64,000 nt of DNA, from positions 1-64,000 of the forward strand of contig JAUJNL010000007.1 in the NCBI GenBank assembly GCA_030448185.1, written 5' to 3'. Source of the stretch: Cytophagales bacterium. GTDB taxonomy: Bacteria; Bacteroidota; Bacteroidia; Cytophagales; 172606-1. This document shows positions 1-64,000 of the stretch, piece after piece. Both the position numbers and the translations under genes were made by a program. A model generated the notes under the pieces. The model saw nothing but the letters and a program-made list of their open reading frames with translations. It ran no database searches and was not told where the DNA came from. Within the stretch, counting starts at the first letter, position 1; each line of letters begins with the position of its first letter.

Positions 1-58
1 GATACTCTAAAAGTAATCGCTTAACTCCTGTCTATAAATGCCGCCAAATACAAGTAGC

Positions 59-739
59 CTACTGAGCAGCTGCAATAGCGGCAATACTTACCTCCTTACA
101 GTTTGCTTCCAGCAGTATTTTTACGCAGGCTTCTACGGTAGACCCCGTAGTAATTACATCATCTACCAGTAGAATTCGTTTACCGGCCACTTTTTCGGGC
201 AACGCCACTTCAAAAATCTTCTCCACATTTTTCCACCGGTCAAACCGCTTCTTTTTAGTCTGAGTTGAACTGGCAACGTTTCTACGTAATACCGAAGGAT
301 GCCATTCAACCTGAAGACCTTGCGATAACCCCTGGGCAAATGTATCACTCTGGTTATACCCGCGTTTCCGGAGCCTTGATTGATGAAGCGGCACGGGCAG
401 AATTAGATCAAAAGCTTTATCTAGATTATACTCCTGCAATTCCTTGGCATACCACTGCCCCATCAAATTCCCAATTTCGGGCTTATTGTGATACTTTAGC
501 TGATGCAATAGGTGCTGCACTTTCCCCTCTTTGGTAAACTTAAGGTAAGCCCAGGCATACTGTACAGCAACCTTGCCGGCGAAGCGACGCGCAAGCGGAC
601 TATCAGCTAGCTTATGGTAGTTGGCAAGCGGAAGATGATAATGGCAGTGCCAACAAATAAGCCTCTCCCCTCTTTCCAGGCTTTCTTCGCACATCTGGCA
701 GTAGTTAGGAAAAAGCAAGTCCAAAAAATCTTTCCACAT
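59..739 (-). CDS. comF: ComF family phosphoribosyltransferase-like protein
   Basis: The 226-residue product has the ComF layout. An N-terminal zinc-finger-like pair of CxxC motifs (C14/C17 and C29/C32) is followed by a phosphoribosyltransferase fold ending in the PRPP-binding loop VDDVITTG at about residues 192-199. In transformable bacteria ComF supports DNA uptake; in others its role is unclear and it may act on nucleotides. The length is normal for the family. The gene is read toward the left edge and is divergent from the carboxymuconolactone decarboxylase-like gene, leaving a spacer of about 100 bp that should carry both promoters. Family assignment is secure. A competence function here is inference. 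Confidence 0.9.
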   Translation of the reverse strand: MWKDFLDLLFPNYCQMCEESLERGERLICWHCHYHLPLANYHKLADSPLARRFAGKVAVQYAWAYLKFTKEGKVQHLLHQLKYHNKPEIGNLMGQWYAKELQEYNLDKAFDLILPVPLHQSRLRKRGYNQSDTFAQGLSQGLQVEWHPSVLRRNVASSTQTKKKRFDRWKNVEKIFEVALPEKVAGKRILLVDDVITTGSTVEACVKILLEANCKEVSIAAIAAAQ

Positions 740-835
740 GGGATAAAATGCATAAAAATTGACAGTACAAATTACCCAACAACCGTAATAATTATATTTT
801 CGTAGCTTAGCGTGGTCTTACTACGTCAGGAAAAT

Positions 836-1189
836 ATGGATTTAGTAGAAAATTTCAATGATTACCGCAGCCGCATGAATGAGAAAATCATGGCGGCTGA
901 TAATATTGTCCTAAAGCGTTTGTTCAATCTGGATACAAATTGTTATGCCCCCGGCAGTATAGATGTAACTACGAAAGAAATGATCGGGCTGGCCTGTTCG
1001 ATGGTGCTCAGATGCGATGATTGCGTAAAGTACCATTTGGGTAAGTGTAAGGAGGCAGGTGTGGGCAATGAACAGATTTTCGAAGTGTTTGCCATTGCCA
1101 ACATCATTGGCGGCACGATTGTAATACCGCATTTGCGCCGGGCCGTGGAATACTGGGAAGCACTGAATGAAACCAAAAGTGTAAGTTAA
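836..1189 (+). CDS. carboxymuconolactone decarboxylase (AhpD-like) family protein
   Basis: This 117-residue protein carries the AhpD-like redox motif RCDDCVKYH, with C60xxC63 and a histidine four residues later (H67). That motif marks peroxidase-type members of the family rather than true lactone decarboxylases. I place the start at the ATG at 836, preceded by an AGG-containing ribosome binding site at 828-830, rather than at an in-frame GTG at 812. The stop codon overlaps the start of the next gene (TAATG at 1187-1191), so the two are translationally coupled. The likely role is a small thiol-disulfide or peroxide-handling enzyme; the substrate is unknown. Confidence 0.88.
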   Translation: MDLVENFNDYRSRMNEKIMAADNIVLKRLFNLDTNCYAPGSIDVTTKEMIGLACSMVLRCDDCVKYHLGKCKEAGVGNEQIFEVFAIANIIGGTIVIPHLRRAVEYWEALNETKSVS

Positions 1190-1530
1190 TGGATACGGTT
1201 GAGTTAGAAGAGCACTGGGAAAGGCTGTTAGACCAGCTTCAAAAGTTCCTTGGTAAACGGCCAGCTGACTTGAATGCCGTTTTATATCTAATTGGTGTAC
1301 AGGAATTAGGTCAGGGCGTAAAGCACTTCACCAAGGAACAAAAGCAAGACTTAATGCATATTGGCATCTGTAAAGTACTGAGTTTATCCGGCTATTACCA
1401 GTTGGACAAGATTGATGGAGACGGCTGGCCCCACTGGAAGCTGGTAAAAAAACTTCCTTACGTTGATCTGCTTTCGCAGGAGACCTTGCTGAAAGAGCAC
1501 GTAGTACTATACTTCAAGGATATTCTTTAG
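1189..1530 (+). CDS. conserved hypothetical protein, 113 aa
   Basis: I do not recognise a named domain. The product is acidic, mostly helical in composition, with no signal peptide or membrane segment, so it is probably cytoplasmic. Its ATG overlaps the stop codon of the AhpD-like gene, and its own stop is 5 bp before the HldA-type kinase, so the three genes form a tight operon. Residues such as LNAVLYLIGVQELGQG near the middle look like a folded core. The tight coupling is good evidence that it is a real gene. Its function is unknown. Confidence 0.8.
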   Translation: MDTVELEEHWERLLDQLQKFLGKRPADLNAVLYLIGVQELGQGVKHFTKEQKQDLMHIGICKVLSLSGYYQLDKIDGDGWPHWKLVKKLPYVDLLSQETLLKEHVVLYFKDIL

Positions 1531-1535
1531 CCGTT

Positions 1536-2561
1536 ATGAACGCTATGACCTACTCATCGCTGGAAGACATTTTTGAACGTTTCGACCTGTTGAATGTATT
1601 GATTGTGGGCGACGTAATGGTAGACGCCTATTCATGGGGCAAGGTAGAACGCATTTCACCAGAGGCTCCAGTACCAATTGTACATGTGCAGCGTACTGAA
1701 AAACGTCTGGGAGGCGCAGCCAACGTTGGCTTGAATATCAAAGCGCTTGGCGCCCAACCAATATTATGTGCCGCTATTGGCAATGATATGGAAGCGCAAG
1801 AGTTTTTACGCTTACTGCAGGAAAATGATATGTCCGCCGATGGCATATTATGTTGCAGCAGCCGGCCTACGACTGTAAAGCACCGGATTCTGTCAGGATC
1901 GCAGCAAATGCTACGGGTAGACTCCGAAGTGGATCACCTGATGACTGAAGAAGAAAAACAGAACTTCCTGCAAAAAATTGAAAGACTGCTCCCTGCTTGT
2001 GATGTGGTTATTTTTGAGGATTATGACAAAGGGGTATTGGACGAAAACACCATTAATGCCATTATCCGGCTGGCCCAAAAGCACCAGATCTCTACTGTTG
2101 TAGACCCTAAAAAACGCAATTTTCTCCACTACCGGCGGGCTACTTTGTTCAAGCCCAATCTGAAAGAGCTAAAAGAAGGATTAAAAATTGATTTTGATCC
2201 CCGGCAAATCACCGAACTGGAGAAAGCAGTACATACACTGAAAGAAAAACTGGAGTTAGATGCAGTACTGGTAACCCTATCGGAACGGGGCGTTTTTATA
2301 GATTCTGGTGAGGAGAAACATTTATTACCGGCACATATACGACAGATTTCGGATGTTTCCGGAGCTGGTGATACGGTAGTTAGTATTGCAGCCTTATGTC
2401 TGGCTTTGCAATTACCGCCTGTACTACTAGCCGGGTTGGCAAACCTGGGTGGCGGGCTAGTGTGTGAATATGCTGGCGTGGTGCCTGTGAATAAAGAAGA
2501 TTTATTGCGGGAAGCAAAAGAAAACCATTTTTCTGAACTGTATCTTCAGCAAAAGGTATGA
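1536..2561 (+). CDS. hldA: PfkB-family kinase, D-glycero-beta-D-manno-heptose 7-phosphate kinase type (HldA/RfaE N-terminal domain)
   Basis: The 341-residue protein is a ribokinase/PfkB-family sugar kinase. The N-terminal GDVMVDAYSWGKVERISPEA and LGGAANVGLN segments are typical of the RfaE/HldE kinase domain, and the anion-hole signature SGAGDT lies at about residues 275-280 with catalytic base D279. In lipopolysaccharide biosynthesis this enzyme phosphorylates heptose-7-phosphate at C1 before nucleotide activation. No adenylyltransferase domain is fused here, so that step would need a separate gene. It is the last gene of a three-gene operon with 5 bp spacing. A different sugar substrate cannot be excluded from sequence alone. 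Confidence 0.85.
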   Translation: MNAMTYSSLEDIFERFDLLNVLIVGDVMVDAYSWGKVERISPEAPVPIVHVQRTEKRLGGAANVGLNIKALGAQPILCAAIGNDMEAQEFLRLLQENDMSADGILCCSSRPTTVKHRILSGSQQMLRVDSEVDHLMTEEEKQNFLQKIERLLPACDVVIFEDYDKGVLDENTINAIIRLAQKHQISTVVDPKKRNFLHYRRATLFKPNLKELKEGLKIDFDPRQITELEKAVHTLKEKLELDAVLVTLSERGVFIDSGEEKHLLPAHIRQISDVSGAGDTVVSIAALCLALQLPPVLLAGLANLGGGLVCEYAGVVPVNKEDLLREAKENHFSELYLQQKV

Positions 2562-2588
2562 AGAAGGATTTCGGATAGCGGATTTCAA

Positions 2589-2740
2589 AAGTAAGAGGTA
2601 GGAGGTAAGAATGAATAAAAAACAGAGACTGAATTTTTTGCAAATCTGTCCCTGATATAAAAAGCCAGGTAAGACTAATGATCTTTCCTGAAAGTTTGTG
2701 AAAATATATTTCTTACTTCATACCTCCTAATTCTTACTTC
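2589..2740. repeat. spacer inverted repeat built from GTAAGA/GGAGGTA words
   Basis: The spacer holds AAGTAAGAGGTAGGAGGTAA near 2589-2608 and an imperfect reverse complement (TTACTTC, TACCTCCTAA, TTCTTACTTC) at 2710-2740. It sits between the convergent hldA-type and hypothetical genes and could act as a bidirectional terminator, though no clean U-tract hairpin is evident. Confidence 0.45.
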
Positions 2741-2743
2741 CCG

Positions 2744-3061
2744 CTAGAATAATTTGTCCATCAGGCCTTTGGCACCTTCCTTGAGGTCATCCAGCTTTTC
2801 TTTAGCGTCTTCCTTCAGGTCTTCAAACTTATCCTGGGCTTTATCTTTCAGGTTGTTTGCCTGCTCTTTCAACACGTGATTAAAGTCAAATTCCTGGCCT
2901 TCAATTAATCCGGTAAGTTGAGAACCGACCGAAACAGGCAGTTTACCCTTGATGAACTCTAGACTGGCGATAAAAGCCAGCCGTGCCTGGTCTTGTGAAA
3001 TACCGGTTTTGTTAGAAATTTCCTGGATAACGTGGTCAGTTTTTGCGTATTCTGCTTTCAT
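2744..3061 (-). CDS. hypothetical protein with lysine/acid-rich amphipathic C-terminus
   Basis: I place the start at the internal ATG (MKAEYAKTDHVIQ), giving 105 residues; an upstream extension reads like non-coding spacer. The first 65 residues resemble a small helical domain that ends in a conserved-looking SVGSQLTGLIEG segment. The last 40 residues are repeats of the type DKxEDLKEDAKEKLDDLKEG, probably a long charged helix as in stress-associated CsbD/LEA-like proteins. There is no signal peptide. The function is unknown. It converges with the HldA-type kinase gene and lies in the same direction as hemE upstream. Confidence 0.65.
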   Translation of the reverse strand: MKAEYAKTDHVIQEISNKTGISQDQARLAFIASLEFIKGKLPVSVGSQLTGLIEGQEFDFNHVLKEQANNLKDKAQDKFEDLKEDAKEKLDDLKEGAKGLMDKLF

Positions 3062-3126
3062 GGATACTGAGAGTTTGGGTTTACCTCTATCTAACGGAAA
3101 AACCACCTGACAGATACCTATAAAAT

Positions 3127-3244
3127 GATAAATGTTACGTATTGAATGTTAAATGCCTCATACCCTACCTTCAAACCGGCTGGGGAGAATCTGCCGATTG
3201 GGCAGTATGTATAATCAGTATTTACCATTCAAAATTCAGCATTC
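3127..3244. repeat. spacer inverted repeat with AATGTTAAATG-type words
   Basis: GATAAATGTTACGTATTGAA at 3127-3146 and the following words are matched in reverse complement by AGTATTTACCATTCAAAATT and following bases at 3218-3244. The repeat lies directly downstream of hemE and is of the same general type as several other spacer repeats in this window. Confidence 0.4.
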
Positions 3245-3246
3245 TC

Positions 3247-4281
3247 TCAAGGGATAAACCGAAATTCCTTTACGGCGTCAATAAAACACCTGACCTTATC
3301 CGGCTCAATATCCGGGTACAAGCCGTGGCCGAGGTTTGCGATATGCCGGTGTGGGCCGAAGGCTTGCAGCATTTTACCAGTTTCCCGCCGGATTCCTTCG
3401 TAGGAGGCATACAATACACAGGGGTCTAGATTGCCCTGTAGCGTTTTACCATTGCCGATAATCTTCCTTGACTCAATGGGGTCCATGGTCCAGTCGAGGC
3501 CAATCGTTTCACAGTTTAATTGAGCCAATTCCTGCCGGGCAAACCAGGCATCTTTGGCAAAAACAGTTTTTGGTACTTCAGGAATGGCATCACAGATCTG
3601 GCTTATATAGGGCAGCGCAAAAGACCGGTACTGTTCGGGAGAAAGAATACCCGCCCACGAATCGAACAACTGCACCAGATCGGCGCCGGCAGTAATCTGT
3701 CCTTTTAAATATTGAATGGTACTGTCCGTAATTTTTTGCAGTAACTGGTGCGACAGAACTGGTTCGGTGTAAAGCATCCGCTTGGCTTTGGAGAAAGTTT
3801 TGGAGCCGCTCCCCTCAACCATATAGGCAAAAATAGTCCAGGGAGCCCCGGCAAAGCCAATTAAAGGCATCCGGCCGTTGAGTGCTCGCTTCACTATCTT
3901 GATGGCCTCCAATACGTAGCCTAAATCCGCCTGAGCATCGGCTATCCGAAGCTTATTTACATCAGCCAGGGACTTAACGGTTTCCGGAAAATAGGGGCCC
4001 CGTTTCTCAATCATTTCATAAGGCAGCCCCATCGCTTCGGGAATCACCAGTATGTCCGAAAAAATAATGGCCGCATCCACCCCAAGAATATCTACGGGTT
4101 GTAGGGTTACTTCGGCAGCCAGTTCCGGGGTGGTAGCCAGTTCAATAAAATCTTTTACTTTATCCCGCACGGCCCGGTATTCAGGCAATATCCGGCCGGC
4201 CTGTCGCATAAGCCAAACCGGAGTTCTTTCCGTTTTTTCCCCTCGTGCCGTCCGGAGAATCAAATCATTTTGCAGTGTCAT
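3247..4281 (-). CDS. hemE: uroporphyrinogen decarboxylase
   Basis: HemE decarboxylates the four acetate side chains of uroporphyrinogen III to give coproporphyrinogen III in haem biosynthesis. The sequence contains both family signatures: [15 protein letters not shown] near the N-terminus, with the substrate-binding arginine, and [16 protein letters not shown] in the middle. I choose the ATG at 4281 ([10 protein letters not shown]), giving 344 residues, the usual length. The hemC gene is far away at 57-58 kb, so haem genes are dispersed here. No frame breaks are seen. The identification is secure. Confidence 0.96.
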
Positions 4282-4382
4282 CCCGTAAAGGTAAAGCGGA
4301 CAGGCAAGATGCACAAAGTCCTGAATTTAGCTTTCATAATAATAAACTAATTTTAACCCGAATTTATAAACCTTAAACCTTA

Positions 4383-4616
4383 ATGAATCCAATGGCAACG
4401 ACCCGATTAACTGTAAACAACAATGGCTCTCTGAAAGTAGAGGGAGATTTTGAAATTGTGGATGCCCAAGGCAATGTATACGGCCTGCAAGGTCGCACTT
4501 TAGTATCAGTATGCCGTTGTGGTCAGTCAAAAAATAAGCCTTTCTGCGATGGATCACACAAAGGACATTTTGAGCATAACGCCGTGGCTTTTGACCTGCC
4601 ACCGAAGAAGGTATAA
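4383..4616 (+). CDS. CDGSH iron-sulfur domain protein
   Basis: This 77-residue protein carries the complete 2Fe-2S ligand set of the CDGSH/mitoNEET family: C44, C46, C55 and H59 in CRCGQSKNKPFCDGSH. The single histidine ligand makes the cluster labile and pH sensitive in characterised homologues, which act in redox sensing or cluster transfer. No signal peptide or membrane anchor is seen, so it is probably cytosolic. It may start at 4383 or at the in-frame ATG at 4392. It is divergent from hemE and convergent with the PurF-like gene, sharing a very long palindromic terminator with the latter. Confidence 0.9.
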   Translation: MNPMATTRLTVNNNGSLKVEGDFEIVDAQGNVYGLQGRTLVSVCRCGQSKNKPFCDGSHKGHFEHNAVAFDLPPKKV

Positions 4617-4679
4617 AATCCGGATAAAGTAAAATAGCTCCGTCCAGACGGAGCTATTTTACTTTATCCGGATTTTATA
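4612..4679. terminator. bidirectional terminator, perfect 33-bp-arm palindrome
   Basis: Two perfectly complementary 33-nt arms (4612-4644 and 4647-4679) are separated by only 2 nt. The outer arms are AT-rich (TATAAAATCC...GGATTTTATA), giving U-tracts in either direction. It lies between the convergent CDGSH and PurF-like genes and overlaps the CDGSH stop codon. Arms this long and perfect exceed a normal intrinsic terminator. Confidence 0.9.
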
Positions 4680-4682
4680 ATT

Positions 4683-6572
4683 TTAATACGCCCTAACGGA
4701 AACGCCAGACATAAAATTGACAAAGGCTTTGTTCACTACTTTATTCCCGCCGGGAGTAGGATAGTTACCAGTAAAGTACCAGTCGCCAGTGTGATTGGGA
4801 CAGGCCTGATGCAGGTTGTCAACCGTCTGGAAGATTACTTCTACCTGGGCGTTAATATCAGCGGGCCGGATAATTTCGGCTACTTTCCGGGAAACTTCCT
4901 CGTAAGTGAAAGAATCGTATACCGCTTTTACAAAATTTTGCTCGTGAGCCCGGTCATTCCAGATGCCACTCTTGCATTCTTCCAACACATTATACAGCAG
5001 ATCTGATTGTCCGTGTTCCTTTAGCAAGGCCAGTGCTGCCCGGAAAGTTACAAATTCCTTTACTTTAGACATATCAATGCCGTAGCAGTCAGGGTAACGG
5101 ATCTGTGGGGCAGAAGATACAAGTACTATTTTCTTAGGACCCAGGCGGTCCAGAATTCTAAGAATACTTTTCTCCAGCGTAGTTCCCCGGACAATCGAGT
5201 CATCTACCAGCACCAAGGTATCTATACCGGGGCGTACCACCCCGTAAGTAGTATCGTACCCTTGTGAGACGAGCACATCGCGGTGGTCGTCGTCGGTAAT
5301 AAAGGTGCGAATCTTGGCATCTTTGATCACCAGCTTTTCCACGCGAGGCCGCAGGGTAAGTAATTTTTTCAGGTCCTCCCCTCTTACGCCCAATTCAATA
5401 GCCTGCTGGCGCTGATCAGCTAGATACTCCTCTAAGCCTAGCAGCAAGCCCAGGAAAGAAGTTTCGGCCGTATTGGGTACGTAGGAGAATACTGCATTTT
5501 CCAGATCATTTCCGATGGACTTGAGTACTTGTGGTACCAGCAACCGACCCAATTCTTTCCGTTCATTATAGATAGCCGGGTCCGTGCCGCGGGAAAAGTA
5601 GATCCGCTCAAAAGAGCATGATTTTTTCTCAATAGGTGCAATGAACTGGTGCTCCGCAAAATCCCCATCTTTGTTGATTACCAGAGCATGGCCAGGCGTA
5701 ATTTCTTTAATATCGTCGTATTCAGGGCCAAACGCAGCTTTGATTGCCGGCCGTTCGGAGGCAACCACCACCACTTCATCATTGGCATAATAGTACGCTG
5801 GCCGGATACCAGCTGGATCACGGGCAACAAAAGCACCTCCGTGCCCAATAATCCCTGCCATAGTATAGCCCCCGTCAAAATCACGGCAGGAACGGCGCAG
5901 CATTCGGGGAATGTCCATGCGGCTTTCAATTACCTGAGACATTTCCGCATTGGTATACTGGTCTTTATACAAGTCAAACAACCGCTGGTTTTCTTCGTCG
6001 AGGAAGTGGCCGATTTTTTCCATTACGGTTACCGTGTCCACTTTTTCCTTAGGGTGCTGACCCAGGGAAAGGAGTTTATTAAACAGCTCATCTACATTGG
6101 TCATATTAAAGTTACCGGCTACAACTAGGTTGCGGCTGCGCCAGTTGTTTTGCCGGAGAAACGGATGACAATTTTCGATGCTGTTAAGGCCATGTGTACC
6201 ATAGCGCAGGTGACCAAGCAAAACTTCTCCCGTAAAAGCCACATTTTCTTTCTGCCAATCAGCATCCAGCAATTTATCCTTATGGCCTTTTACCGACTTC
6301 TTGTATTTTTTATGAATTTTCTGGAAGATCTTGGCAATCGGAGGAGCGTCAATGGAACGGTAGCGGCTAATATACCGGCTGCCGGGAGGAACATTCAATT
6401 TGATTACGGCCACACCTGCCCCATCCTGCCCGCGGTTACTCTGTTTCTCCATCATCATATACAGCTTATTTATGCCGTAGAGTGGAGTACCGTATTTATC
6501 AATGTAGTACTGGTAGGGCTTTCGCAGACGAATTAGTGCGATACCGCATTCGTGTTTGATCTGTTCGCTCAT
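4683..6572 (-). CDS. purF: amidophosphoribosyltransferase (PurF-like), extended Bacteroidota form
   Basis: PurF makes phosphoribosylamine from PRPP and glutamine, the first step of purine synthesis. The candidate Ntn nucleophile is C9 in HECGIALI, so an eight-residue propeptide would have to be removed. SNRGQDGAG near residue 46 is the next glutaminase signature, and the PRPP loop VLVDDSIVRGTT lies near residues 455-467. At 629 residues the protein is well over 100 longer than textbook PurF; the extra length is spread through the glutaminase half and the C-terminus. Bacteroidota carry such long homologues. Whether it is the main PurF or a divergent paralogue cannot be told from this window. 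Confidence 0.82.
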   Translation of the reverse strand: MSEQIKHECGIALIRLRKPYQYYIDKYGTPLYGINKLYMMMEKQSNRGQDGAGVAVIKLNVPPGSRYISRYRSIDAPPIAKIFQKIHKKYKKSVKGHKDKLLDADWQKENVAFTGEVLLGHLRYGTHGLNSIENCHPFLRQNNWRSRNLVVAGNFNMTNVDELFNKLLSLGQHPKEKVDTVTVMEKIGHFLDEENQRLFDLYKDQYTNAEMSQVIESRMDIPRMLRRSCRDFDGGYTMAGIIGHGGAFVARDPAGIRPAYYYANDEVVVVASERPAIKAAFGPEYDDIKEITPGHALVINKDGDFAEHQFIAPIEKKSCSFERIYFSRGTDPAIYNERKELGRLLVPQVLKSIGNDLENAVFSYVPNTAETSFLGLLLGLEEYLADQRQQAIELGVRGEDLKKLLTLRPRVEKLVIKDAKIRTFITDDDHRDVLVSQGYDTTYGVVRPGIDTLVLVDDSIVRGTTLEKSILRILDRLGPKKIVLVSSAPQIRYPDCYGIDMSKVKEFVTFRAALALLKEHGQSDLLYNVLEECKSGIWNDRAHEQNFVKAVYDSFTYEEVSRKVAEIIRPADINAQVEVIFQTVDNLHQACPNHTGDWYFTGNYPTPGGNKVVNKAFVNFMSGVSVRAY

Positions 6573-6704
6573 AAGGGCCGAGCTAAAAAGTAGGTTTGAT
6601 TGTAAAAGACTATTACCAGAATTTTAACCGAAAGTTAACCCTTTTTGGGTACTGTAAAAACAACCACTTGCAGAACGTACTATCCGAAGCAATTACTGCT
6701 GTTC

Positions 6705-8198
6705 TTAAATCAGAGTATACTGGATAAATTGTATAATCCAATCTGCCTTGAAAAAGAAAACAACCAGTAAAACAGTCATTAGTGCAATAAGGCTTCCCTC
6801 ATAGATACCTAAACGGATGGTATTAAGTTCATCTCCGGAGCGAAAAAAAAGCAGAAAAGGAATTTTTAAATAGTAAAACAGTGATACGGCTACATTGAGC
6901 AAACCGACTCCAAATACCACTAACAACCAGCTTTGGTGATTAGTCTGATACGTTTCCCAAAGCGCCGAAAAAACGAACAGCTTCGCCGTGAATCCAACAG
7001 TTGGTGGTAAACCTGCCAATGCAAGCATTACAACGGTAAAGGCCACCCCGAAGAGAGGCAAGCGTTGGCCTATACCCTGGTAATCAGATAGCATTTGTGA
7101 ATGAGTTTGGGTTTCGGCTACCCCTACCAGCAGGAAAGCCGCAAAGTTCATGAATACATATGCAGACACGTAAAACAGTAAGCTTTGCGTGCCTGTCAGA
7201 CTGGTAGCGGCTACACCAATCAGCAGAAAACCTGCGTGGGCAATGGACGAATAAGCCAGTAACCGCCTCACGTTGCGTTGCCACAAAGCCGAAAAATTAC
7301 CAATGGTCAGGGTGAGCAGGATGATCAGACAAAGTCCTTGCACAAAAAGAGCAACTATTTCGGGCTTTAGTGAGGTAACCGGAGATACCAACCTTAATAA
7401 TACGGCAAGTCCGGCGGCTTTGGGTGCCACCGAGAAAAAGGCAACGGCAGGCAGCGGGGCCGCTTCATAGGCATCGGGAGTCCAGACGTGAAAAGGCGCC
7501 GCTCCGATTTTAAATAGAAAACCGGCAACGGTTAAAAACAGGGTCAGCAGCAAGGGAAAAGCCGGAATCTGAGCTAAGGCCTGGTAAAAGTCCGGCTCCG
7601 TTATATTTAGGGACCCCGTGAACCCATAGAGCCACGACATACCATACAGCATCACGCCGGAGCTCATCGCCCCGAAAAGCAGATACTTCAACCCTCCCTC
7701 AGAGGCTTTACGATCCGTAAGTAGGGCGGTCAGAATGTAGGAAGAGATTGAAACCAGTTCAACCGCCAGGTAAATACTGAGCAGATTTACACTCATCGCC
7801 ATCAGATGCAGTCCCAGAATGGCCGCTACCAGCAAGGTAAAAAATTCTCCCGGCAACCGCTTTTCAATGAGCTTATTGCCCGTTTGGGAAATCAGAATGG
7901 TTAACAGGCCAGCCAGCAGAAAAATGTATTTGAAGCTAATGGCTATGCCATCCAGCCGGAGCAAGCCCAGAAAAAACGCAGTAGACGTAGTTGCTATAAG
8001 CCCTTGCCGCCCAAAAACCGTAGAAGCAACCACAATCAACCCAGCAAAACCGACCCAGGGAATTATTTTACCAGCCGTCCGTTTAAAAATCAAATCCAGC
8101 AGGACGAGCAGCACCAAAAGGCCCACTAGCAGGATTTCGGTCCAGAAAGCGGGAAAGCTTTGCAGTAAATCCGATAAAACTTGCCGGAGAGGATTCAA
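6705..8198 (-). CDS. nuoN: NADH-quinone oxidoreductase subunit N
   Basis: NuoN is an antiporter-like proton-pumping membrane subunit of respiratory complex I. The 497-residue protein is almost entirely hydrophobic helices and holds the conserved core lysine/glutamate segments, for example LLSIYLAVELVSISSYIL with the TM5-type glutamate and YSSIAHAGFLLIGVAA. The length matches the family. The gene follows nuoM on the same strand with a spacer of about 120 bp. Unlike nuoM it is uninterrupted. No other nuo genes precede nuoM in this window. Confidence 0.94.
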   Translation of the reverse strand: MNPLRQVLSDLLQSFPAFWTEILLVGLLVLLVLLDLIFKRTAGKIIPWVGFAGLIVVASTVFGRQGLIATTSTAFFLGLLRLDGIAISFKYIFLLAGLLTILISQTGNKLIEKRLPGEFFTLLVAAILGLHLMAMSVNLLSIYLAVELVSISSYILTALLTDRKASEGGLKYLLFGAMSSGVMLYGMSWLYGFTGSLNITEPDFYQALAQIPAFPLLLTLFLTVAGFLFKIGAAPFHVWTPDAYEAAPLPAVAFFSVAPKAAGLAVLLRLVSPVTSLKPEIVALFVQGLCLIILLTLTIGNFSALWQRNVRRLLAYSSIAHAGFLLIGVAATSLTGTQSLLFYVSAYVFMNFAAFLLVGVAETQTHSQMLSDYQGIGQRLPLFGVAFTVVMLALAGLPPTVGFTAKLFVFSALWETYQTNHQSWLLVVFGVGLLNVAVSLFYYLKIPFLLFFRSGDELNTIRLGIYEGSLIALMTVLLVVFFFKADWIIQFIQYTLI

Positions 8199-8321
8199 GA
8201 ATGGGTAGGTTTACTATTGGAAAATGGCATGACGAGTATTTACTTGTTCAGGGCAACACTTTTAAATTCCAGCTTCTCATTTGCTAATCTCATTGAGCAT
8301 GCAACAGTTACTCTTTAGCCT

Positions 8322-9904
8322 TTATCTGGTTATCCAGTTAACGAAGTGATTCATCGTATTTTCCACTTTCCCAAACAATAAGCCAGGAAACAAGCCAAAC
8401 ACCAGCGACAAAAGAGCCAGCGAAGTTAGTAAGACTTTCTCGCGGACATTTAAATCAATTATACGAGGCTTCCAAGCATCACCTCCTTTGGTCCAGACGG
8501 GTCCGAAAAACATCCGCTGCAACGTCCACAGAAAATAGGCTGCCCCTAGGATGAGCCCCAATGCACCGCCAAAAGCTACCCAACCGGGAAATTTTTCGGT
8601 ACCGAAGGCGCCCAGCAGGGTGAAAAACTCTCCGATAAAACCTGAAAAGCCCGGCAGACCCAAAGAAGCAAAAAAGCCAACGGTGACTGCAGCCGTATAC
8701 ATGGGCATCGGACTCGCCAATCCCCGGTAGTAATGAATGGTTTTATCACGAGTGCGGTCATAGAGCACGCCTACAATCAGGAACAATAAGGCCGAAAGAA
8801 TACCGTGACTAAACAACTGATATACAGCCCCGCTAGCCCCTTCTACCGTCAGCGAGGCGAGGCCCAGCAAGACATAGCCCATGTGCGAAACTGAAGAATA
8901 GGCCACCATTTTCTTTAAATCTGCCGCGGCTAGTGCATTCATGGCTCCGTACAAAATAGCCAGCACACCCAAACCACCCACTAAAAATTTTTATTCTTCG
9001 GCTGCCTCCGAAACACCGGGTATGCAATCCTGAATAGTCCGTAAGCCCCGATTTTAAGCAGTATACCAGCCAATACGACTGAAATAGGCGTAGGCGCTCT
9101 ACGTGGGCGTCGGGTAACCAGGTATGTACAGGCACGTCGGCAGTTTAATGGCAAAACCAATAAAAAGCAGCAGAAAAGCCAGATGCCTGATTGGCAGACC
9201 CAGCACCAAAGCGCCGGAAGCCGGATGCAGTAAAGAGCCAGGAATATAATTTCCGGGTTGCGTCATAGCCAGGATACTGAACGTATGCACACCGTCTGCC
9301 TCTGCCACCGATAAGTACAAACCAATCATTACGATCAGGATGCAGACCGAACCAATCAGGGTATAGATAAAGAATTTAATCGCAGCATACTCCCGGCGTT
9401 CTCCGCCCCAAATCCCGATCAGGAAGTACATAGGCAGCAGCATAAACTCAAAAACAGGAAAAACAGGAAGAAATCCAGGGCCACGAAGCAACCCATAATA
9501 CTGGCCGTCAGCAATAAATAAAGCAATACGTATCCTTTTACCTTTTGCCCTATGGTCCAGGAAGAGACAGCTCCGGCAAACAGCACCAGCGCCGACAAAA
9601 GTACCAGCGAAATGCTCAGGCCATCAACCCCGACGAAGTAATCAATTGAAAGCCGCCAATAGTTCCCAGCGACAAATTAATCCAGCTAATCCGCTCCACA
9701 AATTCAAATCCATCAACCTGCGTAATCCTATTAAGCCGGCCACTGAACTGCCCGTAGAGCAAAACGGATAGTAACAACTGAAGGCCTGAGACCACGATAT
9801 TGGCGAACTTGAATAAACGAACTTTATCAGCTGGAACAAAAAAAAGAATAACTAAAGCAACAAGCGGAAGAAATACCAATAAGGGAGAGGAAATGTGAGT
9901 TCAT
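8322..9904 (-). pseudogene. nuoM: NADH-quinone oxidoreductase subunit M, broken by several indels
   Basis: The pieces read in order as one NuoM of normal length. They include FLPLVALVILFFVPADKV near the start, FEFMLLPMYFLIGIWGG, HTWLPDAHVE and DLKKMVAYSSVSHMGYVLLG. I traced two breaks. Restoring one G after GTAGAG near 9100 gives VEAPTPISVVLAGILLK, and restoring one C in GTGTTTCGG near 9020 gives FPEAAE. A TAA at about 8990 then sits where tyrosine is expected. Further shifts lie near 9490-9616 and near the N-terminus. I take the ATG at 9904 (MNSH) as the likely start. The pattern of lost bases in short homopolymers points to sequence error more than true decay. Confidence 0.85.
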
Positions 9905-10415
9905 TCAACCTGGGTTATTCCAGCCATGGGGCCGTTTGGATAACTTTTGCTTGTGAGTTCGGGAATTAACTGTATTAAATGCAATCTTAGTCAAACTATG
10001 CGGTTCAGGCAACTATTTCCTGACCCGATAGACTACTTCATTTGTAGGGGTAAAGAATACTTCCCATGCTAATTCCCAGGTGCTTCATCAGTAGTACTTG
10101 AACCTGCCTTTATTAAAACAGGAATCCATTAGTTTGAATCTATTTAGGGAATGTTCAAAATGAAGGGGTTATTATAGACAAAATATAGAGTTTACGATGA
10201 ACAAAATCCAAAAAATGATTGTTAGTCTGTACTGTTGTTCTATCTGATTGATACTACATTTGTGAAACTACCGGATCAGCCATGAGTAATGACTGAAAAA
10301 CGTATTTTTTTGTACCGGTTAATGCGGTCAGGCTAGCCAACACCACAGCGGGCAAGCGGCAATCTGATTTCATTTAAGTTCTTTATTTTACATAACCTTG
10401 ATTCACTTTATAGCT
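9905..10415. other. 511-bp stretch without a recognisable gene
   Basis: No convincing reading frame was found on either strand. The stretch lies where nuoL would be expected upstream of nuoM, and it contains no NuoL-like peptide in any frame. It should hold the promoters for the divergent nuoM and thioredoxin genes. Because both flanking genes carry indels, the sequence itself may be unreliable. Confidence 0.5.
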
Positions 10416-10734
10416 ATGGCAGTACGACAAGTCACTGATGTTGAGTTTAATGCGCAAATTGCTTCAAAATCCAAAGTAGTTGTAAAATACTACGCCGACT
10501 GGTGCGGAAGCTGCAAACTATTTGTTTCAAATTCCGCGTCTGGCTACTGATGAACGCTTCAATGACGTTACCTTCGATGTAAATGCGGAGCAGAACCCGC
10601 AGGCCCGGCGCTTGGCAGGAGTAACTAATCTGCCCTATTTCTTGCTGTATTCAAAGATGGACAGTTTGTAGAGTCTGCCGCAACCAGTAAAGAAGATGCC
10701 GTGTGTAGAGTTGATTGGTAAATTGGGTAGTTAG
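10416..10734 (+). pseudogene. thioredoxin family protein, broken by several indels
   Basis: The first frame reads MAVRQVTDVEFNAQI... up to the thioredoxin active site YYADWCGSCKLF. It then shifts near 10540, where one missing C in CGCCGTCTGG would restore RRLATDERF. The next part reads DVNAEQNPQARRLAGVTNLP, then a missing T near 10645 restores FAVFKDGQFVESAATSKED. An extra T near 10702 precedes VELIGKLGS and a stop at 10732-10734. The repaired product is about 105 residues, a normal size for a single-domain thioredoxin with a WCGSC active site. The following DUF6952 gene is a frequent partner of such thioredoxins in Bacteroidota as far as I recall. Confidence 0.8.
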
Positions 10735-10975
10735 GTACTAGGTATCTGGTATTAGAAGAATACCTACTGGTCGTTGAAAAATATATACTCAGGAAAATTG
10801 ATGACTAATTACAGTGTTCATTAAATAAGTTAATATTTGTTGTTGGTGAAAACACCAACAACGGCTTTGTTGATTGCCATTGTTGGTGTTTTCACCAACA
10901 ATCATTTTTCTAAACTCACTTGCTTAACAGTGTACTAATACCCAGTACCTAATACCTTGCCAGCCAATACCCATC
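10727..10975. repeat. spacer inverted repeat with GGTATTAG/CTAATACC words
   Basis: The left side is made of GGTACTAGGTATCTGGTATT at 10734-10753. The right side at about 10926-10970 (TACTAATACCCAGTACCTAA, TACCTTGCC, CAATACCC) is its imperfect reverse complement. The double hairpin at 10840-10901 sits in between. Confidence 0.45.
10840..10901. terminator. paired mirror hairpins, 22 bp each
   Basis: TTGTTGGTG-AAAA-CACCAACAA at 10840-10861 and TTGTTGGTG-TTTT-CACCAACAA at 10880-10901 are each perfect 9-bp-arm hairpins. They are also exact reverse complements of each other, so the RNA could fold as two small hairpins or one long 22-bp stem. The second is followed by ATCATTTTTC, so it may terminate the thioredoxin transcript. 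The two alternative folds would also suit an attenuator ahead of the DUF6952 gene. Confidence 0.6.
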
Positions 10976-11017
10976 TAACATTTAAAATTTACTTGTTATA
11001 GAGCTATACTATAGACT

Positions 11018-11260
11018 ATGAAAATTCCGGTGATTAAAAAGCTGGTTGAAACCCAGCCCCTTGAAGTACTGATTGCGGTTGAAGAGGCTATTATTAACGA
11101 ACAACCATTACCCATTACCATTGAAGGACAGGATGAAGGAGAGCAGTTAACCCATACGATTGCCGCCATCTGGATTTTGGAGCGTATGCGGGAAACTAAC
11201 CGTGACTTTAAGGATGTTCTCCGGGAATACACCCAAAAAGTAAGAGAATCCATTAACTGA
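11018..11260 (+). CDS. DUF6952 family small protein
   Basis: This 80-residue acidic cytoplasmic protein (MKIPVIKKLVETQPLEVL...) matches my recollection of the Bacteroidota DUF6952 family, usually found next to a thioredoxin and a peroxiredoxin. Here the thioredoxin remnant is upstream, separated by the double hairpin, and no peroxiredoxin gene is present. No catalytic motif is visible and the function is unknown. Its length and uninterrupted frame support a real gene. Confidence 0.75.
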   Translation: MKIPVIKKLVETQPLEVLIAVEEAIINEQPLPITIEGQDEGEQLTHTIAAIWILERMRETNRDFKDVLREYTQKVRESIN

Positions 11261-11264
11261 GTGG

Positions 11265-11350
11265 TGAGTTAATGAGTCAACAGTTTATGAGTTCAGCGTA
11301 AAAAAGCTCCTATAAACTCTTTTGCTCATTAACTCATAAACTTTTAACTC
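11265..11350. repeat. spacer inverted repeat with GTTTATGAGTTAATGAG words
   Basis: GAGTTAATGAGTCAACAGTT and TATGAGTT at 11265-11292 are answered by CTCATTAACTCATAAACTTT and TAACTC at 11325-11350. The repeat fills the gap between the DUF6952 gene and mnmA and ends 8 bp before the mnmA start codon, so it could affect mnmA translation. Confidence 0.5.
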
Positions 11351-11358
11351 AAAAAAAT

Positions 11359-12471
11359 ATGAGCGCAAAAGGAAGAGTGCTGGTGGCAATGAGCGGAGGG
11401 ATTGACAGTTCCCTGGCTGCCGTATTGCTGCACGAGCAAGGCTACGAAGTCATCGGCATGACCATGAAAACGTGGGACTACAGCACTTCGGGTGGCTCCA
11501 AAAAGGAAACCGGTTGCTGCAGTCTGGATTCTATCAACGATGCCCGGGATGTAGCCGTAGGATTAGGTTTTCCGCATTATATATTAGATATCCGCGAAGA
11601 GTTTGGCGACTATGTAATCAATCATTTTACCGGTGAATACATTGCCGGAAGAACCCCTAACCCCTGCGTGCTGTGCAATACCCACATTAAATGGGACGCC
11701 CTGCTGCGCCGCGCCGATAAACTGGGTTGCGAATATATTGCCACGGGCCACTATGCCAATATCCGGGCGGAGAACGGCCGGTTTGTGATTTCGAAGGGAT
11801 TAGACGCGCACAAGGACCAGTCTTATGCGCTGTGGGGCATCTCGCAGGAGAGCCTGAGCCGGACTATTTTTCCCTTAGGGCACCTCCGGAAAACCGAAAT
11901 TCGGGAGATGGCGGCCGAAAGAGGGTTTATGGCCCTGGTAAATAAGCCCGAATCCTATGAGATCTGTTTTGTGCCGGACAACGATTACCGCGGCTTTCTG
12001 AAGCGCCGCGTACCGGGACTGACGCAGGAAGTGGCTGGCGGAGAGTTTGTACTCGAAGATGGCACTATTGTAGGACACCACGAGGGATATCCGTTTTATA
12101 CCATCGGGCAACGCAAAGGCTTAGGCATTGCGCTGGGTTATCCGGTTTTTGTGACCGAAATACAAAAGGATACCAACCGGGTAGTGCTGGGCAAAGCCGA
12201 AGCCCTGAGCCGCGACGGGATGTGGGTAGGCAAACTGAATATGGTGAAATATGCCGATCTGATCGGAAAGCCGACGCAAACCACCACTAAAGTCCGGTAT
12301 AAGCATGACGGCACTCCAGCCTTGATTGAGCAGACAGAAGATGGCCGGATGCAGGTACTGTTCCAGGAAGGAGTAGATGGCATTGCCCCTGGCCAGGCCG
12401 CTGTATTCTATGAAGGGAACGATGTCATCGGCGGCGGCTGGATTACTTCCAGTTTCCGGCAGGGTGTCTGA
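11359..12471 (+). CDS. mnmA: tRNA-specific 2-thiouridylase
   Basis: MnmA activates U34 of Lys, Glu and Gln tRNAs with ATP and inserts sulfur. The PP-loop SGGIDSS is at residues 12-18, the catalytic cysteine C106 is in CVLCNTHIKWD, and the second catalytic cysteine C203 is in SYEICFVPD. GHYANI follows the tRNA-binding region. The C-terminal beta domains give 370 residues, the usual length. The frame is uninterrupted. It stands alone between spacer repeats, with a hairpin terminator after it. Confidence 0.96.
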   Translation: MSAKGRVLVAMSGGIDSSLAAVLLHEQGYEVIGMTMKTWDYSTSGGSKKETGCCSLDSINDARDVAVGLGFPHYILDIREEFGDYVINHFTGEYIAGRTPNPCVLCNTHIKWDALLRRADKLGCEYIATGHYANIRAENGRFVISKGLDAHKDQSYALWGISQESLSRTIFPLGHLRKTEIREMAAERGFMALVNKPESYEICFVPDNDYRGFLKRRVPGLTQEVAGGEFVLEDGTIVGHHEGYPFYTIGQRKGLGIALGYPVFVTEIQKDTNRVVLGKAEALSRDGMWVGKLNMVKYADLIGKPTQTTTKVRYKHDGTPALIEQTEDGRMQVLFQEGVDGIAPGQAAVFYEGNDVIGGGWITSSFRQGV

Positions 12472-12502
12472 ACCGCTGATGGATATGAGAAATTAAATGT
12501 TG

Positions 12503-12532
12503 GCCGTCTGTGAGTTACAGGCGGCTTTTTAT
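12503..12532 (+). terminator. rho-independent terminator of mnmA
   Basis: GCCGTCTG at 12503-12510 pairs with CAGGCGGC at 12518-12525 with one G-U pair, and is followed by TTTTTATTTTT. Confidence 0.8.
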
Positions 12533-12694
12533 TTTTCCGACCCGAAACCAACTGTCTGGTCTTTAACGTTGTAAAGAATAAGCGTTTGATAAAGAAAGCT
12601 TGTTCTTTTTTCCTTCTTTTCTGTTAATATATAATAACCCCTATAGTTAGCAACGCAACCGGAAACCAGCAACGGACTACGGGAAACTGCTATT

Positions 12695-13486
12695 ATGAAA
12701 GACTTTTACCAGATTCTGGGCGTTAATCAGCAAGCCAGTGACACGGAGATCAAAAAAGCTTTCCGGCGACTAGCTACGGTGCATCATCCGGATAAAAGTG
12801 AAAATGAAAACGCCAATGCTATTTTTCAGGAAATCAACGAAGCTTACCAGGTGCTGGGCAATCCGGAACGGCGGCAATTGTATGATTACTTGATCAGGCA
12901 TCAATTGGAAGCCTGGCTTTTTGAGGAGCAGCCCGCCCCCCCGCGGCCCTACCAGTCTTATACCCCGCCAGTCCGGCAAAACCCGGCTGAACTTTATAAA
13001 CCTTACTTAAAATTTGCCCTGTGGGCTACCAGAGGAGCATTGCTAGTATGCCTGGTGATTCTGCTGGATATCGTTCTGCCCTATCGCATCCGGACCGAAA
13101 CCATTCAGGCTATTCCGCTTGAAAATGAATTACGCTTGTTTGGCGGTTATGAATCAGCCTCAACTTCACTGCTGGTTACTGAAAATGAGACGCTGCCAAT
13201 CTCCCGGGATGATGAGGCCGGATTTTCGGACGGTAATCAGATTATGATTTATAAAACGCCGATCCTGAATAGCTTTATCAAGGTGGTCAATCTCGACAAC
13301 CAGATGTACAAAGCCGGTGCCAGCTATAACATTTACACGGTGTTTGTATTTATGCCGATTATACTCACCATTACGTCTCTGATCGGCACTTTTTACCAAA
13401 AAGACACGGAGTTTACCCTAAAAATCGGCATTGCCAATTTTACCTTCTCACTGCTTACCATTTACTTTATAGTACTCATCAATTAG
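12695..13486 (+). CDS. J-domain (DnaJ-like) membrane protein
   Basis: Residues 1-70 form a J domain with the essential HPD triad at residues 31-33 and the helix IV segment GNPERRQLYDYLI. After a proline-rich linker there is one hydrophobic segment near residues 108-130, then a soluble domain of about 80 residues, then two more segments near 218-238 and 244-262. J domains recruit and stimulate Hsp70 (DnaK), so this would place DnaK at the membrane. There is no Gly/Phe-rich region, zinc finger or C-terminal peptide-binding domain, so it is not DnaJ itself. The soluble domain may be periplasmic and is not recognised. Confidence 0.85.
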   Translation: MKDFYQILGVNQQASDTEIKKAFRRLATVHHPDKSENENANAIFQEINEAYQVLGNPERRQLYDYLIRHQLEAWLFEEQPAPPRPYQSYTPPVRQNPAELYKPYLKFALWATRGALLVCLVILLDIVLPYRIRTETIQAIPLENELRLFGGYESASTSLLVTENETLPISRDDEAGFSDGNQIMIYKTPILNSFIKVVNLDNQMYKAGASYNIYTVFVFMPIILTITSLIGTFYQKDTEFTLKIGIANFTFSLLTIYFIVLIN

Positions 13487-13617
13487 AGCTGATGTGCTGA
13501 TTAGAAAATATACCAATGATAATTAGTTGGTGGGAAGAAATCCGGAAAACCCTTTTAAAATTGATAAGTGGCCAAACAGCTTCTAAGTCCATAAACTCAT
13601 TCACTCATATACTTTTC

Positions 13618-14319
13618 ATGCGTAAACTGTTATTTTTTCTGGTATGTATGGTCACCGTATGGTCATGTAATACCTCGGAGGTTGATCCTGATACCGGTCG
13701 TTTAGGATACGACTACTACCCGCTGGAGATTGGCCAGTTTAGCTTATATGAGGTAGAACAAACCACCTACTCGCTGACTACGGCGCCAGTCACTATCCGC
13801 TATCAGTTGAAAGAACTCGTAGCGGATACTTTTACGGATCTGACCAAAGAAAAAGCGTACAAGATTTATCGTTTTACCCGCCCTCAGGCGCAGGTTAGGT
13901 GGAAAGATACTCCTGATTCGGTCTGGACAGCTAAAAGAACTTTAAACCGGGCTATTCGCACGGAAAATAATGTTCCATTCGTTAAATTAGTATTTCCGGT
14001 AGCTGAAAAGCAAACCTGGAACGGCAATGCACTCAATGTCTGGGGCGAAGAAGCGTATCAGTTGGAATCCGTCGGTAAACCTTACCAGGTACTGGAGAAC
14101 AGCTTTGATCATACTCTAACGGTTGTGCAGCATAATGACTCCAACTTCGTACGCAATGAGCGCCGGGTTGAGGTGTATGCCAGGGAAGTGGGACTCATCT
14201 ATCAGGAACGATACAAGGTGCAGTACTGCGGCGCCAACTCAGTAAATTGTACCTCACCGGACCAGATTGACTTTGGCACAAAATACGTTCAACGGTTACT
14301 TACGTATGGTAAAGAGTAA
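13618..14319 (+). CDS. hypothetical lipoprotein
   Basis: I choose the ATG at 13618 because it gives a clear lipoprotein signal, MRKLLFFLVCMVTVWSCN, with the lipobox cysteine at residue 17. An upstream extension lacks sense. The 233-residue product is then exported and anchored by lipid. The mature part begins with a Bacteroidota-like DPDTGRLGYDYYPLEIGQF segment and is rich in beta-prone sequence. No domain is recognised. It lies 19 bp ahead of the T9SS subtilase and both are probably on one transcript, so both proteins would be envelope or secreted products of one operon. Confidence 0.8.
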   Translation: MRKLLFFLVCMVTVWSCNTSEVDPDTGRLGYDYYPLEIGQFSLYEVEQTTYSLTTAPVTIRYQLKELVADTFTDLTKEKAYKIYRFTRPQAQVRWKDTPDSVWTAKRTLNRAIRTENNVPFVKLVFPVAEKQTWNGNALNVWGEEAYQLESVGKPYQVLENSFDHTLTVVQHNDSNFVRNERRVEVYAREVGLIYQERYKVQYCGANSVNCTSPDQIDFGTKYVQRLLTYGKE

Positions 14320-14338
14320 AAAAAGAGAGGGCTTATAG

Positions 14339-15991
14339 ATGAAGAATTTGCGCAGGCTGTTTTACGTGGCATTTTTGATTTTTTCGCTGGGTGGGTCAGT
14401 TATTGCCCAAAACAGTAAATACCTGATTGAGTTCACGGATAAGCACAACTCTCCCTTCTCGCTGGGCCGCCCCACGGAGTTTCTCTCCCAGCGGTCTATT
14501 GACCGGCGTATCCGGCAGAACATTCCGCTTACCAATCGTGATCTGCCCGTTAATGCAGCTTATGTGAAAGCGGTCAGGGAACTGGGCGCCCATGTATGGT
14601 ATACCTCCCGCTGGATGAACGCGGTGCTGGTAGAAACCGACGAACCTACCTTGGCTAAGATCAGCAAATTACCGTTCGTAAAGTCCCCCGCCGGACCAAG
14701 AGTCGCGGGAGCAAGATTCAAAAATACTGGTGGTACGGGTACTAATCAGGAATACAGTAATATCGATGACAAGCAATGGGGCATAACTCCCGCCGACTAC
14801 GGCAATGCCCTAACCCAGGTAGCCATGCTGGGAGCGGATAAAATGCACGAAGAAGGGTTCACGGGTAAGGGCTTGCAAATTGCGGTATTGGATGGCGGCT
14901 TTCGCAATGCGGACAAACTGCCTTTCTTCACGCATTTATTCACCGAAAAACGGATACTGGGCACCTATGATTTTGTGCAGAACGAACGGAGTGTGTATGA
15001 AGATGACTCCCACGGCATGCAAGCCCTCTCGGCCATTGCGGCTTATCAGCCGGGCGTGATGATTGGTACGGGTTACGATGCCAGCTTCTGGCTGCTCCGA
15101 ACAGAGGCAGGAGGTTCTGAAAGCCGCGTGGAAGAAGTAAACTGGCTCATTGGAGCCGAATTTGCCGACAGTGTAGGCGCTGATATACTCCATTCTTCCC
15201 TGGGCTACAATACATTTGATGACCCAACCACAAATTACCGGCAATCGGATATGGACGGCAATACGGCTATCTCTACCAAAGCGGCGGATTTTGCAGCCTC
15301 AGTGGGCATATTAGTAGTAGTGAGTGCCGGAAATGAAGCCAATGATGCCTGGAAGAAGATTACGGCACCGGCCGATGCGGATTCTGCATTGGCCGTGGGA
15401 GCCGTAGACCGGAACGGGCAATGGGCCAGATTCAGTTCATTAGGACCTTCGGCTGACCAGCGCGTAAAGCCGGATGTAGCCGCTCAGGGACAAGGGACCA
15501 CGCTGGGAAGAACCGATGGCTCGGTAGGCACTTCTAATGGCACCTCTTTTTCCGCACCGCTGTTATCCGGGCTAGCTGCCGGGTTCTGGCAGGCCTTCCC
15601 GCAACTGACCAATATGGAGGTAATTTCCTATTTGCAGCGGTCAGCGTCGCAAGCGTCTAAGCCAGACTCATTACTCGGATACGGTATCCCTGACTTTAGC
15701 CGGGCTTTTGCCTTGGCTCAGGAGGAAAACAATACGAAAATAGGCTATCTGTCGCCTAATCCGGTTTTGGATGGTTCCATTACCATTCAAGTCAATAATC
15801 GCTTTTTAACTAAGCCTCTGGAAGTGGAAGTGTTCGATCTAAAGGGCAGGAGTTTGGCTAAGTACTCAGTGAAGCAGACGTTACGGGAAAATCACTTTCC
15901 ATTACTGGCACCCAGACTGCGGTCTGGTTTATATTTACTTCGCTTAACCTCGGAAGGCCAACAGCAGACGCTACGGCTGGTAAAAGAATAA
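14339..15991 (+). CDS. subtilisin-like serine protease with type IX secretion sorting domain
   Basis: The 550-residue protein has an N-terminal signal peptide (LFYVAFLIFSLGGSVIAQ), a propeptide-like region, and a peptidase S8 domain. The catalytic triad is D185 in AVLDGGF, H225 in DDSHGMQA and S403 in NGTSFSAPLLSG. The last 75-80 residues, starting near GYLSPNP and ending TLRLVKE, form a type A C-terminal sorting domain used by the type IX secretion system. The protease should therefore be exported through the outer membrane and released or attached at the surface. It is probably cotranscribed with the lipoprotein before it. Confidence 0.93.
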   Translation: MKNLRRLFYVAFLIFSLGGSVIAQNSKYLIEFTDKHNSPFSLGRPTEFLSQRSIDRRIRQNIPLTNRDLPVNAAYVKAVRELGAHVWYTSRWMNAVLVETDEPTLAKISKLPFVKSPAGPRVAGARFKNTGGTGTNQEYSNIDDKQWGITPADYGNALTQVAMLGADKMHEEGFTGKGLQIAVLDGGFRNADKLPFFTHLFTEKRILGTYDFVQNERSVYEDDSHGMQALSAIAAYQPGVMIGTGYDASFWLLRTEAGGSESRVEEVNWLIGAEFADSVGADILHSSLGYNTFDDPTTNYRQSDMDGNTAISTKAADFAASVGILVVVSAGNEANDAWKKITAPADADSALAVGAVDRNGQWARFSSLGPSADQRVKPDVAAQGQGTTLGRTDGSVGTSNGTSFSAPLLSGLAAGFWQAFPQLTNMEVISYLQRSASQASKPDSLLGYGIPDFSRAFALAQEENNTKIGYLSPNPVLDGSITIQVNNRFLTKPLEVEVFDLKGRSLAKYSVKQTLRENHFPLLAPRLRSGLYLLRLTSEGQQQTLRLVKE

Positions 15992-16082
15992 ATAAAGTTA
16001 TGAAGTTGAAAGTTTATTAGTAACCTCTAGATGCTTCAATAACTCAAATAATGAATGAAAAATAGTAAAGAATCATCTCCGC

Positions 16083-16358
16083 CTACTGGTTCCGGCGGGC
16101 TTGGTCAGACTGATCTTTGTTGTTCTCCGAACGCTTTTTCCGCTCCAGCTCTACTACATATAGATCAGGCTGCTTGGGATGCTCACTCACCCAGACACGG
16201 CAACCAACCTGCCGGGCCCTGGTTTCGGCACATACGTAAAATACTTTGCCGTAAGGAGAATGAAAAAAGGTCTTGTTAACCGTGAATACATCGCCAGCCT
16301 GCAGGATGGATGCATCTGGCCAATAGGTCAGTTGGGGTAAGTCCAGATAGTCGAACAT
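16083..16358 (-). CDS. hypothetical protein, 91 aa
   Basis: The product has a folded-looking core (ILQAGDVFTVNKTFFHSPYG then KVFYVCAETRARQVGCRVWV) and ends in a very charged tail (ELERKKRSENNKDQSDQARR). There are two well-spaced cysteines, but no signal peptide and no known domain. It is the only plausible frame here, since the opposite strand reads poorly. It stands alone between the subtilase and the GIN lipoprotein. Confidence is moderate because it is short and isolated. Confidence 0.6.
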   Translation of the reverse strand: MFDYLDLPQLTYWPDASILQAGDVFTVNKTFFHSPYGKVFYVCAETRARQVGCRVWVSEHPKQPDLYVVELERKKRSENNKDQSDQARRNQ

Positions 16359-16562
16359 GCAGAAATGAGTAGTTTACCCTTGCGAAAATACGGATGATTG
16401 GCCAACTCTAAAAGGAACCGGGGGTATTTGCCGACATTTTAAGCGAACAGGCAAAAGCAACGAGGTGTTTTAATTTGAATAAATCATTGATTTTAAAATA
16501 GTTGCCCTACGTCTGGTGTCTAATGTCTTTTATCTTATTGCTTACCCATCCGGTAAATAAAA

Positions 16563-16597
16563 TTCCCGGCAGAAACGCCCATTATTTCTGCCGGGAA
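16563..16597 (-). terminator. terminator of the GIN-domain lipoprotein gene
   Basis: A perfect 13-bp stem (TTCCCGGCAGAAA at 16563-16575 with TTTCTGCCGGGAA at 16585-16597) lies 27 bp past the GIN-domain gene. On the minus strand it is followed by TTTTATTTACC. Confidence 0.85.
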
Positions 16598-16623
16598 CTA
16601 ACTAATTGAAATGAAGAGAGGGA

Positions 16624-17355
16624 TCAGTCTACCCGGGTTACTTTACCACTGCCGGAAATGTTTACACTGACTGATGGATTGCCCCGGTACCGTACATTGC
16701 CGGAGCCGCTTACTTTGGCAACTAAGTTATCAGTCACCGTCACTTCGCAATTACCAGATCCACTAATGCGGGTATCCGTAGATTTAGCAGTCAGGTCAAA
16801 AGCCCGGATATTGCCCGAACCGGAGATTTCAATATCGTGAGAGAAGCAATCTCCGCCTAGCCTCATACTGCCTGAGCCGGAGATACGGCTATTCAAACCC
16901 GTTGCTTCTGCTACATTGAGGTTCATATTACCGGAGCCGGATATTCTTAATTCCAGGTTTTTTACCTTCCAGTCGGTACGCCCCTCAGCCCGGCCGGAAC
17001 CGGATACTTGCAGGGAGGTCAGCACGGGATTGGTTATGTATACCCTTACCGGTTCGTGCCGGCCTACGTTAACAAAGTTTTTAAATTTAATCTCCAGTTC
17101 ACGGTTTTCAACTTTGGTCTGCAATACGTCCAGCACATTTCCCTGGCCTTCCACCCGGATGTCTTCCGCCGGGCCCTGCGTCAAGTACACCTCAATATCA
17201 TCGTGTACTTCTACCGCATCAAAAGTACTAACGGCACGGGTTTCGGAGAGGACATCACCCCGGCCCCGGATAAAATTGTCTTCGCAGGAAGAAAGGGCAA
17301 TCATCAAACTGGTTCCAAGCGCCAATAAATAGAAGGATGTTTTTACAGTGTTCAT
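16624..17355 (-). CDS. head GIN domain (DUF2807) lipoprotein
   Basis: The 243-residue protein starts with a lipoprotein signal whose lipobox cysteine is C24 (ALSSC). The mature part is a DUF2807 'head GIN' right-handed beta fold, opening with RAVSTFDAVEVHDDIEVYLT and followed by many ISGSGN-like turns spaced about 20 residues apart. These proteins are predicted to be surface or periplasmic adhesin-like solenoids; no activity is established. It lies 71 bp downstream of the TonB receptor on the same strand and is probably the last gene of the sigma/FecR/STN/TonB series. Confidence 0.9.
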   Translation of the reverse strand: MNTVKTSFYLLALGTSLMIALSSCEDNFIRGRGDVLSETRAVSTFDAVEVHDDIEVYLTQGPAEDIRVEGQGNVLDVLQTKVENRELEIKFKNFVNVGRHEPVRVYITNPVLTSLQVSGSGRAEGRTDWKVKNLELRISGSGNMNLNVAEATGLNSRISGSGSMRLGGDCFSHDIEISGSGNIRAFDLTAKSTDTRISGSGNCEVTVTDNLVAKVSGSGNVRYRGNPSVSVNISGSGKVTRVD

Positions 17356-17426
17356 TGCTTTAAAATTTACGTTTGGTTGAAAAGGTGTTTAGTTAAGTGT
17401 GAGGTTGAGTTAGCTATTTGAAGTAA

Positions 17427-19811
17427 TCAGAACTCGATCCGGTAATTGAGTACGGGTATCAGTCCTACCTGATAGGCCGTAGCCAGATCACCCTTATCCT
17501 GGTCGTAGTATTGGCTGTATACATTAAGCCGGTTGGTCACGTTTTGAATATCCAGTGACAGGATGTACGAAGCTTTTGGCCGGTTCTTGCGGTAGCTCAC
17601 CCGTACATCCGTGCGGAAATAATTCGGGGCCTGCAACTCAAAGCGGCGGTTATCCAGGTAAAAAGCTTTGCCCTGTTCGCGGGACTTTTCCAAGTCAATC
17701 GGGGTATACCGCCGGCCACCGGCCCAAAGCAAACGCACATTTATCCCAATCAGGTTATTCCGTCCTTTCCCTACCTTGAATTCCTTACCCGCCGTAGCGC
17801 TGTTAATGAATTTTCCATTAAAGCGCGTATTGCGTTCCTTGCCATCGGTGGCGGTATACAGGGAGTTATACAGGGAAGTATTGAGCAAGAAATAATAATT
17901 CTTGGTGAAGAATTTTTCCAGGGTTAGTTCCAGCCCGTAGTTCTGTCCTTTGCCGGTATTAACCAGACTGTCCGTAGTGAAGCCGCCTTCGAAATTAATA
18001 GTTGAATAAGAACTACTTAGGGATGGATTTACGGGCACATTATACAGCCGCTGGTAATACACTTCGCCTTTAAAGCGCAAGTCGTCGAACAACTGGTTTT
18101 CGTAGGATACTATATAATGCTGGGCTTTCGAAAAACCAAGTTTCCGGTTAGGCTGCACGTAAGAACCGTCTGGTTGCCTCTGCTCGGCAAAATAGGCCGA
18201 CATGGCTTCAATACGACTGTGCACACCAAATCCGGCGCCAACCGCCTGACGGGGAGCAAACTGCCACTTTATACCCGCCCTGGGCTCCAGGGAGGTCTGA
18301 CCATTTAACCCAAAGTACAGGCTATGCAAGCCCGTATTAAGGGTTAGCTTCTCCGAAATCCGGTATTTCCACTGGGCATAGGCTTGCATAAAGTACGTAT
18401 TGCCATTATTCTCCACATAGCGCACGAGTTGGTTGTTAAAATCCTCGTCGCGTCCCTCCGAAAACAGATCAAAGTGCAGATTACTATAGATAAACCCGGT
18501 ACGGACCGTATGATGGGCGTTGAACTTATGGTTTAACTGAACGGACAGCCGGCCCGCCTGGTTAGTATACTGTTCCCGGTAATGGGTATCGGGCGTATAG
18601 TCACTGGTCAGTGAGTCATAGCGGAACTGGCTGCCATTGAGACTATAGGTTAATACCGATTCCAGATACGTTTTCTGGCCAAGCGGCATAAAATGAGAGA
18701 TACCGTGCGCCATCATCCGTGAGGAGAAGCTTTCCTGGAAACGGTCGGCATTTTCACTCCATTTCAGCGAGTCTTTTTCGGCTTTCTGTATCTGACGGCT
18801 TAGTCCGCCGATGCCCCACACCGAGAACACGCCGGCTTTGGCCGTGGGTACGTGAACTTTATAGGCAAAATCCTGAAAATTAGGTACGGCGTCGCCGCCT
18901 ATTTTTACCCCGATCATATCGAGAATGCCTAGGGTAGAATAACGGTAGTTGGCCAGGTAAGATGCCTTAGATTTCCGGCTGAAGGGCCCTTCAGCGGCAA
19001 AGTCCAGGCCCAGCAAACCTGCCTGCGCGGCGTATTCCCGTTTTTCGTTATTGCCTTTGCGTAGCTTTATATCAAATACCCCAGACAAGGCATTGCCATA
19101 TTCCGCCGGAAAGGCCCCCGTAAAAAAGTCAGAGTTGTCCAGCATATTTACACTTAAAATGCTTATGCCTCCTCCGGATGCGCCTTCATCGCCAAAATGG
19201 TTCGGATTAGGTACTTCTACACCTTCCAGCCGCCATAGCAGACCCCGCGGCGAATTACCACGGATGACTATATTATTACTCCCATCATCGGTGGAAGACA
19301 CACCGGCGTAAGATAAGGCTGCCCGGGCCGGGTCATTTACACTAGCCGCATATCGCTTGGTTTCGTCCACGGAAACGGACCGGGCACTGAGCAAGGCCAT
19401 TTCATTGATCGGCTGTCCTTTATCCTGTTCACTGGCTGAGATGACCACTTCTTGCATCTGCACCAATGACTCACTGAGGCCCACTGTCAGAATTACTTCT
19501 TTGCCGGTGCCTACCAGCATTTCGGAGATCACGTGGTCTTCGTAGCCGATGAATGATATTTTAATCGTATGCCGCCCCACGGGCACGCCCTCAATCCGGA
19601 AATTGCCCTGGCTGTCGGTAGTAGTGCCCTGCAGGGGATTGGTTGTGACAACGGCTACTGTAACGCCGGGCAATGGCGTCTGAGAGGCATTGTCTTTTAC
19701 GACTCCCCGGATGGTCTGGACCAGGACCGGTTTGCCTTGGGCGTACAGAAAGTTTTTGGGAATTAGGCAAAGCGATGCCAGAATAAGGATATATAGCGTC
19801 CTCATATGCAA
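17427..19811 (-). CDS. TonB-dependent receptor with carboxypeptidase-like regulatory domain
   Basis: The 794-residue outer-membrane protein has a signal peptide, a CarboxypepD_reg-like domain at about residues 30-115 (VRGVVKDNASQTPLPGVTV-type), a plug domain to about residue 240, and a 22-strand-type barrel ending in VLNYRIEF, with the terminal phenylalanine typical of such barrels. It lacks its own N-terminal STN signalling domain; the neighbouring gene at 19986 has one instead. The ligand is unknown. The broken gene at 24340-26724 is a paralogue of equal length, so this locus originally held two related receptors. Confidence 0.92.
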   Translation of the reverse strand: MHMRTLYILILASLCLIPKNFLYAQGKPVLVQTIRGVVKDNASQTPLPGVTVAVVTTNPLQGTTTDSQGNFRIEGVPVGRHTIKISFIGYEDHVISEMLVGTGKEVILTVGLSESLVQMQEVVISASEQDKGQPINEMALLSARSVSVDETKRYAASVNDPARAALSYAGVSSTDDGSNNIVIRGNSPRGLLWRLEGVEVPNPNHFGDEGASGGGISILSVNMLDNSDFFTGAFPAEYGNALSGVFDIKLRKGNNEKREYAAQAGLLGLDFAAEGPFSRKSKASYLANYRYSTLGILDMIGVKIGGDAVPNFQDFAYKVHVPTAKAGVFSVWGIGGLSRQIQKAEKDSLKWSENADRFQESFSSRMMAHGISHFMPLGQKTYLESVLTYSLNGSQFRYDSLTSDYTPDTHYREQYTNQAGRLSVQLNHKFNAHHTVRTGFIYSNLHFDLFSEGRDEDFNNQLVRYVENNGNTYFMQAYAQWKYRISEKLTLNTGLHSLYFGLNGQTSLEPRAGIKWQFAPRQAVGAGFGVHSRIEAMSAYFAEQRQPDGSYVQPNRKLGFSKAQHYIVSYENQLFDDLRFKGEVYYQRLYNVPVNPSLSSSYSTINFEGGFTTDSLVNTGKGQNYGLELTLEKFFTKNYYFLLNTSLYNSLYTATDGKERNTRFNGKFINSATAGKEFKVGKGRNNLIGINVRLLWAGGRRYTPIDLEKSREQGKAFYLDNRRFELQAPNYFRTDVRVSYRKNRPKASYILSLDIQNVTNRLNVYSQYYDQDKGDLATAYQVGLIPVLNYRIEF

Positions 19812-19860
19812 TATTTTTCGAAAAAGGTGAGTTTATTTTTAAAGCAAGTTTATGGTTTAG

Positions 19861-19983
19861 ACCTCACCCTAAATCCTTCCCAGAGGCTGGCCCGAAAACT
19901 CCCGTTTTCGTCCCCTGCCCAGAGGGGAGCAAGACTTTGGTGATCTTAAAGTCTCTCTGGAGGAGAGGGCTTTAGGGTGAGGT
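19861..19983. repeat. 123-bp element with 13-bp perfect terminal inverted repeats
   Basis: ACCTCACCCTAAA at 19861-19873 is matched by TTTAGGGTGAGGT at 19971-19983. The interior is GC-richer (CCTGCCCAGAGGGGAGC) and also self-complementary in part. A half-copy of the right end (GAGAGGGATTTA...TTAGGGTGAGGGT) occurs at about 23500-23543. The element abuts the stop codon of the STN gene at 19986. It may be a dispersed repeat or a terminator derived from one. Confidence 0.65.
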
Positions 19984-19985
19984 TT

Positions 19986-21812
19986 TTAAAATCTTATACC
20001 GGCGTTGATTCCGGGCCACATCGTTACGCGGGTACGTCCCGATTGGCGGTCATAGGTATTCCAGGGAGCTATCTCAAGACCGTACTGCCGGCGTTCCGAA
20101 TCATACAGGTTAGACACGTATACATTAAAGGTAGGTCCGGCAAAGAGAGCAAAGCGTTTACCGAGTTGCACGCCAAGGTTGGCCCGAAGCTGGTTCAATA
20201 AGTTCAATTCGTCCGTCCATACTTGGTTTTCATTGATGTGCCAGGCGATGGCATCAATATTTAGTACAAAACTTCGGGAAAGCCCCACTTCGCTGCCGAA
20301 GCCATAGCCAAATGCCCAGCGGTAATTTTCACCATTCAGGGTTTTGCCACTAAGGGCAAAAATGTTATGAAATTGTCGGGTTCCCATTTTATACGCGGCA
20401 TTTACGTAAAATGACTCGCTGCCCCACACTTCAAATCGCCGGTAGCCGTGCCGGGCAAAATTGAGCAGGCCGATCTGTACGCCCTTTACACTATCGGCCA
20501 CATTTATCACCCCGATCTGCACGCCATCAACATTTTTAGCCACATTAATGAAACCCGCTACCTGAACCCCGTCCACAGTTCCTTTAGCAATATTGGTAAA
20601 GCCGGCTGCCTGCGGTCCTTTAAGATCGCCTTTCGCCAGGTTAAGAAAGCCGGCAAACTGGCCGCCTTTGACACTACCATTGGTGATGTTTGCGAATCCG
20701 GCAAATTGCCCGGCAGCCGCGTTGTCTCCCACTACGTTAATAAACCCAGCAAACTGAGCGCCTTTGGTGGCGCCCCCATTGATATTGGCAAAACCAGCAA
20801 ACTGCCCGGCCGATACCTCTTTGCCGACAATGTTAGCAAAGCCGGCAAACTGTACCCCTTTTACGTAGTCTTTTTCAATATTAACCAGACTGCCAAACTC
20901 TACTCCGTCCAATCCGGCAGCATAACCCGCTAGTATGTTAAAAGAAACATGGTTAACAATCTGTCCGGCTTGCGTACCATTGGTACTCAGGGGAGGAACA
21001 AAGCCAATTTGAAAAGGCCTCTTCTTATAGTCTGTATCGGTAGTATCAATGGTGCTTATACCCATTTCCGTAGAACGGATTTGGGAAGAATCAGCTTTTT
21101 CCTCAGCTGCCTTTGCCTTTTTGCTATCCTTATTTTTGGAGCTGTCGGCAGGTTCACTACGTATACTATCAACTTCCGCTGCTGTTTCTGCACTGCGGAG
21201 CCGGGAGAGCAGCTTCCGATTGGATGCCTTTACGTCTTCCAGCGTGACATTCTGGTCTATTTCCTCAGCTGTACTTTCAACTTTCCTGGATACTTTCCGC
21301 ACCGCCTCTTCCAGTTCCAGGGCATACGCTTCGTACCGTTTTGGCTTCGTTACATTTACCGGCACGGAGTCCATCTGAATGTGTCTCGCTGCAATCTTCC
21401 CCGTTGAGGCGGTAGGTTCCAGATCAGGTCTGATAATAGGCGCTACCTGGTAAACCGGTTTTGTCAGGGTGCTTTCCTTCAGGCGCACTTCTGCTTTTGG
21501 CTTGATTTGACTGATCAGTACGATCTGATCACCTACAATTTGATAACTTACTGAGGCATTACTCAATAAGGCATCAAGTACGGTTCTCAATGGTTGATTT
21601 TTAGCAGCATACGTGATTTTCTGATTAAGTGGAATCAGGTTGTTGGCATAGGAAAAATTCAGGCGGTACTTCTTCTGCAAATCACTGATTATCTGATTAA
21701 GGGACATTTCAGCATATTGTACGGTTACGTTTTGCTGCAAGTCGGGCCGTTGTGCCAGTAAGGACATAGCAAAGCCTGGCATGGTCAGCCATAATAAGAA
21801 TACACGTTTCAT
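19986..21812 (-). CDS. STN-domain protein with QFAGF-type surface repeats
   Basis: After a signal peptide, residues 25-110 form an STN domain (YAEMSLNQIISDLQKKYRLN, then LRTVLDALLSN), the module that in FecA-type receptors touches FecR. A charged linker with many serines, lysines and acids follows (about residues 190-260). Then about ten tandem repeats of 15-17 residues read QFAGFANI/QVAGFINV, which I recognise as the LA_2272-type surface repeat. The last 150 residues look like outer-membrane strands (WGSESFYVNAAY; GYGFGSEVGLSRSFVL; NAGIRF at the end). The gene lies 24 bp downstream of FecR and upstream of the TonB receptor, exactly where a separate signal-transfer subunit would sit. The architecture is unusual; a signalling role is inference. 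Confidence 0.82.
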   Translation of the reverse strand: MKRVFLLWLTMPGFAMSLLAQRPDLQQNVTVQYAEMSLNQIISDLQKKYRLNFSYANNLIPLNQKITYAAKNQPLRTVLDALLSNASVSYQIVGDQIVLISQIKPKAEVRLKESTLTKPVYQVAPIIRPDLEPTASTGKIAARHIQMDSVPVNVTKPKRYEAYALELEEAVRKVSRKVESTAEEIDQNVTLEDVKASNRKLLSRLRSAETAAEVDSIRSEPADSSKNKDSKKAKAAEEKADSSQIRSTEMGISTIDTTDTDYKKRPFQIGFVPPLSTNGTQAGQIVNHVSFNILAGYAAGLDGVEFGSLVNIEKDYVKGVQFAGFANIVGKEVSAGQFAGFANINGGATKGAQFAGFINVVGDNAAAGQFAGFANITNGSVKGGQFAGFLNLAKGDLKGPQAAGFTNIAKGTVDGVQVAGFINVAKNVDGVQIGVINVADSVKGVQIGLLNFARHGYRRFEVWGSESFYVNAAYKMGTRQFHNIFALSGKTLNGENYRWAFGYGFGSEVGLSRSFVLNIDAIAWHINENQVWTDELNLLNQLRANLGVQLGKRFALFAGPTFNVYVSNLYDSERRQYGLEIAPWNTYDRQSGRTRVTMWPGINAGIRF

Positions 21813-21836
21813 TTGATTAGCTTGTTAAATTGTCTG

Positions 21837-22880
21837 TCATTGACAGCCAGAGCCAGATAGTAAGTAATGGCCGTTCCGGTATTCGTACCGGAGATTCATG
21901 GAAACAGAAAGTACTTCAACTACATTGTTAAGGGCAGGCTGGTCAAATGCCCCGGTGAAACGACAATCCAGGATGGCTTCATTCTGCACGTTGATCGGGG
22001 TACCGAAATAATGTTCCAGAGAAGCGATTACCTGCTCCAGGCGCATATCATTAAACTCCAACCGGCCGGTTTGCCACGACCGGAAGTTTGGGTCGCTGAT
22101 TACCGATTTGGTAACCCGCTTTTGTTGCGCCAGCAATCCCTTGAAACCGGGAGTCAGAATAATACGGGTCGTATCGCCGGGCTTGGATACTTTTTTCCGC
22201 GGTGATAAAGCGACCTTTCCGGTCACCACCTGAACTTCCGTGGTTCCGGCCTTTTCATCAGACTTTACCGTAAAGGAAGTACCCAAAACTTCAGTTTGCG
22301 CATTTCCGGTCAGGACCACAAATGGTTTCTGCGCATTGCGCCTGACTTGGAAAAAGGCTTCCCCTTTTAAGTTTACTACCCGCCTGGAACCTTCCAAATT
22401 GTCTTCGTAAGTTACGCTGCTGTTCCGGTTCAGATACACGCGGCTGCTGTCGGGCAAGTAGAATACCTGTTTGGTTGCTTGTGCACGTAATACAACCGTC
22501 GAAGTATCTTTACTCACATACAGCGTCGCGATCCAGGCTACGCCCAGCATGATCAGTACGGCAGCAGCTACCCGCCATACGTACATCGGGATTACCCGCC
22601 CTTCGGATGGAGCTGCCGGCTTAGCTACCGTCTCGGGTTGCGGAGCAGAAACTTCCATCTGGGCCCGGAACCGTTGCCACGCCTGCGTTACATCAGGTTC
22701 GAATTCCTGCTTTACCGTACCGGTTACGTGCCATAGGTGCGTAGTCCGGTGGAAAGTCTCCCGGTTGGCAGGGCTTTCGTTGACCCAGCGGAACAACTCC
22801 GCTGTTTCTTTCTCCGTGATTTCATGATTGAGGTATTTACCAAGTAACTCCCAGTAGTACCCATTATCCGGCTCGTACAT
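21837..22880 (-). CDS. FecR family anti-sigma factor
   Basis: The 347-residue protein has an N-terminal cytoplasmic helical segment (YYWELLGKYLNHEITEKE..), a single membrane helix near residues 98-120 (VAAAVLIMLGVAWIATLYV), a FecR domain, and a C-terminal DUF4974 region (LEFNDMRLEQVIASLEHYFG). In Bacteroidota such proteins hold an ECF sigma factor inactive until the STN domain of a partner signals. It lies 24 bp ahead of the STN gene and is probably cotranscribed with it, whereas its sigma gene is 666 bp upstream with a repeat element between. Confidence 0.95.
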   Translation of the reverse strand: MYEPDNGYYWELLGKYLNHEITEKETAELFRWVNESPANRETFHRTTHLWHVTGTVKQEFEPDVTQAWQRFRAQMEVSAPQPETVAKPAAPSEGRVIPMYVWRVAAAVLIMLGVAWIATLYVSKDTSTVVLRAQATKQVFYLPDSSRVYLNRNSSVTYEDNLEGSRRVVNLKGEAFFQVRRNAQKPFVVLTGNAQTEVLGTSFTVKSDEKAGTTEVQVVTGKVALSPRKKVSKPGDTTRIILTPGFKGLLAQQKRVTKSVISDPNFRSWQTGRLEFNDMRLEQVIASLEHYFGTPINVQNEAILDCRFTGAFDQPALNNVVEVLSVSMNLRYEYRNGHYLLSGSGCQ

Positions 22881-23300
22881 AGCCTATTTAATTGACATGT
22901 CAACCCTAAGACAGCTTATCTATGGGGTACCCCTACGCGGGAGTAAAATTTTTTTGAAAATTTCTTAAAACTTTATTCTCGGCCCCTCTCCTATTGCGCT
23001 AATTGCGCTAAGATTAGGGCACAAATAGAAAGAAAATAAAAAAACATAATTCTATGCGCGGAAAGGCCTGGCAGAACCGTAGCGAAGCGGAGTTCGCCTT
23101 TTTGGCAAAAGCGGGGTGCGCGTAAGGATTCAGGGAGGAAGCGTGTTGAAGCCTAGACCTTTCTTTGGTTACGTTAGCTGTGCTGATTACTTCGTAATTC
23201 TTTGGGGCAATGCAAAAGAAAGTAAGTGCCTCCTTAAAAGAATTGATAAGGCAAAAGACAAGCCGGGCAAGAGATTGAAGCATTGTGTCGTAATTATAAA
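22881..23300. other. non-coding spacer upstream of fecR-like gene
   Basis: No supported gene is seen. The stretch contains a short direct repeat TTGCGCTAA at about 22994-23010 and a region from about 23050 to 23290 that resembles a degenerate dispersed repeat (TTTCTTTGGTTACG and GCAAAAGAAAGTAAG in partial opposition). The FecR promoter probably lies here. Confidence 0.4.
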
Positions 23301-23483
23301 TGAGGGGTGGTGATCAATAAAAAGGTCTACCATAAGCTACTGTAAGACCTGTTAGCGGATTGCAAATCCGCCATTTCCCAGGTTCCGCATTGCAAATGCG
23401 GACCAACCCGATGGTTGTTCGGCATTGGCAATGCGGACACCAAATGAGCTCGGATTTGTAATCCGATTTATCACCACCCCTCA
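23301..23483. mobile_element. 183-bp MITE-like element sharing termini with the IS at 45276
   Basis: A perfect 14-bp terminal inverted repeat TGAGGGGTGGTGAT occupies 23301-23314 and 23470-23483. The IS at 45276-46358 ends in TGAGGGGTGGTCAT and TGAGGGGTGGCCAT, so the same transposase could mobilise both. Inside are four consecutive small hairpins: 23355-23371 (GCGGATT-GCA-AATCCGC), 23385-23401 (CCGCATT-GCA-AATGCGG), 23422-23434 and 23450-23466 (TCGGATT-TGT-AATCCGA). No target duplication is intact; the flanks ATTATAAA and ATTACTAC match at 5 of 8 bases. It separates the sigma and FecR genes. Confidence 0.75.
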
Positions 23484-23546
23484 ATTACTACTTGAAAGGA
23501 GAGGGATTTACCCAAAAAGGCGAACTTTGTTTAGGGTGAGGGTCTG

Positions 23547-24122
23547 CTACAACAGCAACGAGAACAAATGCTTTACGTAGGTACTCAGGTACAATTTCAT
23601 TTGCTTCAGTGCCTTTCCCATTTGATTCTCTACCGTCTTAACGGAAATCTGCATGGAGTCGGCAATTTCCTTATAACTCATTTCTTCGTACCGGCTCAAC
23701 ACAAAAACAGTTTTACAGGCGGGAGGCAATGTTTCAATGGCTTCCTTCACCCGGCTTTCCAGTTCGCTGGCATGGATCTGCTCCTCCACGTGATACGTTG
23801 CTTGTTCAGGCAGTGAGTCTACCTCGATACTTACGTTACGCTTGTTTTTTTCCAGGTAATTGAGTGCAGCATTAATAGCGGCCCGGTATAAGTAGGACTT
23901 AATGGAATAATTAAATTCCATTTCCTTACGGTTATTCCAGATTTTCAAAAATACGTCCTGCAGAATATCCTCCGTGGCTTGCGAATCATTAACCATGCGG
24001 TTGACGGTACGCCCTAAGGGAGCATAGTATTTTTTAAACAAAGCCTCCATAAAAGCAGCTTCATTCTGCTTTTGCAGGGCAAGCAGTCCGGCTTCGTCTT
24101 CTGAATTTTGTGGTTGGGCCAT
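23547..24122 (-). CDS. RNA polymerase ECF-type sigma-70 factor
   Basis: The 191-residue protein has sigma region 2 (QATEDILQDVFLKIW) and region 4 (LPPACKTVFVLSRYEEMSYK with the helix-turn-helix IADSMQISVKTVENQ), typical of Bacteroidota sigma-70 factors paired with FecR proteins. It should direct RNA polymerase to promoters of the downstream FecR/STN/TonB genes and perhaps its own. All those genes are on the same strand downstream, though 666 bp of spacer with a repeat element intervenes, so its target promoter may lie within that spacer. Confidence 0.95.
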   Translation of the reverse strand: MAQPQNSEDEAGLLALQKQNEAAFMEALFKKYYAPLGRTVNRMVNDSQATEDILQDVFLKIWNNRKEMEFNYSIKSYLYRAAINAALNYLEKNKRNVSIEVDSLPEQATYHVEEQIHASELESRVKEAIETLPPACKTVFVLSRYEEMSYKEIADSMQISVKTVENQMGKALKQMKLYLSTYVKHLFSLLL

Positions 24123-24339
24123 GCAGGTAAGGCTCCGGTATACTCAAAAATAGAACTAAATACTGGAGTTCGGTTGCCGGGCTGCGAATTTGAGCATATT
24201 CCTTTTGAAAGTAAAAGGATTTTTATCCGGCGGGGCAAAACTATGATAAAGGGAGAAGCATCCGGTAATTTTGATGGTCGATGTCCGGTGGTCTTAGCTT
24301 TCTAAAACCTTCCTTGAACAGGAATACAGCGTTAGGCTT

Positions 24340-26724
24340 TTAGAAATCTACTCTATAGTAAAATAGAGGCAGAAAGCCCAACTGGTATTCTTCCCGCAGC
24401 GGGTTTTCTTCAGGCTTCCGGGGATTAGGCGCATAGGTAATGGAAAGCACGTTCTTAATGCCCAGAATATTCACTAAATCAACGGCTACTTCGTGCGTGA
24501 GCTTACGGGAATTGCGCCGAAAACCCAATCGTAAGTCGGCCCGCAGGTAATTGGCGAACTGAAGCTCATTACGCACGGAATCGATGGGAACTACTTCTTT
24601 CTTTTCCAGAGAGGCAGCTACATCCGGTAAAGAGTAACGGCGACCCCCGGCCCAGGTAAGCTTACCGCCAATAATCAACGTAGTCTGCTTTTTCTTCCCG
24701 ACTGTGTACTCGGCACCACTCAGCAAGTTGGTAGCAAAGTGTCCATTGTAATCCGTATTGCGGAGCACCCCGTTACTACCCCGGTATTTGGAGTCGAACA
24801 GGGAACCCGTCAACAGCAGGAAGTAGTTGCGGCTGAAGAATTTCTCCAGCGTAAACTCCACGCCGTAGTTGTAGCCGGTTCCCTGATTGACCAGTACACT
24901 ATCCGGAAACAACCGGGTAAACCCGGAGCCCTGGTTGAGCAGCGATACCGAAGAAGGATAGCGGGTAATGGGGATTCGGTCCAGGTACTGGTAATACGTC
25001 TCAGCCTTGATACGAACCGTCGGAGAAATGGCGTAATCATAGCCCAGCACTAAATGCTGGCTGCGGGTAAAGCCCATATCCCGGTTATGCGGTTGCCGGG
25101 TACCCGGCAGGTGGTAAAAATACAGATAGGTAGACTGCATCTGGTGGTGCAGACCGTAACCGAAACTGACGGATTGCCCGGGACGTACCTGCCAGCTGAC
25201 CCCCAAGCGGGGTTCAATAGCCCTACTGTTATTATTTAAGGTAAAAATTAACCCGTTTAGCCCGGCGGTAAAGGTAAGCTGGTCGGTAGGCTTGTATTTC
25301 CACTGCAGGTAGGGCTGGAGCAAATAAGCGTTGCCTTGATAATCCCAGCGGTTATCGAAGCGGTTCGTTTTATCGTTCCGGATGCTGTCTACAAAGTTAA
25401 AGCCGTACCGGTCCAGGAAAAAGCCCGTTTTCAGGGTATGCTTCAGCCCGATTTTTTCGTCAGCGATGAGGTCAGCGACAGCTTTCCTTCACCGAAGTCA
25501 TAACCCAACAATTGGCGCAGCGAGTCTACCTCAAATTGTTGATTGAAGAAAATGGAGTTGTGCCAGACGTGGCTACGGGCATAAGAGGCGGCCAGCGTAG
25601 AACGGATAAACGTAGTACTGTTGATCGGAAACAGATGACTTACCCCGGTTACTCCCATTTGGGAACGGGAAATACTGGTCACGGTCCTTTCTCCATAAAT
25701 ATTGTCCAGCAACTCCTTATCCTTGCTTACTACAATGTCAATCTTGCTGGCCCCACCAATACCAAATACGGAGAAGGTTCCTGCCTTCTTAGTTGGAAAA
25801 TTTAATTTAAAGGATAAATCCTGGTAAGTGGGTACGGCCGAAGTGCCAATGTTCAGATTCAATGCCTGGAAAAGCTTTAGGGTTGAATACCGGTACGAAA
25901 AAAGATAAGAAGAATGGTTCTTGCGGCTTATGGGCCCTCAGCCGAAAATTCAGTACCTAATACGCCTAACTGGGCGGTAAACTCGTGCTTTTCATTATTG
26001 CCGCTCCGAAAATTGAGGTCGAAAATACCGGCCAGCGCATTGCCGTATTCGGCGGGGAACGCCCCGGTGAAGAAGTCGAAGTAGCTAAAGTTTTATTATT
26101 AATGATTGACACCGCCTCCGGTACCGGCAATGGCAAAGTGATTGGGATTGGGGATGGAGATACCTTCAGGAGGCGGTAAAGCAAGCCAGCCGGGGAGTTG
26201 CCCCGGATTATAATATCGTTGCGGCATCATTGAGCCTTGCACCCCCGCAAAATTAGAAGCCATCGGGCCGGATCGTCGCGGCTACCGGTGTATCGTTTGG
26301 TTTCATCCACGGAAAAGGTGCGGCACTGACGGTAGCCATCTCATTAGTAACCTCGCCTCTTCTGTTCCCTTCAATCACTACTTCGTTCATCATCGTGGCC
26401 GAGGCTTCCAGCTGTATATTCAGAATAACCTCTTTCCCGGATGTTACCACCACATTGGGAATAGTGGCAGGCTGATAACCGACGAAACTACATTGCAAGG
26501 TGTGCCGGCCTACTTTAACTTTCTCCAGCCGGAAATAGCCTTCGGCATCGGCCAAGCGCCAGTTGTTCCTGTGGAGTCAGTCTGTAACTGTATCGTAGCA
26601 CCGGGCAAGGGGTTTGCGTTTCCTTGTCGGTAATACGGCCCCGGATCGTTTGGGTAAGCGTTTGGGCTGGCAGCAGATACGGAAGCAGAAGAATGATAAC
26701 AGTCAAACGGTAAAAGTGATTCAT
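24340..26724 (-). pseudogene. second TonB-dependent receptor, broken by several indels
   Basis: Pieces in different frames assemble in order into a paralogue of the receptor at 17427. They run from an N-terminal signal and regulatory domain (TQTIRGRITDKETQTPCPV; LEKVKVGRHTLQCSFVGYQP), through the plug region and barrel segments, to the C-terminal FLPLFYYRVDF. The overall span of 2385 bp equals the intact paralogue. I traced two breaks. One missing A in the AAAAAA run near 25455 restores SSLTKKIGLKHTLKTGF, and one missing C in GGGCCC near 25933 restores GPISRKNHSSYLFSYRYSTL. Others lie between 25960 and 26600. Homopolymer losses suggest sequence error, but true decay is not excluded. Confidence 0.85.
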
Positions 26725-26858
26725 ACGAGGGAAGTGGTGCCGGAATGGTGAATAAAAATAAGGGTTTCAGCCGGATTGGGAAAATTTGGTTTTGGGTACT
26801 GGGTATTAGTAAAAGGTCATCCAGAGTAAAGTCCAATGTCTAATTGAATTGACAAAAG

Positions 26859-26940
26859 AGGTTGTTTTCAGATCAGAGGTCAAAAGTCCCCCTTCGAAGG
26901 GGGCAGGGGATGTTTTCCGCCAAATCAGTGATAACAACCT
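26859..26940. repeat. inverted repeat around a CCCCCTTCGAAGGGGG hairpin
   Basis: AGGTTGTTTTCA at 26859-26870 opposes TGATAACAACCT at 26929-26940 with two mismatches. The centre holds the hairpin CCCCCTT-CG-AAGGGGG at 26888-26903 followed by CAGGGGA. It lies between the divergent second TonB receptor and second sigma factor genes, where promoters are expected. Confidence 0.45.
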
Positions 26941-27040
26941 TGAATGTCAATACATTTAATGTCTAATACCAAAGCAAAATTTTTCTGAACGGGTGCAACC
27001 TTCGTTTCCATTGCTTACTTTAGTTTGAATTTTAACCCTC

Positions 27041-27586
27041 TTGGAAACACAGCTGTACTACGACATCCATCAGCCCGTTGTGGAAAGATGCCGTCTGGGG
27101 GACCGCAAGGCCCAGTACGAGTTGTATCGTCTTTATTCGAAGGCGATGCTCAACGTTGCTTACCGTATTACCAATAACCAGGCAGAAGCGGAAGATGTGT
27201 TACAGGAGGCCTTTTTGAGTGCGTTCCGGAATATTGCGGCGTTTCAGGGAAATGCTACTTTCGGCAGCTGGCTGAAAAAGATAGTAGTTCACCGGGCACT
27301 GGCCGTAGTACGTAAACGTAAGCTTCCTTTGATTCAGTGGAAGAACATGATTTTGCGGATTCAACGGATGACATGGACGCGGAATCGCTGGAGTGGGAAG
27401 TCAGTAAAATCCGGAACGCCATTCAACAATTACCGGATGGGTACCGCGTGGTGCTTTCCTTGTATTTGCTCGAAGGGTACGACCATCAGAGATTGGCGAA
27501 ATCTGGGAATTACCGAATCGACCTCGAAATCGCAGTACAGCCGGGCCCGGCAGAAGTTATTGCAGATCGTTCAAAGAGGAGCGTAG
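27041..27586 (+). pseudogene. second ECF sigma factor, broken by two frameshifts
   Basis: The first frame gives sigma region 2 (NNQAEAEDVLQEAFLSAFRN, FGSWLKKIVVHRALAVVRKR). A second frame from about 27340 gives the linker and region 4 start (WEVSKIRNAIQQLPDGYRVV LSLYLLEGYDHQ). A third returns to the first frame for the end, LGITESTSKSQYSRARQKLL. Two single-base indels, near 27335 and near 27490, would restore one protein of about 180 residues. The start codon is TTG at 27041 if the sequence is right here. It is divergent from the broken TonB receptor, and an anti-sigma-like gene follows. Confidence 0.85.
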
Positions 27587-27691
27587 GCGAGGTAAAAGTA
27601 ACAGTGGCCTTTAGTTAATTCTAAAGGATGAAGATTAAAGATTAAATACTAAATTAAAATAAGAATATAATAAGAGCAGTAATAAGCAGCA

Positions 27692-28273
27692 ATGAAAGAC
27701 CAATTTGAAAAATTTGTAGAGAGAGAACCGGACCGAATTTGATGCCCTGGAGCCGCGGGCTGACCTGTGCTCGACCTCAGCCTTCGGTTGCTGGAAAAGG
27801 AGGAGATTTCTAAACCTATCTGGTTTCGGCAAACCTTCTGGCGGTATGCCGCCGCCGTAATTATCCTACTTAGCGGCCTGAGGGTATATCAACAGGCGCG
27901 CTATACCCAGCGCATAGACACCAGTTATTCCGTAGCACAGGCCCCCTTACAACAAGTAGCCCCCGAACTGGCACCCGTAGAGGCCTACTATACTTCACTG
28001 ATCAGCCAGCAGCGACAACTGTTGAACGATGAGGAGCTGAAAAACCTGGGCTTGGGTAAAGACTTCGAACGGGACCTGGCGACGCTGGATTCGGCCTATG
28101 CCAAACTGAAAAAGGACTTGTACAAGGATGTGAATAAAGAACAGATTACCAATGCCATGATCCAGAATCTGCAAATGCGGGCCGATATTATCGGGAAGCA
28201 GATACAGACGCTGAATCAGATTAAAAAATATCAGGAGAAAAAACATTATGAAAAGACAAGTACTTCAATCTAA
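27692..28273 (+). pseudogene. membrane anti-sigma-like protein, frameshifted near its N-terminus
   Basis: The N-terminus reads MKDQFEKFVEREP from the ATG at 27692, the typical opening of small Bacteroidota proteins that follow ECF sigma genes. It then loses frame near 27730-27770. The rest continues as LLEKEEISKPIWFRQTFWRY, one membrane helix (AAAVIILLSGLRVYQQ), and a helical periplasmic-side region rich in K, D and Q. I infer an anti-sigma-factor role from position and layout; there is no FecR or zinc-anti-sigma motif. It overlaps the following DUF4097 gene by 26 bp, so translation is probably coupled. Confidence 0.7.
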
Positions 28274-29561
28274 ATGGATTGCCTTGATACTGCTGTTTTG
28301 CCTTTCTGCTAACAGCCTGCAGGCCCAGGACCGGCCCAAGGAAAAACATAAGGAGAAAGACGAGAAATGGGAGGAAATAGGCAAAAAAGTGGGAGAGGCG
28401 TGCGAAGACCTGAGCAAAAATCTGGAGAAAACCATTCGGGAGACTTTTGACGACGACTTCAAGAACGAAATGAGCCATCTGAGTCGTGACCTGGGCTACG
28501 CCATGCGTGAGCTTTCTGAGGAGATTGCGGACAATCAATCGCGGGGAGATGCCCACAGCGGGAACCTGGATGAGGAGCGGCGTAAAAAGATGTCTCGGTC
28601 ATTCAAGGTAAATGGGTCTGATGTACTTTCTATTACCAACCAGTTTGGCAAAGTGCACATTAATACCTGGGATAAGGGCGAAATCAACGTGGAAGTAACC
28701 ATGATTGGCCGGGCCAATACCTCTGAAAGAGCCCAGGAAATACTGGACCTGATCAACGTGCTGATTTCTGAAGAAAACAATTTGATTGCCTTTAAAACCG
28801 AAATCGGCAAGACGCATAGCAATAACCACAACGGAAAAAAGGGCTTTGAAATCAACTACACGGTGACTATGCCCAAAAATAATCCCTTGCGCCTGAAGAA
28901 CTCCTTTGGTGATGTATACATTGCCAATTTAAATGGCAGACCTGAATTGAATGTGTCCTATGGCAGCCTGAAAGCTGAGCATCTTACGCATTCGGAAAGC
29001 TTCGTCAAAGTGTCTTTTGGCTCGGGCAACATTGAATCCATGAAAGGGGGAACCCTGGATGTCAACTATTCCACGGTCAATGTCGAAAACATGGGTAACC
29101 TGACGGTGAGCAGCGACTTCTCAAAACTTGAAATAGAGAAAGCGGGTAATCTCGATCTGAAAGCCCGTTATGGCAGCGTGAAGCTGGGTAGCGCCACTAG
29201 TATTGTTGGCTCAGCGGGTTTCTCGGAGTTTGAAGTGGATAGGGTGAGCGAAAAGATAGACATGCGGGTACAGTACTGCAATGACTTCGAAATTCAAAAT
29301 ATGACTAAAGGATTTAAGCAGGTAAACCTGGATGCTGGATATAGTAAGATCAGACTAAACTTCGACCCAGGCACCAGTTTTAACTTCGATGTAAGTCTGC
29401 AATACGCCGACCTCGATGCAGGAGAAAATCTCAATAACTTCTCTTTTGTAGAGAAAAAGAGTAATTCCAAGATTTATAAAGGTACCTTCGGCAAAGGCTC
29501 CGGGGGCTGGGTAAAGATTGCCTCCCGTTACGGCAACGTAGATTTTAATCTCAATGACTAA
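28248..29561 (+). CDS. DUF4097-type beta-solenoid protein, exported
   Basis: The 437-residue protein has a signal peptide (WIALILLFCLSANSLQAQ), a charged helical stretch at residues 25-110, and a long beta-repeat region of the DUF4097 putative adhesin type (SYGSLKAEHL, GSGNIESMKGGTLDVNYSTV, RYGSVKLGSATS). Such proteins may bind surfaces or sense envelope state; activity is unestablished. It overlaps the anti-sigma-like gene, so the three genes sigma, anti-sigma-like and DUF4097 form one unit and this may be its effector or signal component. A GC-rich terminator follows. Confidence 0.87.
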   Translation: MKRQVLQSKWIALILLFCLSANSLQAQDRPKEKHKEKDEKWEEIGKKVGEACEDLSKNLEKTIRETFDDDFKNEMSHLSRDLGYAMRELSEEIADNQSRGDAHSGNLDEERRKKMSRSFKVNGSDVLSITNQFGKVHINTWDKGEINVEVTMIGRANTSERAQEILDLINVLISEENNLIAFKTEIGKTHSNNHNGKKGFEINYTVTMPKNNPLRLKNSFGDVYIANLNGRPELNVSYGSLKAEHLTHSESFVKVSFGSGNIESMKGGTLDVNYSTVNVENMGNLTVSSDFSKLEIEKAGNLDLKARYGSVKLGSATSIVGSAGFSEFEVDRVSEKIDMRVQYCNDFEIQNMTKGFKQVNLDAGYSKIRLNFDPGTSFNFDVSLQYADLDAGENLNNFSFVEKKSNSKIYKGTFGKGSGGWVKIASRYGNVDFNLND

Positions 29562-29593
29562 GCAATATTTCTATCCGGGTTTTAGGTTGGTCA

Positions 29594-29630
29594 AATACCC
29601 CGCCGCTGAGAATAGGGGCGGGGTATTTTC
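29594..29630 (+). terminator. terminator of the DUF4097 operon
   Basis: AATACCCCGCC at 29594-29604 pairs perfectly with GGCGGGGTATT at 29617-29627, followed by TTC; U-richness comes mainly from the TATTTT at the stem base. Confidence 0.8.
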
Positions 29631-29734
29631 TTGTTAGGCCCTATTCCATTCCAATCTTTCGGTACAAGGCGCATAAATTAAAATAGCCGGATTACGCATC
29701 CGGCTACTTGAATCTATATAATAGTACTGCTTCT

Positions 29735-30145
29735 TTAGTGAGTTCCGGCTACTACCAGCCATTTGTGGGCTGATTCAAAACTGTCAAATGTACAGGTTAT
29801 CTCATCTTTCATTTCAGCTTCGGAAAGCGTCTTTTCGATGGACAGCTGACCAGAAATACTTGGGGAAACGACCCAGGCAAAATGCTTTAGTCCGGCGCCA
29901 TACATAGCCGGAAACCATTCTTTGGCGGCCCATTCAGCGGCTCCCTGCCAAGGTCCGGTGACCAGCCGGTTATCGTTGAGTACCTTTCTGCACCTCCGCT
30001 GTCTGAACAATTCAAGAATCTTATTCCCGCCGCCTTTTACGGAATCAACCGTTTGGAAACCTTTCCAGTTGCAATACAAGTAGTTATACTCCCGGTTGTA
30101 TTCAATATCCAGTGTTTTTGAGGTGTAAAGGACTTCTAGTTCCAT
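29735..30145 (-). CDS. hypothetical STAS-like protein, 136 aa
   Basis: The layout (short strands, then YNYLYCNWKGFQTVDSVKGG, then LNDNRLVTGPW, then a helix and FDSFESAHKWLV at the end) resembles the SpoIIAA/STAS-like proteins common in Bacteroidota, where the last segment is an amphipathic helix. No catalytic residue is obvious. There is no signal peptide, so it is probably cytoplasmic. It stands alone between the DUF4097 unit and ilvA. Assignment to the STAS fold is by eye only. Confidence 0.7.
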   Translation of the reverse strand: MELEVLYTSKTLDIEYNREYNYLYCNWKGFQTVDSVKGGGNKILELFRQRRCRKVLNDNRLVTGPWQGAAEWAAKEWFPAMYGAGLKHFAWVVSPSISGQLSIEKTLSEAEMKDEITCTFDSFESAHKWLVVAGTH

Positions 30146-30370
30146 TGTTTAGTATTTAGAAATTACAGATGATCAAAAGTAACAGAACCACGAAATTCTT
30201 GCATTTAAAAGCGAAGGCAAAAAGTACACGGGAGGTTTTCCGGTATGATTAAGCCATTTGGGGAGTAGCGTATTTACACCTGACCAAATTTCTTTCTGCA
30301 ATTGCTAAAACGATCAGGTTTTAATTCTTCAAAGAGCTAAGTTTGCATAATTGGCTGGAACCGGGCCACC

Positions 30371-31642
30371 TTGCTTTTGCCGGTACTTAATTTTATATGC
30401 ACGAATCGCTTCACCCTCGACGTAGAGCAGGCTCATCAGATTCTGAAGGAGATTGTAGTACGTACGCCATTACAGTACAATTCGAGACTCTCCCAGAAGT
30501 TTGGCGCGGAGATTTATTTCAAGCGGGAAGATCAGCAGATAGTCCGTTCCTACAAGATACGCGGTGCGTACTATAATATGCACTCGCTGGGTGCTGAGCA
30601 ACGGGAACGGGGCGTAGTGTGTGCCAGTGCGGGTAACCATGCGCAGGGTTTTGCCTACAGCTGCCACCTGATGAAAATCAAAGGGTACATTTTTATGCCG
30701 CAGGTTACGCCCCGGCAGAAGATTGCCCGGGTCATGCACTTCGGCGGCGAGTGGATCAAGATTGAGCTGGTCGGAACTACTTACGATGAGGCAGCCCACG
30801 TAGCCGGTCAGTTCTGTCTCGAAAACGGGATGACTTACGTCCATCCTTTTGATAACCTGAAGACCATTGCCGGACAGGGTACTATCGGCGTGGAGATTAT
30901 GGAAGATTTACCCGGGGCTGAAGTAGGTGTGGTACCCGTTGGTGGGGGCGGCTTGGCTTCTGGCCTTAGCACTTACCTTAAACACCGCAATCCTGCTACT
31001 AAAGTGATTGGGGTGGACCCCGCAGGAGCCCCCAAAATGGTAGAATCCGTAAAAGCGGGTTATCCCAAGGTACTGGAACGGATTGATAACTTCATTGATG
31101 GTGTTGCCGTTAAAAAAGCCGGCGTCATTACCTTTGAAATCATCCGGCAGCACGTAGATAAGCTCATTGCCACGGCAGAAGGCAAGGTTTGCACGACGAT
31201 GATTGAGCTGTATCAGAATGAAGGCATCATTACGGAACCCGCCGGTGCCTTATCCATAGCCGCCCTCGATCAGTTAGCCGACGACATCCGGGGTAAAAAA
31301 GTAGTGTGCATTATCAGCGGCAGTAACAATGATATTTCGCGTTACCCGGAAGTAATTGACCGAAGCCTGATCTACGAAGGGCTCAAGCATTACTTCATTG
31401 TTGAATTTGCCCAGAAGCCCGGTGAACTGCTCCGGTTCCTGCAATATGCCCTCGGACCTACGGATGATATTGTCCGGTTTGAGTACCTGAAAAAAACCAA
31501 TAAGGAATTTGGCCCGGCCTTGGTAGGCATCGAACTCACCAACCGCAATGATCTGGAAGGCCTGTTGAACCGGATGCGGGAAAACAATATCACCTGCATC
31601 AACATTACCCACGACGATATTCTCCGAAAATACTTTGTATAG
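30371..31642 (+). CDS. ilvA: threonine dehydratase (threonine ammonia-lyase)
   Basis: IlvA deaminates threonine to 2-oxobutanoate, the first step of isoleucine synthesis. The PLP-binding lysine is in VRSYKIRGAYYN, the phosphate-binding loop is PVGGGGLASGL, and the C-terminal regulatory (ACT-like) domain reads FAQKPGELLRFLQYAL... up to HDDILRKYF. The start is doubtful. The open frame begins with TTG at 30371, but an ATG at 30397 in another frame would give MHES..., and a small indel near 30408 would join it to FTLDVEQAHQ. The repaired protein would be about 415 residues. It ends inside a long palindromic terminator. Confidence 0.93.
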   Translation: MLLPVLNFICTNRFTLDVEQAHQILKEIVVRTPLQYNSRLSQKFGAEIYFKREDQQIVRSYKIRGAYYNMHSLGAEQRERGVVCASAGNHAQGFAYSCHLMKIKGYIFMPQVTPRQKIARVMHFGGEWIKIELVGTTYDEAAHVAGQFCLENGMTYVHPFDNLKTIAGQGTIGVEIMEDLPGAEVGVVPVGGGGLASGLSTYLKHRNPATKVIGVDPAGAPKMVESVKAGYPKVLERIDNFIDGVAVKKAGVITFEIIRQHVDKLIATAEGKVCTTMIELYQNEGIITEPAGALSIAALDQLADDIRGKKVVCIISGSNNDISRYPEVIDRSLIYEGLKHYFIVEFAQKPGELLRFLQYALGPTDDIVRFEYLKKTNKEFGPALVGIELTNRNDLEGLLNRMRENNITCINITHDDILRKYFV

Positions 31643-31700
31643 TCCTTTTAAAAGCAAAAAGCCCTTTCTTTGGAAAGGGCTTTTTGCTTTTAAAAGGACT
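31641..31700. terminator. bidirectional terminator, perfect 28-bp-arm hairpin
   Basis: AGTCCTTTTAAAAGCAAAAA plus GCCCTTTC (31641-31668) is perfectly matched by 31673-31700, with a 4-nt loop TTTG. It overlaps the ilvA stop codon and lies between convergent genes. Confidence 0.9.
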
Positions 31701-31706
31701 TTTGTG

Positions 31707-32075
31707 CTACTTACCCACTGATTGGAAATCTGAGGCCTGCTTCAAGGTTCTTTCGTTTCCGGTTTCCGGGTCGCTGTAGCTACGTTCGTCTACCTGTACC
31801 GAAAGCTTTTTGTGCAGCAACTGCTTGGTATCAATTTGTTCGCCTTCTTTTACGTCCATTCCCAGGGCTTCGCATAAAGCTACTATGCCCGGCATACCAG
31901 CCTTGGATAAGTAAAAACGCTGCACTACGAATCCATCTTCATTTTCGAAACGACAAGCAAAAAACGGGATGTCTTTGTGTTCGCTACGGCCTTCCTCTAT
32001 GTTGGTGATTTCCACCATATGCCTTCCATCGGGCAGGAAGGGCTTATCCATGCCTTTTTCTACGGATATTTTCAT
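31707..32075 (-). CDS. conserved hypothetical protein, 122 aa
   Basis: The protein opens MKISVEKGMDKPFLPDGRHM and holds the segments FFACRFENEDGFVVQRFYLS and MPGIVALCEALGMDVKEG. The pattern of a polypeptide that first binds something, then has a small OB- or beta-rich core, loosely recalls phage DUF669-type proteins, but I cannot confirm it. It is small, acidic and cytoplasmic. It is convergent with ilvA. The function is unknown. Confidence 0.7.
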   Translation of the reverse strand: MKISVEKGMDKPFLPDGRHMVEITNIEEGRSEHKDIPFFACRFENEDGFVVQRFYLSKAGMPGIVALCEALGMDVKEGEQIDTKQLLHKKLSVQVDERSYSDPETGNERTLKQASDFQSVGK

Positions 32076-32170
32076 AAAATATATAGTTCAGTAGTTTGTC
32101 TAAGGACTATACGATTAATCAGGAGAGAAGTTGAGCTGCCGGAACTCTCTGGCAGACTGCCCGGTTAAAT

Positions 32171-32992
32171 CTACATGCTGGCAATCTTAGCAAGCACGAT
32201 TAGAACTGGAATAAGCAAGAATGTGCCGAGTACTTGGGCCGCGGTGTCATTACTGGCACCGCCTTTTAACCGGAATCGGTTACCCGCTGCTGGGGGGTAT
32301 TTGGACGACTTTGCCTGAGGCTGAACCACCCACGCCAGGTTGTATAAATTGCTGTTATCGGATTCAACAATCTCCGAAACCCAGAAATTAGACTCATAAT
32401 AGGTTTCCTGAGAAAAAGATTCGGTACTGGATATGGTAACTAAGCTCCTGAACTCCAGCGGAGTATCCTCCGGCGTAAATTCGTACTTAGTGGCGCTGAT
32501 GGTTCCTCCATTAACCGGAACATTAGCCTTTTTCCTTTCAGATTGGGGCATTTTTTCAAAAAAATCCCGTTGCAGATTCATTCGGCGGCTTTCAATGTAA
32601 CTTCTCGGGGGAATAAAAGTAATCCGTTCGTCCTTTATCGCACTGCCCTTTATGTCCGTATAAGCATACGGAGTACTACCCTGCGTAGTCGTGCTGCCCG
32701 ACCCGTCAAAATGAGAGACCTCCTGCCAGTAATCATACTTTCTGCCTTCAATGATCAGAGCTGATTTCTTCCAGTCAACATAAATCGGCTTCGCGGACTT
32801 ATTATATACATGAATCGTTACGGGGCAGTTATCCCCGGCAAAATTGTATTTGATCAGCAGCGTATCATTCTCCGTCACAAATTCATTGCTTGCATTTAGT
32901 GGCTGCTCGCTGGTAAGCGCCACGTATTGATAGCGAACACAACTACTAAGAAGCGTTCCAATGACCAGCATAAAGTAATAGTACTGTTTCAT
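32171..32992 (-). CDS. hypothetical lipoprotein with C-terminal membrane segment
   Basis: The product of 273 residues opens MKQYYYFMLVIGTLLSSCVR, with a lipobox cysteine at residue 18. The mature part is beta-prone (LLIKYNFAGDNCPVTIHVYN) with a conserved-looking SAKPIYVDWKKSALI. The last 22 residues (VLGTFLLIPVLIVLAKIA) form a hydrophobic helix, so it may be anchored at both ends. No domain is recognised. It stands alone, upstream of the hypothetical gene at 31707 on the same strand. Confidence 0.75.
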   Translation of the reverse strand: MKQYYYFMLVIGTLLSSCVRYQYVALTSEQPLNASNEFVTENDTLLIKYNFAGDNCPVTIHVYNKSAKPIYVDWKKSALIIEGRKYDYWQEVSHFDGSGSTTTQGSTPYAYTDIKGSAIKDERITFIPPRSYIESRRMNLQRDFFEKMPQSERKKANVPVNGGTISATKYEFTPEDTPLEFRSLVTISSTESFSQETYYESNFWVSEIVESDNSNLYNLAWVVQPQAKSSKYPPAAGNRFRLKGGASNDTAAQVLGTFLLIPVLIVLAKIASM

Positions 32993-33070
32993 AGCCTAAG
33001 GATAATAATGAGGCTATCAAACAACACTTTTCGTGCCGGACGGGTGATAAATAATGGGTTGGTAGCAGGA

Positions 33071-34161
33071 TTATTTTACCCCCAGCACTTCGTATACCTG
33101 AAAGGGGTCTTTCTTCCCTTTTAACTGGACTGGCTCCCAAGCCTTGACGCGGATGGTATGGGACACCTTAGTATACACTGCCTCGCTGATCAGAATGGTA
33201 TTGGGATAGTCGCGGGTAATGGATTCAATGCGGCTGCCCGTATTAACCGTGTCCCCGGTGATGGAATATACAATCCGGTCTTCAGAGCCGGTGTTGCCTG
33301 ATACCACCTCACCGGCATGTATCCCGATGCCGATTTCAATGTTACGGCCCAGCTTACCGGCAAAAAGGGTATTGAGCTTGTCGAGCCGCTTCATCATATC
33401 CAGGGCACATAGTACCGCATTTTCCTCATTATAGATGCTACCCAGCGGGGCGCCGAAACAAGCAAATATCTCGTCCCCCACAAATTGGTTGACCGTACCC
33501 TTATGATTCCGGATGCTTTCGGCCATCAGACTATAATAGGTATTGAGAAAATCCACTACCTCGCGGGGGCTTATCTGTTCACTGAACGTAGTAAATCCGC
33601 GTACATCGCAGAAAAAGTACGGTTACGTGCCTTAATTCACCCTTAAACAAATCACGGTCTCCGGCTTAAGGGCCTGATTTACTACTTCTTCGGGCACATA
33701 TTTCTGAAAAAGGGTAAGGGTGCGCTCCTGCTCCAATACGCGCTGCTGTAGTTCTTCCACCAGGTTTTTATTCTTCTTTCTGCGGAAAGTAAAATTGACA
33801 GGCGTTATCAATGGTCATCCTCAGTTCGTTGGCATCCCAAGGTTTGGTAATATACCGAAAAACCCGGCCGGTATTGATGGCTCCGATAATGACTTCAATA
33901 TCACTGAATCCCGTTAAGATCATCCGGATTGTATCCGGATAAGTCGGAATAACTTTTTCAAGAAATTGGATTCCGGTCATTTCGGGCATCCGCTGGTCGT
34001 AATAACCAGATGGATCGGGTTGTTTTTCCAGAATTTCGAGACCGGCTTTACCACTGTTGGCAGTAAAAATGTGGTGGTACCGCCGGAAAAGCGGCTTTAA
34101 AAGAGACTAGGTTCTGCTCCTCATCATCTACATAGAGGATATTTAGTTTTTCGGAGGCCAT
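33071..34161 (-). pseudogene. response regulator with adenylate/guanylate cyclase domain, broken by indels
   Basis: The start at 34161 gives MASEKLNILYVDDEEQNLVS, a receiver domain with the acidic pair, then TDQRMPEMTG (phosphoacceptor D) and RMILTGFSDIE. After a coiled region comes a class III cyclase catalytic domain, RGFTTFSEQISPREVVDFLN... with NQFVGDEIFACFGAPL and the IVYSITGDTVNTGSRIES segment. I traced one extra C near 34083 (TTTTCCGG for TTTTCGG). Others lie near 34000 and 33560-33770. Repaired, it would be about 360 residues: phosphorylation of the receiver would control cyclic nucleotide production. Confidence 0.85.
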
Positions 34162-34382
34162 GCCGCGTGGGATAAATGAACCGGGAACCGGTACGGTGAA
34201 AGCTGTTCACATCAAATTTAAGGAGAGAAGCACGGTTCGAAAAATTTTTCTCACCCAACAACATACGTATACTTTTGGGCGTTTTGCATTATCCACTTGC
34301 GGGCTTACTTTTCATAGTCCAGACTTTTGGAGGCATCTTCGTTTCAATCTTTACCATACTTGTTTTTAATTATTCACGTAGC

Positions 34383-35375
34383 ATGAATCGTATTATAGGC
34401 TGCTGTACGGTACTGATTCTTTCGTATTTGCCTTCTGTTGCCCAGGAACCAGCGATTATCTGTAGTGATTCCATATTCTGCGTGCCGGGTGTGGTAGGGT
34501 TGCCCCGTACCAAGGGCATTCATTTCAAGTATGAACGGATACTGGACTACGGTATTCATTCCTATTCCGGCGACGAGAGTATACGCGATGACCATAACGG
34601 TACAGCTCAACTCGCCGATTGAGTTTAAGGCGCGGGTTCCTCTGGTCGTTAAACCTCAATTAAGTATGGCCTTGGGATTTAAATATTTCACCGAACGGTA
34701 TCAGTTTGAAAACGACCTTTCCCCTACCCTTTTTACCAAAGCCTGAACAACAAGCCCTTAAAAAGTATTGGGGCACTTTGTACGTCGTAAAACCATTTCG
34801 CGGCAACACCTACGCCCTGCTACGGGTAAGTGGCGACCTGAACGGCGATTACAATCTGGATGATATTGCCACGGCCCGCTTTCTACGGATTTCTGCATCG
34901 CCGTTAATTGGGTTTAAGCGCAACAACTACCTCTCCTACGCCTTTGGTGTATCTTATAATTATATTTTTGGCCGTCCGCCGATTAGTCCCGTAGTAGCTA
35001 TAATCAGACATTTAACCGAAAGTGGGGCATTGAACTTCTGTTGCCCAGCAGCGCGGCTTCGCTATTCCCAAATCCTAAGAATTACTGGTATACCATAGCT
35101 GAATTGAACGGGGCCAATTACAAATCCGACTCCCCGACTCTACCTGGCCCGCCGCAACTCGCTGTACCTGCAAAAATCCGAAGTACGTTTTTTGCTTAAT
35201 TACGAGAACATATGATTTTCTATGGTTTGGCGTAGAGGCGGGTATGCGTACCAATATAAATTTCAGTTTATCGGAATCAGTACACCAGCGGCGTCATCCG
35301 ATTATCCGGAATCAACTCAATAATGCATTGTTACTGAATTTTAGTCTGTTCGTAGTACTGCCCCGAAATTTGTGA
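34383..35375 (+). pseudogene. DUF6268-type outer membrane beta-barrel protein, broken by indels
   Basis: A signal-peptide-like N-terminus (MNRIIGCCTVLILSYLPSVA) leads into GVVGLPRTKGIHFKYERIL. The frame then changes near 34600 (FKARVPLVVKPQLSMALGFK) and near 34730 (WGTLYVVKPFRGNTYALLRV SGDLNGD). Later pieces include the barrel-like SFIRNN/KRNNYLSYAFGVSYNY and a C-terminal FSLFVVLPRNL. The order and total span fit the DUF6268 outer-membrane family. Several single-base indels are needed. It is convergent with a small broken gene, sharing a hairpin terminator. Confidence 0.75.
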
Positions 35376-35423
35376 AGGAATAAGTTGGCTGACTCTGATA
35401 GCGGCAACTCAGGTAACCAGAAA

Positions 35424-35453
35424 CAAAATGCGGAGCAATAGCTCCGCATTTTG
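35424..35453. terminator. bidirectional terminator
   Basis: CAAAATGCGGAGC and GCTCCGCATTTTG form a perfect 13-bp stem with an AATA loop, A-tract on one side and T-tract on the other. It lies between the convergent DUF6268 gene and the small broken gene at 35457. Confidence 0.9.
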
Positions 35454-35456
35454 CCG

Positions 35457-35883
35457 TTATAACCGCGCCTGCTCAAAACGCCCCCGCATAATGAATCGGC
35501 TTCGGTCAAATTATTTGGGTGATAAGCCGCAGGGCTTTTTTGCAGCCTTATGATAGTAAATGCCAACATAATCGGCAGAAAATAAGCAGTGCCAGGCTGT
35601 AAAAAAGCAAAGGTATCCCCCGGAGGAGTATTTTCATCTGTTTTCTGTTTAGCCGGACATACTTCTTTTTCCGAAAGGTGTATCATTGGCCTCGGTCTTT
35701 TGCGCTACTTTTTCCGGTTTTGCCGCCTGCGCGGATGCTCGGGAAGTTCCAAATGAAATCACCGTTCCGCAACCTTTACCAGAATCGCCTAATAGATCCT
35801 TTTCACCTAGCAAGTCTGACACTTGCACCCGAAATGCTTAACGCAAAAGCAATTACCCAGACGAAGATGATACGTAGTTTCAT
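35457..35883 (-). pseudogene. possible small exported protein, frame-broken
   Basis: An ATG at 35883 begins MKLRIIFVWVIAFALSISGA, a good signal peptide, but the frame stops after VRLAR. The next frames read DLLGDSGKGCGTVISFGTSR and AQAAKPEKVAQKTEAND, and the last ends FIMRGRFEQARL before a stop at 35457. Together they suggest one protein of about 140 residues broken by several indels. It is not recognised. The terminator immediately after the stop supports a real gene end here. Confidence 0.4.
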
Positions 35884-36125
35884 AATCAGGTGTATTTTCC
35901 TATTAGATGTCGTTTATATCGGCATCAGGTTGCAGAAGTAACCCAACATTTTTTGCCAATCTTTATGCCAAAATCAATTATGCTCTTTTTTGGGCGGTAA
36001 TGGGCTTTTTTTGAAAATAGCCCGTTCGTTTTCAACACCCCCATGTCCGGTTTCGGACAACTTAAATGAATACACGCTAAATGGACTATTCATTGGCTTA
36101 GTCCCGGATACTTACAGGTCAGTAT

Positions 36126-36336
36126 GGAGTGTAGGACAAGTTTACTTTCTCGCAGATGTTCGCGGATTGAACCGCAGATTGACGCGGATAAAAGAAAGAA
36201 TCTGCGGCAATCTGCGCCCTTATCGGAGTAAACTATTCTCAGCGAAGCTAATCTGCGAGAACTATTGTCTTCGACGAGCCTTCGGGTTCTCAGCGAAGCT
36301 ACATAAGAAGTCTCTCAGCGATCTTGTCCTACACCC
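36126..36336. mobile_element. 211-bp MITE-like element with 9-bp target duplication
   Basis: Termini are GGAGTGTAGGACAAG on the left and, in reverse complement, GGGTGTAGGACAAG on the right (36323-36336). The element is flanked by identical 9-bp direct repeats GGTCAGTAT at 36117-36125 and 36337-36345, the mark of transposition. The interior has CGCAGATT-type inverted words and a 21-bp core (AACTATTCTCAGCGAAGCTAA, 36231-36251) also found in the element at 58273. It holds no reading frame and lies 75 bp upstream of the ThuA gene. Confidence 0.85.
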
Positions 36337-36410
36337 GGTCAGTATTTATCCGTTAAAGAATATAAATATTTATATTCGGACTATATTCCAACCTAAACCC
36401 ATCTATTGCT

Positions 36411-37160
36411 ATGCCATGCAATCGCTTCCTGGTGCTTTTTCTGTGTTGTTTATGGATTCCGCTCTTATCGGTGTGCCAGAATACTGTAAATCCGAAACCT
36501 CGCGTACTGGTTTTTGCCAAAACAAAGGGCTTCCGGCACTCATCTATTGGGGTGGGTAAAGTGGCAATCATGAAGCTTGGCTCCGAAAATGGGTTTGAGG
36601 TAGATACTACTGAAGATGCAGGGGTATTTACTGGGACTAATCTTAAAAAATACAAAACAGTAGTGTTCCTGAGTACTACCGGTGATGTATTGGACAATGC
36701 CCAACAAACTGTTTTTGAGCAATACATCCGCTCGGGTGGCGGTTATGTGGGTATTCATGCCGCTACGGATACGGAGTATAACTGGCCCTGGTACAATAAA
36801 CTGGTGGGTGCCTACTTTGAGAGTCACCCCAAGCAACAGGACGCCGAGTTACAAGTACTTGATAAGAATCATCCCGCTACCAGTTTTCTACCTGACCGCT
36901 GGAAACGCTTTGATGAGTGGTATAACTTTAAAAGCATCAACCAGGACGTGAAAGTGCTGATGAAGATCGACGAAAAGACTTACGAAGGCGGAAAGCTGGG
37001 CAATAATCATCCGATAGCTTGGTACCACGCCTACGATGGGGGCCGGGCTTTCTATACGGCTTGCGGCCACACCGAAGCTAGTTTTTCCGACCCATTATTT
37101 CTCCGGCACATGCTGGGCGGCATTCAGTATGCAATGGGCACGAAAAAGGCAGGAAAGTGA
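36411..37160 (+). CDS. ThuA domain-containing exported protein
   Basis: The 249-residue protein has a signal peptide (FLVLFLCCLWIPLLSVCQ) and a ThuA fold, a class I glutamine amidotransferase-like domain. Family segments are VLVFAKTKGFRHSSI at the N-terminus, YIRSGGGYVGIHAATDTEYN in the middle, and HPIAWYHAYDGGRAFYTACG H toward the end. ThuA takes part in trehalose and related disaccharide use through 3-keto sugar intermediates in rhizobia. The convergent GMC oxidoreductase and small subunit genes fit such a pathway. Here it would act in the periplasm. Confidence 0.9.
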   Translation: MPCNRFLVLFLCCLWIPLLSVCQNTVNPKPRVLVFAKTKGFRHSSIGVGKVAIMKLGSENGFEVDTTEDAGVFTGTNLKKYKTVVFLSTTGDVLDNAQQTVFEQYIRSGGGYVGIHAATDTEYNWPWYNKLVGAYFESHPKQQDAELQVLDKNHPATSFLPDRWKRFDEWYNFKSINQDVKVLMKIDEKTYEGGKLGNNHPIAWYHAYDGGRAFYTACGHTEASFSDPLFLRHMLGGIQYAMGTKKAGK

Positions 37161-37202
37161 GCCATCCGGAGAATAATTGATTGTTTCGCCAGGAAATAAT
37201 CT

Positions 37203-37240
37203 AAAAAAAGGCGTCCGGAAAAATCCGGACGCCTTTTTTA
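37203..37240. terminator. bidirectional terminator, 17-bp perfect stem
   Basis: AAAAAAAGGCGTCCGGA and TCCGGACGCCTTTTTTT form a perfect stem with a 4-nt A loop, between the convergent ThuA and GMC genes. Confidence 0.95.
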
Positions 37241-37260
37241 ATCTTTACTACTATTCTACA

Positions 37261-38973
37261 TTATATATTCTGACGGTTCAACTCCTTGACGGCGTGGTCA
37301 CAGGCCCGGGCAGTCAATGCCATATAGGTCAGGGAAGGATTGACACAACTGGCCGAAGTCATACAGGCGCCATCCGTTACAAATACATTGGATACGGAGT
37401 GTACTTGATTAAAGGCATTCAGCACCGACGTTTTAGGATCACGTCCCATGCGGGCCGTCCCCATTTCGTGGATAGCCATGCCCGGGTAAGAACCGTTATC
37501 ATACGTCTTTACATTTTTGCAGCCAGCAGTTTCCAGCATTTCGGCGGCGTCGTTCATCATATCCACCCGCATTTTCTTCTCGTTCTCCTTAAACTCAGCA
37601 TCGAATATCACCGTGGGAATGCCCCACTTATCCCGCTTATCCCGGCTAAGTTTCATGTGATTTTCGTGAAGAGGAAGCGTTTCACCGAAACCCGTCATTC
37701 CCATGGTCCATTTACCTGGCTTGGAAAGCGAATCTTTAAAATCGGCACCGATACCCATCTCCGCAATACCTCGTTGCCAGCCGGTACGGCTAGCGCCGCC
37801 CTGATACCCAAAGCCGCGGGTATACTCCCGCTTATCACTGCCAATATTACGGTAACGTGGGATGTAAATACCATTGGGCCGGCGGCCATAGAAATATTTG
37901 TCCTCAAAGCCATCCCACTCACCGGAAGCTCCTGCCCGGAAGTGATGATCCATCAGGTTGTGCCCAAGTTCGCCGCTGTCGTTACCCAGCCCGTTAGGGA
38001 ACCGGTCGGAGGTAGAGTTAAGCATAACCAGGGTAGTACTGATCGCCGAACCATTCAGGAAGATGATTTTAGCGTAGTATTCGGTCTCCTGCTTGCTCTG
38101 GCTGTCAATCACTTTTACGCCGGTGGCTTTCTTCTTCTGGTCATCGTAGATTACCTGACTGACGATAGAGTTAGGCCGCAGGGTCAGATTTCCCGTTTTC
38201 ATGGCAGCCGGAAGAGTACTGGCCTGGGTACTGAAGTATGCCCCATACGGACAGCCCCGGCTGCACAGGTTCCGATACTGACAGGAAGCCCGGCCTAGCG
38301 CCGTTTGAAGGGCGGTAGGCGAAGTAATATTAGCGGCCCGGCCCATGGTCATGTGGCGGCCTTTGAATTTGGATTCAATGCCCTTACGTACTTCCTTTTC
38401 CACGCAGTTCATCTCCATGGGTGGCTGGAATTGCCCGTCGGGTAATTGAGCCAGACCCAATTTTTCGCCGCTGATACCCACAAATTTTTCCACGTAATCG
38501 TACCAGGACGCAATATCTTTATAGCGGATTGGCCAGTCAATAGCGATCCCTTCTTTCTTATTGGCCTCAAAGTCAATATCACTCAGGCGGTACGATTGCC
38601 GGCCCCACATAATTGATTTACCACCGACGATATCGGGCCGGAACCAGTCGAACCGCTTTTCTTCGGCATACGGGGAGTCAGTATCCGTAACCCAGTAGTT
38701 AGGCGCAAATTCATTATAGGGATAATCGCGGCTCAGGAAGGGATGGGTTTCTTTTTGTTGGTTGGTAAGCCGTCCGCGGTGCTGGTATTTCCAGATATCC
38801 TGATTGGCAGGCTGGTAGCCTTCAATATGTTTCAATTCGTGACCGCGTTCCAGCATCAGCACTTTCAGTCCCTTCTCAGTCAGTTCTTTGGCTGCCCACC
38901 CCCCGCTGACACCTGAACCCACCACAATGGCATCGTAGGTATTTTGCGCTTTGGCTTTTAAATTAAGATTCAT
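37261..38973 (-). CDS. GMC family FAD-dependent oxidoreductase
   Basis: The 570-residue protein begins with the FAD-binding Rossmann motif VVGSGVSGGWAAKELTE, and later has the GMC features GGKSIMWGRQSYR and the C-terminal HEMGTARMGRD with the active-site histidine, then ASCVNPSLTYMALTARACDH at the end. In Bacteroidota many such proteins form a complex with a gluconate-2-dehydrogenase subunit 3-like small protein, which is the next gene upstream. It probably oxidises sugars or glycosides, perhaps at C3. No signal peptide is seen, so it may be exported together with its Tat-type partner. Confidence 0.93.
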   Translation of the reverse strand: MNLNLKAKAQNTYDAIVVGSGVSGGWAAKELTEKGLKVLMLERGHELKHIEGYQPANQDIWKYQHRGRLTNQQKETHPFLSRDYPYNEFAPNYWVTDTDSPYAEEKRFDWFRPDIVGGKSIMWGRQSYRLSDIDFEANKKEGIAIDWPIRYKDIASWYDYVEKFVGISGEKLGLAQLPDGQFQPPMEMNCVEKEVRKGIESKFKGRHMTMGRAANITSPTALQTALGRASCQYRNLCSRGCPYGAYFSTQASTLPAAMKTGNLTLRPNSIVSQVIYDDQKKKATGVKVIDSQSKQETEYYAKIIFLNGSAISTTLVMLNSTSDRFPNGLGNDSGELGHNLMDHHFRAGASGEWDGFEDKYFYGRRPNGIYIPRYRNIGSDKREYTRGFGYQGGASRTGWQRGIAEMGIGADFKDSLSKPGKWTMGMTGFGETLPLHENHMKLSRDKRDKWGIPTVIFDAEFKENEKKMRVDMMNDAAEMLETAGCKNVKTYDNGSYPGMAIHEMGTARMGRDPKTSVLNAFNQVHSVSNVFVTDGACMTSASCVNPSLTYMALTARACDHAVKELNRQNI

Positions 38974-38987
38974 CGGCTTTTAAAAAA

Positions 38988-39077
38988 ATTTTAAATGTTA
39001 AGGGCTAAATACTAAACAAAAAAGACCCAAATGCAGCTCTCTTCATTTAGCATTTAAAATTCATCATTTAGCATTTG
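38988..39077. repeat. spacer inverted repeat with TTTAGCATTTA words
   Basis: TTTTAAATGTTAAGGGCTAA at 38988-39007 is opposed by two copies of CATTTAGCATTT-like words at 39042-39077. It lies between the GMC gene and its small-subunit gene. Confidence 0.45.
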
Positions 39078-39078
39078 C

Positions 39079-39726
39079 CTATAGGGCCCACGCCTTCTGA
39101 CCAGGTTTCATATCCACGCAGCCTTCATAGCGGCCGGGCACGAATACGTACTCAAGGGCTTGGGTAGCGCCGGGCTCAGAGGTAAAATAGCCCAGCAGGG
39201 TAAGTTCTTTCAGCGTGAAGAAATAGTGCGGCAGCGCCTTTTCTTCTTCACCGGCCGCTCCCTGCGCCTGGTTCTTCTTTTGTTCGGCTTCCTGCCGTTG
39301 TTTGTCGCGCTGGGCATGCGCCTCTGCTTCCACCTTCTTCAGCAGTTCCGTTCTTTCGGCGGGCTTCAGTGAGACAAATTCGTTTTTGTAGGTATCATTA
39401 GCAGCCTTGTCCAGGCTTTCCAGTCCGGCCATAAAATGCTGCCGGTCCTTTTCGGGGTAGCAGTCATTCATCATAATGACAATGAAAGCTCCTACACCAG
39501 CCTCTTTAGCACCTGGCGTGCTGGTCTTAGGAATAATAGTTTCGGCAGCTTCATCGGTCAGTTTCTGGTGATCAGCAGTGAGCTTGGCCGACTCACCGGT
39601 TGCCGTTTCTTTACCTCCCTGTTCCGTTTTTTTCTGGCAGCCTTCCAGTACGGCAATTAGGGTGGGTGCAGAAAGTGTGCCACCCATCAGGGTTGCCACT
39701 CTCAATAGCGCGTCTCTGCGTTGCAT
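39079..39726 (-). CDS. gluconate 2-dehydrogenase subunit 3 family protein
   Basis: The 215-residue protein starts MQRRDALLRVATLMGGTLSA, a twin-arginine-type signal with R3R4 and a hydrophobic stretch, followed by a cysteine at residue 30 that could be lipidated. It contains the family segment ADHQKLTDEAAETIIPKTST and ends with the conserved GRYEGCVDMKPGQKAWAL. This small subunit exports and supports the GMC flavoprotein encoded just downstream on the same strand. A cytochrome c subunit is not seen next to them. The stretch RDKQRQEAEQKKNQAQGAAG in the middle is a low-complexity insert. Confidence 0.9.
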   Translation of the reverse strand: MQRRDALLRVATLMGGTLSAPTLIAVLEGCQKKTEQGGKETATGESAKLTADHQKLTDEAAETIIPKTSTPGAKEAGVGAFIVIMMNDCYPEKDRQHFMAGLESLDKAANDTYKNEFVSLKPAERTELLKKVEAEAHAQRDKQRQEAEQKKNQAQGAAGEEEKALPHYFFTLKELTLLGYFTSEPGATQALEYVFVPGRYEGCVDMKPGQKAWAL

Positions 39727-39916
39727 AGAAAATTAGCTCAATCAATTATTTGGGCTAACAAGTTACATCCTTTGTACTGGGAATGCAAAATTTTATGGCA
39801 GAAATGCAAATCTTCCCTTGATTAGCGCTGACTTAGAGCAACTTAATCGGTTGCTACTTGTAACAAAAGAGGACTTTTAGGGGAAGAGGAACGGGAGATA
39901 AAAATAATTACAGCAG

Positions 39917-40663
39917 TTATTCGGGAAAATAGATGGGATGCTTGCGGTTATATTCCATAAGGTAATATAAAGTCTTTTGCTCCTTACCATTGCTGGGAGG
40001 GTTACAACTTTTGTAAAAAGCTGGGGCACGCTGACAAACCTCCATCATATTATTTAAGGTTAACTCTTTTAGATTTCCTGTTTTCACCTCAAACATATAA
40101 CGCTTGGCTTCGCTGTAGCCCATTGTACTCTGCCTACTGGACCCATACATATCACTATTTATTAAGCCGTTATTATAGGATCCGGTGTATTCTTTGATCA
40201 CAATCAGTACACACACCGAACCAATAATATCAATACGGCTCCAGCCGCCTTCGTTCGTCCAGGTAGTAGTTGCAAACGGATTTTTAGACCAGTACCGATC
40301 CCAGCCGGAGGCGAAGTTTCGGTTCATTACATACACAGTTCGACCATCCGAGAAGCCCCATATTTCATTAACGATAGCATTTTTACGGTGACCACTGCTA
40401 TCATATTCAACCACGTCGTCTCGAAAAATTTTAGCAAAAAAACTACGGTCCTGTTTATCTTTTCCGGATACAATCCAATCAACGGGAATGGCCGGACTGT
40501 TATTAATGAAGTTATCATAACTACGGTAAATCCCGGGCTTAAACCGGAAACCAGGTCCGTAAGCTATTTTACTGTAATCAGGCTCCTTAAAATAATCATA
40601 TTCTGCCTGGGCGAATCCGGCAAGAGAACAAAGGATAAAGGCAAGAGATAGAGAGTATTTCAT
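39917..40663 (-). CDS. hypothetical exported protein, 248 aa
   Basis: A signal peptide (LSLAFILCSLAGFAQA) precedes a mature domain with YDYFKEPDYSKIAYGPGFRF, a beta-rich middle (FSDGRTVYVMNRNFASGWDR) and a C-terminal helix-rich region with LTLNNMMEVCQRAPAFYKSC. The YMFEVKTGNLKELTLNN segment is typical of Bacteroidota proteins that report on housekeeping parameters, but no domain is recognised. It stands alone, divergent from osmC. The exported location is well supported; the function is unknown. Confidence 0.75.
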   Translation of the reverse strand: MKYSLSLAFILCSLAGFAQAEYDYFKEPDYSKIAYGPGFRFKPGIYRSYDNFINNSPAIPVDWIVSGKDKQDRSFFAKIFRDDVVEYDSSGHRKNAIVNEIWGFSDGRTVYVMNRNFASGWDRYWSKNPFATTTWTNEGGWSRIDIIGSVCVLIVIKEYTGSYNNGLINSDMYGSSRQSTMGYSEAKRYMFEVKTGNLKELTLNNMMEVCQRAPAFYKSCNPPSNGKEQKTLYYLMEYNRKHPIYFPE

Positions 40664-40811
40664 ACACCAAGGACAATTTTCTGATTAATTACCCTTGTCC
40701 CGCTTTTGTAACAAAGATTTGAAAATTAAATAGTAACAATGATTTTACTGGTAGAATATGATTTTCTGCCGGGGAAATGATAATTTCACCCATTACTTAA
40801 CCACTTCTTGT

Positions 40812-41249
40812 ATGAAAAGAACCAGCACTGCCGTTTGGAACGGCTCCGGGATGGAAGGCAAAGGAACGCTGTCCACCCAAAGCGGCGCATTTCAGGACCA
40901 GCCGTATTCCTTCAAAACCCGCTTTCAGAATGAAGATGGCAAAGCCGGCACCAACCCCGAAGAATTGATTGCTGCTGCTCATGCCGGTTGCTTTGCTATG
41001 GCCCTGAGTTTTCAGCTAAGTGGCGCCGGTTTTGTTCCGGACGAATTGCGAACCGAAGCCACCCTAAGTATGGAAAAAGAAGCAGGAGGACCAGACTGGT
41101 CCATCACAGCGGTCCAACTGAACCTGACGGCCAAAGTACCGAATATTTCGCAGCAGCAGTTCCAGGAACTAGCCCAAAAAGCCAAAGCCGGTTGTCCGGT
41201 TTCTAAAGTTCTGAATGCCCAGATTACACTGAACGCCAAGCTGGCGTAG
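40812..41249 (+). CDS. osmC: OsmC family peroxiredoxin
   Basis: I choose the ATG at 40812 (MKRTSTAVWNGSGMEGKG), which matches the OsmC N-terminus; upstream sequence is not protein-like. The 145-residue protein has the two redox cysteines C60 (AHAGCFAM) and C128 (KAGCPVSK). OsmC reduces organic hydroperoxides with thiol cofactors in the cytoplasm. The length and spacing are normal. An inverted repeat that probably ends transcription follows between this gene and the phosphoesterase fusion. Confidence 0.94.
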   Translation: MKRTSTAVWNGSGMEGKGTLSTQSGAFQDQPYSFKTRFQNEDGKAGTNPEELIAAAHAGCFAMALSFQLSGAGFVPDELRTEATLSMEKEAGGPDWSITAVQLNLTAKVPNISQQQFQELAQKAKAGCPVSKVLNAQITLNAKLA

Positions 41250-41313
41250 TTTTTTGTTAAAGCCTGAAAGGTACTCAGGCGTATAATTTAATCCCTGTCT
41301 TCCCTCGGTGAAC

Positions 41314-41395
41314 TTCAAACATCGAACAAGGAATAACGGATTTCGAAGGAATAAACCATCCTTTTTTATTCGAAGTTCCTTGTTCGATGTTCGAA
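41314..41395. repeat. long inverted repeat between osmC and the phosphoesterase fusion
   Basis: TTCAAACATCGAACAAGGAA (41314-41333) and the reverse complement of TTCCTTGTTCGATGTTCGAA (41376-41395) match at 19 of 20 positions. The interior is also partly self-complementary (CGAAGGAATAAA with TTTTTTATTCG). Similar words (ATCGAGTGTCGAACAAGGAA) occur at 47268-47287. It probably serves as a bidirectional terminator. Confidence 0.6.
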
Positions 41396-41475
41396 ATTGA
41401 AATCAAACTTCCCTAACCCGCTAATCAAATACAGTTTCTAGAAAACCTTTGGCGGGTATCCCAGGCTCTCTTTTT

Positions 41476-44400
41476 TCAGAAGAAAAATCCCAGTTTTACC
41501 AGGGGCAGCCGGTCTTCTTCGGACACTGTGTACATAGCCGAAACCACGACTATTTTGAAGGGGGCAATCCAAATGCCGCCTCCGTAGCCCTGGTGCCACT
41601 TACTGGATGCTTCCCCTTTCAGCCATACCCGGCCTACATCATGAAAACCGACAATGCCCGCATAGGCCGGAAAGAGGTAAGTCTTAAAGGAGAAAAGACG
41701 CAGACGTACCTCAGTATTGTTGTAAAAACTGCTCTTGCCCGAGAATCGGGTCCGGCGGTAACCTCGTAAGTTGGTAAGCCCTCCCAATGCATTGGCCTGA
41801 AAAAACTCGTAATCCGTAAAGTTTATCCCCCCACCAAAACGAGTAGCCAGTGTAAGTCTGGCGGGCAGCCGGATAGACCAATAAAAGGCTAAATCAGATT
41901 GGATCCGGGTTAAATTCTGCGCTAGAGGGTTCAGGCCATGATATAGGGTAGATTCGGTATACCAGTGAACGCCGGATGACGGCATCATCTGATTGTCGCG
42001 GCTATCAATGTTAAATCCTAGTTTCAGGCCTCCGTACGGTTTTCGTTCGAACACGTTTTTGGGTTCACCCGAGCCATTTTCCGAAAAGTTTTCAATAAAG
42101 CGGCCAGGGGTACGCTCTACCTCTACACTTTCAAACGCGGGCCCGAAGAAGAAAGTAGTATTGGTATTAGGTGCATATCTGAGTAAGGCATTCAATCCCC
42201 AGTTTTCGAACCGGGTCCGGTAGTAATTAATCCGATTCTCCTTATTATATACGGTTTCATTACCCAGTCCAAAGAAATTATTAACAAAATTAGGCGCTCT
42301 TACCTCGCCGTTTACCTGCAGGTCGAGGCGTCCGATAACATCGGTAAAATCACCCGCATAGCGGAAATTATAGGCCCTGGTAGCAAAGGCATAATTCGCC
42401 GTCAATCGGTGCTGCGCTGCATAAGGTTCGTTCCGAAAGCCTTGCTTCTTGACTAAGAAGCCGCCTCCCACAAATAGGCCGTCGTCAGGATTATACTGCA
42501 GGGAAAGTAAAGGCGCCACCAGGTTATACCGGAATGATTTACGGTTGTAGTCATTTACGCCAGCATAACTGCCGGTCATGTCGCGGGTTTCAGAGCCTGG
42601 TTTGATCTCATTGCCCTTCTTGGTGTCGTATACCAAGTTTTTTCGCTGCAACCCCGCCACTTTTGAGCTATCAATTATTGTATCTCTTCCCTTTCCCCCA
42701 ATTACGCGAATAGTAATGCCTTTCTGGGCTCTCCCGTGCAAAACAAACCGGTCATCCCCGTTGAGTCCGTACATTCGGACCTCTCTGGTTTGGGAAGGAA
42801 CAAAGGTCCGTTCGTACATGACCTGTTCCAAGTCGCTATCTTTGCCCACTTTACGAACGGTTACTTTGGTTTTTCCGTCCTCCAGCCGGTGTACGTCAAA
42901 CTGTTCTTCTTTATTGCTGCCTACTACATCTACCGCCCGGGAGAGAAAGCGGTATTGCGCTTCCGCGTAGCGGGACAGGTCATCACGGCGTTTTTTCAGC
43001 TTGGCAATGACTGTTTCCCCGGACAGTTTAAATATAGGTTCGGGCCACTGGTGGATTGCATTTTCAATCACTTCGTCAGTAAGGAGTCTTTTCAAGGTGT
43101 CAGCCATTGCTTTCCACGCTGCCAGGTCAGGTTCAGTCAGGAATGACCGGTCAAAGTACCGGGCATTAAAATTAAGGCCGGGGACATCCCGGATCTGGTA
43201 ATCAAACCCCTGAATTTTAGGCATGATCCATTTCCGGCTGGCAATTTTGGGCAGCAGGCCCTGATTCACAAAAAAAGCCTGGTCGCGGTCACGGGGAATA
43301 GGTTTGTAAATGGTTCCATTTTTAGTCTTAAAGCTTGCCCAGCGCCACTGGTCGTCGTGCCGGTCCCAGTCACCGATAATCATATCAAACAGGCGGGCCC
43401 GCAATACGGCTTGCTGGTCTACCCGGTTGTCATTGTCATCGTACAGCTTGTCAATCAATTTTGTCGTACTGGATATTTTTTCGGCCCCTCCGAACAGATC
43501 TGTTTTTTCGAAACCCTCATCGGGCCGTTCTTCTAATAAGCACAAAGTGTTGGCAAAAGCCTTGCGGTTCCGGCCCAAACGGGGATCGTCAGGCACAAAG
43601 ACCAGTTTGGGATTGGTATGAAAAATACCGGCTGCCTTTGCCAGCGGAGGTACCACCAAAGCGGCGTACGGGTGCGAAGCGGAAATCTGGTCCTGCACGA
43701 TGTCGGCGGCAAATGAACCCCGGAGATTTTCAGGAATGGCGTTCTCAGCATATTTTTCGACGGAGCGGAGTACGTACTGGCGTCCGTCTTTTGCTTGTAA
43801 CCGCAAGGATTTGGTTTGCATACCGCCGCCCCGCTGCCCAATAGTGAGTCCACCAGCTTCTTTGTTCAGGCGGAAAACGGGAGCCGCTACCGGAGTAGTC
43901 CATACGTTGCGGTAGTTTTCACCCAACAAAAACTTTTTGAAAGCCTTGGCTTGGTAAATATGGTTGGCAGCCATGGACACTGTGGAGTCTTTGTAGTCGA
44001 ACCGGTCGCCAGGGTCAGGGGGAGCCATTTGCTCCCGGAACGATTCCAACATCCGGACCTCATAGAGTTGCTTACCTTCGGGGTGGTCTTTATCAGGTTC
44101 CCAGAATGTGAGCCAGGCTTCTCCACTGGGGTAATAATCAATGCGCCCAAACCCGACCTTATCCGCAGCAAACCGTCCGTGCCGCCGCGGCCTCACCGGC
44201 GTAATTTTGCAACCGCTGCCACTGGTTATGTAATGAATACTATCCTGCACGATATGTTCCAGGGCATGTTCGTGGCCATTCACATACACCGCGTTAGGAT
44301 GCTGGCGTAACACGGCAGTAATACCGTCACGCATCTGCCGGTTCAACGGATGGACTATATCCTGCCGGCTGCCAATGATTTTCCGGTACAGGGGGTAAAT

Positions 44401-45165
44401 AGAGCCGAGGCCGGGCAGGGGAATATAAAGCTTAGGCTGGATCTCCAAAAAGGGAAACAGGTGATTTTTCCAGGTATAATAGCCGCCGTGCGGTCCATGC
44501 GTATACATCGGGTGATGCCCGGCTACAATGACTCGCTTATTAATATTCCGCTCAATAATGTCATCGAGCAACACCAACATATCAGTCAGATCTTTTGCTT
44601 CGCAATCATTTTCCGCCCCGGGCCGGTCCCAGGCATGTAGCGGCCACTGCGTATCAATCAGTACCAGAGTAAGCTTGTTGTTCAGCGATACTTCTACGGG
44701 ACCCGGGCAGCCGCCCTGCGGCAAAAACACGTTTTCCTGTTGCAGGTACTGACTGATAAACTGGGCTTGGTTCTGTACGTACCGCCAGCCATTGCGTCCC
44801 ATTCGGTCCCAGTCGTGGTTGCCTGGAATGAATATGGCCCTGCCCGGGTAATTCTGGAGAATTTTCATTTGGGCAATGATCTTTTCCTCCGCCGCTTTAC
44901 GACCCAGATCATCGGGATCGGGCAGGCCCCGCTGGTAAATATTGTCACCTAAGTAGATAATCGTGCTGTTCTTACCCGCCTTTTGCATTTGGTTTCGGAG
45001 AGCCGACAGATTAGGATCATCTCCTTCCGTAACGGGGGCTCCGGCATCGCCGAGCAGAAATACCGAATGGCTGGGTTGTTTCCGGATACTATCCCGGGTA
45101 AGGCTTTGGGTCCGGGCAGGCAGCAATACAGTAAATAACAGGCAAGTTGATAGCAAAAATTTCAT
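41476..45165 (-). CDS. metallophosphoesterase / kinase-like / outer-membrane barrel fusion
   Basis: I start at 45165 (MKFLLSTCLLFTVLLPARTQ, a signal peptide), giving 1229 residues. Residues 30-350 are a calcineurin-like phosphoesterase: FLLGDAG, YLGDNIYQRG, GNHDWDR (about 112), GHHPMYTHGPHGG (about 215) and NGHEHALEH (about 296). A middle domain at about 420-720 holds MIIGDWDRHDDQWRW (about 593) and KPIPRDRDQAFF (about 618), resembling the catalytic and metal loops of CotH/HipA/Fam20-type kinases. The last 350 residues are outer-membrane strands ending in LPLVKLGFFF, as in Omp85/surface-antigen barrels. Known Bacteroidota proteins join phosphoesterase and barrel; the kinase-like reading of the middle is my inference. 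Confidence 0.85.
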   Translation of the reverse strand: MKFLLSTCLLFTVLLPARTQSLTRDSIRKQPSHSVFLLGDAGAPVTEGDDPNLSALRNQMQKAGKNSTIIYLGDNIYQRGLPDPDDLGRKAAEEKIIAQMKILQNYPGRAIFIPGNHDWDRMGRNGWRYVQNQAQFISQYLQQENVFLPQGGCPGPVEVSLNNKLTLVLIDTQWPLHAWDRPGAENDCEAKDLTDMLVLLDDIIERNINKRVIVAGHHPMYTHGPHGGYYTWKNHLFPFLEIQPKLYIPLPGLGSIYPLYRKIIGSRQDIVHPLNRQMRDGITAVLRQHPNAVYVNGHEHALEHIVQDSIHYITSGSGCKITPVRPRRHGRFAADKVGFGRIDYYPSGEAWLTFWEPDKDHPEGKQLYEVRMLESFREQMAPPDPGDRFDYKDSTVSMAANHIYQAKAFKKFLLGENYRNVWTTPVAAPVFRLNKEAGGLTIGQRGGGMQTKSLRLQAKDGRQYVLRSVEKYAENAIPENLRGSFAADIVQDQISASHPYAALVVPPLAKAAGIFHTNPKLVFVPDDPRLGRNRKAFANTLCLLEERPDEGFEKTDLFGGAEKISSTTKLIDKLYDDNDNRVDQQAVLRARLFDMIIGDWDRHDDQWRWASFKTKNGTIYKPIPRDRDQAFFVNQGLLPKIASRKWIMPKIQGFDYQIRDVPGLNFNARYFDRSFLTEPDLAAWKAMADTLKRLLTDEVIENAIHQWPEPIFKLSGETVIAKLKKRRDDLSRYAEAQYRFLSRAVDVVGSNKEEQFDVHRLEDGKTKVTVRKVGKDSDLEQVMYERTFVPSQTREVRMYGLNGDDRFVLHGRAQKGITIRVIGGKGRDTIIDSSKVAGLQRKNLVYDTKKGNEIKPGSETRDMTGSYAGVNDYNRKSFRYNLVAPLLSLQYNPDDGLFVGGGFLVKKQGFRNEPYAAQHRLTANYAFATRAYNFRYAGDFTDVIGRLDLQVNGEVRAPNFVNNFFGLGNETVYNKENRINYYRTRFENWGLNALLRYAPNTNTTFFFGPAFESVEVERTPGRFIENFSENGSGEPKNVFERKPYGGLKLGFNIDSRDNQMMPSSGVHWYTESTLYHGLNPLAQNLTRIQSDLAFYWSIRLPARLTLATRFGGGINFTDYEFFQANALGGLTNLRGYRRTRFSGKSSFYNNTEVRLRLFSFKTYLFPAYAGIVGFHDVGRVWLKGEASSKWHQGYGGGIWIAPFKIVVVSAMYTVSEEDRLPLVKLGFFF

Positions 45166-45312
45166 AACACCGGGCAATGGACAGAGTACTCGTATGCTAC
45201 ATTTCATTCAGATGAATACCAGAGCGTACAATCTGAAGATTTGAGCAAAGTTGCTTTTTTAAAGCTAAATATAAGTGAGGGGTGGTCATAAAAGGAAAAG
45301 GTAGAAATAAAA

Positions 45313-45374
45313 CAAACAGAGGGGTTAACTTAGGGGTAACGACACCACCTCAAGTTAACATAAACCTCTGTTTG
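45313..45374 (+). promoter_or_regulatory. leader hairpin directly before the transposase start codon
   Basis: CAAACAGAGG (45313-45322) pairs with CCTCTGTTTG (45365-45374), and GTTAACTT (45324-45331) with AAGTTAAC (45352-45359). The stem ends 2 nt before the ATG at 45377, so it would bury the ribosome binding region. By analogy with IS10 and IS200 leader structures it may limit transposase translation from read-through transcripts. Confidence 0.6.
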
Positions 45375-45376
45375 CC

Positions 45377-46345
45377 ATGAACTGTAAGTTAGCCATTCTT
45401 TATGAAGTTTTGCAAAGTGCTTGGTCTCCACCGACCGCTAAACGGGGTAAACCCTATTGTTATAACTGGCCTTCGATGGTGCTATTCTTTATGGTAATGT
45501 TTTTGAAAGGGATTCATTCCCATAAAGGGATGGCAACGTATGCTAAAGCCCATTATCAATGGTTTGGGTGGCCCAGTGCGCCTTCACGTAAAACGATTGC
45601 CCGTCGTTTTGAAGCCTTACCAGGGGTAATCTACCGGCTCATGCCGCACGTTGCTCAGGCTGCCAGGCAAGTAAACTGGGCCGTATTCTCTTTTCGTTGG
45701 GCCTTCATTGATAAGAGTGTTTTTAGAGCTAAAGGCGGAATTTGGCATCAAAAGCACCGGCAAGAAGGCATTGTTCCTCATTCGAGTATTGATACGGATG
45801 CTTCCTGGGCCAAGAGTGCTTACCATAACTGGCGGTTTGGCTACGGTTTGCACCTGGTTTGCAATACCAATCGTTTCCCGATTGCCTGTTCGGTCACTAC
45901 CGCGGCGCAGAAAGATACTACCCAACTCGTGCCACTATTGGTTCACTTTGTTGAGCAAGTAGGCGTAGTCGTGGCTGATGCCGGATATATTGCCCTCCAA
46001 CTCATTAAGCAATTGCTTACTTGCTGGAACGTGTTTGTCCTTTTACCTTACGGTTTCAAAGCAGCCGCTCTCAGTGAGTGGCAACAACAATATAACTGCT
46101 TAGCCCAAACACCCCAAGCCCGCCTACTCTATAAACAACGCAAGCCCAGTATTGAACCAGTCTTTTCCCTCATCAAAGAGTTGTTTCATCTGACGGGGGA
46201 AAATCAACTCCCTTACCAGAAGCTCTCAAAAGTCAAACCCTACTTAATGATGACTGCCTTCACTATCCAATTGATGATGTACTACAATCACCTGCATCAG
46301 AAACAATTAGCTACCACCCACTTGTTTTTGACTGATTTTAAATAA
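45377..46345 (+). CDS. IS transposase, DDE type
   Basis: The 322-residue protein has a DDE layout: a first aspartate in WAFIDKSVFRAKGG, a second in VVADAGYIAL and a glutamate in IEPVFSLIKELFHL. The FGYGLHLVCNTNRFPIA segment is typical of the DDE_Tnp_1/IS4-IS5-like fold. I cannot assign the exact IS family by eye; the 8-bp target duplication does not decide it. The frame is intact and the ends are intact, so the element looks active. Start ATG at 45377 follows the leader hairpin. Confidence 0.93.
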   Translation: MNCKLAILYEVLQSAWSPPTAKRGKPYCYNWPSMVLFFMVMFLKGIHSHKGMATYAKAHYQWFGWPSAPSRKTIARRFEALPGVIYRLMPHVAQAARQVNWAVFSFRWAFIDKSVFRAKGGIWHQKHRQEGIVPHSSIDTDASWAKSAYHNWRFGYGLHLVCNTNRFPIACSVTTAAQKDTTQLVPLLVHFVEQVGVVVADAGYIALQLIKQLLTCWNVFVLLPYGFKAAALSEWQQQYNCLAQTPQARLLYKQRKPSIEPVFSLIKELFHLTGENQLPYQKLSKVKPYLMMTAFTIQLMMYYNHLHQKQLATTHLFLTDFK

Positions 46346-46532
46346 TGGCCACCCCTCAAATATAAGTCTGGAAACGCAAGTTTTACGAAGGTCTTATTTA
46401 TTCTATGCCCAGTTATCCGAAGCACGTCTCTGATTTTATTTTTATGCAATTACCGCCAAAAATTATTACGTTTACCGGCAGGAGAAAAATACACCTACTA
46501 GCGGCTGATAATCAGGGGACAAAGTGTAAAAG

Positions 46533-46561
46533 TTTGGTAGTACTTACCAATCTTATTTTAG
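46533..46561 (+). promoter_or_regulatory. possible Bacteroidota-type promoter
   Basis: TTTG at 46533-46536 and TATTTTAG at 46554-46561, 17 nt apart, resemble the -33 TTTG and -7 TAnnTTTG elements known in this phylum. It lies about 70 bp upstream of the lipoprotein gene at 46631. The match is imperfect. Confidence 0.3.
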
Positions 46562-46630
46562 CAATAACCAGCTTTTATTGGATAAACTACTCCAATTCGT
46601 CAACTCAAAAAGATAATCCTAGTATTTGGC

Positions 46631-47188
46631 ATGAAAGTTTTTTCTATTTTCTTGATTACAGTCAGCCTGCTATTATCCTGTCACCAGCCTAAACAGCCCG
46701 AAACCGACCAGTTTGAAGCCTCCGGAAATAAGCTGGCGGAAGCAGACCTGCCCCAGACTGCTGAGTCTGCCGGGCAACGGGTAATATCTTTGCAACTGGC
46801 TGATTATCTTACCAAACCCGTTACCGATACGAGTCTTGTAAAGGCGGTAGACCAACCCGTAGCCCTGTTTGTGTACCCGACAGAAGCTGAAATCAAAAAG
46901 ATGGAACTTGAGCTGGGGGAAGACCTGACTACTGTGGCCGACGACAATGCATTCTACTTTTCGCAGGCGTCCGACTGGTTAGATTCACTGCAAATGAAGC
47001 GGGTAGTGCTAGATAAACGGTATATCAGGTTTAACCAATCCACCGGTGAGCCGATGTACTTCGACACCCGTTGCAGTAAGGCTCCCTACTAGAACCTGAT
47101 TTTATTTGACCCATCCAAACAGCCACTGATCGTAAGTCCGGTTGAGCTTACCCTGGAAGACTTACATGATTATTTCGACGGTAAATAG
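46631..47188 (+). CDS. hypothetical lipoprotein interrupted by an in-frame TAG
   Basis: The product opens MKVFSIFLITVSLLLSCHQP, with a lipobox cysteine at residue 17. The first 153 codons end at a TAG at 47090-47092, after FDTRCSKAPY. The same frame then continues for 31 codons (NLILFDPSKQPLIVSPVELT...DYFDGK) to a TAG at 47186-47188 with protein-like composition. A tryptophan codon (TGG) or other sense codon at 47090 would give a single protein of 185 residues. No domain is recognised. The break is a single substitution, unlike the indels elsewhere. Confidence 0.75.
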
Positions 47189-47372
47189 CCATTGTTCATT
47201 GGTCAATAGCCAATAGTTTTTACCTAAATACACTTTTCCCAATGACCCACCCGTGATAAGAACTAACATCGAGTGTCGAACAAGGAACTGAAGCTTGGCG
47301 AAGCCACACGGAGTAGCAGCGAAGCTCATACCGAATATCGAAGGAAAATGATCACTGACGATTGACTTCCCT

Positions 47373-49013
47373 TTAATCCAGTTTAATAACTACTCCTTCG
47401 TTGCTTTGCAGTTGAATGTTGCCGTTAATCCATTCTCCTTTCCGCTCATTACGGGTTTGCAGCAGGATAGTGCCTTTTGGTTCCATCCGTTCGGGCGTAA
47501 ATTCAATCGTCTCGTTGCTGAAATTCAGCACAATCATCAAACGGGTTTCGCCGGAGGAACGGATGTAGGCCAGTACCGGGCCATGCGCCGGTACGGGGGT
47601 ATATGCTCCGATGTGCAGCGCCGGCTCCTTTCGCCGTAACTCCAGCAGTTGATGGTAAAGCGAAAGTATCGAAGCCGGGTCCTGCTGCTGTTTTTCCACG
47701 TTTTCCTCGGCGTATTTTTCCGAAAGCCGCAGCCAGGGTTCACCCGTGGTGAAACCGGCATTTTCCGCATCATTCCACTGCATAGGCGTACGCTGCGGGT
47801 CGCGGCTCAGTCCCAGGCCAGGCATTAGCAAGCCCTGCGGGTCTTTTACTTCATCTTCGGGAATGGGCACGTTCTGCAAACCCAGTTCATCGCCGTAATA
47901 GATAGTAGGGGTGCCCCGCAGCGTAAGTAACAGCACAGCCGCTACCCGGGCCTGTTCCTTACCATAGCGGGTAGCTACCCGTGGCCGGTCGTGGTTACTA
48001 AATACCCAATTTGGCCAGGCGTTTTCGGGCAGGAGCCCTTCATATTTATCAATTTCCAGGGCGATTTTGCGGGCATTCCAGTCAATCAGCAGTAATTGGA
48101 AATTACCCGGCAGATGGGCTCCCTGATTACCGGCACCGTAGTATCGCACCACCTTTTCAACAGGCAGGTACATCTCACCAATCAAGACTTTGTCGCCGTA
48201 CTCGTCCAACAATTGCCGGAACCGGGCTACTACTTCGTGGGTCTTGGGCTGGTCGGTGGAATATACGGGACTGAACTGGTCGTACGTGGGCATACCCGTT
48301 TTGAAATCCGGGTTAGGCGGGTTGTCACGCCACTGGGCATCTTTAATCATATGCCACATTACATCTACCCGGAAACCATCTACGCCTCTGTCCAGCCAGA
48401 ACCGGAACACTTCCAGGATGGCGTCCATTACTTCCGGATTCCGGAGGTTCAAGTCGGGCTGCTCTATCAAAAAAGCGTGATGGTAATATTGCCCTCTTTC
48501 CTCGACCCATTCCCAGCCCGTACCGCCGAGCACACTCAGCCAATTATTGGGCGGGCCGCCATCCGGGGACGGATCATGCCACAAATACCAGTCCCGCTTC
48601 GGATTATCCCGGGAAGACTTCGATTCCAGGAACCACGGATGTTGATCGGAAGTGTGGTTCGGCACTACGTCGAGGATTATTTTCATGTTTCGCTGATGAG
48701 TCTCCCGTACCAGCGCGTCAAAATCATCTATAGTACCGAACATAGCGTCAACAGCCGTATAGTCGGATATATCATAGCCAAAATCCTTCATTGGAGAAGG
48801 GTAGAAAGGCGTCAGCCAGATGGCATCCACGCCCATCCACCGTAAATAATCCAGCTTCTCAGCTATTCCTGACAGGTCGCCGATTCCGTCTCCGTTACTG
48901 TCTTTAAACGACCGGACATATATCTCATAAATTACGCCTTTCTGCCACCAGGTAAACTGCTCAGCAGCCGGGCGTTCCGTAGTGATCGGCGTCGGTTTTG
49001 GTGTTTGTTGCAT
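47373..49013 (-). CDS. GH13 alpha-amylase family glycoside hydrolase (alpha-glucosidase type)
   Basis: I choose the ATG at 49013 (MQQTPKPTP), giving 546 residues. The catalytic barrel holds the four GH13 regions: DVVPNHTSDQHPW, GFRVDVMW (nucleophile D), IGEMYLPV (acid/base E) and FSNHDRPRV (stabilising D). A C-terminal DUF3459-type beta domain follows. Such enzymes cut alpha-1,4 or alpha-1,6 glucosides or trehalose-related sugars. No signal peptide is seen, so it is cytoplasmic. The neighbour upstream is a close paralogue; a 72-bp stretch (48328-48399 and 50101-50172) differs by one base. Confidence 0.92.
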   Translation of the reverse strand: MQQTPKPTPITTERPAAEQFTWWQKGVIYEIYVRSFKDSNGDGIGDLSGIAEKLDYLRWMGVDAIWLTPFYPSPMKDFGYDISDYTAVDAMFGTIDDFDALVRETHQRNMKIILDVVPNHTSDQHPWFLESKSSRDNPKRDWYLWHDPSPDGGPPNNWLSVLGGTGWEWVEERGQYYHHAFLIEQPDLNLRNPEVMDAILEVFRFWLDRGVDGFRVDVMWHMIKDAQWRDNPPNPDFKTGMPTYDQFSPVYSTDQPKTHEVVARFRQLLDEYGDKVLIGEMYLPVEKVVRYYGAGNQGAHLPGNFQLLLIDWNARKIALEIDKYEGLLPENAWPNWVFSNHDRPRVATRYGKEQARVAAVLLLTLRGTPTIYYGDELGLQNVPIPEDEVKDPQGLLMPGLGLSRDPQRTPMQWNDAENAGFTTGEPWLRLSEKYAEENVEKQQQDPASILSLYHQLLELRRKEPALHIGAYTPVPAHGPVLAYIRSSGETRLMIVLNFSNETIEFTPERMEPKGTILLQTRNERKGEWINGNIQLQSNEGVVIKLD

Positions 49014-49061
49014 AGTTTGGTGAGTAGGTATCAGGTAGCAGGTATCAGAGAAAAGGGTACC

Positions 49062-49119
49062 GTAGCCATTAGTCAATTATCATTAGTTTTTCCACAAACG
49101 ACAACTGACTAATGGCTAC
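49062..49119. repeat. spacer inverted repeat, 14-bp perfect arms
   Basis: GTAGCCATTAGTCA (49062-49075) and TGACTAATGGCTAC (49106-49119) are exact reverse complements. Outside them TAGGTATCAGG and GATACTCCAATACCTAG words form a looser outer arm. The repeat lies between the two GH13 genes. Confidence 0.6.
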
Positions 49120-49145
49120 TGACCGATACTCCAATACCTAGTACT

Positions 49146-50792
49146 TCATTTCAACTTAACGACCATTGCCTCGTCGCCATTCAGGCTAACGCGTCGTTTC
49201 ACGGCAATCCCTTCCCGCTCCGGTATCGTATCCAGTACTATGGTCCCCTCTATTTCCAGATTAGACGGCATGAAAAAGCAAGTACCGTGGCCCAGATTGA
49301 GTACGACCAGAAAACGGGAAACGCCACACTCCCGCATATAAGCCATCACATTTACTTCTGCCGGAACCGGAATATAATCACCAATACGGAAAGCTGGTTC
49401 GGTACGACGCAGGGCAATCAGGCGCCGGTACAGCAACAGCATCGAATTAGGATTCTCCCGCTGCACTTTTACGTTTTCACGCCGGTAGTTGTCGGCCACG
49501 GGTAACCAGGGCCCGGCGGTACTGAATCCGGCATTGGGACTATCGTCCCACTGCATGGGGGTACGTTCGGGGTCACGGCTCAGGTTCAGGTCCGGCATAT
49601 TAATGCCTTGCGGGTCCTGTACAAACTCTGGGGCAATGGGCACATCCCGCATCCCAATTTCATCACCGTAGTAAACAGTAGGCGTGCCCCGTAAGGTCAG
49701 CAACAATACCGCTGCTACCCGGGCCTGCGCTTTACCTACGCGGCTGGCAATGCGGGGCTGGTCGTGGTTGCCCAGTACCCAATTCGGCCAGCCGCCCATC
49801 GGCAATGCGCCTTCGTATTGATCTACGGCCAAGGCAATCTGACGGGCATTCCAGGGCAGGGCAATCAGTTGAAAATTAAAGGGCAGGTGCGCCCCATTGT
49901 TATTGGTACCATAGTAGGTCACTAACTTATTGATGGGCAAATAAATTTCCCCGATCATCATCCGTTCGTTATACTCGTCCAGTACCTGGCGCATCATGGC
50001 TACAATTTGGTGCACCTCGGGCTGGTCCGTAGAGTACACAGGCAATAGCTGCTCATAAGTAGCCAGATGCGGCCGGTAATCCGGGTTAGGCGGATTATTG
50101 CGCCACTGGGCATCTTTAATCATATGCCACATTACATCTACCCGGAAGCCATCTACGCCTCTGTCCAGCCAGTAACGCATAGCATCAAGCATAGCCTGCT
50201 GCACCTCAGGATTACGCCAGTTCAGGTCGGGTTGCTCTTTCAGGAAAGCATGGTAGTAATACTGGCCCGTTGTTGAGTCCCACTCCCAACCGGAACCGCC
50301 AAATACACTCAGCCAGTTATTCGGTGGATTCCCATTAGGAGCGGGGTCATGCCACAAATACCAGTCCCGCTTCGGATTATCCCTGGAAGAACGTGATTCC
50401 AGAAACCAGGGGTGTTGATCAGAAGTATGATTAGGAACAAAGTCCAGGATGAGCTTCATGCCCCGCCGATGAATTTCTTCGAGTAGCCGGTCAAAATCCT
50501 GGATGGTGCCAAACAGGGGATGAACACCCGTATAATCAGAAATGTCATACCCAAAGTCTGCCATGGGCGAAGGGTATATAGGTGAAACCCATACGGCATC
50601 TACGCCGAGCCACTGAAGATAATCGAGCCGGCTCAGAATACCTTGAAGATCACCGACTCCGTCTCCGTTACCGTCCATGAAAGAGCGGGGATAGACCTGA
50701 TAAATAAGACCCTCCTGCCACCATAGATAGGAGCCTGGCGCCGGCCTGACTGGCAGCGTAGAAGTGTAAGGAGCTAGAGCAAGGTTCATCAT
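49146..50792 (-). CDS. GH13 alpha-amylase family glycoside hydrolase, paralogue
   Basis: The 548-residue protein is closely related to the gene at 47373 and has the same regions: DFVPNHTSDQHPW, GFRVDVMW, IGEIYLPI and LGNHDQPRI, followed by a DUF3459-type C-terminus. It may start at 50792 or 50789 (MMNLAL...). Both copies keep all catalytic residues, so both are probably active, perhaps with different chain-length or linkage preference. The two genes are in tandem with 132 bp between, so cotranscription with the paralogue is possible. No signal peptide is seen. Confidence 0.92.
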   Translation of the reverse strand: MMNLALAPYTSTLPVRPAPGSYLWWQEGLIYQVYPRSFMDGNGDGVGDLQGILSRLDYLQWLGVDAVWVSPIYPSPMADFGYDISDYTGVHPLFGTIQDFDRLLEEIHRRGMKLILDFVPNHTSDQHPWFLESRSSRDNPKRDWYLWHDPAPNGNPPNNWLSVFGGSGWEWDSTTGQYYYHAFLKEQPDLNWRNPEVQQAMLDAMRYWLDRGVDGFRVDVMWHMIKDAQWRNNPPNPDYRPHLATYEQLLPVYSTDQPEVHQIVAMMRQVLDEYNERMMIGEIYLPINKLVTYYGTNNNGAHLPFNFQLIALPWNARQIALAVDQYEGALPMGGWPNWVLGNHDQPRIASRVGKAQARVAAVLLLTLRGTPTVYYGDEIGMRDVPIAPEFVQDPQGINMPDLNLSRDPERTPMQWDDSPNAGFSTAGPWLPVADNYRRENVKVQRENPNSMLLLYRRLIALRRTEPAFRIGDYIPVPAEVNVMAYMRECGVSRFLVVLNLGHGTCFFMPSNLEIEGTIVLDTIPEREGIAVKRRVSLNGDEAMVVKLK

Positions 50793-51006
50793 AAGCTAAT
50801 TAAACAACCTGGTTGAAATTTGTTATGTATACTGAACAGTGCAAATTTGGGTTATACATCATGCGAAAGTAAATACCAGGTTAAGAAATGGGAAGGCCAA
50901 TACCCACCAGTAAAAATGCGTAGCAGCGCGGCTAGTGTCTTTGCGGCTTACGGAAGAGTAGACCTTACTCCTCCATTCTGCCTATCTTTGCCCAAACAGC
51001 CGGATT

Positions 51007-52005
51007 ATGCAGCGCAGACTGATGAAAGGACGGTTTTGGAGGATAGCTATTATGCTTGCGCTGCTATTGGTTCTTATCAACGTACTCACGTTTAACCACG
51101 CTTGGCAGCTAACCCATTTCGCGGCTGCCAGTGCCCCCAAAACGGCCCGCCCCGAACAACTGTCACTGCGTGAAAAATTATCGGTGCTGTTTACGGGATT
51201 GCAAAACCCTAAGCCGCGAAACACAACTCTGCCGGCAAACAGATTTGAAAAAGTCACCTTTTCCTCCCAAAATGGTACTATCCGCGGCTGGCTCATCAGG
51301 ACTGACAGCAGCCGGGGCATAGTTGTAATGTGTCATGGATACACCAGTACCAAATCACAGTTGTTGGATGAATCAGCAGCTTTTAATCGATTAGGGTTCA
51401 GCACCTTGCTGATCGATTTGTCGGGACACGGCGAATCGGATGGCAACGCTACCACTATCGGTTACCGGGAGGCCGGTGATGTAACAGCTGCTTATCGGTT
51501 TATTGAAAAACTGCACCAGCCTATTCTGCTGTATGGCGTATCTATGGGTGCAGCTGCTATTCTCCGGAGTGTGGCTGTGCACCAGATCAAACCTGCTGCT
51601 ATACTCATTGAGTGTCCGTTTGGCAGTATGTTGCAGGCTGTTGAAAACCGTTTTCATCTTATGCGTATTCCCTCATTTCCCCTGGCCCGGCTGATGGTCT
51701 TTTGGGGAAGTATCCAGAATAGCTACCCGGCTTTCAGGCACAATCCAATTGAATACGCTGCAACTGTGAAAATGCCAGCCTTGCTAATGTATGGACTCAA
51801 TGACCAGCGGGTGACCCGGCCGGAAATTGACCAGATTTACCGTAACCTTGCCGGCCCTAAGCAATTAATCTGCTTTGAGGGAGTGGAGCACGAATCGTAC
51901 TACCGTAAACAACCGGAGAAATGGCGGCAGTCAATTCAGACTTTTTTAGCGCAACAAAAAATAATGGTGAACGAACAGAACACGGCTGAGCCCATCAATT
52001 TTTAA
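51007..52005 (+). CDS. alpha/beta hydrolase, membrane-anchored
   Basis: The N-terminus has one hydrophobic segment near residues 11-28 (AIMLALLLVLINVLTFN), so it is probably anchored in the inner membrane. The hydrolase domain has the oxyanion-type VMCHGYTSTKSQ, the nucleophile elbow GVSMGAA (S), an aspartate in YGLNDQRV and the histidine in EGVEHESYY. The substrate is unknown. The length of 332 residues fits. It is 63 bp upstream of the RNA helicase gene and on the same strand, and is divergent from the GH13 genes. Confidence 0.88.
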   Translation: MQRRLMKGRFWRIAIMLALLLVLINVLTFNHAWQLTHFAAASAPKTARPEQLSLREKLSVLFTGLQNPKPRNTTLPANRFEKVTFSSQNGTIRGWLIRTDSSRGIVVMCHGYTSTKSQLLDESAAFNRLGFSTLLIDLSGHGESDGNATTIGYREAGDVTAAYRFIEKLHQPILLYGVSMGAAAILRSVAVHQIKPAAILIECPFGSMLQAVENRFHLMRIPSFPLARLMVFWGSIQNSYPAFRHNPIEYAATVKMPALLMYGLNDQRVTRPEIDQIYRNLAGPKQLICFEGVEHESYYRKQPEKWRQSIQTFLAQQKIMVNEQNTAEPINF

Positions 52006-52068
52006 GGCTTAGTCAGAAACTGTAAACCAGCAACCCGAGACTATCAACCGTAAACCCGAAACCACTTT

Positions 52069-53391
52069 ATGACCTTCGAGGATTTTAAACTAAACCGGCA
52101 ACTGCTTGACGCTATTAAAGATGCAGGCTACGAAACTCCCACCGAAATTCAGCAGAAAGCTATTCCGTTAGCTATGGCCGGGCATGATTTACTCGGAATA
52201 GCCCAGACGGGGACGGGAAAAACAGCGGCGTATATACTGCCCATTCTGATGAAAGTCAAATATGCCCAGGGCATGAATCCGCGGGCCCTGATTCTGGCGC
52301 CTACCCGTGAATTAGCCATGCAGATTGATGCCAGCGTAACCGAACTGGGCAAATACCTGGATCTGCGGCATACTGTGGTATACGGCGGGGTAGGCCCCAA
52401 AACCCAGATTGAATCTATTCAGAAGGGAATTGATTTACTGATAGCCACCCCGGGACGGCTGATGGATATTTATCTGAAGGGAGAGCTGGTAATGAAGGAA
52501 ATCAAAACACTGGTGCTGGACGAGGCCGACAAAATGATGGATATGGGGTTTATGCCTCAGATACGAAAAATTCTGGAAGTGATCCCTAGAAAACGCCAGA
52601 ATCTCCTTTTTTCGGCTACTTTCCCCGAGAAGGTGGAAAAGCTTTCGGAGGAATTCCTTGAGTTTCCGGTACGGGTAGAGGCGGCCCCTCAGGCTACCCC
52701 CGCCCAATCGGTGCGGCAGATTTTGTACGAAGTGCCTAATCTGAAAACCAAAGCGCATCTGCTCGATTCGCTGCTGAAAGATGAAGAGAAGTTCAACCGC
52801 GTAATTGTTTTTTGCCGTTCCCGTCAGACAGCCGAAAATACGTATCGTTTCTTATCGCGGAAGGTTAATCCCGAAAGTATCCGGGTGATTCATGCCAATA
52901 AGGGACAAAATACCCGCATCAATTCTATGGAGGCTTTCAAGGAGGGGAATGTAAGAGTGCTGGTTGCTACCGACGTAGCGGCCCGGGGCATCGATGTGAG
53001 CCTGGTCAGCCACGTAATCAACTTTGATGTGCCCCTGGTGTATGAAGACTATGTACACCGCATTGGCCGCACGGGAAGGGCCAATCAAAACGGCGAAGCT
53101 ATTACTTTTATGACTGCCGCTGAACAATACCATATTGAGAAGATCTCAACACTCATCCGGATGACTATCCCTAAGGAGCCGCTTCCGGAAGGAATAGAAA
53201 TTTTCCCGACTCCATTCGAGGAGGAGCAGGCCATGGCCCGCGAAATTGACGGGCAGAAGCGGAAAGATGATCCCAACTTTCAGGGAGCTTTTCACGAAAA
53301 GAAAGCAAAGAATACCAAAGGTAAAACGGACGCAAAGCCAAATAAGGGAAGAAACGCTAAAACGAAAGGTAAAAAATTTAAAGCGTCCTGA
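52069..53391 (+). CDS. DEAD-box RNA helicase (RhlE-like)
   Basis: The 440-residue protein has all DEAD-box motifs: the Q motif (PTEIQQKAIP), AQTGTGKT (motif I), PTREL (Ia), DEADKM (II), SAT (III), ARGID and HRIGRTGR (VI). The last 65 residues are a basic tail (KKAKNTKGKTDAKPNKGRN) that probably binds RNA without sequence specificity. RhlE-type helicases remodel RNA in ribosome assembly and decay. The frame is intact. It ends 7 bp before the convergent kinase remnant. Confidence 0.94.
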   Translation: MTFEDFKLNRQLLDAIKDAGYETPTEIQQKAIPLAMAGHDLLGIAQTGTGKTAAYILPILMKVKYAQGMNPRALILAPTRELAMQIDASVTELGKYLDLRHTVVYGGVGPKTQIESIQKGIDLLIATPGRLMDIYLKGELVMKEIKTLVLDEADKMMDMGFMPQIRKILEVIPRKRQNLLFSATFPEKVEKLSEEFLEFPVRVEAAPQATPAQSVRQILYEVPNLKTKAHLLDSLLKDEEKFNRVIVFCRSRQTAENTYRFLSRKVNPESIRVIHANKGQNTRINSMEAFKEGNVRVLVATDVAARGIDVSLVSHVINFDVPLVYEDYVHRIGRTGRANQNGEAITFMTAAEQYHIEKISTLIRMTIPKEPLPEGIEIFPTPFEEEQAMAREIDGQKRKDDPNFQGAFHEKKAKNTKGKTDAKPNKGRNAKTKGKKFKAS

Positions 53392-53397
53392 TTCAGT

Positions 53398-53610
53398 CTA
53401 CTGGCCGCATTTGGGCAATGCTACGCTGAACGTGGAACCTTTACCAGGCTCACTGACTAGGCTGATTTTTCCGTTGTTCTTCTCGGCAAGCTCTCGGCAT
53501 AGAATCAGGCCTAAGCCCGATCCCGACTCATTAGCAGTACCTTTGGAGGTAAAATGACAGCCCAGTTTAAACAGCTGCCCCATAATGTAATGAGAAGGAA
53601 CTAGATTCAA
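53398..53610 (-). pseudogene. sensor histidine kinase C-terminal remnant
   Basis: The 70-codon frame reads [40 protein letters not shown], the F-box/G2-box end of a HATPase_c domain, and stops after [13 protein letters not shown]. The rest of a kinase (dimerisation domain, sensing domain, N and G1 boxes) is absent upstream in any frame. It is a broken-off 3' end of a kinase gene, left between the helicase and the PyrR-like genes. Confidence 0.8.
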
Positions 53611-53710
53611 ATAGCAGCGCCGACGTAACGGGTACTATTTGGTCATGTTTACTTACGGATGAACAAAAAGGGATTGACAAATGGAGATTTAAGCGCAATA
53701 TTATGCCCGT

Positions 53711-54220
53711 TCAACTTAGGTAAACACCAAAACGATTACTTTCGCTTTCCTCCAATACAACCTCAATATGTTCCTGAATGGTAGTAGATAGCGTATAGCC
53801 AACGTAATCAGCCGCTACCGGAAACAGATGGTGACCCCGGTCTACAATTACGGCCGTTTGAATTTTCTTTATTTCAACCTCCAGGAAGGGCTTGAGGCTG
53901 TGTACCAGCGTACGTACGGTATTGAGCACATCGTCAGCAACAAAAACACACTTATTCTGTAGTTTCGCAATGGTACAGTACAAGCTAACATTTCTTTTCA
54001 CCTTATGGAATTTATACAAAGTTATTTTTAACAAACAGAATTGCAGGGGAGAAATAGAGGAAAGTTCGTGATGCAACAAGCGGGCGAATAAATATCCTTT
54101 ATCATAGATACCGGCCAGTACAATCTCCTCTTCCTGAAAGTTGTTTTCGTAGATCTCATAGGCAATACGGCGTATCTTCTGCATGGTTTGCTTACGGTCC
54201 AGAATCAGGTTTGCAGTCAT
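53711..54220 (-). CDS. phosphoribosyltransferase family protein (PyrR-like)
   Basis: I choose the ATG at 54220 (MTANLILDRKQTMQKIRRIA), giving 169 residues. The PRPP loop CVFVADDVLNTVRTLVHSL corresponds to the PyrR-type DDVLxTGRT but with VRT in place of GRT, so binding may be altered. Segments EEEIVLAGIYDKGYLFARLL and AVIVDRGHHLFPVAADYVGY are typical of PyrR, a uracil phosphoribosyltransferase/pyrimidine-operon regulator. No pyr genes are nearby. A related phosphoribosyltransferase role is possible. Confidence 0.85.
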   Translation of the reverse strand: MTANLILDRKQTMQKIRRIAYEIYENNFQEEEIVLAGIYDKGYLFARLLHHELSSISPLQFCLLKITLYKFHKVKRNVSLYCTIAKLQNKCVFVADDVLNTVRTLVHSLKPFLEVEIKKIQTAVIVDRGHHLFPVAADYVGYTLSTTIQEHIEVVLEESESNRFGVYLS

Positions 54221-54321
54221 GGTAAATATTGGGTGTCGGAATGCGAATTTCGGATATATTTCAATAATAGAGCAGCTTTGTAGAAAAATTAGCATTCATA
54301 ATTCACTCATCCCTAACCTTC

Positions 54322-55270
54322 TTACTCAAAGCTTAGATAGGGCGTAAGCTTGTCTAAGGTTGCTTTATCGAGAACCTTGATATCTGCCAGTGAAGCCGCG
54401 GAGGTAAAACTGCCGTGCTGCACGGTACGCCACGATCACCTTTGCCAATCTGGGCGAGATATACGGATGGGCATCCAGTTCCTTCTCCGTAGCCGTATTG
54501 ATTCTTAGTTTCTGGAAGCCATTTCCGGGAGTTAAATAACCTCTTTTAAGCAGTTCTTCGACCACCGTTGAATCAAGGCCATATACCTCATATAACTGAT
54601 GATTACCAGCAAAACCGCCCAATAGGTCACGGTATTTAATAATACGTCGGGACAAAGCCGGACCAATCCCCCGGACGCTAGCCAGTTGAACGGTATCAGC
54701 CGCATTAATGTCAAAGCGGGCAAGTACAAGCGTTTTCTTTTCCGGAAATCCAGTTAGCTTAGGTTTTTCTTCGAAATGCTTCCTGTTGTTTTTGTAGGCA
54801 GTAAAAGTCAGCGAGTCAGGCAACAGAATATACCCGTGTAATTGTTGGTATAAAGGCTCCGGAAAACCGTATATTTTCTTCAGGTCGCCCTTAATCCGGA
54901 ATTTACCGCCCTTGCTGCGGTATTTGAGAATACGTTCGGCCAGGTATTTGGGTAACCCTAGCGTTTGCCATTGTTCCGTACTGATTTGGTTAGGGTCAAA
55001 ATCAAACAATACGCTTGCTTTAGGAGCGCTTTCTGCTGCTGGGCCATGATGACTGTCCTTTACGGAATCCTTCTTTTCGAGTAAAGCAGCCAAGCTATCT
55101 AGAGCAATTTGGTCAGCGGAATGATCAAAAGAAACGGGCGGAAAAAATAGGGGGTAAAACAGCGGTGCAAGCAGCAACAAGATGATAAGTATACACAGGA
55201 TTAAAAATCCATTGACCTCGCCCTGGCGGAAGCCAAAAGTCTGTCTGATCCAGAACCGTAGCGTACGCAT
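54322..55270 (-). CDS. helix-hairpin-helix protein (ComEA-like repeats), one frameshift near the end
   Basis: A membrane helix near residues 20-43 precedes an outer part with at least three ComEA-type HhH repeats (FDPNQISTEQWQTLGLPKYL, FDINAADTVQLASVRGIGPA, RINTATEKELDAHPYISPRL). They should bind DNA or another protein outside the membrane. The frame as given ends at 54365. Restoring one missing base near 54425 (in CGTGCAGCACGG) gives GSFTSAASLADIKVLDKATL and a stop at 54322-54324. The repaired protein is about 316 residues. Confidence 0.88.
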
Positions 55271-55484
55271 ACTAAAAAAATAAGCCGAAAATAAGGGATT
55301 ACGGCTTCAGCTAGCTTGTCCTTTCAATCAAGCCCCTGTAAGATTTGGGAATCATTTAGCTGCCGGCTGGAGGAATAAATATAATTTACTTGAAAATTTT
55401 ACTTATCGCCTTGTAAACGCAGAATCCCGGCTGGTAGCCAGGATTCATTAAAGAACAATCGGTGAAGTATTTTTTACCGGGGCC

Positions 55485-56408
55485 CTATAGCACGATGGAT
55501 TTACCTTTGAACCCCATTCGGGCAGCCAGTACTGCAATTCCTTCTTCAAAAGAACGCGGCTGGTAGCCCAACTGCTTACTGGCTTTATCAATGATAAAAC
55601 CGGTTCTGGGAGGCCGCTTGGCTGGCTGCGTAAAAGTGCTGGAGTCAGCCCGGGTAATGTAGGACTGGTCCAGCCCGAAGAAGCGAGCCGTTTGGAGAGC
55701 CATATCGTAAGGGGTTAGCATATCCTTACCAGAAATATTAAAAATGCCTTCCGCCTCGTGCTTAACAATCAGATAACAGCCAGTGGCCAGATCTTCAGCC
55801 AGCGTAGGCGTACGCCATTGATCATCCACTACTTTAATTGTTTTCTGGTCTTCCAGCGATTTTTTTACCCATAAAATGATATTACTGCGGCTCATATCGT
55901 GGGCGATGCCATAGACCAGCACCGTCCGGGCAATGGCCCAGCGGATGGTACTTTTCAGAAGCAGTTCTTCCGCCGCCAGTTTGCTTTGGCCATAGTAGCT
56001 CAGCGGCTTAGCAGTAGCCTGCTCATCATAAGGACCATTTTCTCCATCAAAAATAAAATCCGTGGACAAATGCAGCAGGAATGTATTATTAACGGCACAG
56101 GCCTCTACCAGATACTGTACTGCATCCACATTCAGTTTCCAGCATTCTTCCCGGTCGCTTTCGCACTGGTCTACATTAGTCATGGCAGCCGTATGAATAA
56201 TATAGTCTGGCTTCAGTTCCGTGACCATTTCCTGCACCTGCACACGGCTGGTAACATCGAGTGACCGGTAGGCATACCCACTAGAACGTGGCAGCCGGTT
56301 TTCACCCCTGGCCGTTGCCACTACCTGGTAGTCACTTTTGTCCGTTAACAACTCCACTAGTTTTTGCCCCAGTAGACCATTAGCTCCGGTAATAAGAATT
56401 TTTTTCAT
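55485..56408 (-). CDS. rfbD: dTDP-4-dehydrorhamnose reductase-like SDR
   Basis: I choose the ATG at 56408 (MKKILITGANGLLGQ), giving 307 residues. The N-terminal GxxGxxG motif binds NAD(P)H and the YGQSK sequence is the YxxxK catalytic pair. The architecture is that of RmlD/RfbD reductases, which make dTDP-L-rhamnose for cell-surface polysaccharides. Other rml genes are absent here, so a related sugar or a role in S-adenosylmethionine-synthase regulation (MAT2B-like) is also possible. The frame is intact. Confidence 0.85.
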   Translation of the reverse strand: MKKILITGANGLLGQKLVELLTDKSDYQVVATARGENRLPRSSGYAYRSLDVTSRVQVQEMVTELKPDYIIHTAAMTNVDQCESDREECWKLNVDAVQYLVEACAVNNTFLLHLSTDFIFDGENGPYDEQATAKPLSYYGQSKLAAEELLLKSTIRWAIARTVLVYGIAHDMSRSNIILWVKKSLEDQKTIKVVDDQWRTPTLAEDLATGCYLIVKHEAEGIFNISGKDMLTPYDMALQTARFFGLDQSYITRADSSTFTQPAKRPPRTGFIIDKASKQLGYQPRSFEEGIAVLAARMGFKGKSIVL

Positions 56409-56466
56409 TGTTTGCCTTGTATGAATTGTCTGAACCAGGATTACACGGTTATTCAAATAAGTCCCA

Positions 56467-57164
56467 CTAACTGAATTTATACCCGTATTTCTTAGTAATT
56501 TTTTTCTTTTTCATCTTTTCCACTTTCACTTGCATAACAACGTCCTTAAGTGGACGGTCACGAGGGTCTCGTGGCTGCTTGGCAATGGTATCAATTACCT
56601 CAAGCCCTTTGATAACTTCACCAAAAACGGTGTAATTCTGATCCAGATGCGGGGCGCCGCCAATCGTTTTATAGATTTCCTTCTGGTTGGCTGGTATGGC
56701 ATGACCCGAACGGCGTTCAGCTACCATAAATTCCTCGTCACGGAATACTTTACCCTGCACAATATAGAATTGACAACCGCTGGACGCCTTCTGCGGATTA
56801 TTGTCACGAGCTGCTGCAATGGCGCCTTTCTTATGAAACAACTGTTCATTAAACTCTGCCGGGATGGTATATCCGACGTCGCCGTTGCCTAACGGCTCTC
56901 CTGCCTGCGCTTTTTTAGAGTTAGGATCACCGCCCTGAATCATAAAGCTGGTAATGATCCGGTGAAACAAAGTTCCATTATAAAACCCTTCTTCGGACAA
57001 TTTAACAAAATTCGCCTTGTGCTTGGGCGTCTGGTCATACAGAATGGCATGCATGGTACCAAACTCAGTAGTGATGGTCACCAGGTAGTCTTTTCTGGCC
57101 GCTTCTGGGCGAAAGCAGCCGAATAAACGCTGAGGAGTAAGAGCAGAATAATGGATTTCTTCAT
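56467..57164 (-). CDS. cyclophilin-type peptidylprolyl isomerase, exported, one frameshift
   Basis: The start at 57164 gives a signal peptide, MKKSIILLLLLSVYSAAFAQ, that runs out of frame after QKRPEKTTW. One missing A near 57110 restores the reading RKDYLVTITTEFGTMHAILY of the main frame. The isomerase domain has FHRIITSFMIQGGDP and the HLDQNYTVFGEVIKGLEVID segment, typical of bacterial cyclophilins. Such proteins help fold exported proteins. The C-terminus is a basic tail, MKKKKITKKYGYKFS. Confidence 0.9.
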
Positions 57165-57231
57165 AATGTATGAATGTACCAGTTAGTGGATGTGATTATG
57201 GGCTGGTATCTACTATCTAAGGTCTTCTTTC

Positions 57232-58177
57232 TTACCGGGCAATCTGTTCTCTTATTTCTTTAAGAATTTCATATCCCCCTGCTTCAATCACTGCATCCGC
57301 CAGGCGGTAGCCCAGTTGCGTGGCCTCTGATGTGTTATCATGCATCTCCCGGCGAATAATCAGTTGACCATCCAGGCTGACCACCCCACCAGTGAGATGG
57401 ATGGTATTATCCGATACAAGCGTAGCATAGGCAAAAACGGGTACACTGCACCCACCTTGAAGTCGCCTCAGATAGGCTCTTTCGGCCAGTAACCGGTATT
57501 CGCTGGGAATGTGGTTAATCAGTTGCCGGATGAGCTGCCGCTTACCGGGGTCGAGGCTGCGTGAAGACTCCACCGCAATGCTGCCTTGCCCGACGGGCGG
57601 TGTAAACTGCGCCAGCGGAAAATGAGCTACAATATGTTTGTCGGGGTCCATGCGATGTACACCGGCAAAGGCCAGCAGCAGGGCATCGCACTGGCCTTCC
57701 TGCAGTTTGTGCATCCGGGTTTGCAGGTTCCCGCGCATATCTACTATTTTGAAATACGGGTAATAGTGGCGGAGCAAGGCTGAACGGCGGGTAGAAGAAG
57801 TACCAATCACCCAGGCTTTGCCGTCGTTCAGCGTAATGTCGTGGTTATAACTGACCAGTACATCATTAACCGTTTCGCGTTCGGTAAAGGCAATGAGTTC
57901 CAGATCTTCTCCGGCAACTCCGACTTGCAGGTCTTTGGCGCTGTGCACCGCAATATCAATCTGACCTTCCCGGAGGGCCTGCTCCAACTCAGCGGTGAAT
58001 ATGCCCTTGCTGCCAATCTTAGCCAGCGATTTATCCAGAATTTTATCACCCTTGGTTTCAAAGGTGATGATTTCTGGGTGCAACCCCTCCTTTTTGCAGA
58101 AAATCAGCCACGTAATGAGCCTGCCATAGGGCTAAAGCACTGCTCTTGGTACCTACTCGAATGGGTGTTGAAGTCAA
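57232..58177 (-). CDS. hemC: hydroxymethylbilane synthase, one frameshift near the N-terminus
   Basis: HemC joins four porphobilinogens using a dipyrromethane cofactor bound to a cysteine, here in LQGGCSVPVFAYA. The N-terminus (IRVGTKSSALALWQAHYVAD FLQK) reads in one frame and the main part (HPEIITFETKGDKILDKSLA ...) in another. One extra G in GGAGGGGTTG near 58088 accounts for this. The most likely start is TTG at 58177, giving about 315 codons. Because the gene is essential for haem synthesis, the indel is almost surely a sequence error. Confidence 0.9.
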
Positions 58178-58272
58178 ATTATTGATTTTAAGCGTTAGTA
58201 GCTCAAAATTAAGGTATCTTCAATGTAAAACAGGAAGGAAGATTGGAATTTATTATGCTTAGGTACCGGGTA

Positions 58273-58444
58273 GGGGTGTACGACAAATTGCAGATCAACC
58301 ATTAAACTTTGTTCGTGTTGTTCCGCATTTAGCTTTGGTGTTGAGAAAAAGGGCATTTCAAATGCCCGGCTATACACATCCGCATTGCAACTATTCTCAG
58401 CGAAGCTAAATGCGGATGAACGCTCTGCATTTTGTCGTACACCC
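58273..58444. mobile_element. 172-bp MITE-like element with 9-bp target duplication
   Basis: The left end is GGGGTGTACGACAAATTGCA, and the right end in reverse complement GGGTGTACGACAAAATGCAG. Identical 9-bp repeats TACCGGGTA lie outside at 58264-58272 and 58445-58453. The terminal motif GG(N)GTGTA[C/G]GACAA is shared with the element at 36126. Inside is ATCCGCATT...AATGCGGAT enclosing the core CTATTCTCAGCGAAGCTAA. It lies between hemC and rimK. Confidence 0.85.
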
Positions 58445-58453
58445 TACCGGGTA

Positions 58454-58559
58454 TCTGGTATCAGTGTATTCAAAAATATTTATTACTTGTTCAGAAAGAG
58501 TTAGGCGGGGAAAAGAACTTCTGATCCCCAATACCTGAATACCTATTACCCAATACCTT
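58454..58559. repeat. spacer repeat with GGTATC/CCAATACC words
   Basis: The words GGTATCAGTGTATTC and CCCCAATACCTGAATACC plus CCAATACC face each other around the gap upstream of the rimK stop codon. It is a weak imperfect inverted repeat of the common spacer type here. Confidence 0.35.
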
Positions 58560-59462
58560 TTATACCCCAATTACATCCTTCTTATCAATAAAAATATTCT
58601 TTTCCACGTATTGAATAATTTTGCCGGCAATGTCCACGCCGGTAGCTTTTTCAATCCCTTCCAGTCCCGGGGAAGAGTTTACTTCCATAATCAATGGCCC
58701 CCGGTTGGATTGAAGCATATCTACTCCGGCAATACTAAGTCCCATAGCTTTGGCAGCAGCCAGTGCCGTTTCTTTTTCCTGTTTGGTTAATTTGATCAGC
58801 ACGCCATCTCCACCACGGTGCAGATTAGAACGGAATTCACCGGCTTTGCCTTGCCGTTTCATGGCTCCTACCACTTTACCATCCACAATGAAGGCCCGGA
58901 TGTCGGCTCCTTTGGCTTCACTGATAAACTCCTGCACCAGAATATTGGTCTTTAACTCATAGAAGGCTTCCATAATGGACTTGGCTGCCTTACGGGTTTC
59001 GGCCAGCATCACACCTACGCCCTGCGTACCCTCCAATAGTTTAATCACAACCGGCGTACCACCTACCTGGCTCAACACCGCATCGATATCCCGGGGATGA
59101 CTGGCAAAGGCAGTTTTAGGCAAGCCCACCCCCGCTTTGGAAAGAATCTGGAGGCTGCGCAGTTTATCCCGTGAACGCACAATGGCCAGCGATTTGATGG
59201 CACTAAATACCTGCATCATCTCAAATTGCCGTACAATGGCGGTTCCAAACAGGGTTACTGAAGTTCCGATCCGCGGAATTATGGCGTCAATTTTCGGAAG
59301 GGTCTGGCCGCTGTAACAAATAGAAGGATTCCCTCTTTCGATTACGGCGTAGCATTTTAAATGGTCAAGCACCAGGGCTTCGTGACCCCGCTGGCGGGCT
59401 GCTTCCAGCAGGCGGCTGGTGGAGTAGGATTTTTCATTACGGGAAAGTATAGCGATACGCAT
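58560..59462 (-). CDS. rimK: ribosomal protein S6 glutamate ligase-type ATP-grasp enzyme
   Basis: RimK adds glutamate residues to the C-terminus of ribosomal protein S6. The start at 59462 gives [20 protein letters not shown] and 300 residues, the normal length. ATP-grasp features are [18 protein letters not shown], the [20 protein letters not shown] motif and the Mg-binding [18 protein letters not shown]. The zinc-protease gene lies upstream on the same strand, as in Pseudomonas rimABK-like clusters, though rimA is not seen. The substrate assignment is by family only. Confidence 0.93.
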
Positions 59463-59564
59463 AGAAGTCGGCAAAAGATCAGTTGTCGGGTAGCTGGGAA
59501 AGGACAGAGAAAGTTTCGGAAAGTTAGCGTTTCGTCTACGGCTAAAGCGGAAAGCAATTGTTAA

Positions 59565-60020
59565 CTAATTATGAAAAGTGTCTTTTTTCTGTTGGTAAGA
59601 AAGGTCGAAACGGGCAACGTCTACTATAAACTTCCTGTTCAGGAGTTTTCTTCCTAACAATACCGGGTAGCGCATTTCGGTACGGTCAGCCAGTGAAAAT
59701 TCGGCCCGGATGGTCCTCCCGAAGAGTACGATTTTAGTCTTTATAACGTATCTCATTTCCGATTGGCCGAAGGAATTCTTAATCTTTTTTCGGACAAAAA
59801 ATCGGGTCTTGAACTCCCGTGCTTCTACATCAGGGCGGTGGGCGTCCAGTATATGAAAACAGATTTTCTGATGCCTTCCTTCCGTAATGACTTTTACCTG
59901 TGCACAGTGCAAGGCCGAAGTAAATGCTCCCGTGTCTACTTTGGCTTCAATATCAAATAAGTCGAATGCGGGTAAATCCACGCGGTCTTTGCGGCCAATC
60001 ACTTGCAACTCCTTGCTCAT
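59565..60020 (-). CDS. RimK-associated retropepsin-like (RimB/zinc protease family) protein
   Basis: The 151-residue protein starts with the family motif VIGRKDRVDLPAFDLFDIEA KVDTGAFTSALHC. The DTGA sequence resembles the active site of retropepsin-like aspartic proteases, though the family is annotated as a putative ATP-dependent zinc protease. In Pseudomonas, RimB of this family removes glutamates added by RimK to S6. The gene lies 102 bp upstream of rimK and on the same strand, which supports cotranscription. Confidence 0.9.
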   Translation of the reverse strand: MSKELQVIGRKDRVDLPAFDLFDIEAKVDTGAFTSALHCAQVKVITEGRHQKICFHILDAHRPDVEAREFKTRFFVRKKIKNSFGQSEMRYVIKTKIVLFGRTIRAEFSLADRTEMRYPVLLGRKLLNRKFIVDVARFDLSYQQKKDTFHN

Positions 60021-60025
60021 GAAAA

Positions 60026-60132
60026 AATGCTAAATGCTAAAGGTTAAATGGTGAATGAAAAGAGGTTGGCTAATTAATTGTCAAAGAATTAGGGTGATTT
60101 AATTTAGCATTTAGAATTCAACATTTAGCATT
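60026..60132. repeat. spacer inverted repeat with TTTAGCATTTA words
   Basis: AATGCTAAATGCTAAAGGTT at 60026-60045 is answered by TTTAGCATTTAGAATTCAAC and ATTTAGCATT at 60103-60132. The same words occur at 38988-39077. It lies between holB and the protease gene. Confidence 0.5.
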
Positions 60133-60139
60133 CACCTGA

Positions 60140-61261
60140 TCAGTTTCTGATTCCGGCGGCAATAGTGAGGGAAATATCCAGGAAAACGATTTTAGGGTTG
60201 GCATTCCGTTCCAGGTGATAACTGGCATCATTAAGCAGTATATAGAGCCACTCCGCTTTTTCCGGGGACATTATTTTAGCAAACCGTTCTACAAAAACCA
60301 GCTCTTCGCCTTCCAGCCGTACGAGCATTTGTGCCTGCCCAGACCATACCAGTGCTTCCCGTACCATGCACAAGCCATAGTGCAAGAGATTCTTCTGAGC
60401 ATCCCGGCTTAATTTACTAAACCTTTCGGACCCTTCAATCAGATCCGCGTATTTACGCATGGCACACTGATTCATCCATTGCCGGAACATCTCATGGTGA
60501 TCGTCCTTGGCTTCGCTGTTGAGGTTCAGCGCCTCGTACAGACTGCCATCACTCAGGTGAGCTATCTGCCCGGCCCGTCTGGGTTCTACCCGGTGTTCAC
60601 TGGTCAGCGCCTGAGCAATTTCTTCCTCCGTAAACTGGCGAATCTGTACCAATTGCGTACGGGACCTGATGGTAGTCAGTACTTTATCGGGCTGATTGCT
60701 TACTAGCAGGAATAATGTTTTAGCCGGTGGCTCCTCCAGAATTTTCAGCAGCGCATTAGCGGCTGCTACGTGCATCACCTCAGGCAGCCAGAGCAGCATT
60801 ATTTTGTATTCGGCCTCAAATGCTTTAAGACTTAGCTTCCCGATGACCTGCCGGCTTTCTTCCGCCGAAATATTGGCCTGCTTGTTTTCGGTGCCGATCA
60901 GATTGAGCCAGTCGCTAAGGCTTGCAAAGGGGGTTTGCTTCACAAAATTCCGCCATTCAGGTAGAAAATGCTCACTAAGCGGGTTGGCGCTTACTTTTTT
61001 AGTAGTGGCTACCGGAAAAATATGATGAAAATCGGGATGGATAAGCTTATTGAATTTTACGCAGGAATAGCAAACCCCACAGGCATCGTCGGCCTGCTTA
61101 TCCTCGCAGTTGAGGTAGGTAGCGTAAGCCAGGGCCATCGGTAAAGCCGCCCCCCCTTCACGGCCGGCAAAGAGCTGGGCGTGGGCCACTTGTCCTTGCC
61201 GGATGGCCCCAATCAGCCGCTGTTTGACTTCGCCAAGTCCCGGAATATCTTTAAAAAGCAT
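60140..61261 (-). CDS. holB: DNA polymerase III delta-prime subunit
   Basis: The 373-residue protein fits HolB. It is an AAA+-type clamp-loader subunit with a degenerate P-loop (FAGREGGAALPMALAYATYL), a zinc-type cysteine group (C52, then CGVCYSC), a sensor-like LLKILEEPPAKTLFLLVSNQ and SRTQLVQIRQF. The clamp loader delta-prime places the sliding clamp on DNA. The length is normal. It is probably the first gene of the holB-protease-rimK strand, with spacer repeats on both sides. Confidence 0.93.
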   Translation of the reverse strand: MLFKDIPGLGEVKQRLIGAIRQGQVAHAQLFAGREGGAALPMALAYATYLNCEDKQADDACGVCYSCVKFNKLIHPDFHHIFPVATTKKVSANPLSEHFLPEWRNFVKQTPFASLSDWLNLIGTENKQANISAEESRQVIGKLSLKAFEAEYKIMLLWLPEVMHVAAANALLKILEEPPAKTLFLLVSNQPDKVLTTIRSRTQLVQIRQFTEEEIAQALTSEHRVEPRRAGQIAHLSDGSLYEALNLNSEAKDDHHEMFRQWMNQCAMRKYADLIEGSERFSKLSRDAQKNLLHYGLCMVREALVWSGQAQMLVRLEGEELVFVERFAKIMSPEKAEWLYILLNDASYHLERNANPKIVFLDISLTIAAGIRN

Positions 61262-61284
61262 GGATCAAATGGTTGAATTGCTCT

Positions 61285-61377
61285 ATTGTTAAATTGCTGA
61301 GAAAAGATTGTTGGTCGCAATTTATTGCTAGGCTTGCCCAGAAATTCTATTATAGAAAGAATCAGCAATTTAACAAT
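61285..61377. repeat. spacer inverted repeat, 16-bp perfect arms
   Basis: ATTGTTAAATTGCTGA (61285-61300) and TCAGCAATTTAACAAT (61362-61377) are exact reverse complements. Further copies of TTTAACAATT follow. It lies just upstream of holB, next to the 61391 element. Confidence 0.65.
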
Positions 61378-61390
61378 TCATCCATTTAAC

Positions 61391-61576
61391 AATTAGGGCC
61401 ATCGCACCAAATTTGAGGCATTTTTTAAATGCTTCAAATAACAATTGATAATTTGGGCAACTGACCATTTTGTGAACCAATACCAAAAAATTTGGCACAA
61501 CGTGCATCAGGGTGTACCCGTGAATATTGTGAAGGCACATTCAAAATGCCCTTTTTTTGGTGCGATGGCCCTAATT
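61391..61576. mobile_element. 186-bp MITE-like element with 21-bp perfect inverted repeats
   Basis: AATTAGGGCCATCGCACCAA A at 61391-61411 is matched perfectly by the reverse complement at 61556-61576. A possible TAAC duplication lies directly outside (61387-61390 and 61577-61580); ATTTAACA also occurs on both sides, but the neighbourhood is full of such words. No reading frame is inside. The termini differ from those of the IS and of the elements at 36126 and 58273. Confidence 0.65.
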
Positions 61577-61586
61577 TAACAGAACG

Positions 61587-62787
61587 TTATGCCATCCGGA
61601 AACCAATCGGCTGTTTGCGGCCGTGGGTCAGGTTATAAATGGTAGTCAGAATATGCCGGTCGTGTTCACCGAGCCGCATACCCCGGCGCTGCAAGGAATG
61701 ATCTGCCACCTGAAGGGCCTTCTCCAATTGGAATATCTCCAGGCTTTGGCCCCCCCAGCTAAAAGAAGACATGTATTTGGGGTGGAAAGTCTCCGCCAAA
61801 AATATTGCAGCTTACCCCTACCACAGTACCTGTATTAAACATGGTATTGATACCCGCTTTGGAATGGTCTCCCATCACCAGCCCGCAAAACTGCCGCCCG
61901 GTGTCCCGGAGGGCCTCCTCCACGTAGCTCCATTGTTTCACCGAACCGTAATCATTTTTCAGATTAGACGTATTGGTATCAGCGCCCAGGTTGCACCATT
62001 CGCCTAATACCGAATTGCCAGAAACCCATCGTGACTTTTGTTGCTGTAGCTAAAAATAACGCTGTTACTAATCTCGCCGCCAACCTTGCAGAAAGGACCA
62101 ATGGTGGTGTCGGGCCGCATTTTGCTTCCCATATTCAGAAAACTGCCTTCACCAAGGGCAAATGGGCCACGAATGAGGGTCCCTTCAAATAACTGGGCAT
62201 TTCGTCCCAGATAAATCGGACCGTTTTCGGCATTAAGCACGCAAGCCTTTATCTCTACTCCTTCTTCCACAAACACGTTAGCCGGATTGTATACAATCGT
62301 ATGCGGGTCGGTAATCTGATTTGAGGTGCGGCCTGCAGTAAGCCATTTAAAATCAAAGCGCAGCTGTTCGCCGTTGCAGGCAAAAATATCACTCAGCTCC
62401 CGGATGATGGTAATGTGTTCGGTATACGTATGGATAACGATGGAGGGAATCTGGTCAATATCTGTGATATCTTCCGGAAGGTTTTCATTACAGTAGGCTA
62501 CTAGAATGTCGCCGTGCATGAGTCTTTCACCTTTTGAGCCCTTTGACGGCAGCGGCCAAACGTTCATCGGGACAGATGGCTCCGTTGATCAATATATCGT
62601 ACTCAGTACTCACCTGCCGGAACTTGCTTTGCAGGTAGGGTTCGGTCAGGAAGGAAACCGGTCTTTGCAGGAAATGAGCCCATTTTTGGGTAATGGTGCA
62701 AATACCTACCCGGATTTCACTGACTGACGCGTAAACGTAAGCGGAAGCAGAGAACGGACGTGCTGGTCGTCAAAGGATAAAGTTCAT
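61587..62787 (-). pseudogene. GlmU-family sugar nucleotidyltransferase, broken by several indels
   Basis: The gene starts MNFILFDDQHVRSLLPLTFT RPVSEIRVG after two one-base repairs (a T near 62770 and a C near 62730). It continues with GICTITQKWAHFLQRPVSFL, then LMHGDILVAYCNENLPEDIT, the left-handed-beta-helix region (YNPANVFVEEGVEIKACVLN, LGEGSFLNMGSKMRPDTTIG), and ends after PIGFRMA at 61587. The breaks are near 62530, 62010 and 61800. The repaired protein is about 400 residues, the normal size for this Bacteroidota family, which joins a nucleotidyltransferase and an acyltransferase-like domain. Confidence 0.85.
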
Positions 62788-63020
62788 ATGCACAAAAATA
62801 AAAAAGTATTACTCAAGCCCAACGTTATTACACGAGTGGGAAAGCCTTTTTTTAGGTTTATTGTTCAATTATCCGTATTGGCTCCGTTCTTCCGGGAAAT
62901 AAATAATGAGTTTTGGCACAAAACCTGCACGTGCAATATTACGTCCTGTTACCGGCGCCTTTTGATAGTAACGCCTACTATTTTCATCACTTTGATTTTT
63001 ACCCTTTAAACCCATCTATT

Positions 63021-63287
63021 ATGCTACTAGTTATCTCCTTCAATTATATACTGATTTGTTCCTTATGCTTTCTTTGCGCCGGATGGATGGTAATTAAAGT
63101 ATTGAGTGAGAAGACCACGTTTTCAGACGGCGGTGATAATGATGATTCTGGTGGTATTCCCGCTGACTGTCGTCTGCCCATCTTTGACCCGCCCGGAGGC
63201 TGCCACTTAGACGACCTGCTGGTAGACCGTTTACCCGGAGACTGGAAGGAAGTAAACATTCCCGTCGGTAGTACGCAGGCTGTCTGA
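63021..63287 (+). CDS. small membrane protein, 88 aa
   Basis: I place the start at 63021 ([20 protein letters not shown]), giving a single membrane helix at residues 2-24. An acidic segment [20 protein letters not shown] follows, then a small proline-rich end with a cysteine pair (C in ADCRLP and GGCHLDDLL). No domain is recognised. It is convergent with nothing; dapF follows on the same strand after a hairpin terminator. It is probably a real small gene because the start matches a good membrane segment and the terminator follows. Confidence 0.65.
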
Positions 63288-63340
63288 TAACCGAAAGTAG
63301 TTTTCGGCGCCAGCTGTTCTTCCGGAAAATCATGATTTAC

Positions 63341-63368
63341 CGCCGGTGCCGCACGCACCGGCGTTTTT
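63341..63368 (+). terminator. terminator after the small membrane protein gene
   Basis: CGCCGGTGC (63341-63349) pairs perfectly with GCACCGGCG (63355-63363) and is followed by TTTTTATTT. Confidence 0.9.
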
Positions 63369-63403
63369 ATTTGGGCGGCAAAACTTATTACCTTTACAGT
63401 CTT

Positions 63404-64000
63404 ATGCTGCTACACTTCCATAAATACCAGGGCACCGGCAATGATTTTGTGATCATTGACGACCGCAAAGAGACTTTCCTGTTCAGCCGCGACCTGGTTG
63501 CCCATCTATGCCACCGCCGCTTCGGCATTGGGGCCGATGGTCTGATGCTGCTCCGGAATGATCCGGACTACGACTTTCGGATGGTTTACTTTAACGCTGA
63601 TGGTAATGAAAGCTCTATGTGCGGAAATGGTGGCCGCTGTCTGGTTCAGTTTGCGTATGCCCGGGGGAATTTTTACCGATAAAACAACTTTTATTGCGGT
63701 AGATGGGCCGCACGATGCCTACGTGCAGAACGGATTGGTGTATCTGAAAATGGCTGATGTACGGAGTGTACAGCGTGAATCTGATTTTGATTTTTTAAAT
63801 ACAGGCTCCCCGCACTACGTGGCTTTTGTAGGAAGACGTAAAGGCTACCAATATCGTCAGTAAGGGCCGCAGCATCCGATACAGTGACTACTTTGCTCCT
63901 AAAGGTGGCACCAACGTTAACTTTGTAGAAACGCTGGCCGACAATACGCTGTTTGTCCGCACCTACGAACGCGGCGTAGAAGATGAAACGTATTCCTGCG
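63404..64000 (+). CDS. dapF: diaminopimelate epimerase, cut by the window end, two frameshifts
   Basis: DapF converts LL- to meso-diaminopimelate for lysine and peptidoglycan. The start at 63404 gives [20 protein letters not shown], and [20 protein letters not shown] holds the first active-site cysteine. An extra G near 63665 (CCCGGGGGAA) shifts the frame; corrected it reads [15 protein letters not shown]. Another extra G near 63831 (GTAGGAAG) precedes [20 protein letters not shown]. The window ends at [11 protein letters not shown], before the second cysteine-containing signature. The gene is expected to be essential, so both indels are probably sequence errors. Confidence 0.92.

Follow-up and report, generated by a model that had tools for sequence, protein, structure and literature searches.

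Genes at the locus

The window, a 64,000-nucleotide stretch of a Cytophagales genome, contains an ECF sigma factor gene followed on the same (minus) strand by genes for a FecR anti-sigma factor, a protein that joins an STN domain to surface repeats (the STN-repeat protein), a TonB-dependent receptor and a GIN-domain lipoprotein (Table 1). This is the order given in a preliminary description of the locus, and the Pfam and family-model matches agree with the domain content that it had assigned to the operon. The interval it had allotted to the STN-repeat gene requires division: positions 19986-21812 are indeed that gene's open reading frame, while the rest, up to 22880, holds fecR. The two genes are separated by about 25 bases, and the gap between the sigma gene and fecR is 667 bases. 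Promoter and terminator scans returned matches at chance level only.

Table 1. Coordinates of the genes at the locus and of the segments of the STN-repeat protein.
Feature	Positions	Strand	Evidence
ECF sigma factor, FecI-like	23547..24122	-	TIGR02985, 159.8 bits (cut-off 126.4); Sigma70_r2 and r4_2
FecR anti-sigma factor	21837..22880	-	PF04773, 63.1 bits; PF16344, 49 bits
STN-repeat barrel protein, 608 aa, proposed outer-membrane transducer	19986..21812	-	Domain matches, model, conservation behind fecR
Probable signal peptide, residues 1-20 (..SLLA/Q)	21753..21812	-	Read from sequence; helix 2-18 in model
STN domain, residues 23-101	21510..21746	-	PF07660; model pLDDT about 90; Foldseek to 2a02
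Periplasmic linker, residues 105-260	21033..21500	-	pLDDT mostly 30-55; poorly conserved; partly helical
Repeat and predicted outer-membrane barrel region, residues 263-608, C-terminal Phe	19989..21026	-	pLDDT mostly >80; Foldseek
Eight regular 16-residue GxQFAGFxN repeats, residues 303-430	20523..20906	-	NF047436 above cut-off
Two degenerate repeat copies after the regular eight	down to about 20460	-	
TonB-dependent receptor without STN	17427..19811	-	PF13715, PF07715, no PF07660; ATG start probably 19805
GIN-domain (DUF2807) lipoprotein	16624..17355	-	PF10988, 168 bits; lipobox LSSC read from sequence

FecR comprises a cytoplasmic part, one transmembrane segment (read from sequence), a periplasmic FecR domain and an STN-like FecR_C domain, and its residues 137-338 match the solved putative anti-sigma factor 4m0h/4m0n (E 1e-19). 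The TonB-dependent receptor contains CarbopepD_reg and Plug, with PF07660 absent, as had been claimed.

A dispersed intergenic repeat with ends cctcaccctaaa/tttagggtgagg and 34 other matches in the genome occupies positions 19866-19983, between the STN-repeat gene and the receptor gene, and similar sequence is found in the sigma-fecR gap near 23500-23550.

Domains and predicted fold of the STN-repeat protein

The STN domain scores 31.9 bits against PF07660 (cut-off 28.4; residues 51-101), and the model of FecR_C (PF16344), itself an STN-like domain, matches at the same place. We modelled the protein with AlphaFold2 from a 24-row alignment. The STN domain and the region of repeats and barrel both reached a pLDDT of about 90, and the intervening linker, mostly below 50 (30-55), is disordered or helical. 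Foldseek placed the STN domain with the PupA signalling domain 2a02 (TM 0.69 by target, E 0.1), and also with the PupB signalling domain and the N0 domains of secretins; a search of solved structures with the single STN-repeat sequence gave no match, the STN relatives being found by profile only. We rejected an artefactual STN assignment, given the PF07660 score above cut-off and the confident model. The domain is real, both by Pfam and by a model that resembles the PupA signalling domain.

The LA_2272 repeat model NF047436 matches at 28.7 bits (cut-off 25), and the eight regular and two degenerate copies make the original estimate of about ten repeats a fair one. The VC2662 family model NF047437 reaches 39.7 bits, far under its cut-off of 140, and Pfam gave no match to a Plug domain or a TonB-receptor barrel. 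Foldseek matches to the barrel were mostly outer-membrane barrels (NspA, OprF-N, OmpX, Opa and OpcA), with weak E values of 0.009-0.2. The repeat and C-terminal region is therefore predicted to belong to the outer-membrane barrel class of fold, with no close solved relative (best E 0.009), and the short modelled strands at a 16-residue period suggest that the repeats may not be ordinary barrel strands.

Among homologues the barrel is conserved and the linker poorly so. Several members of the class have the order STN-CarbopepD_reg-barrel, in which the first two domains stand as they do at the N-terminus of signalling TonB receptors. At three loci (L112, positions 6159-7963; L170; L193), the STN-repeat gene apparently consists of two pieces, one with STN and one with the barrel, maybe because of sequencing errors or decay.

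STN-repeat genes are linked to fecR across Bacteroidia

A homologue was found in 169 of the 390 genomes of the order Cytophagales. We examined 172 neighbourhoods, comprising 94 from Cytophagales (of which one near-duplicate is excluded from the counts) and 78 from the rest of Bacteroidia, the latter sample being drawn with the barrel alone as query and hence blind to STN. Of 134 STN-repeat genes, 130 have fecR immediately upstream on the same strand: 73 of 77 in Cytophagales, with a median gap of 25 bases, and 57 of 57 outside it. At these loci a sigma gene usually precedes fecR. By comparison, fecR is directly upstream of none of the 81 STN-less homologues and of only 1 of the 1355 other genes in these regions.

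These counts support the proposal that the STN-repeat protein belongs with FecR. Far from being common without such a neighbour, it lacks an adjacent fecR in only 4 of 134 cases, namely the second gene of a tandem pair (L040) and three orphans without fecR directly upstream (L084, L093 and L101). Chance adjacency of the two genes was rejected, as the arrangement is conserved over two genome samples. STN-repeat barrels behind fecR are a widespread class in Bacteroidia, not a curiosity.

Because related genomes share gene order by descent, the linkage was also examined on phylogenies inferred from the C-terminal barrel. On these, barrels with and without STN are interspersed, and well-supported branches require at least nine changes between the two states; fecR adjacency switches together with STN in nine of nine independent pairs (sign test, median P = 0.004). 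The same result was obtained on two trees, one from FastTree and one from IQ-TREE without long branches. A mirror-tree analysis of 60 operons, comparing STN with the FecR C-terminus, the barrel and the sigma factor, showed that all parts co-vary; across these operons, the partial correlation between STN and FecR_C was only 0.09, and 30 of 500 permutations were as high.

The barrel occupies the slot of a signalling receptor

The window's genome is 75% complete and contains 20 FecR matches. Each of these 20 FecR genes is followed by an STN-bearing gene, as detected with our own STN profile. At the other 19 loci the STN gene carries CarbopepD_reg, and Plug was detected in 16 of the 19, a count limited to roughly 270-390 residues of each protein. 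Our home-made TonB-receptor profile also matches STN-repeat proteins, and receptor identity in this genome was therefore checked by Pfam. Only at the window's locus does a repeat barrel stand behind FecR. Because the other 19 loci have a receptor-type STN gene, the barrel here occupies the slot of the signalling receptor.

TonB receptors are optional companions

The preliminary description had proposed a split signalling receptor, with the TonB receptor as the other half of the STN-repeat protein, and had suggested scoring how often the latter lies between fecR and such a receptor. Of 125 STN-repeat genes with enough downstream sequence, just 29 are followed immediately by a TonB receptor gene. 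Even with a size-based upper bound that counts any possible receptor, at most 51 of 125 have one within the next three same-strand genes, leaving 74 without. In 39 of the 125 the next gene is on the opposite strand, so that the STN-repeat gene is the last of its run. GIN genes occur in 25 of the downstream runs and STN-less repeat barrels in 26.

With a receptor next in only 29 loci and the strand ending in 39, the TonB receptor is an optional companion. The common unit is sigma-fecR-STN-repeat alone, and a general rule of split receptors does not hold. It is more likely that the TonB receptor, the GIN lipoprotein and the STN-less repeat barrels are optional co-regulated products than that they are parts of the sensor, and they are likely targets of the sigma factor.

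A rival explanation would have the STN-repeat barrel and an adjacent TonB receptor form one complex, in which the receptor binds the ligand and the barrel protein signals to FecR. The adjacency in the window and in the 29 loci would fit such a complex, as would the lack of STN in all 89 receptors found in the neighbourhoods and the recurrence of STN-less barrels beside a receptor of about 785 aa (L145, L151, L153, L160, L174 and L209). We consider it unlikely, given the 74 loci without a possible receptor in the next three same-strand genes, the 39 with an opposite-strand neighbour and, in the window, the dispersed repeat that stands between the two genes. As an obligatory partner, the TonB receptor was rejected.

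Pairs of an STN-less repeat barrel and a TonB receptor, mostly of about 780-800 aa, recur at L145, L151, L153, L160, L174, L195 and L209. They lie mostly away from fecR and are possibly a separate module or a regulon target.

The same barrel occurs in Dma-type fusions

At four loci (L073, L078, L083 and L094), the sigma gene overlaps directly into the repeat-barrel gene, with no fecR between them. The encoded proteins begin with a short segment that lacks a signal peptide (DxxFRE...HEE...DW), followed by a hydrophobic segment and a long linker, and the sigma factors of loci of this type score below the FecI-type cut-off. A profile of this N-terminus (A6) matched in 36 of 148 genomes of the order. 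The best 20 loci of the profile all lie directly behind a sigma gene; among them, several end in OMP_b-brl_2 barrels and two (L260 and L261) in the repeat barrel. The repeat barrel thus joins this N-terminus beside a sigma gene at six loci.

This arrangement is the one reported for Dma factors, which consist of an anti-sigma domain, a transmembrane helix, a disordered tether and a barrel (PMC13088901). The window protein does not have this architecture: its N-terminus is a probable signal peptide followed by STN, and its anti-sigma factor, FecR, is the product of another gene. It shares with Dma factors an outer-membrane barrel (here predicted) and a long disordered tether to sigma control, and the same repeat barrel is used in the Dma-type fusions; unlike in Dma factors, its contact with the anti-sigma factor would be made via STN and would not be covalent. 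Seen both with STN and FecR and with a Dma-type N-terminus, the repeat barrel thus has two modes of coupling to sigma control. The six fusions provide independent support for its use in sigma signalling.

A predicted transducer without a plug

Among known systems, the locus is closest to the FecI-FecR-FecA, PupI-PupR-PupB and FoxI-FoxR-FoxA systems of cell-surface signalling. It has a FecI-like sigma factor, a FecR with an STN-like C-terminus and, beside fecR, a gene for a secreted product that starts with STN and whose outer-membrane location is predicted. It differs in that Pfam detects neither the Plug nor the TonB-receptor barrel of a TonB-dependent receptor in the transducer, whose barrel is repeat-built. 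The STN-CarbopepD_reg-Plug (SusC/FecA-like) receptors of Bacteroidota occupy the same slot behind fecR, and some STN-repeat proteins likewise carry CarbopepD_reg, but the Plug and TonB-receptor barrel are replaced by the repeat barrel. To the LA_2272 surface-repeat and VC2662 families, the likeness extends to the repeat motif; the VC2662 model stays far below cut-off and neither family model includes STN. From its domain matches, the STN-repeat protein is predicted to work like a cell-surface signalling transducer but not to be a TonB-dependent one.

Our main reading, to which we assign a probability of about 0.8, is that the STN-repeat protein serves a FecI-FecR system of cell-surface signalling as its outer-membrane transducer, with a plug-less repeat barrel in place of the TonB-dependent receptor. 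The domain content, the operon slot, the strict linkage of STN to fecR and the barrel-like fold prediction are the observations behind it. The barrel probably acts as a sensor at the cell surface without help from a TonB receptor, and the absent plug domain suggests that it may have no need for TonB.

In PupB-PupR and FoxA-FoxR, the STN domain binds FecR at its STN-like C-terminus and protects FecR at rest; a signal then leads to FecR processing and release of the sigma factor (PMC7186176, PMC11637429). By analogy, the periplasmic STN domain, on a flexible tether of roughly 155 residues, would dock onto the STN-like C-terminus of FecR and keep it in a protected state. A change at the barrel, caused by a ligand or by a change in the outer membrane, would alter the STN-FecR contact, upon which FecR would be processed and the FecI-like sigma factor released. 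Candidate signals are an outer-membrane change, binding of a surface glycan or some other ligand. An FSY stretch, at residues 53-55 in the window protein, is conserved in the STN domain of this family, and the order of secondary structure suggests that this strand may be the counterpart of the contact strand in PupB-PupR and FoxA-FoxR.

It may instead be that STN is a constitutive inhibitor or protector of FecR, that the barrel merely anchors it in the outer membrane and that the true signal reaches FecR from elsewhere. Overproduced signalling domains do inhibit signalling in Pseudomonas, where the domain protects the resting anti-sigma factor (PMC11637429), but the barrel is conserved and re-used in Dma-type fusions, beyond the needs of a mere anchor, which makes this account quite improbable. 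A structural or adhesive surface protein, in which STN is a leftover or a secretin-like oligomerisation module with no role in signalling, could draw on the STN domains of secretins (PilQ matches) and on the annotation of LA_2272 repeats only as surface repeat, but it is very improbable because a neutral or secretin-like role would not predict STN gain and loss to track fecR in all nine independent pairs.

Implications of a possible TonB-independent sensor

Existing descriptions assign cell-surface signalling to TonB-dependent transducers. A literature search of titles and abstracts, with subscription papers mostly beyond reach, found no description of the present system. If the class of plug-less transducers holds up, FecR-type signalling would be separable from TonB transport, and sigma-FecR pairs of Bacteroidia that lack an explanation may in some cases report something other than nutrient uptake. 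The odds seem to us even for a broader proposal: that, across Bacteroidia, FecI-FecR systems of one large class use a TonB-independent repeat barrel to sense the surface or outer membrane, and that this barrel, swapped between STN-type (FecR-coupled) and Dma-type (fused) control, is a portable sensor cassette for sigma factors. The shared barrel provides a link to Dma factors; as these govern the release of vesicles in Bacteroides, the state of the outer membrane is a signal that can be tested.

Sequence flanking the operon

Just upstream of the sigma gene, on the minus strand at 24340-26836, lies a second TonB receptor gene that is broken by several stop codons and shares 39% identity with the receptor at 17427-19811. 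Beyond it, at 27041-29561 on the plus strand, is another ECF sigma gene with a clear region 2 and a weak region 4; two open reading frames (168 and 437 aa; no Pfam match) follow it, possibly as part of another sigma/anti-sigma pair. On the other side of the operon, positions 14339-15991 encode a subtilase with a Por secretion tail, a cargo of type IX secretion.
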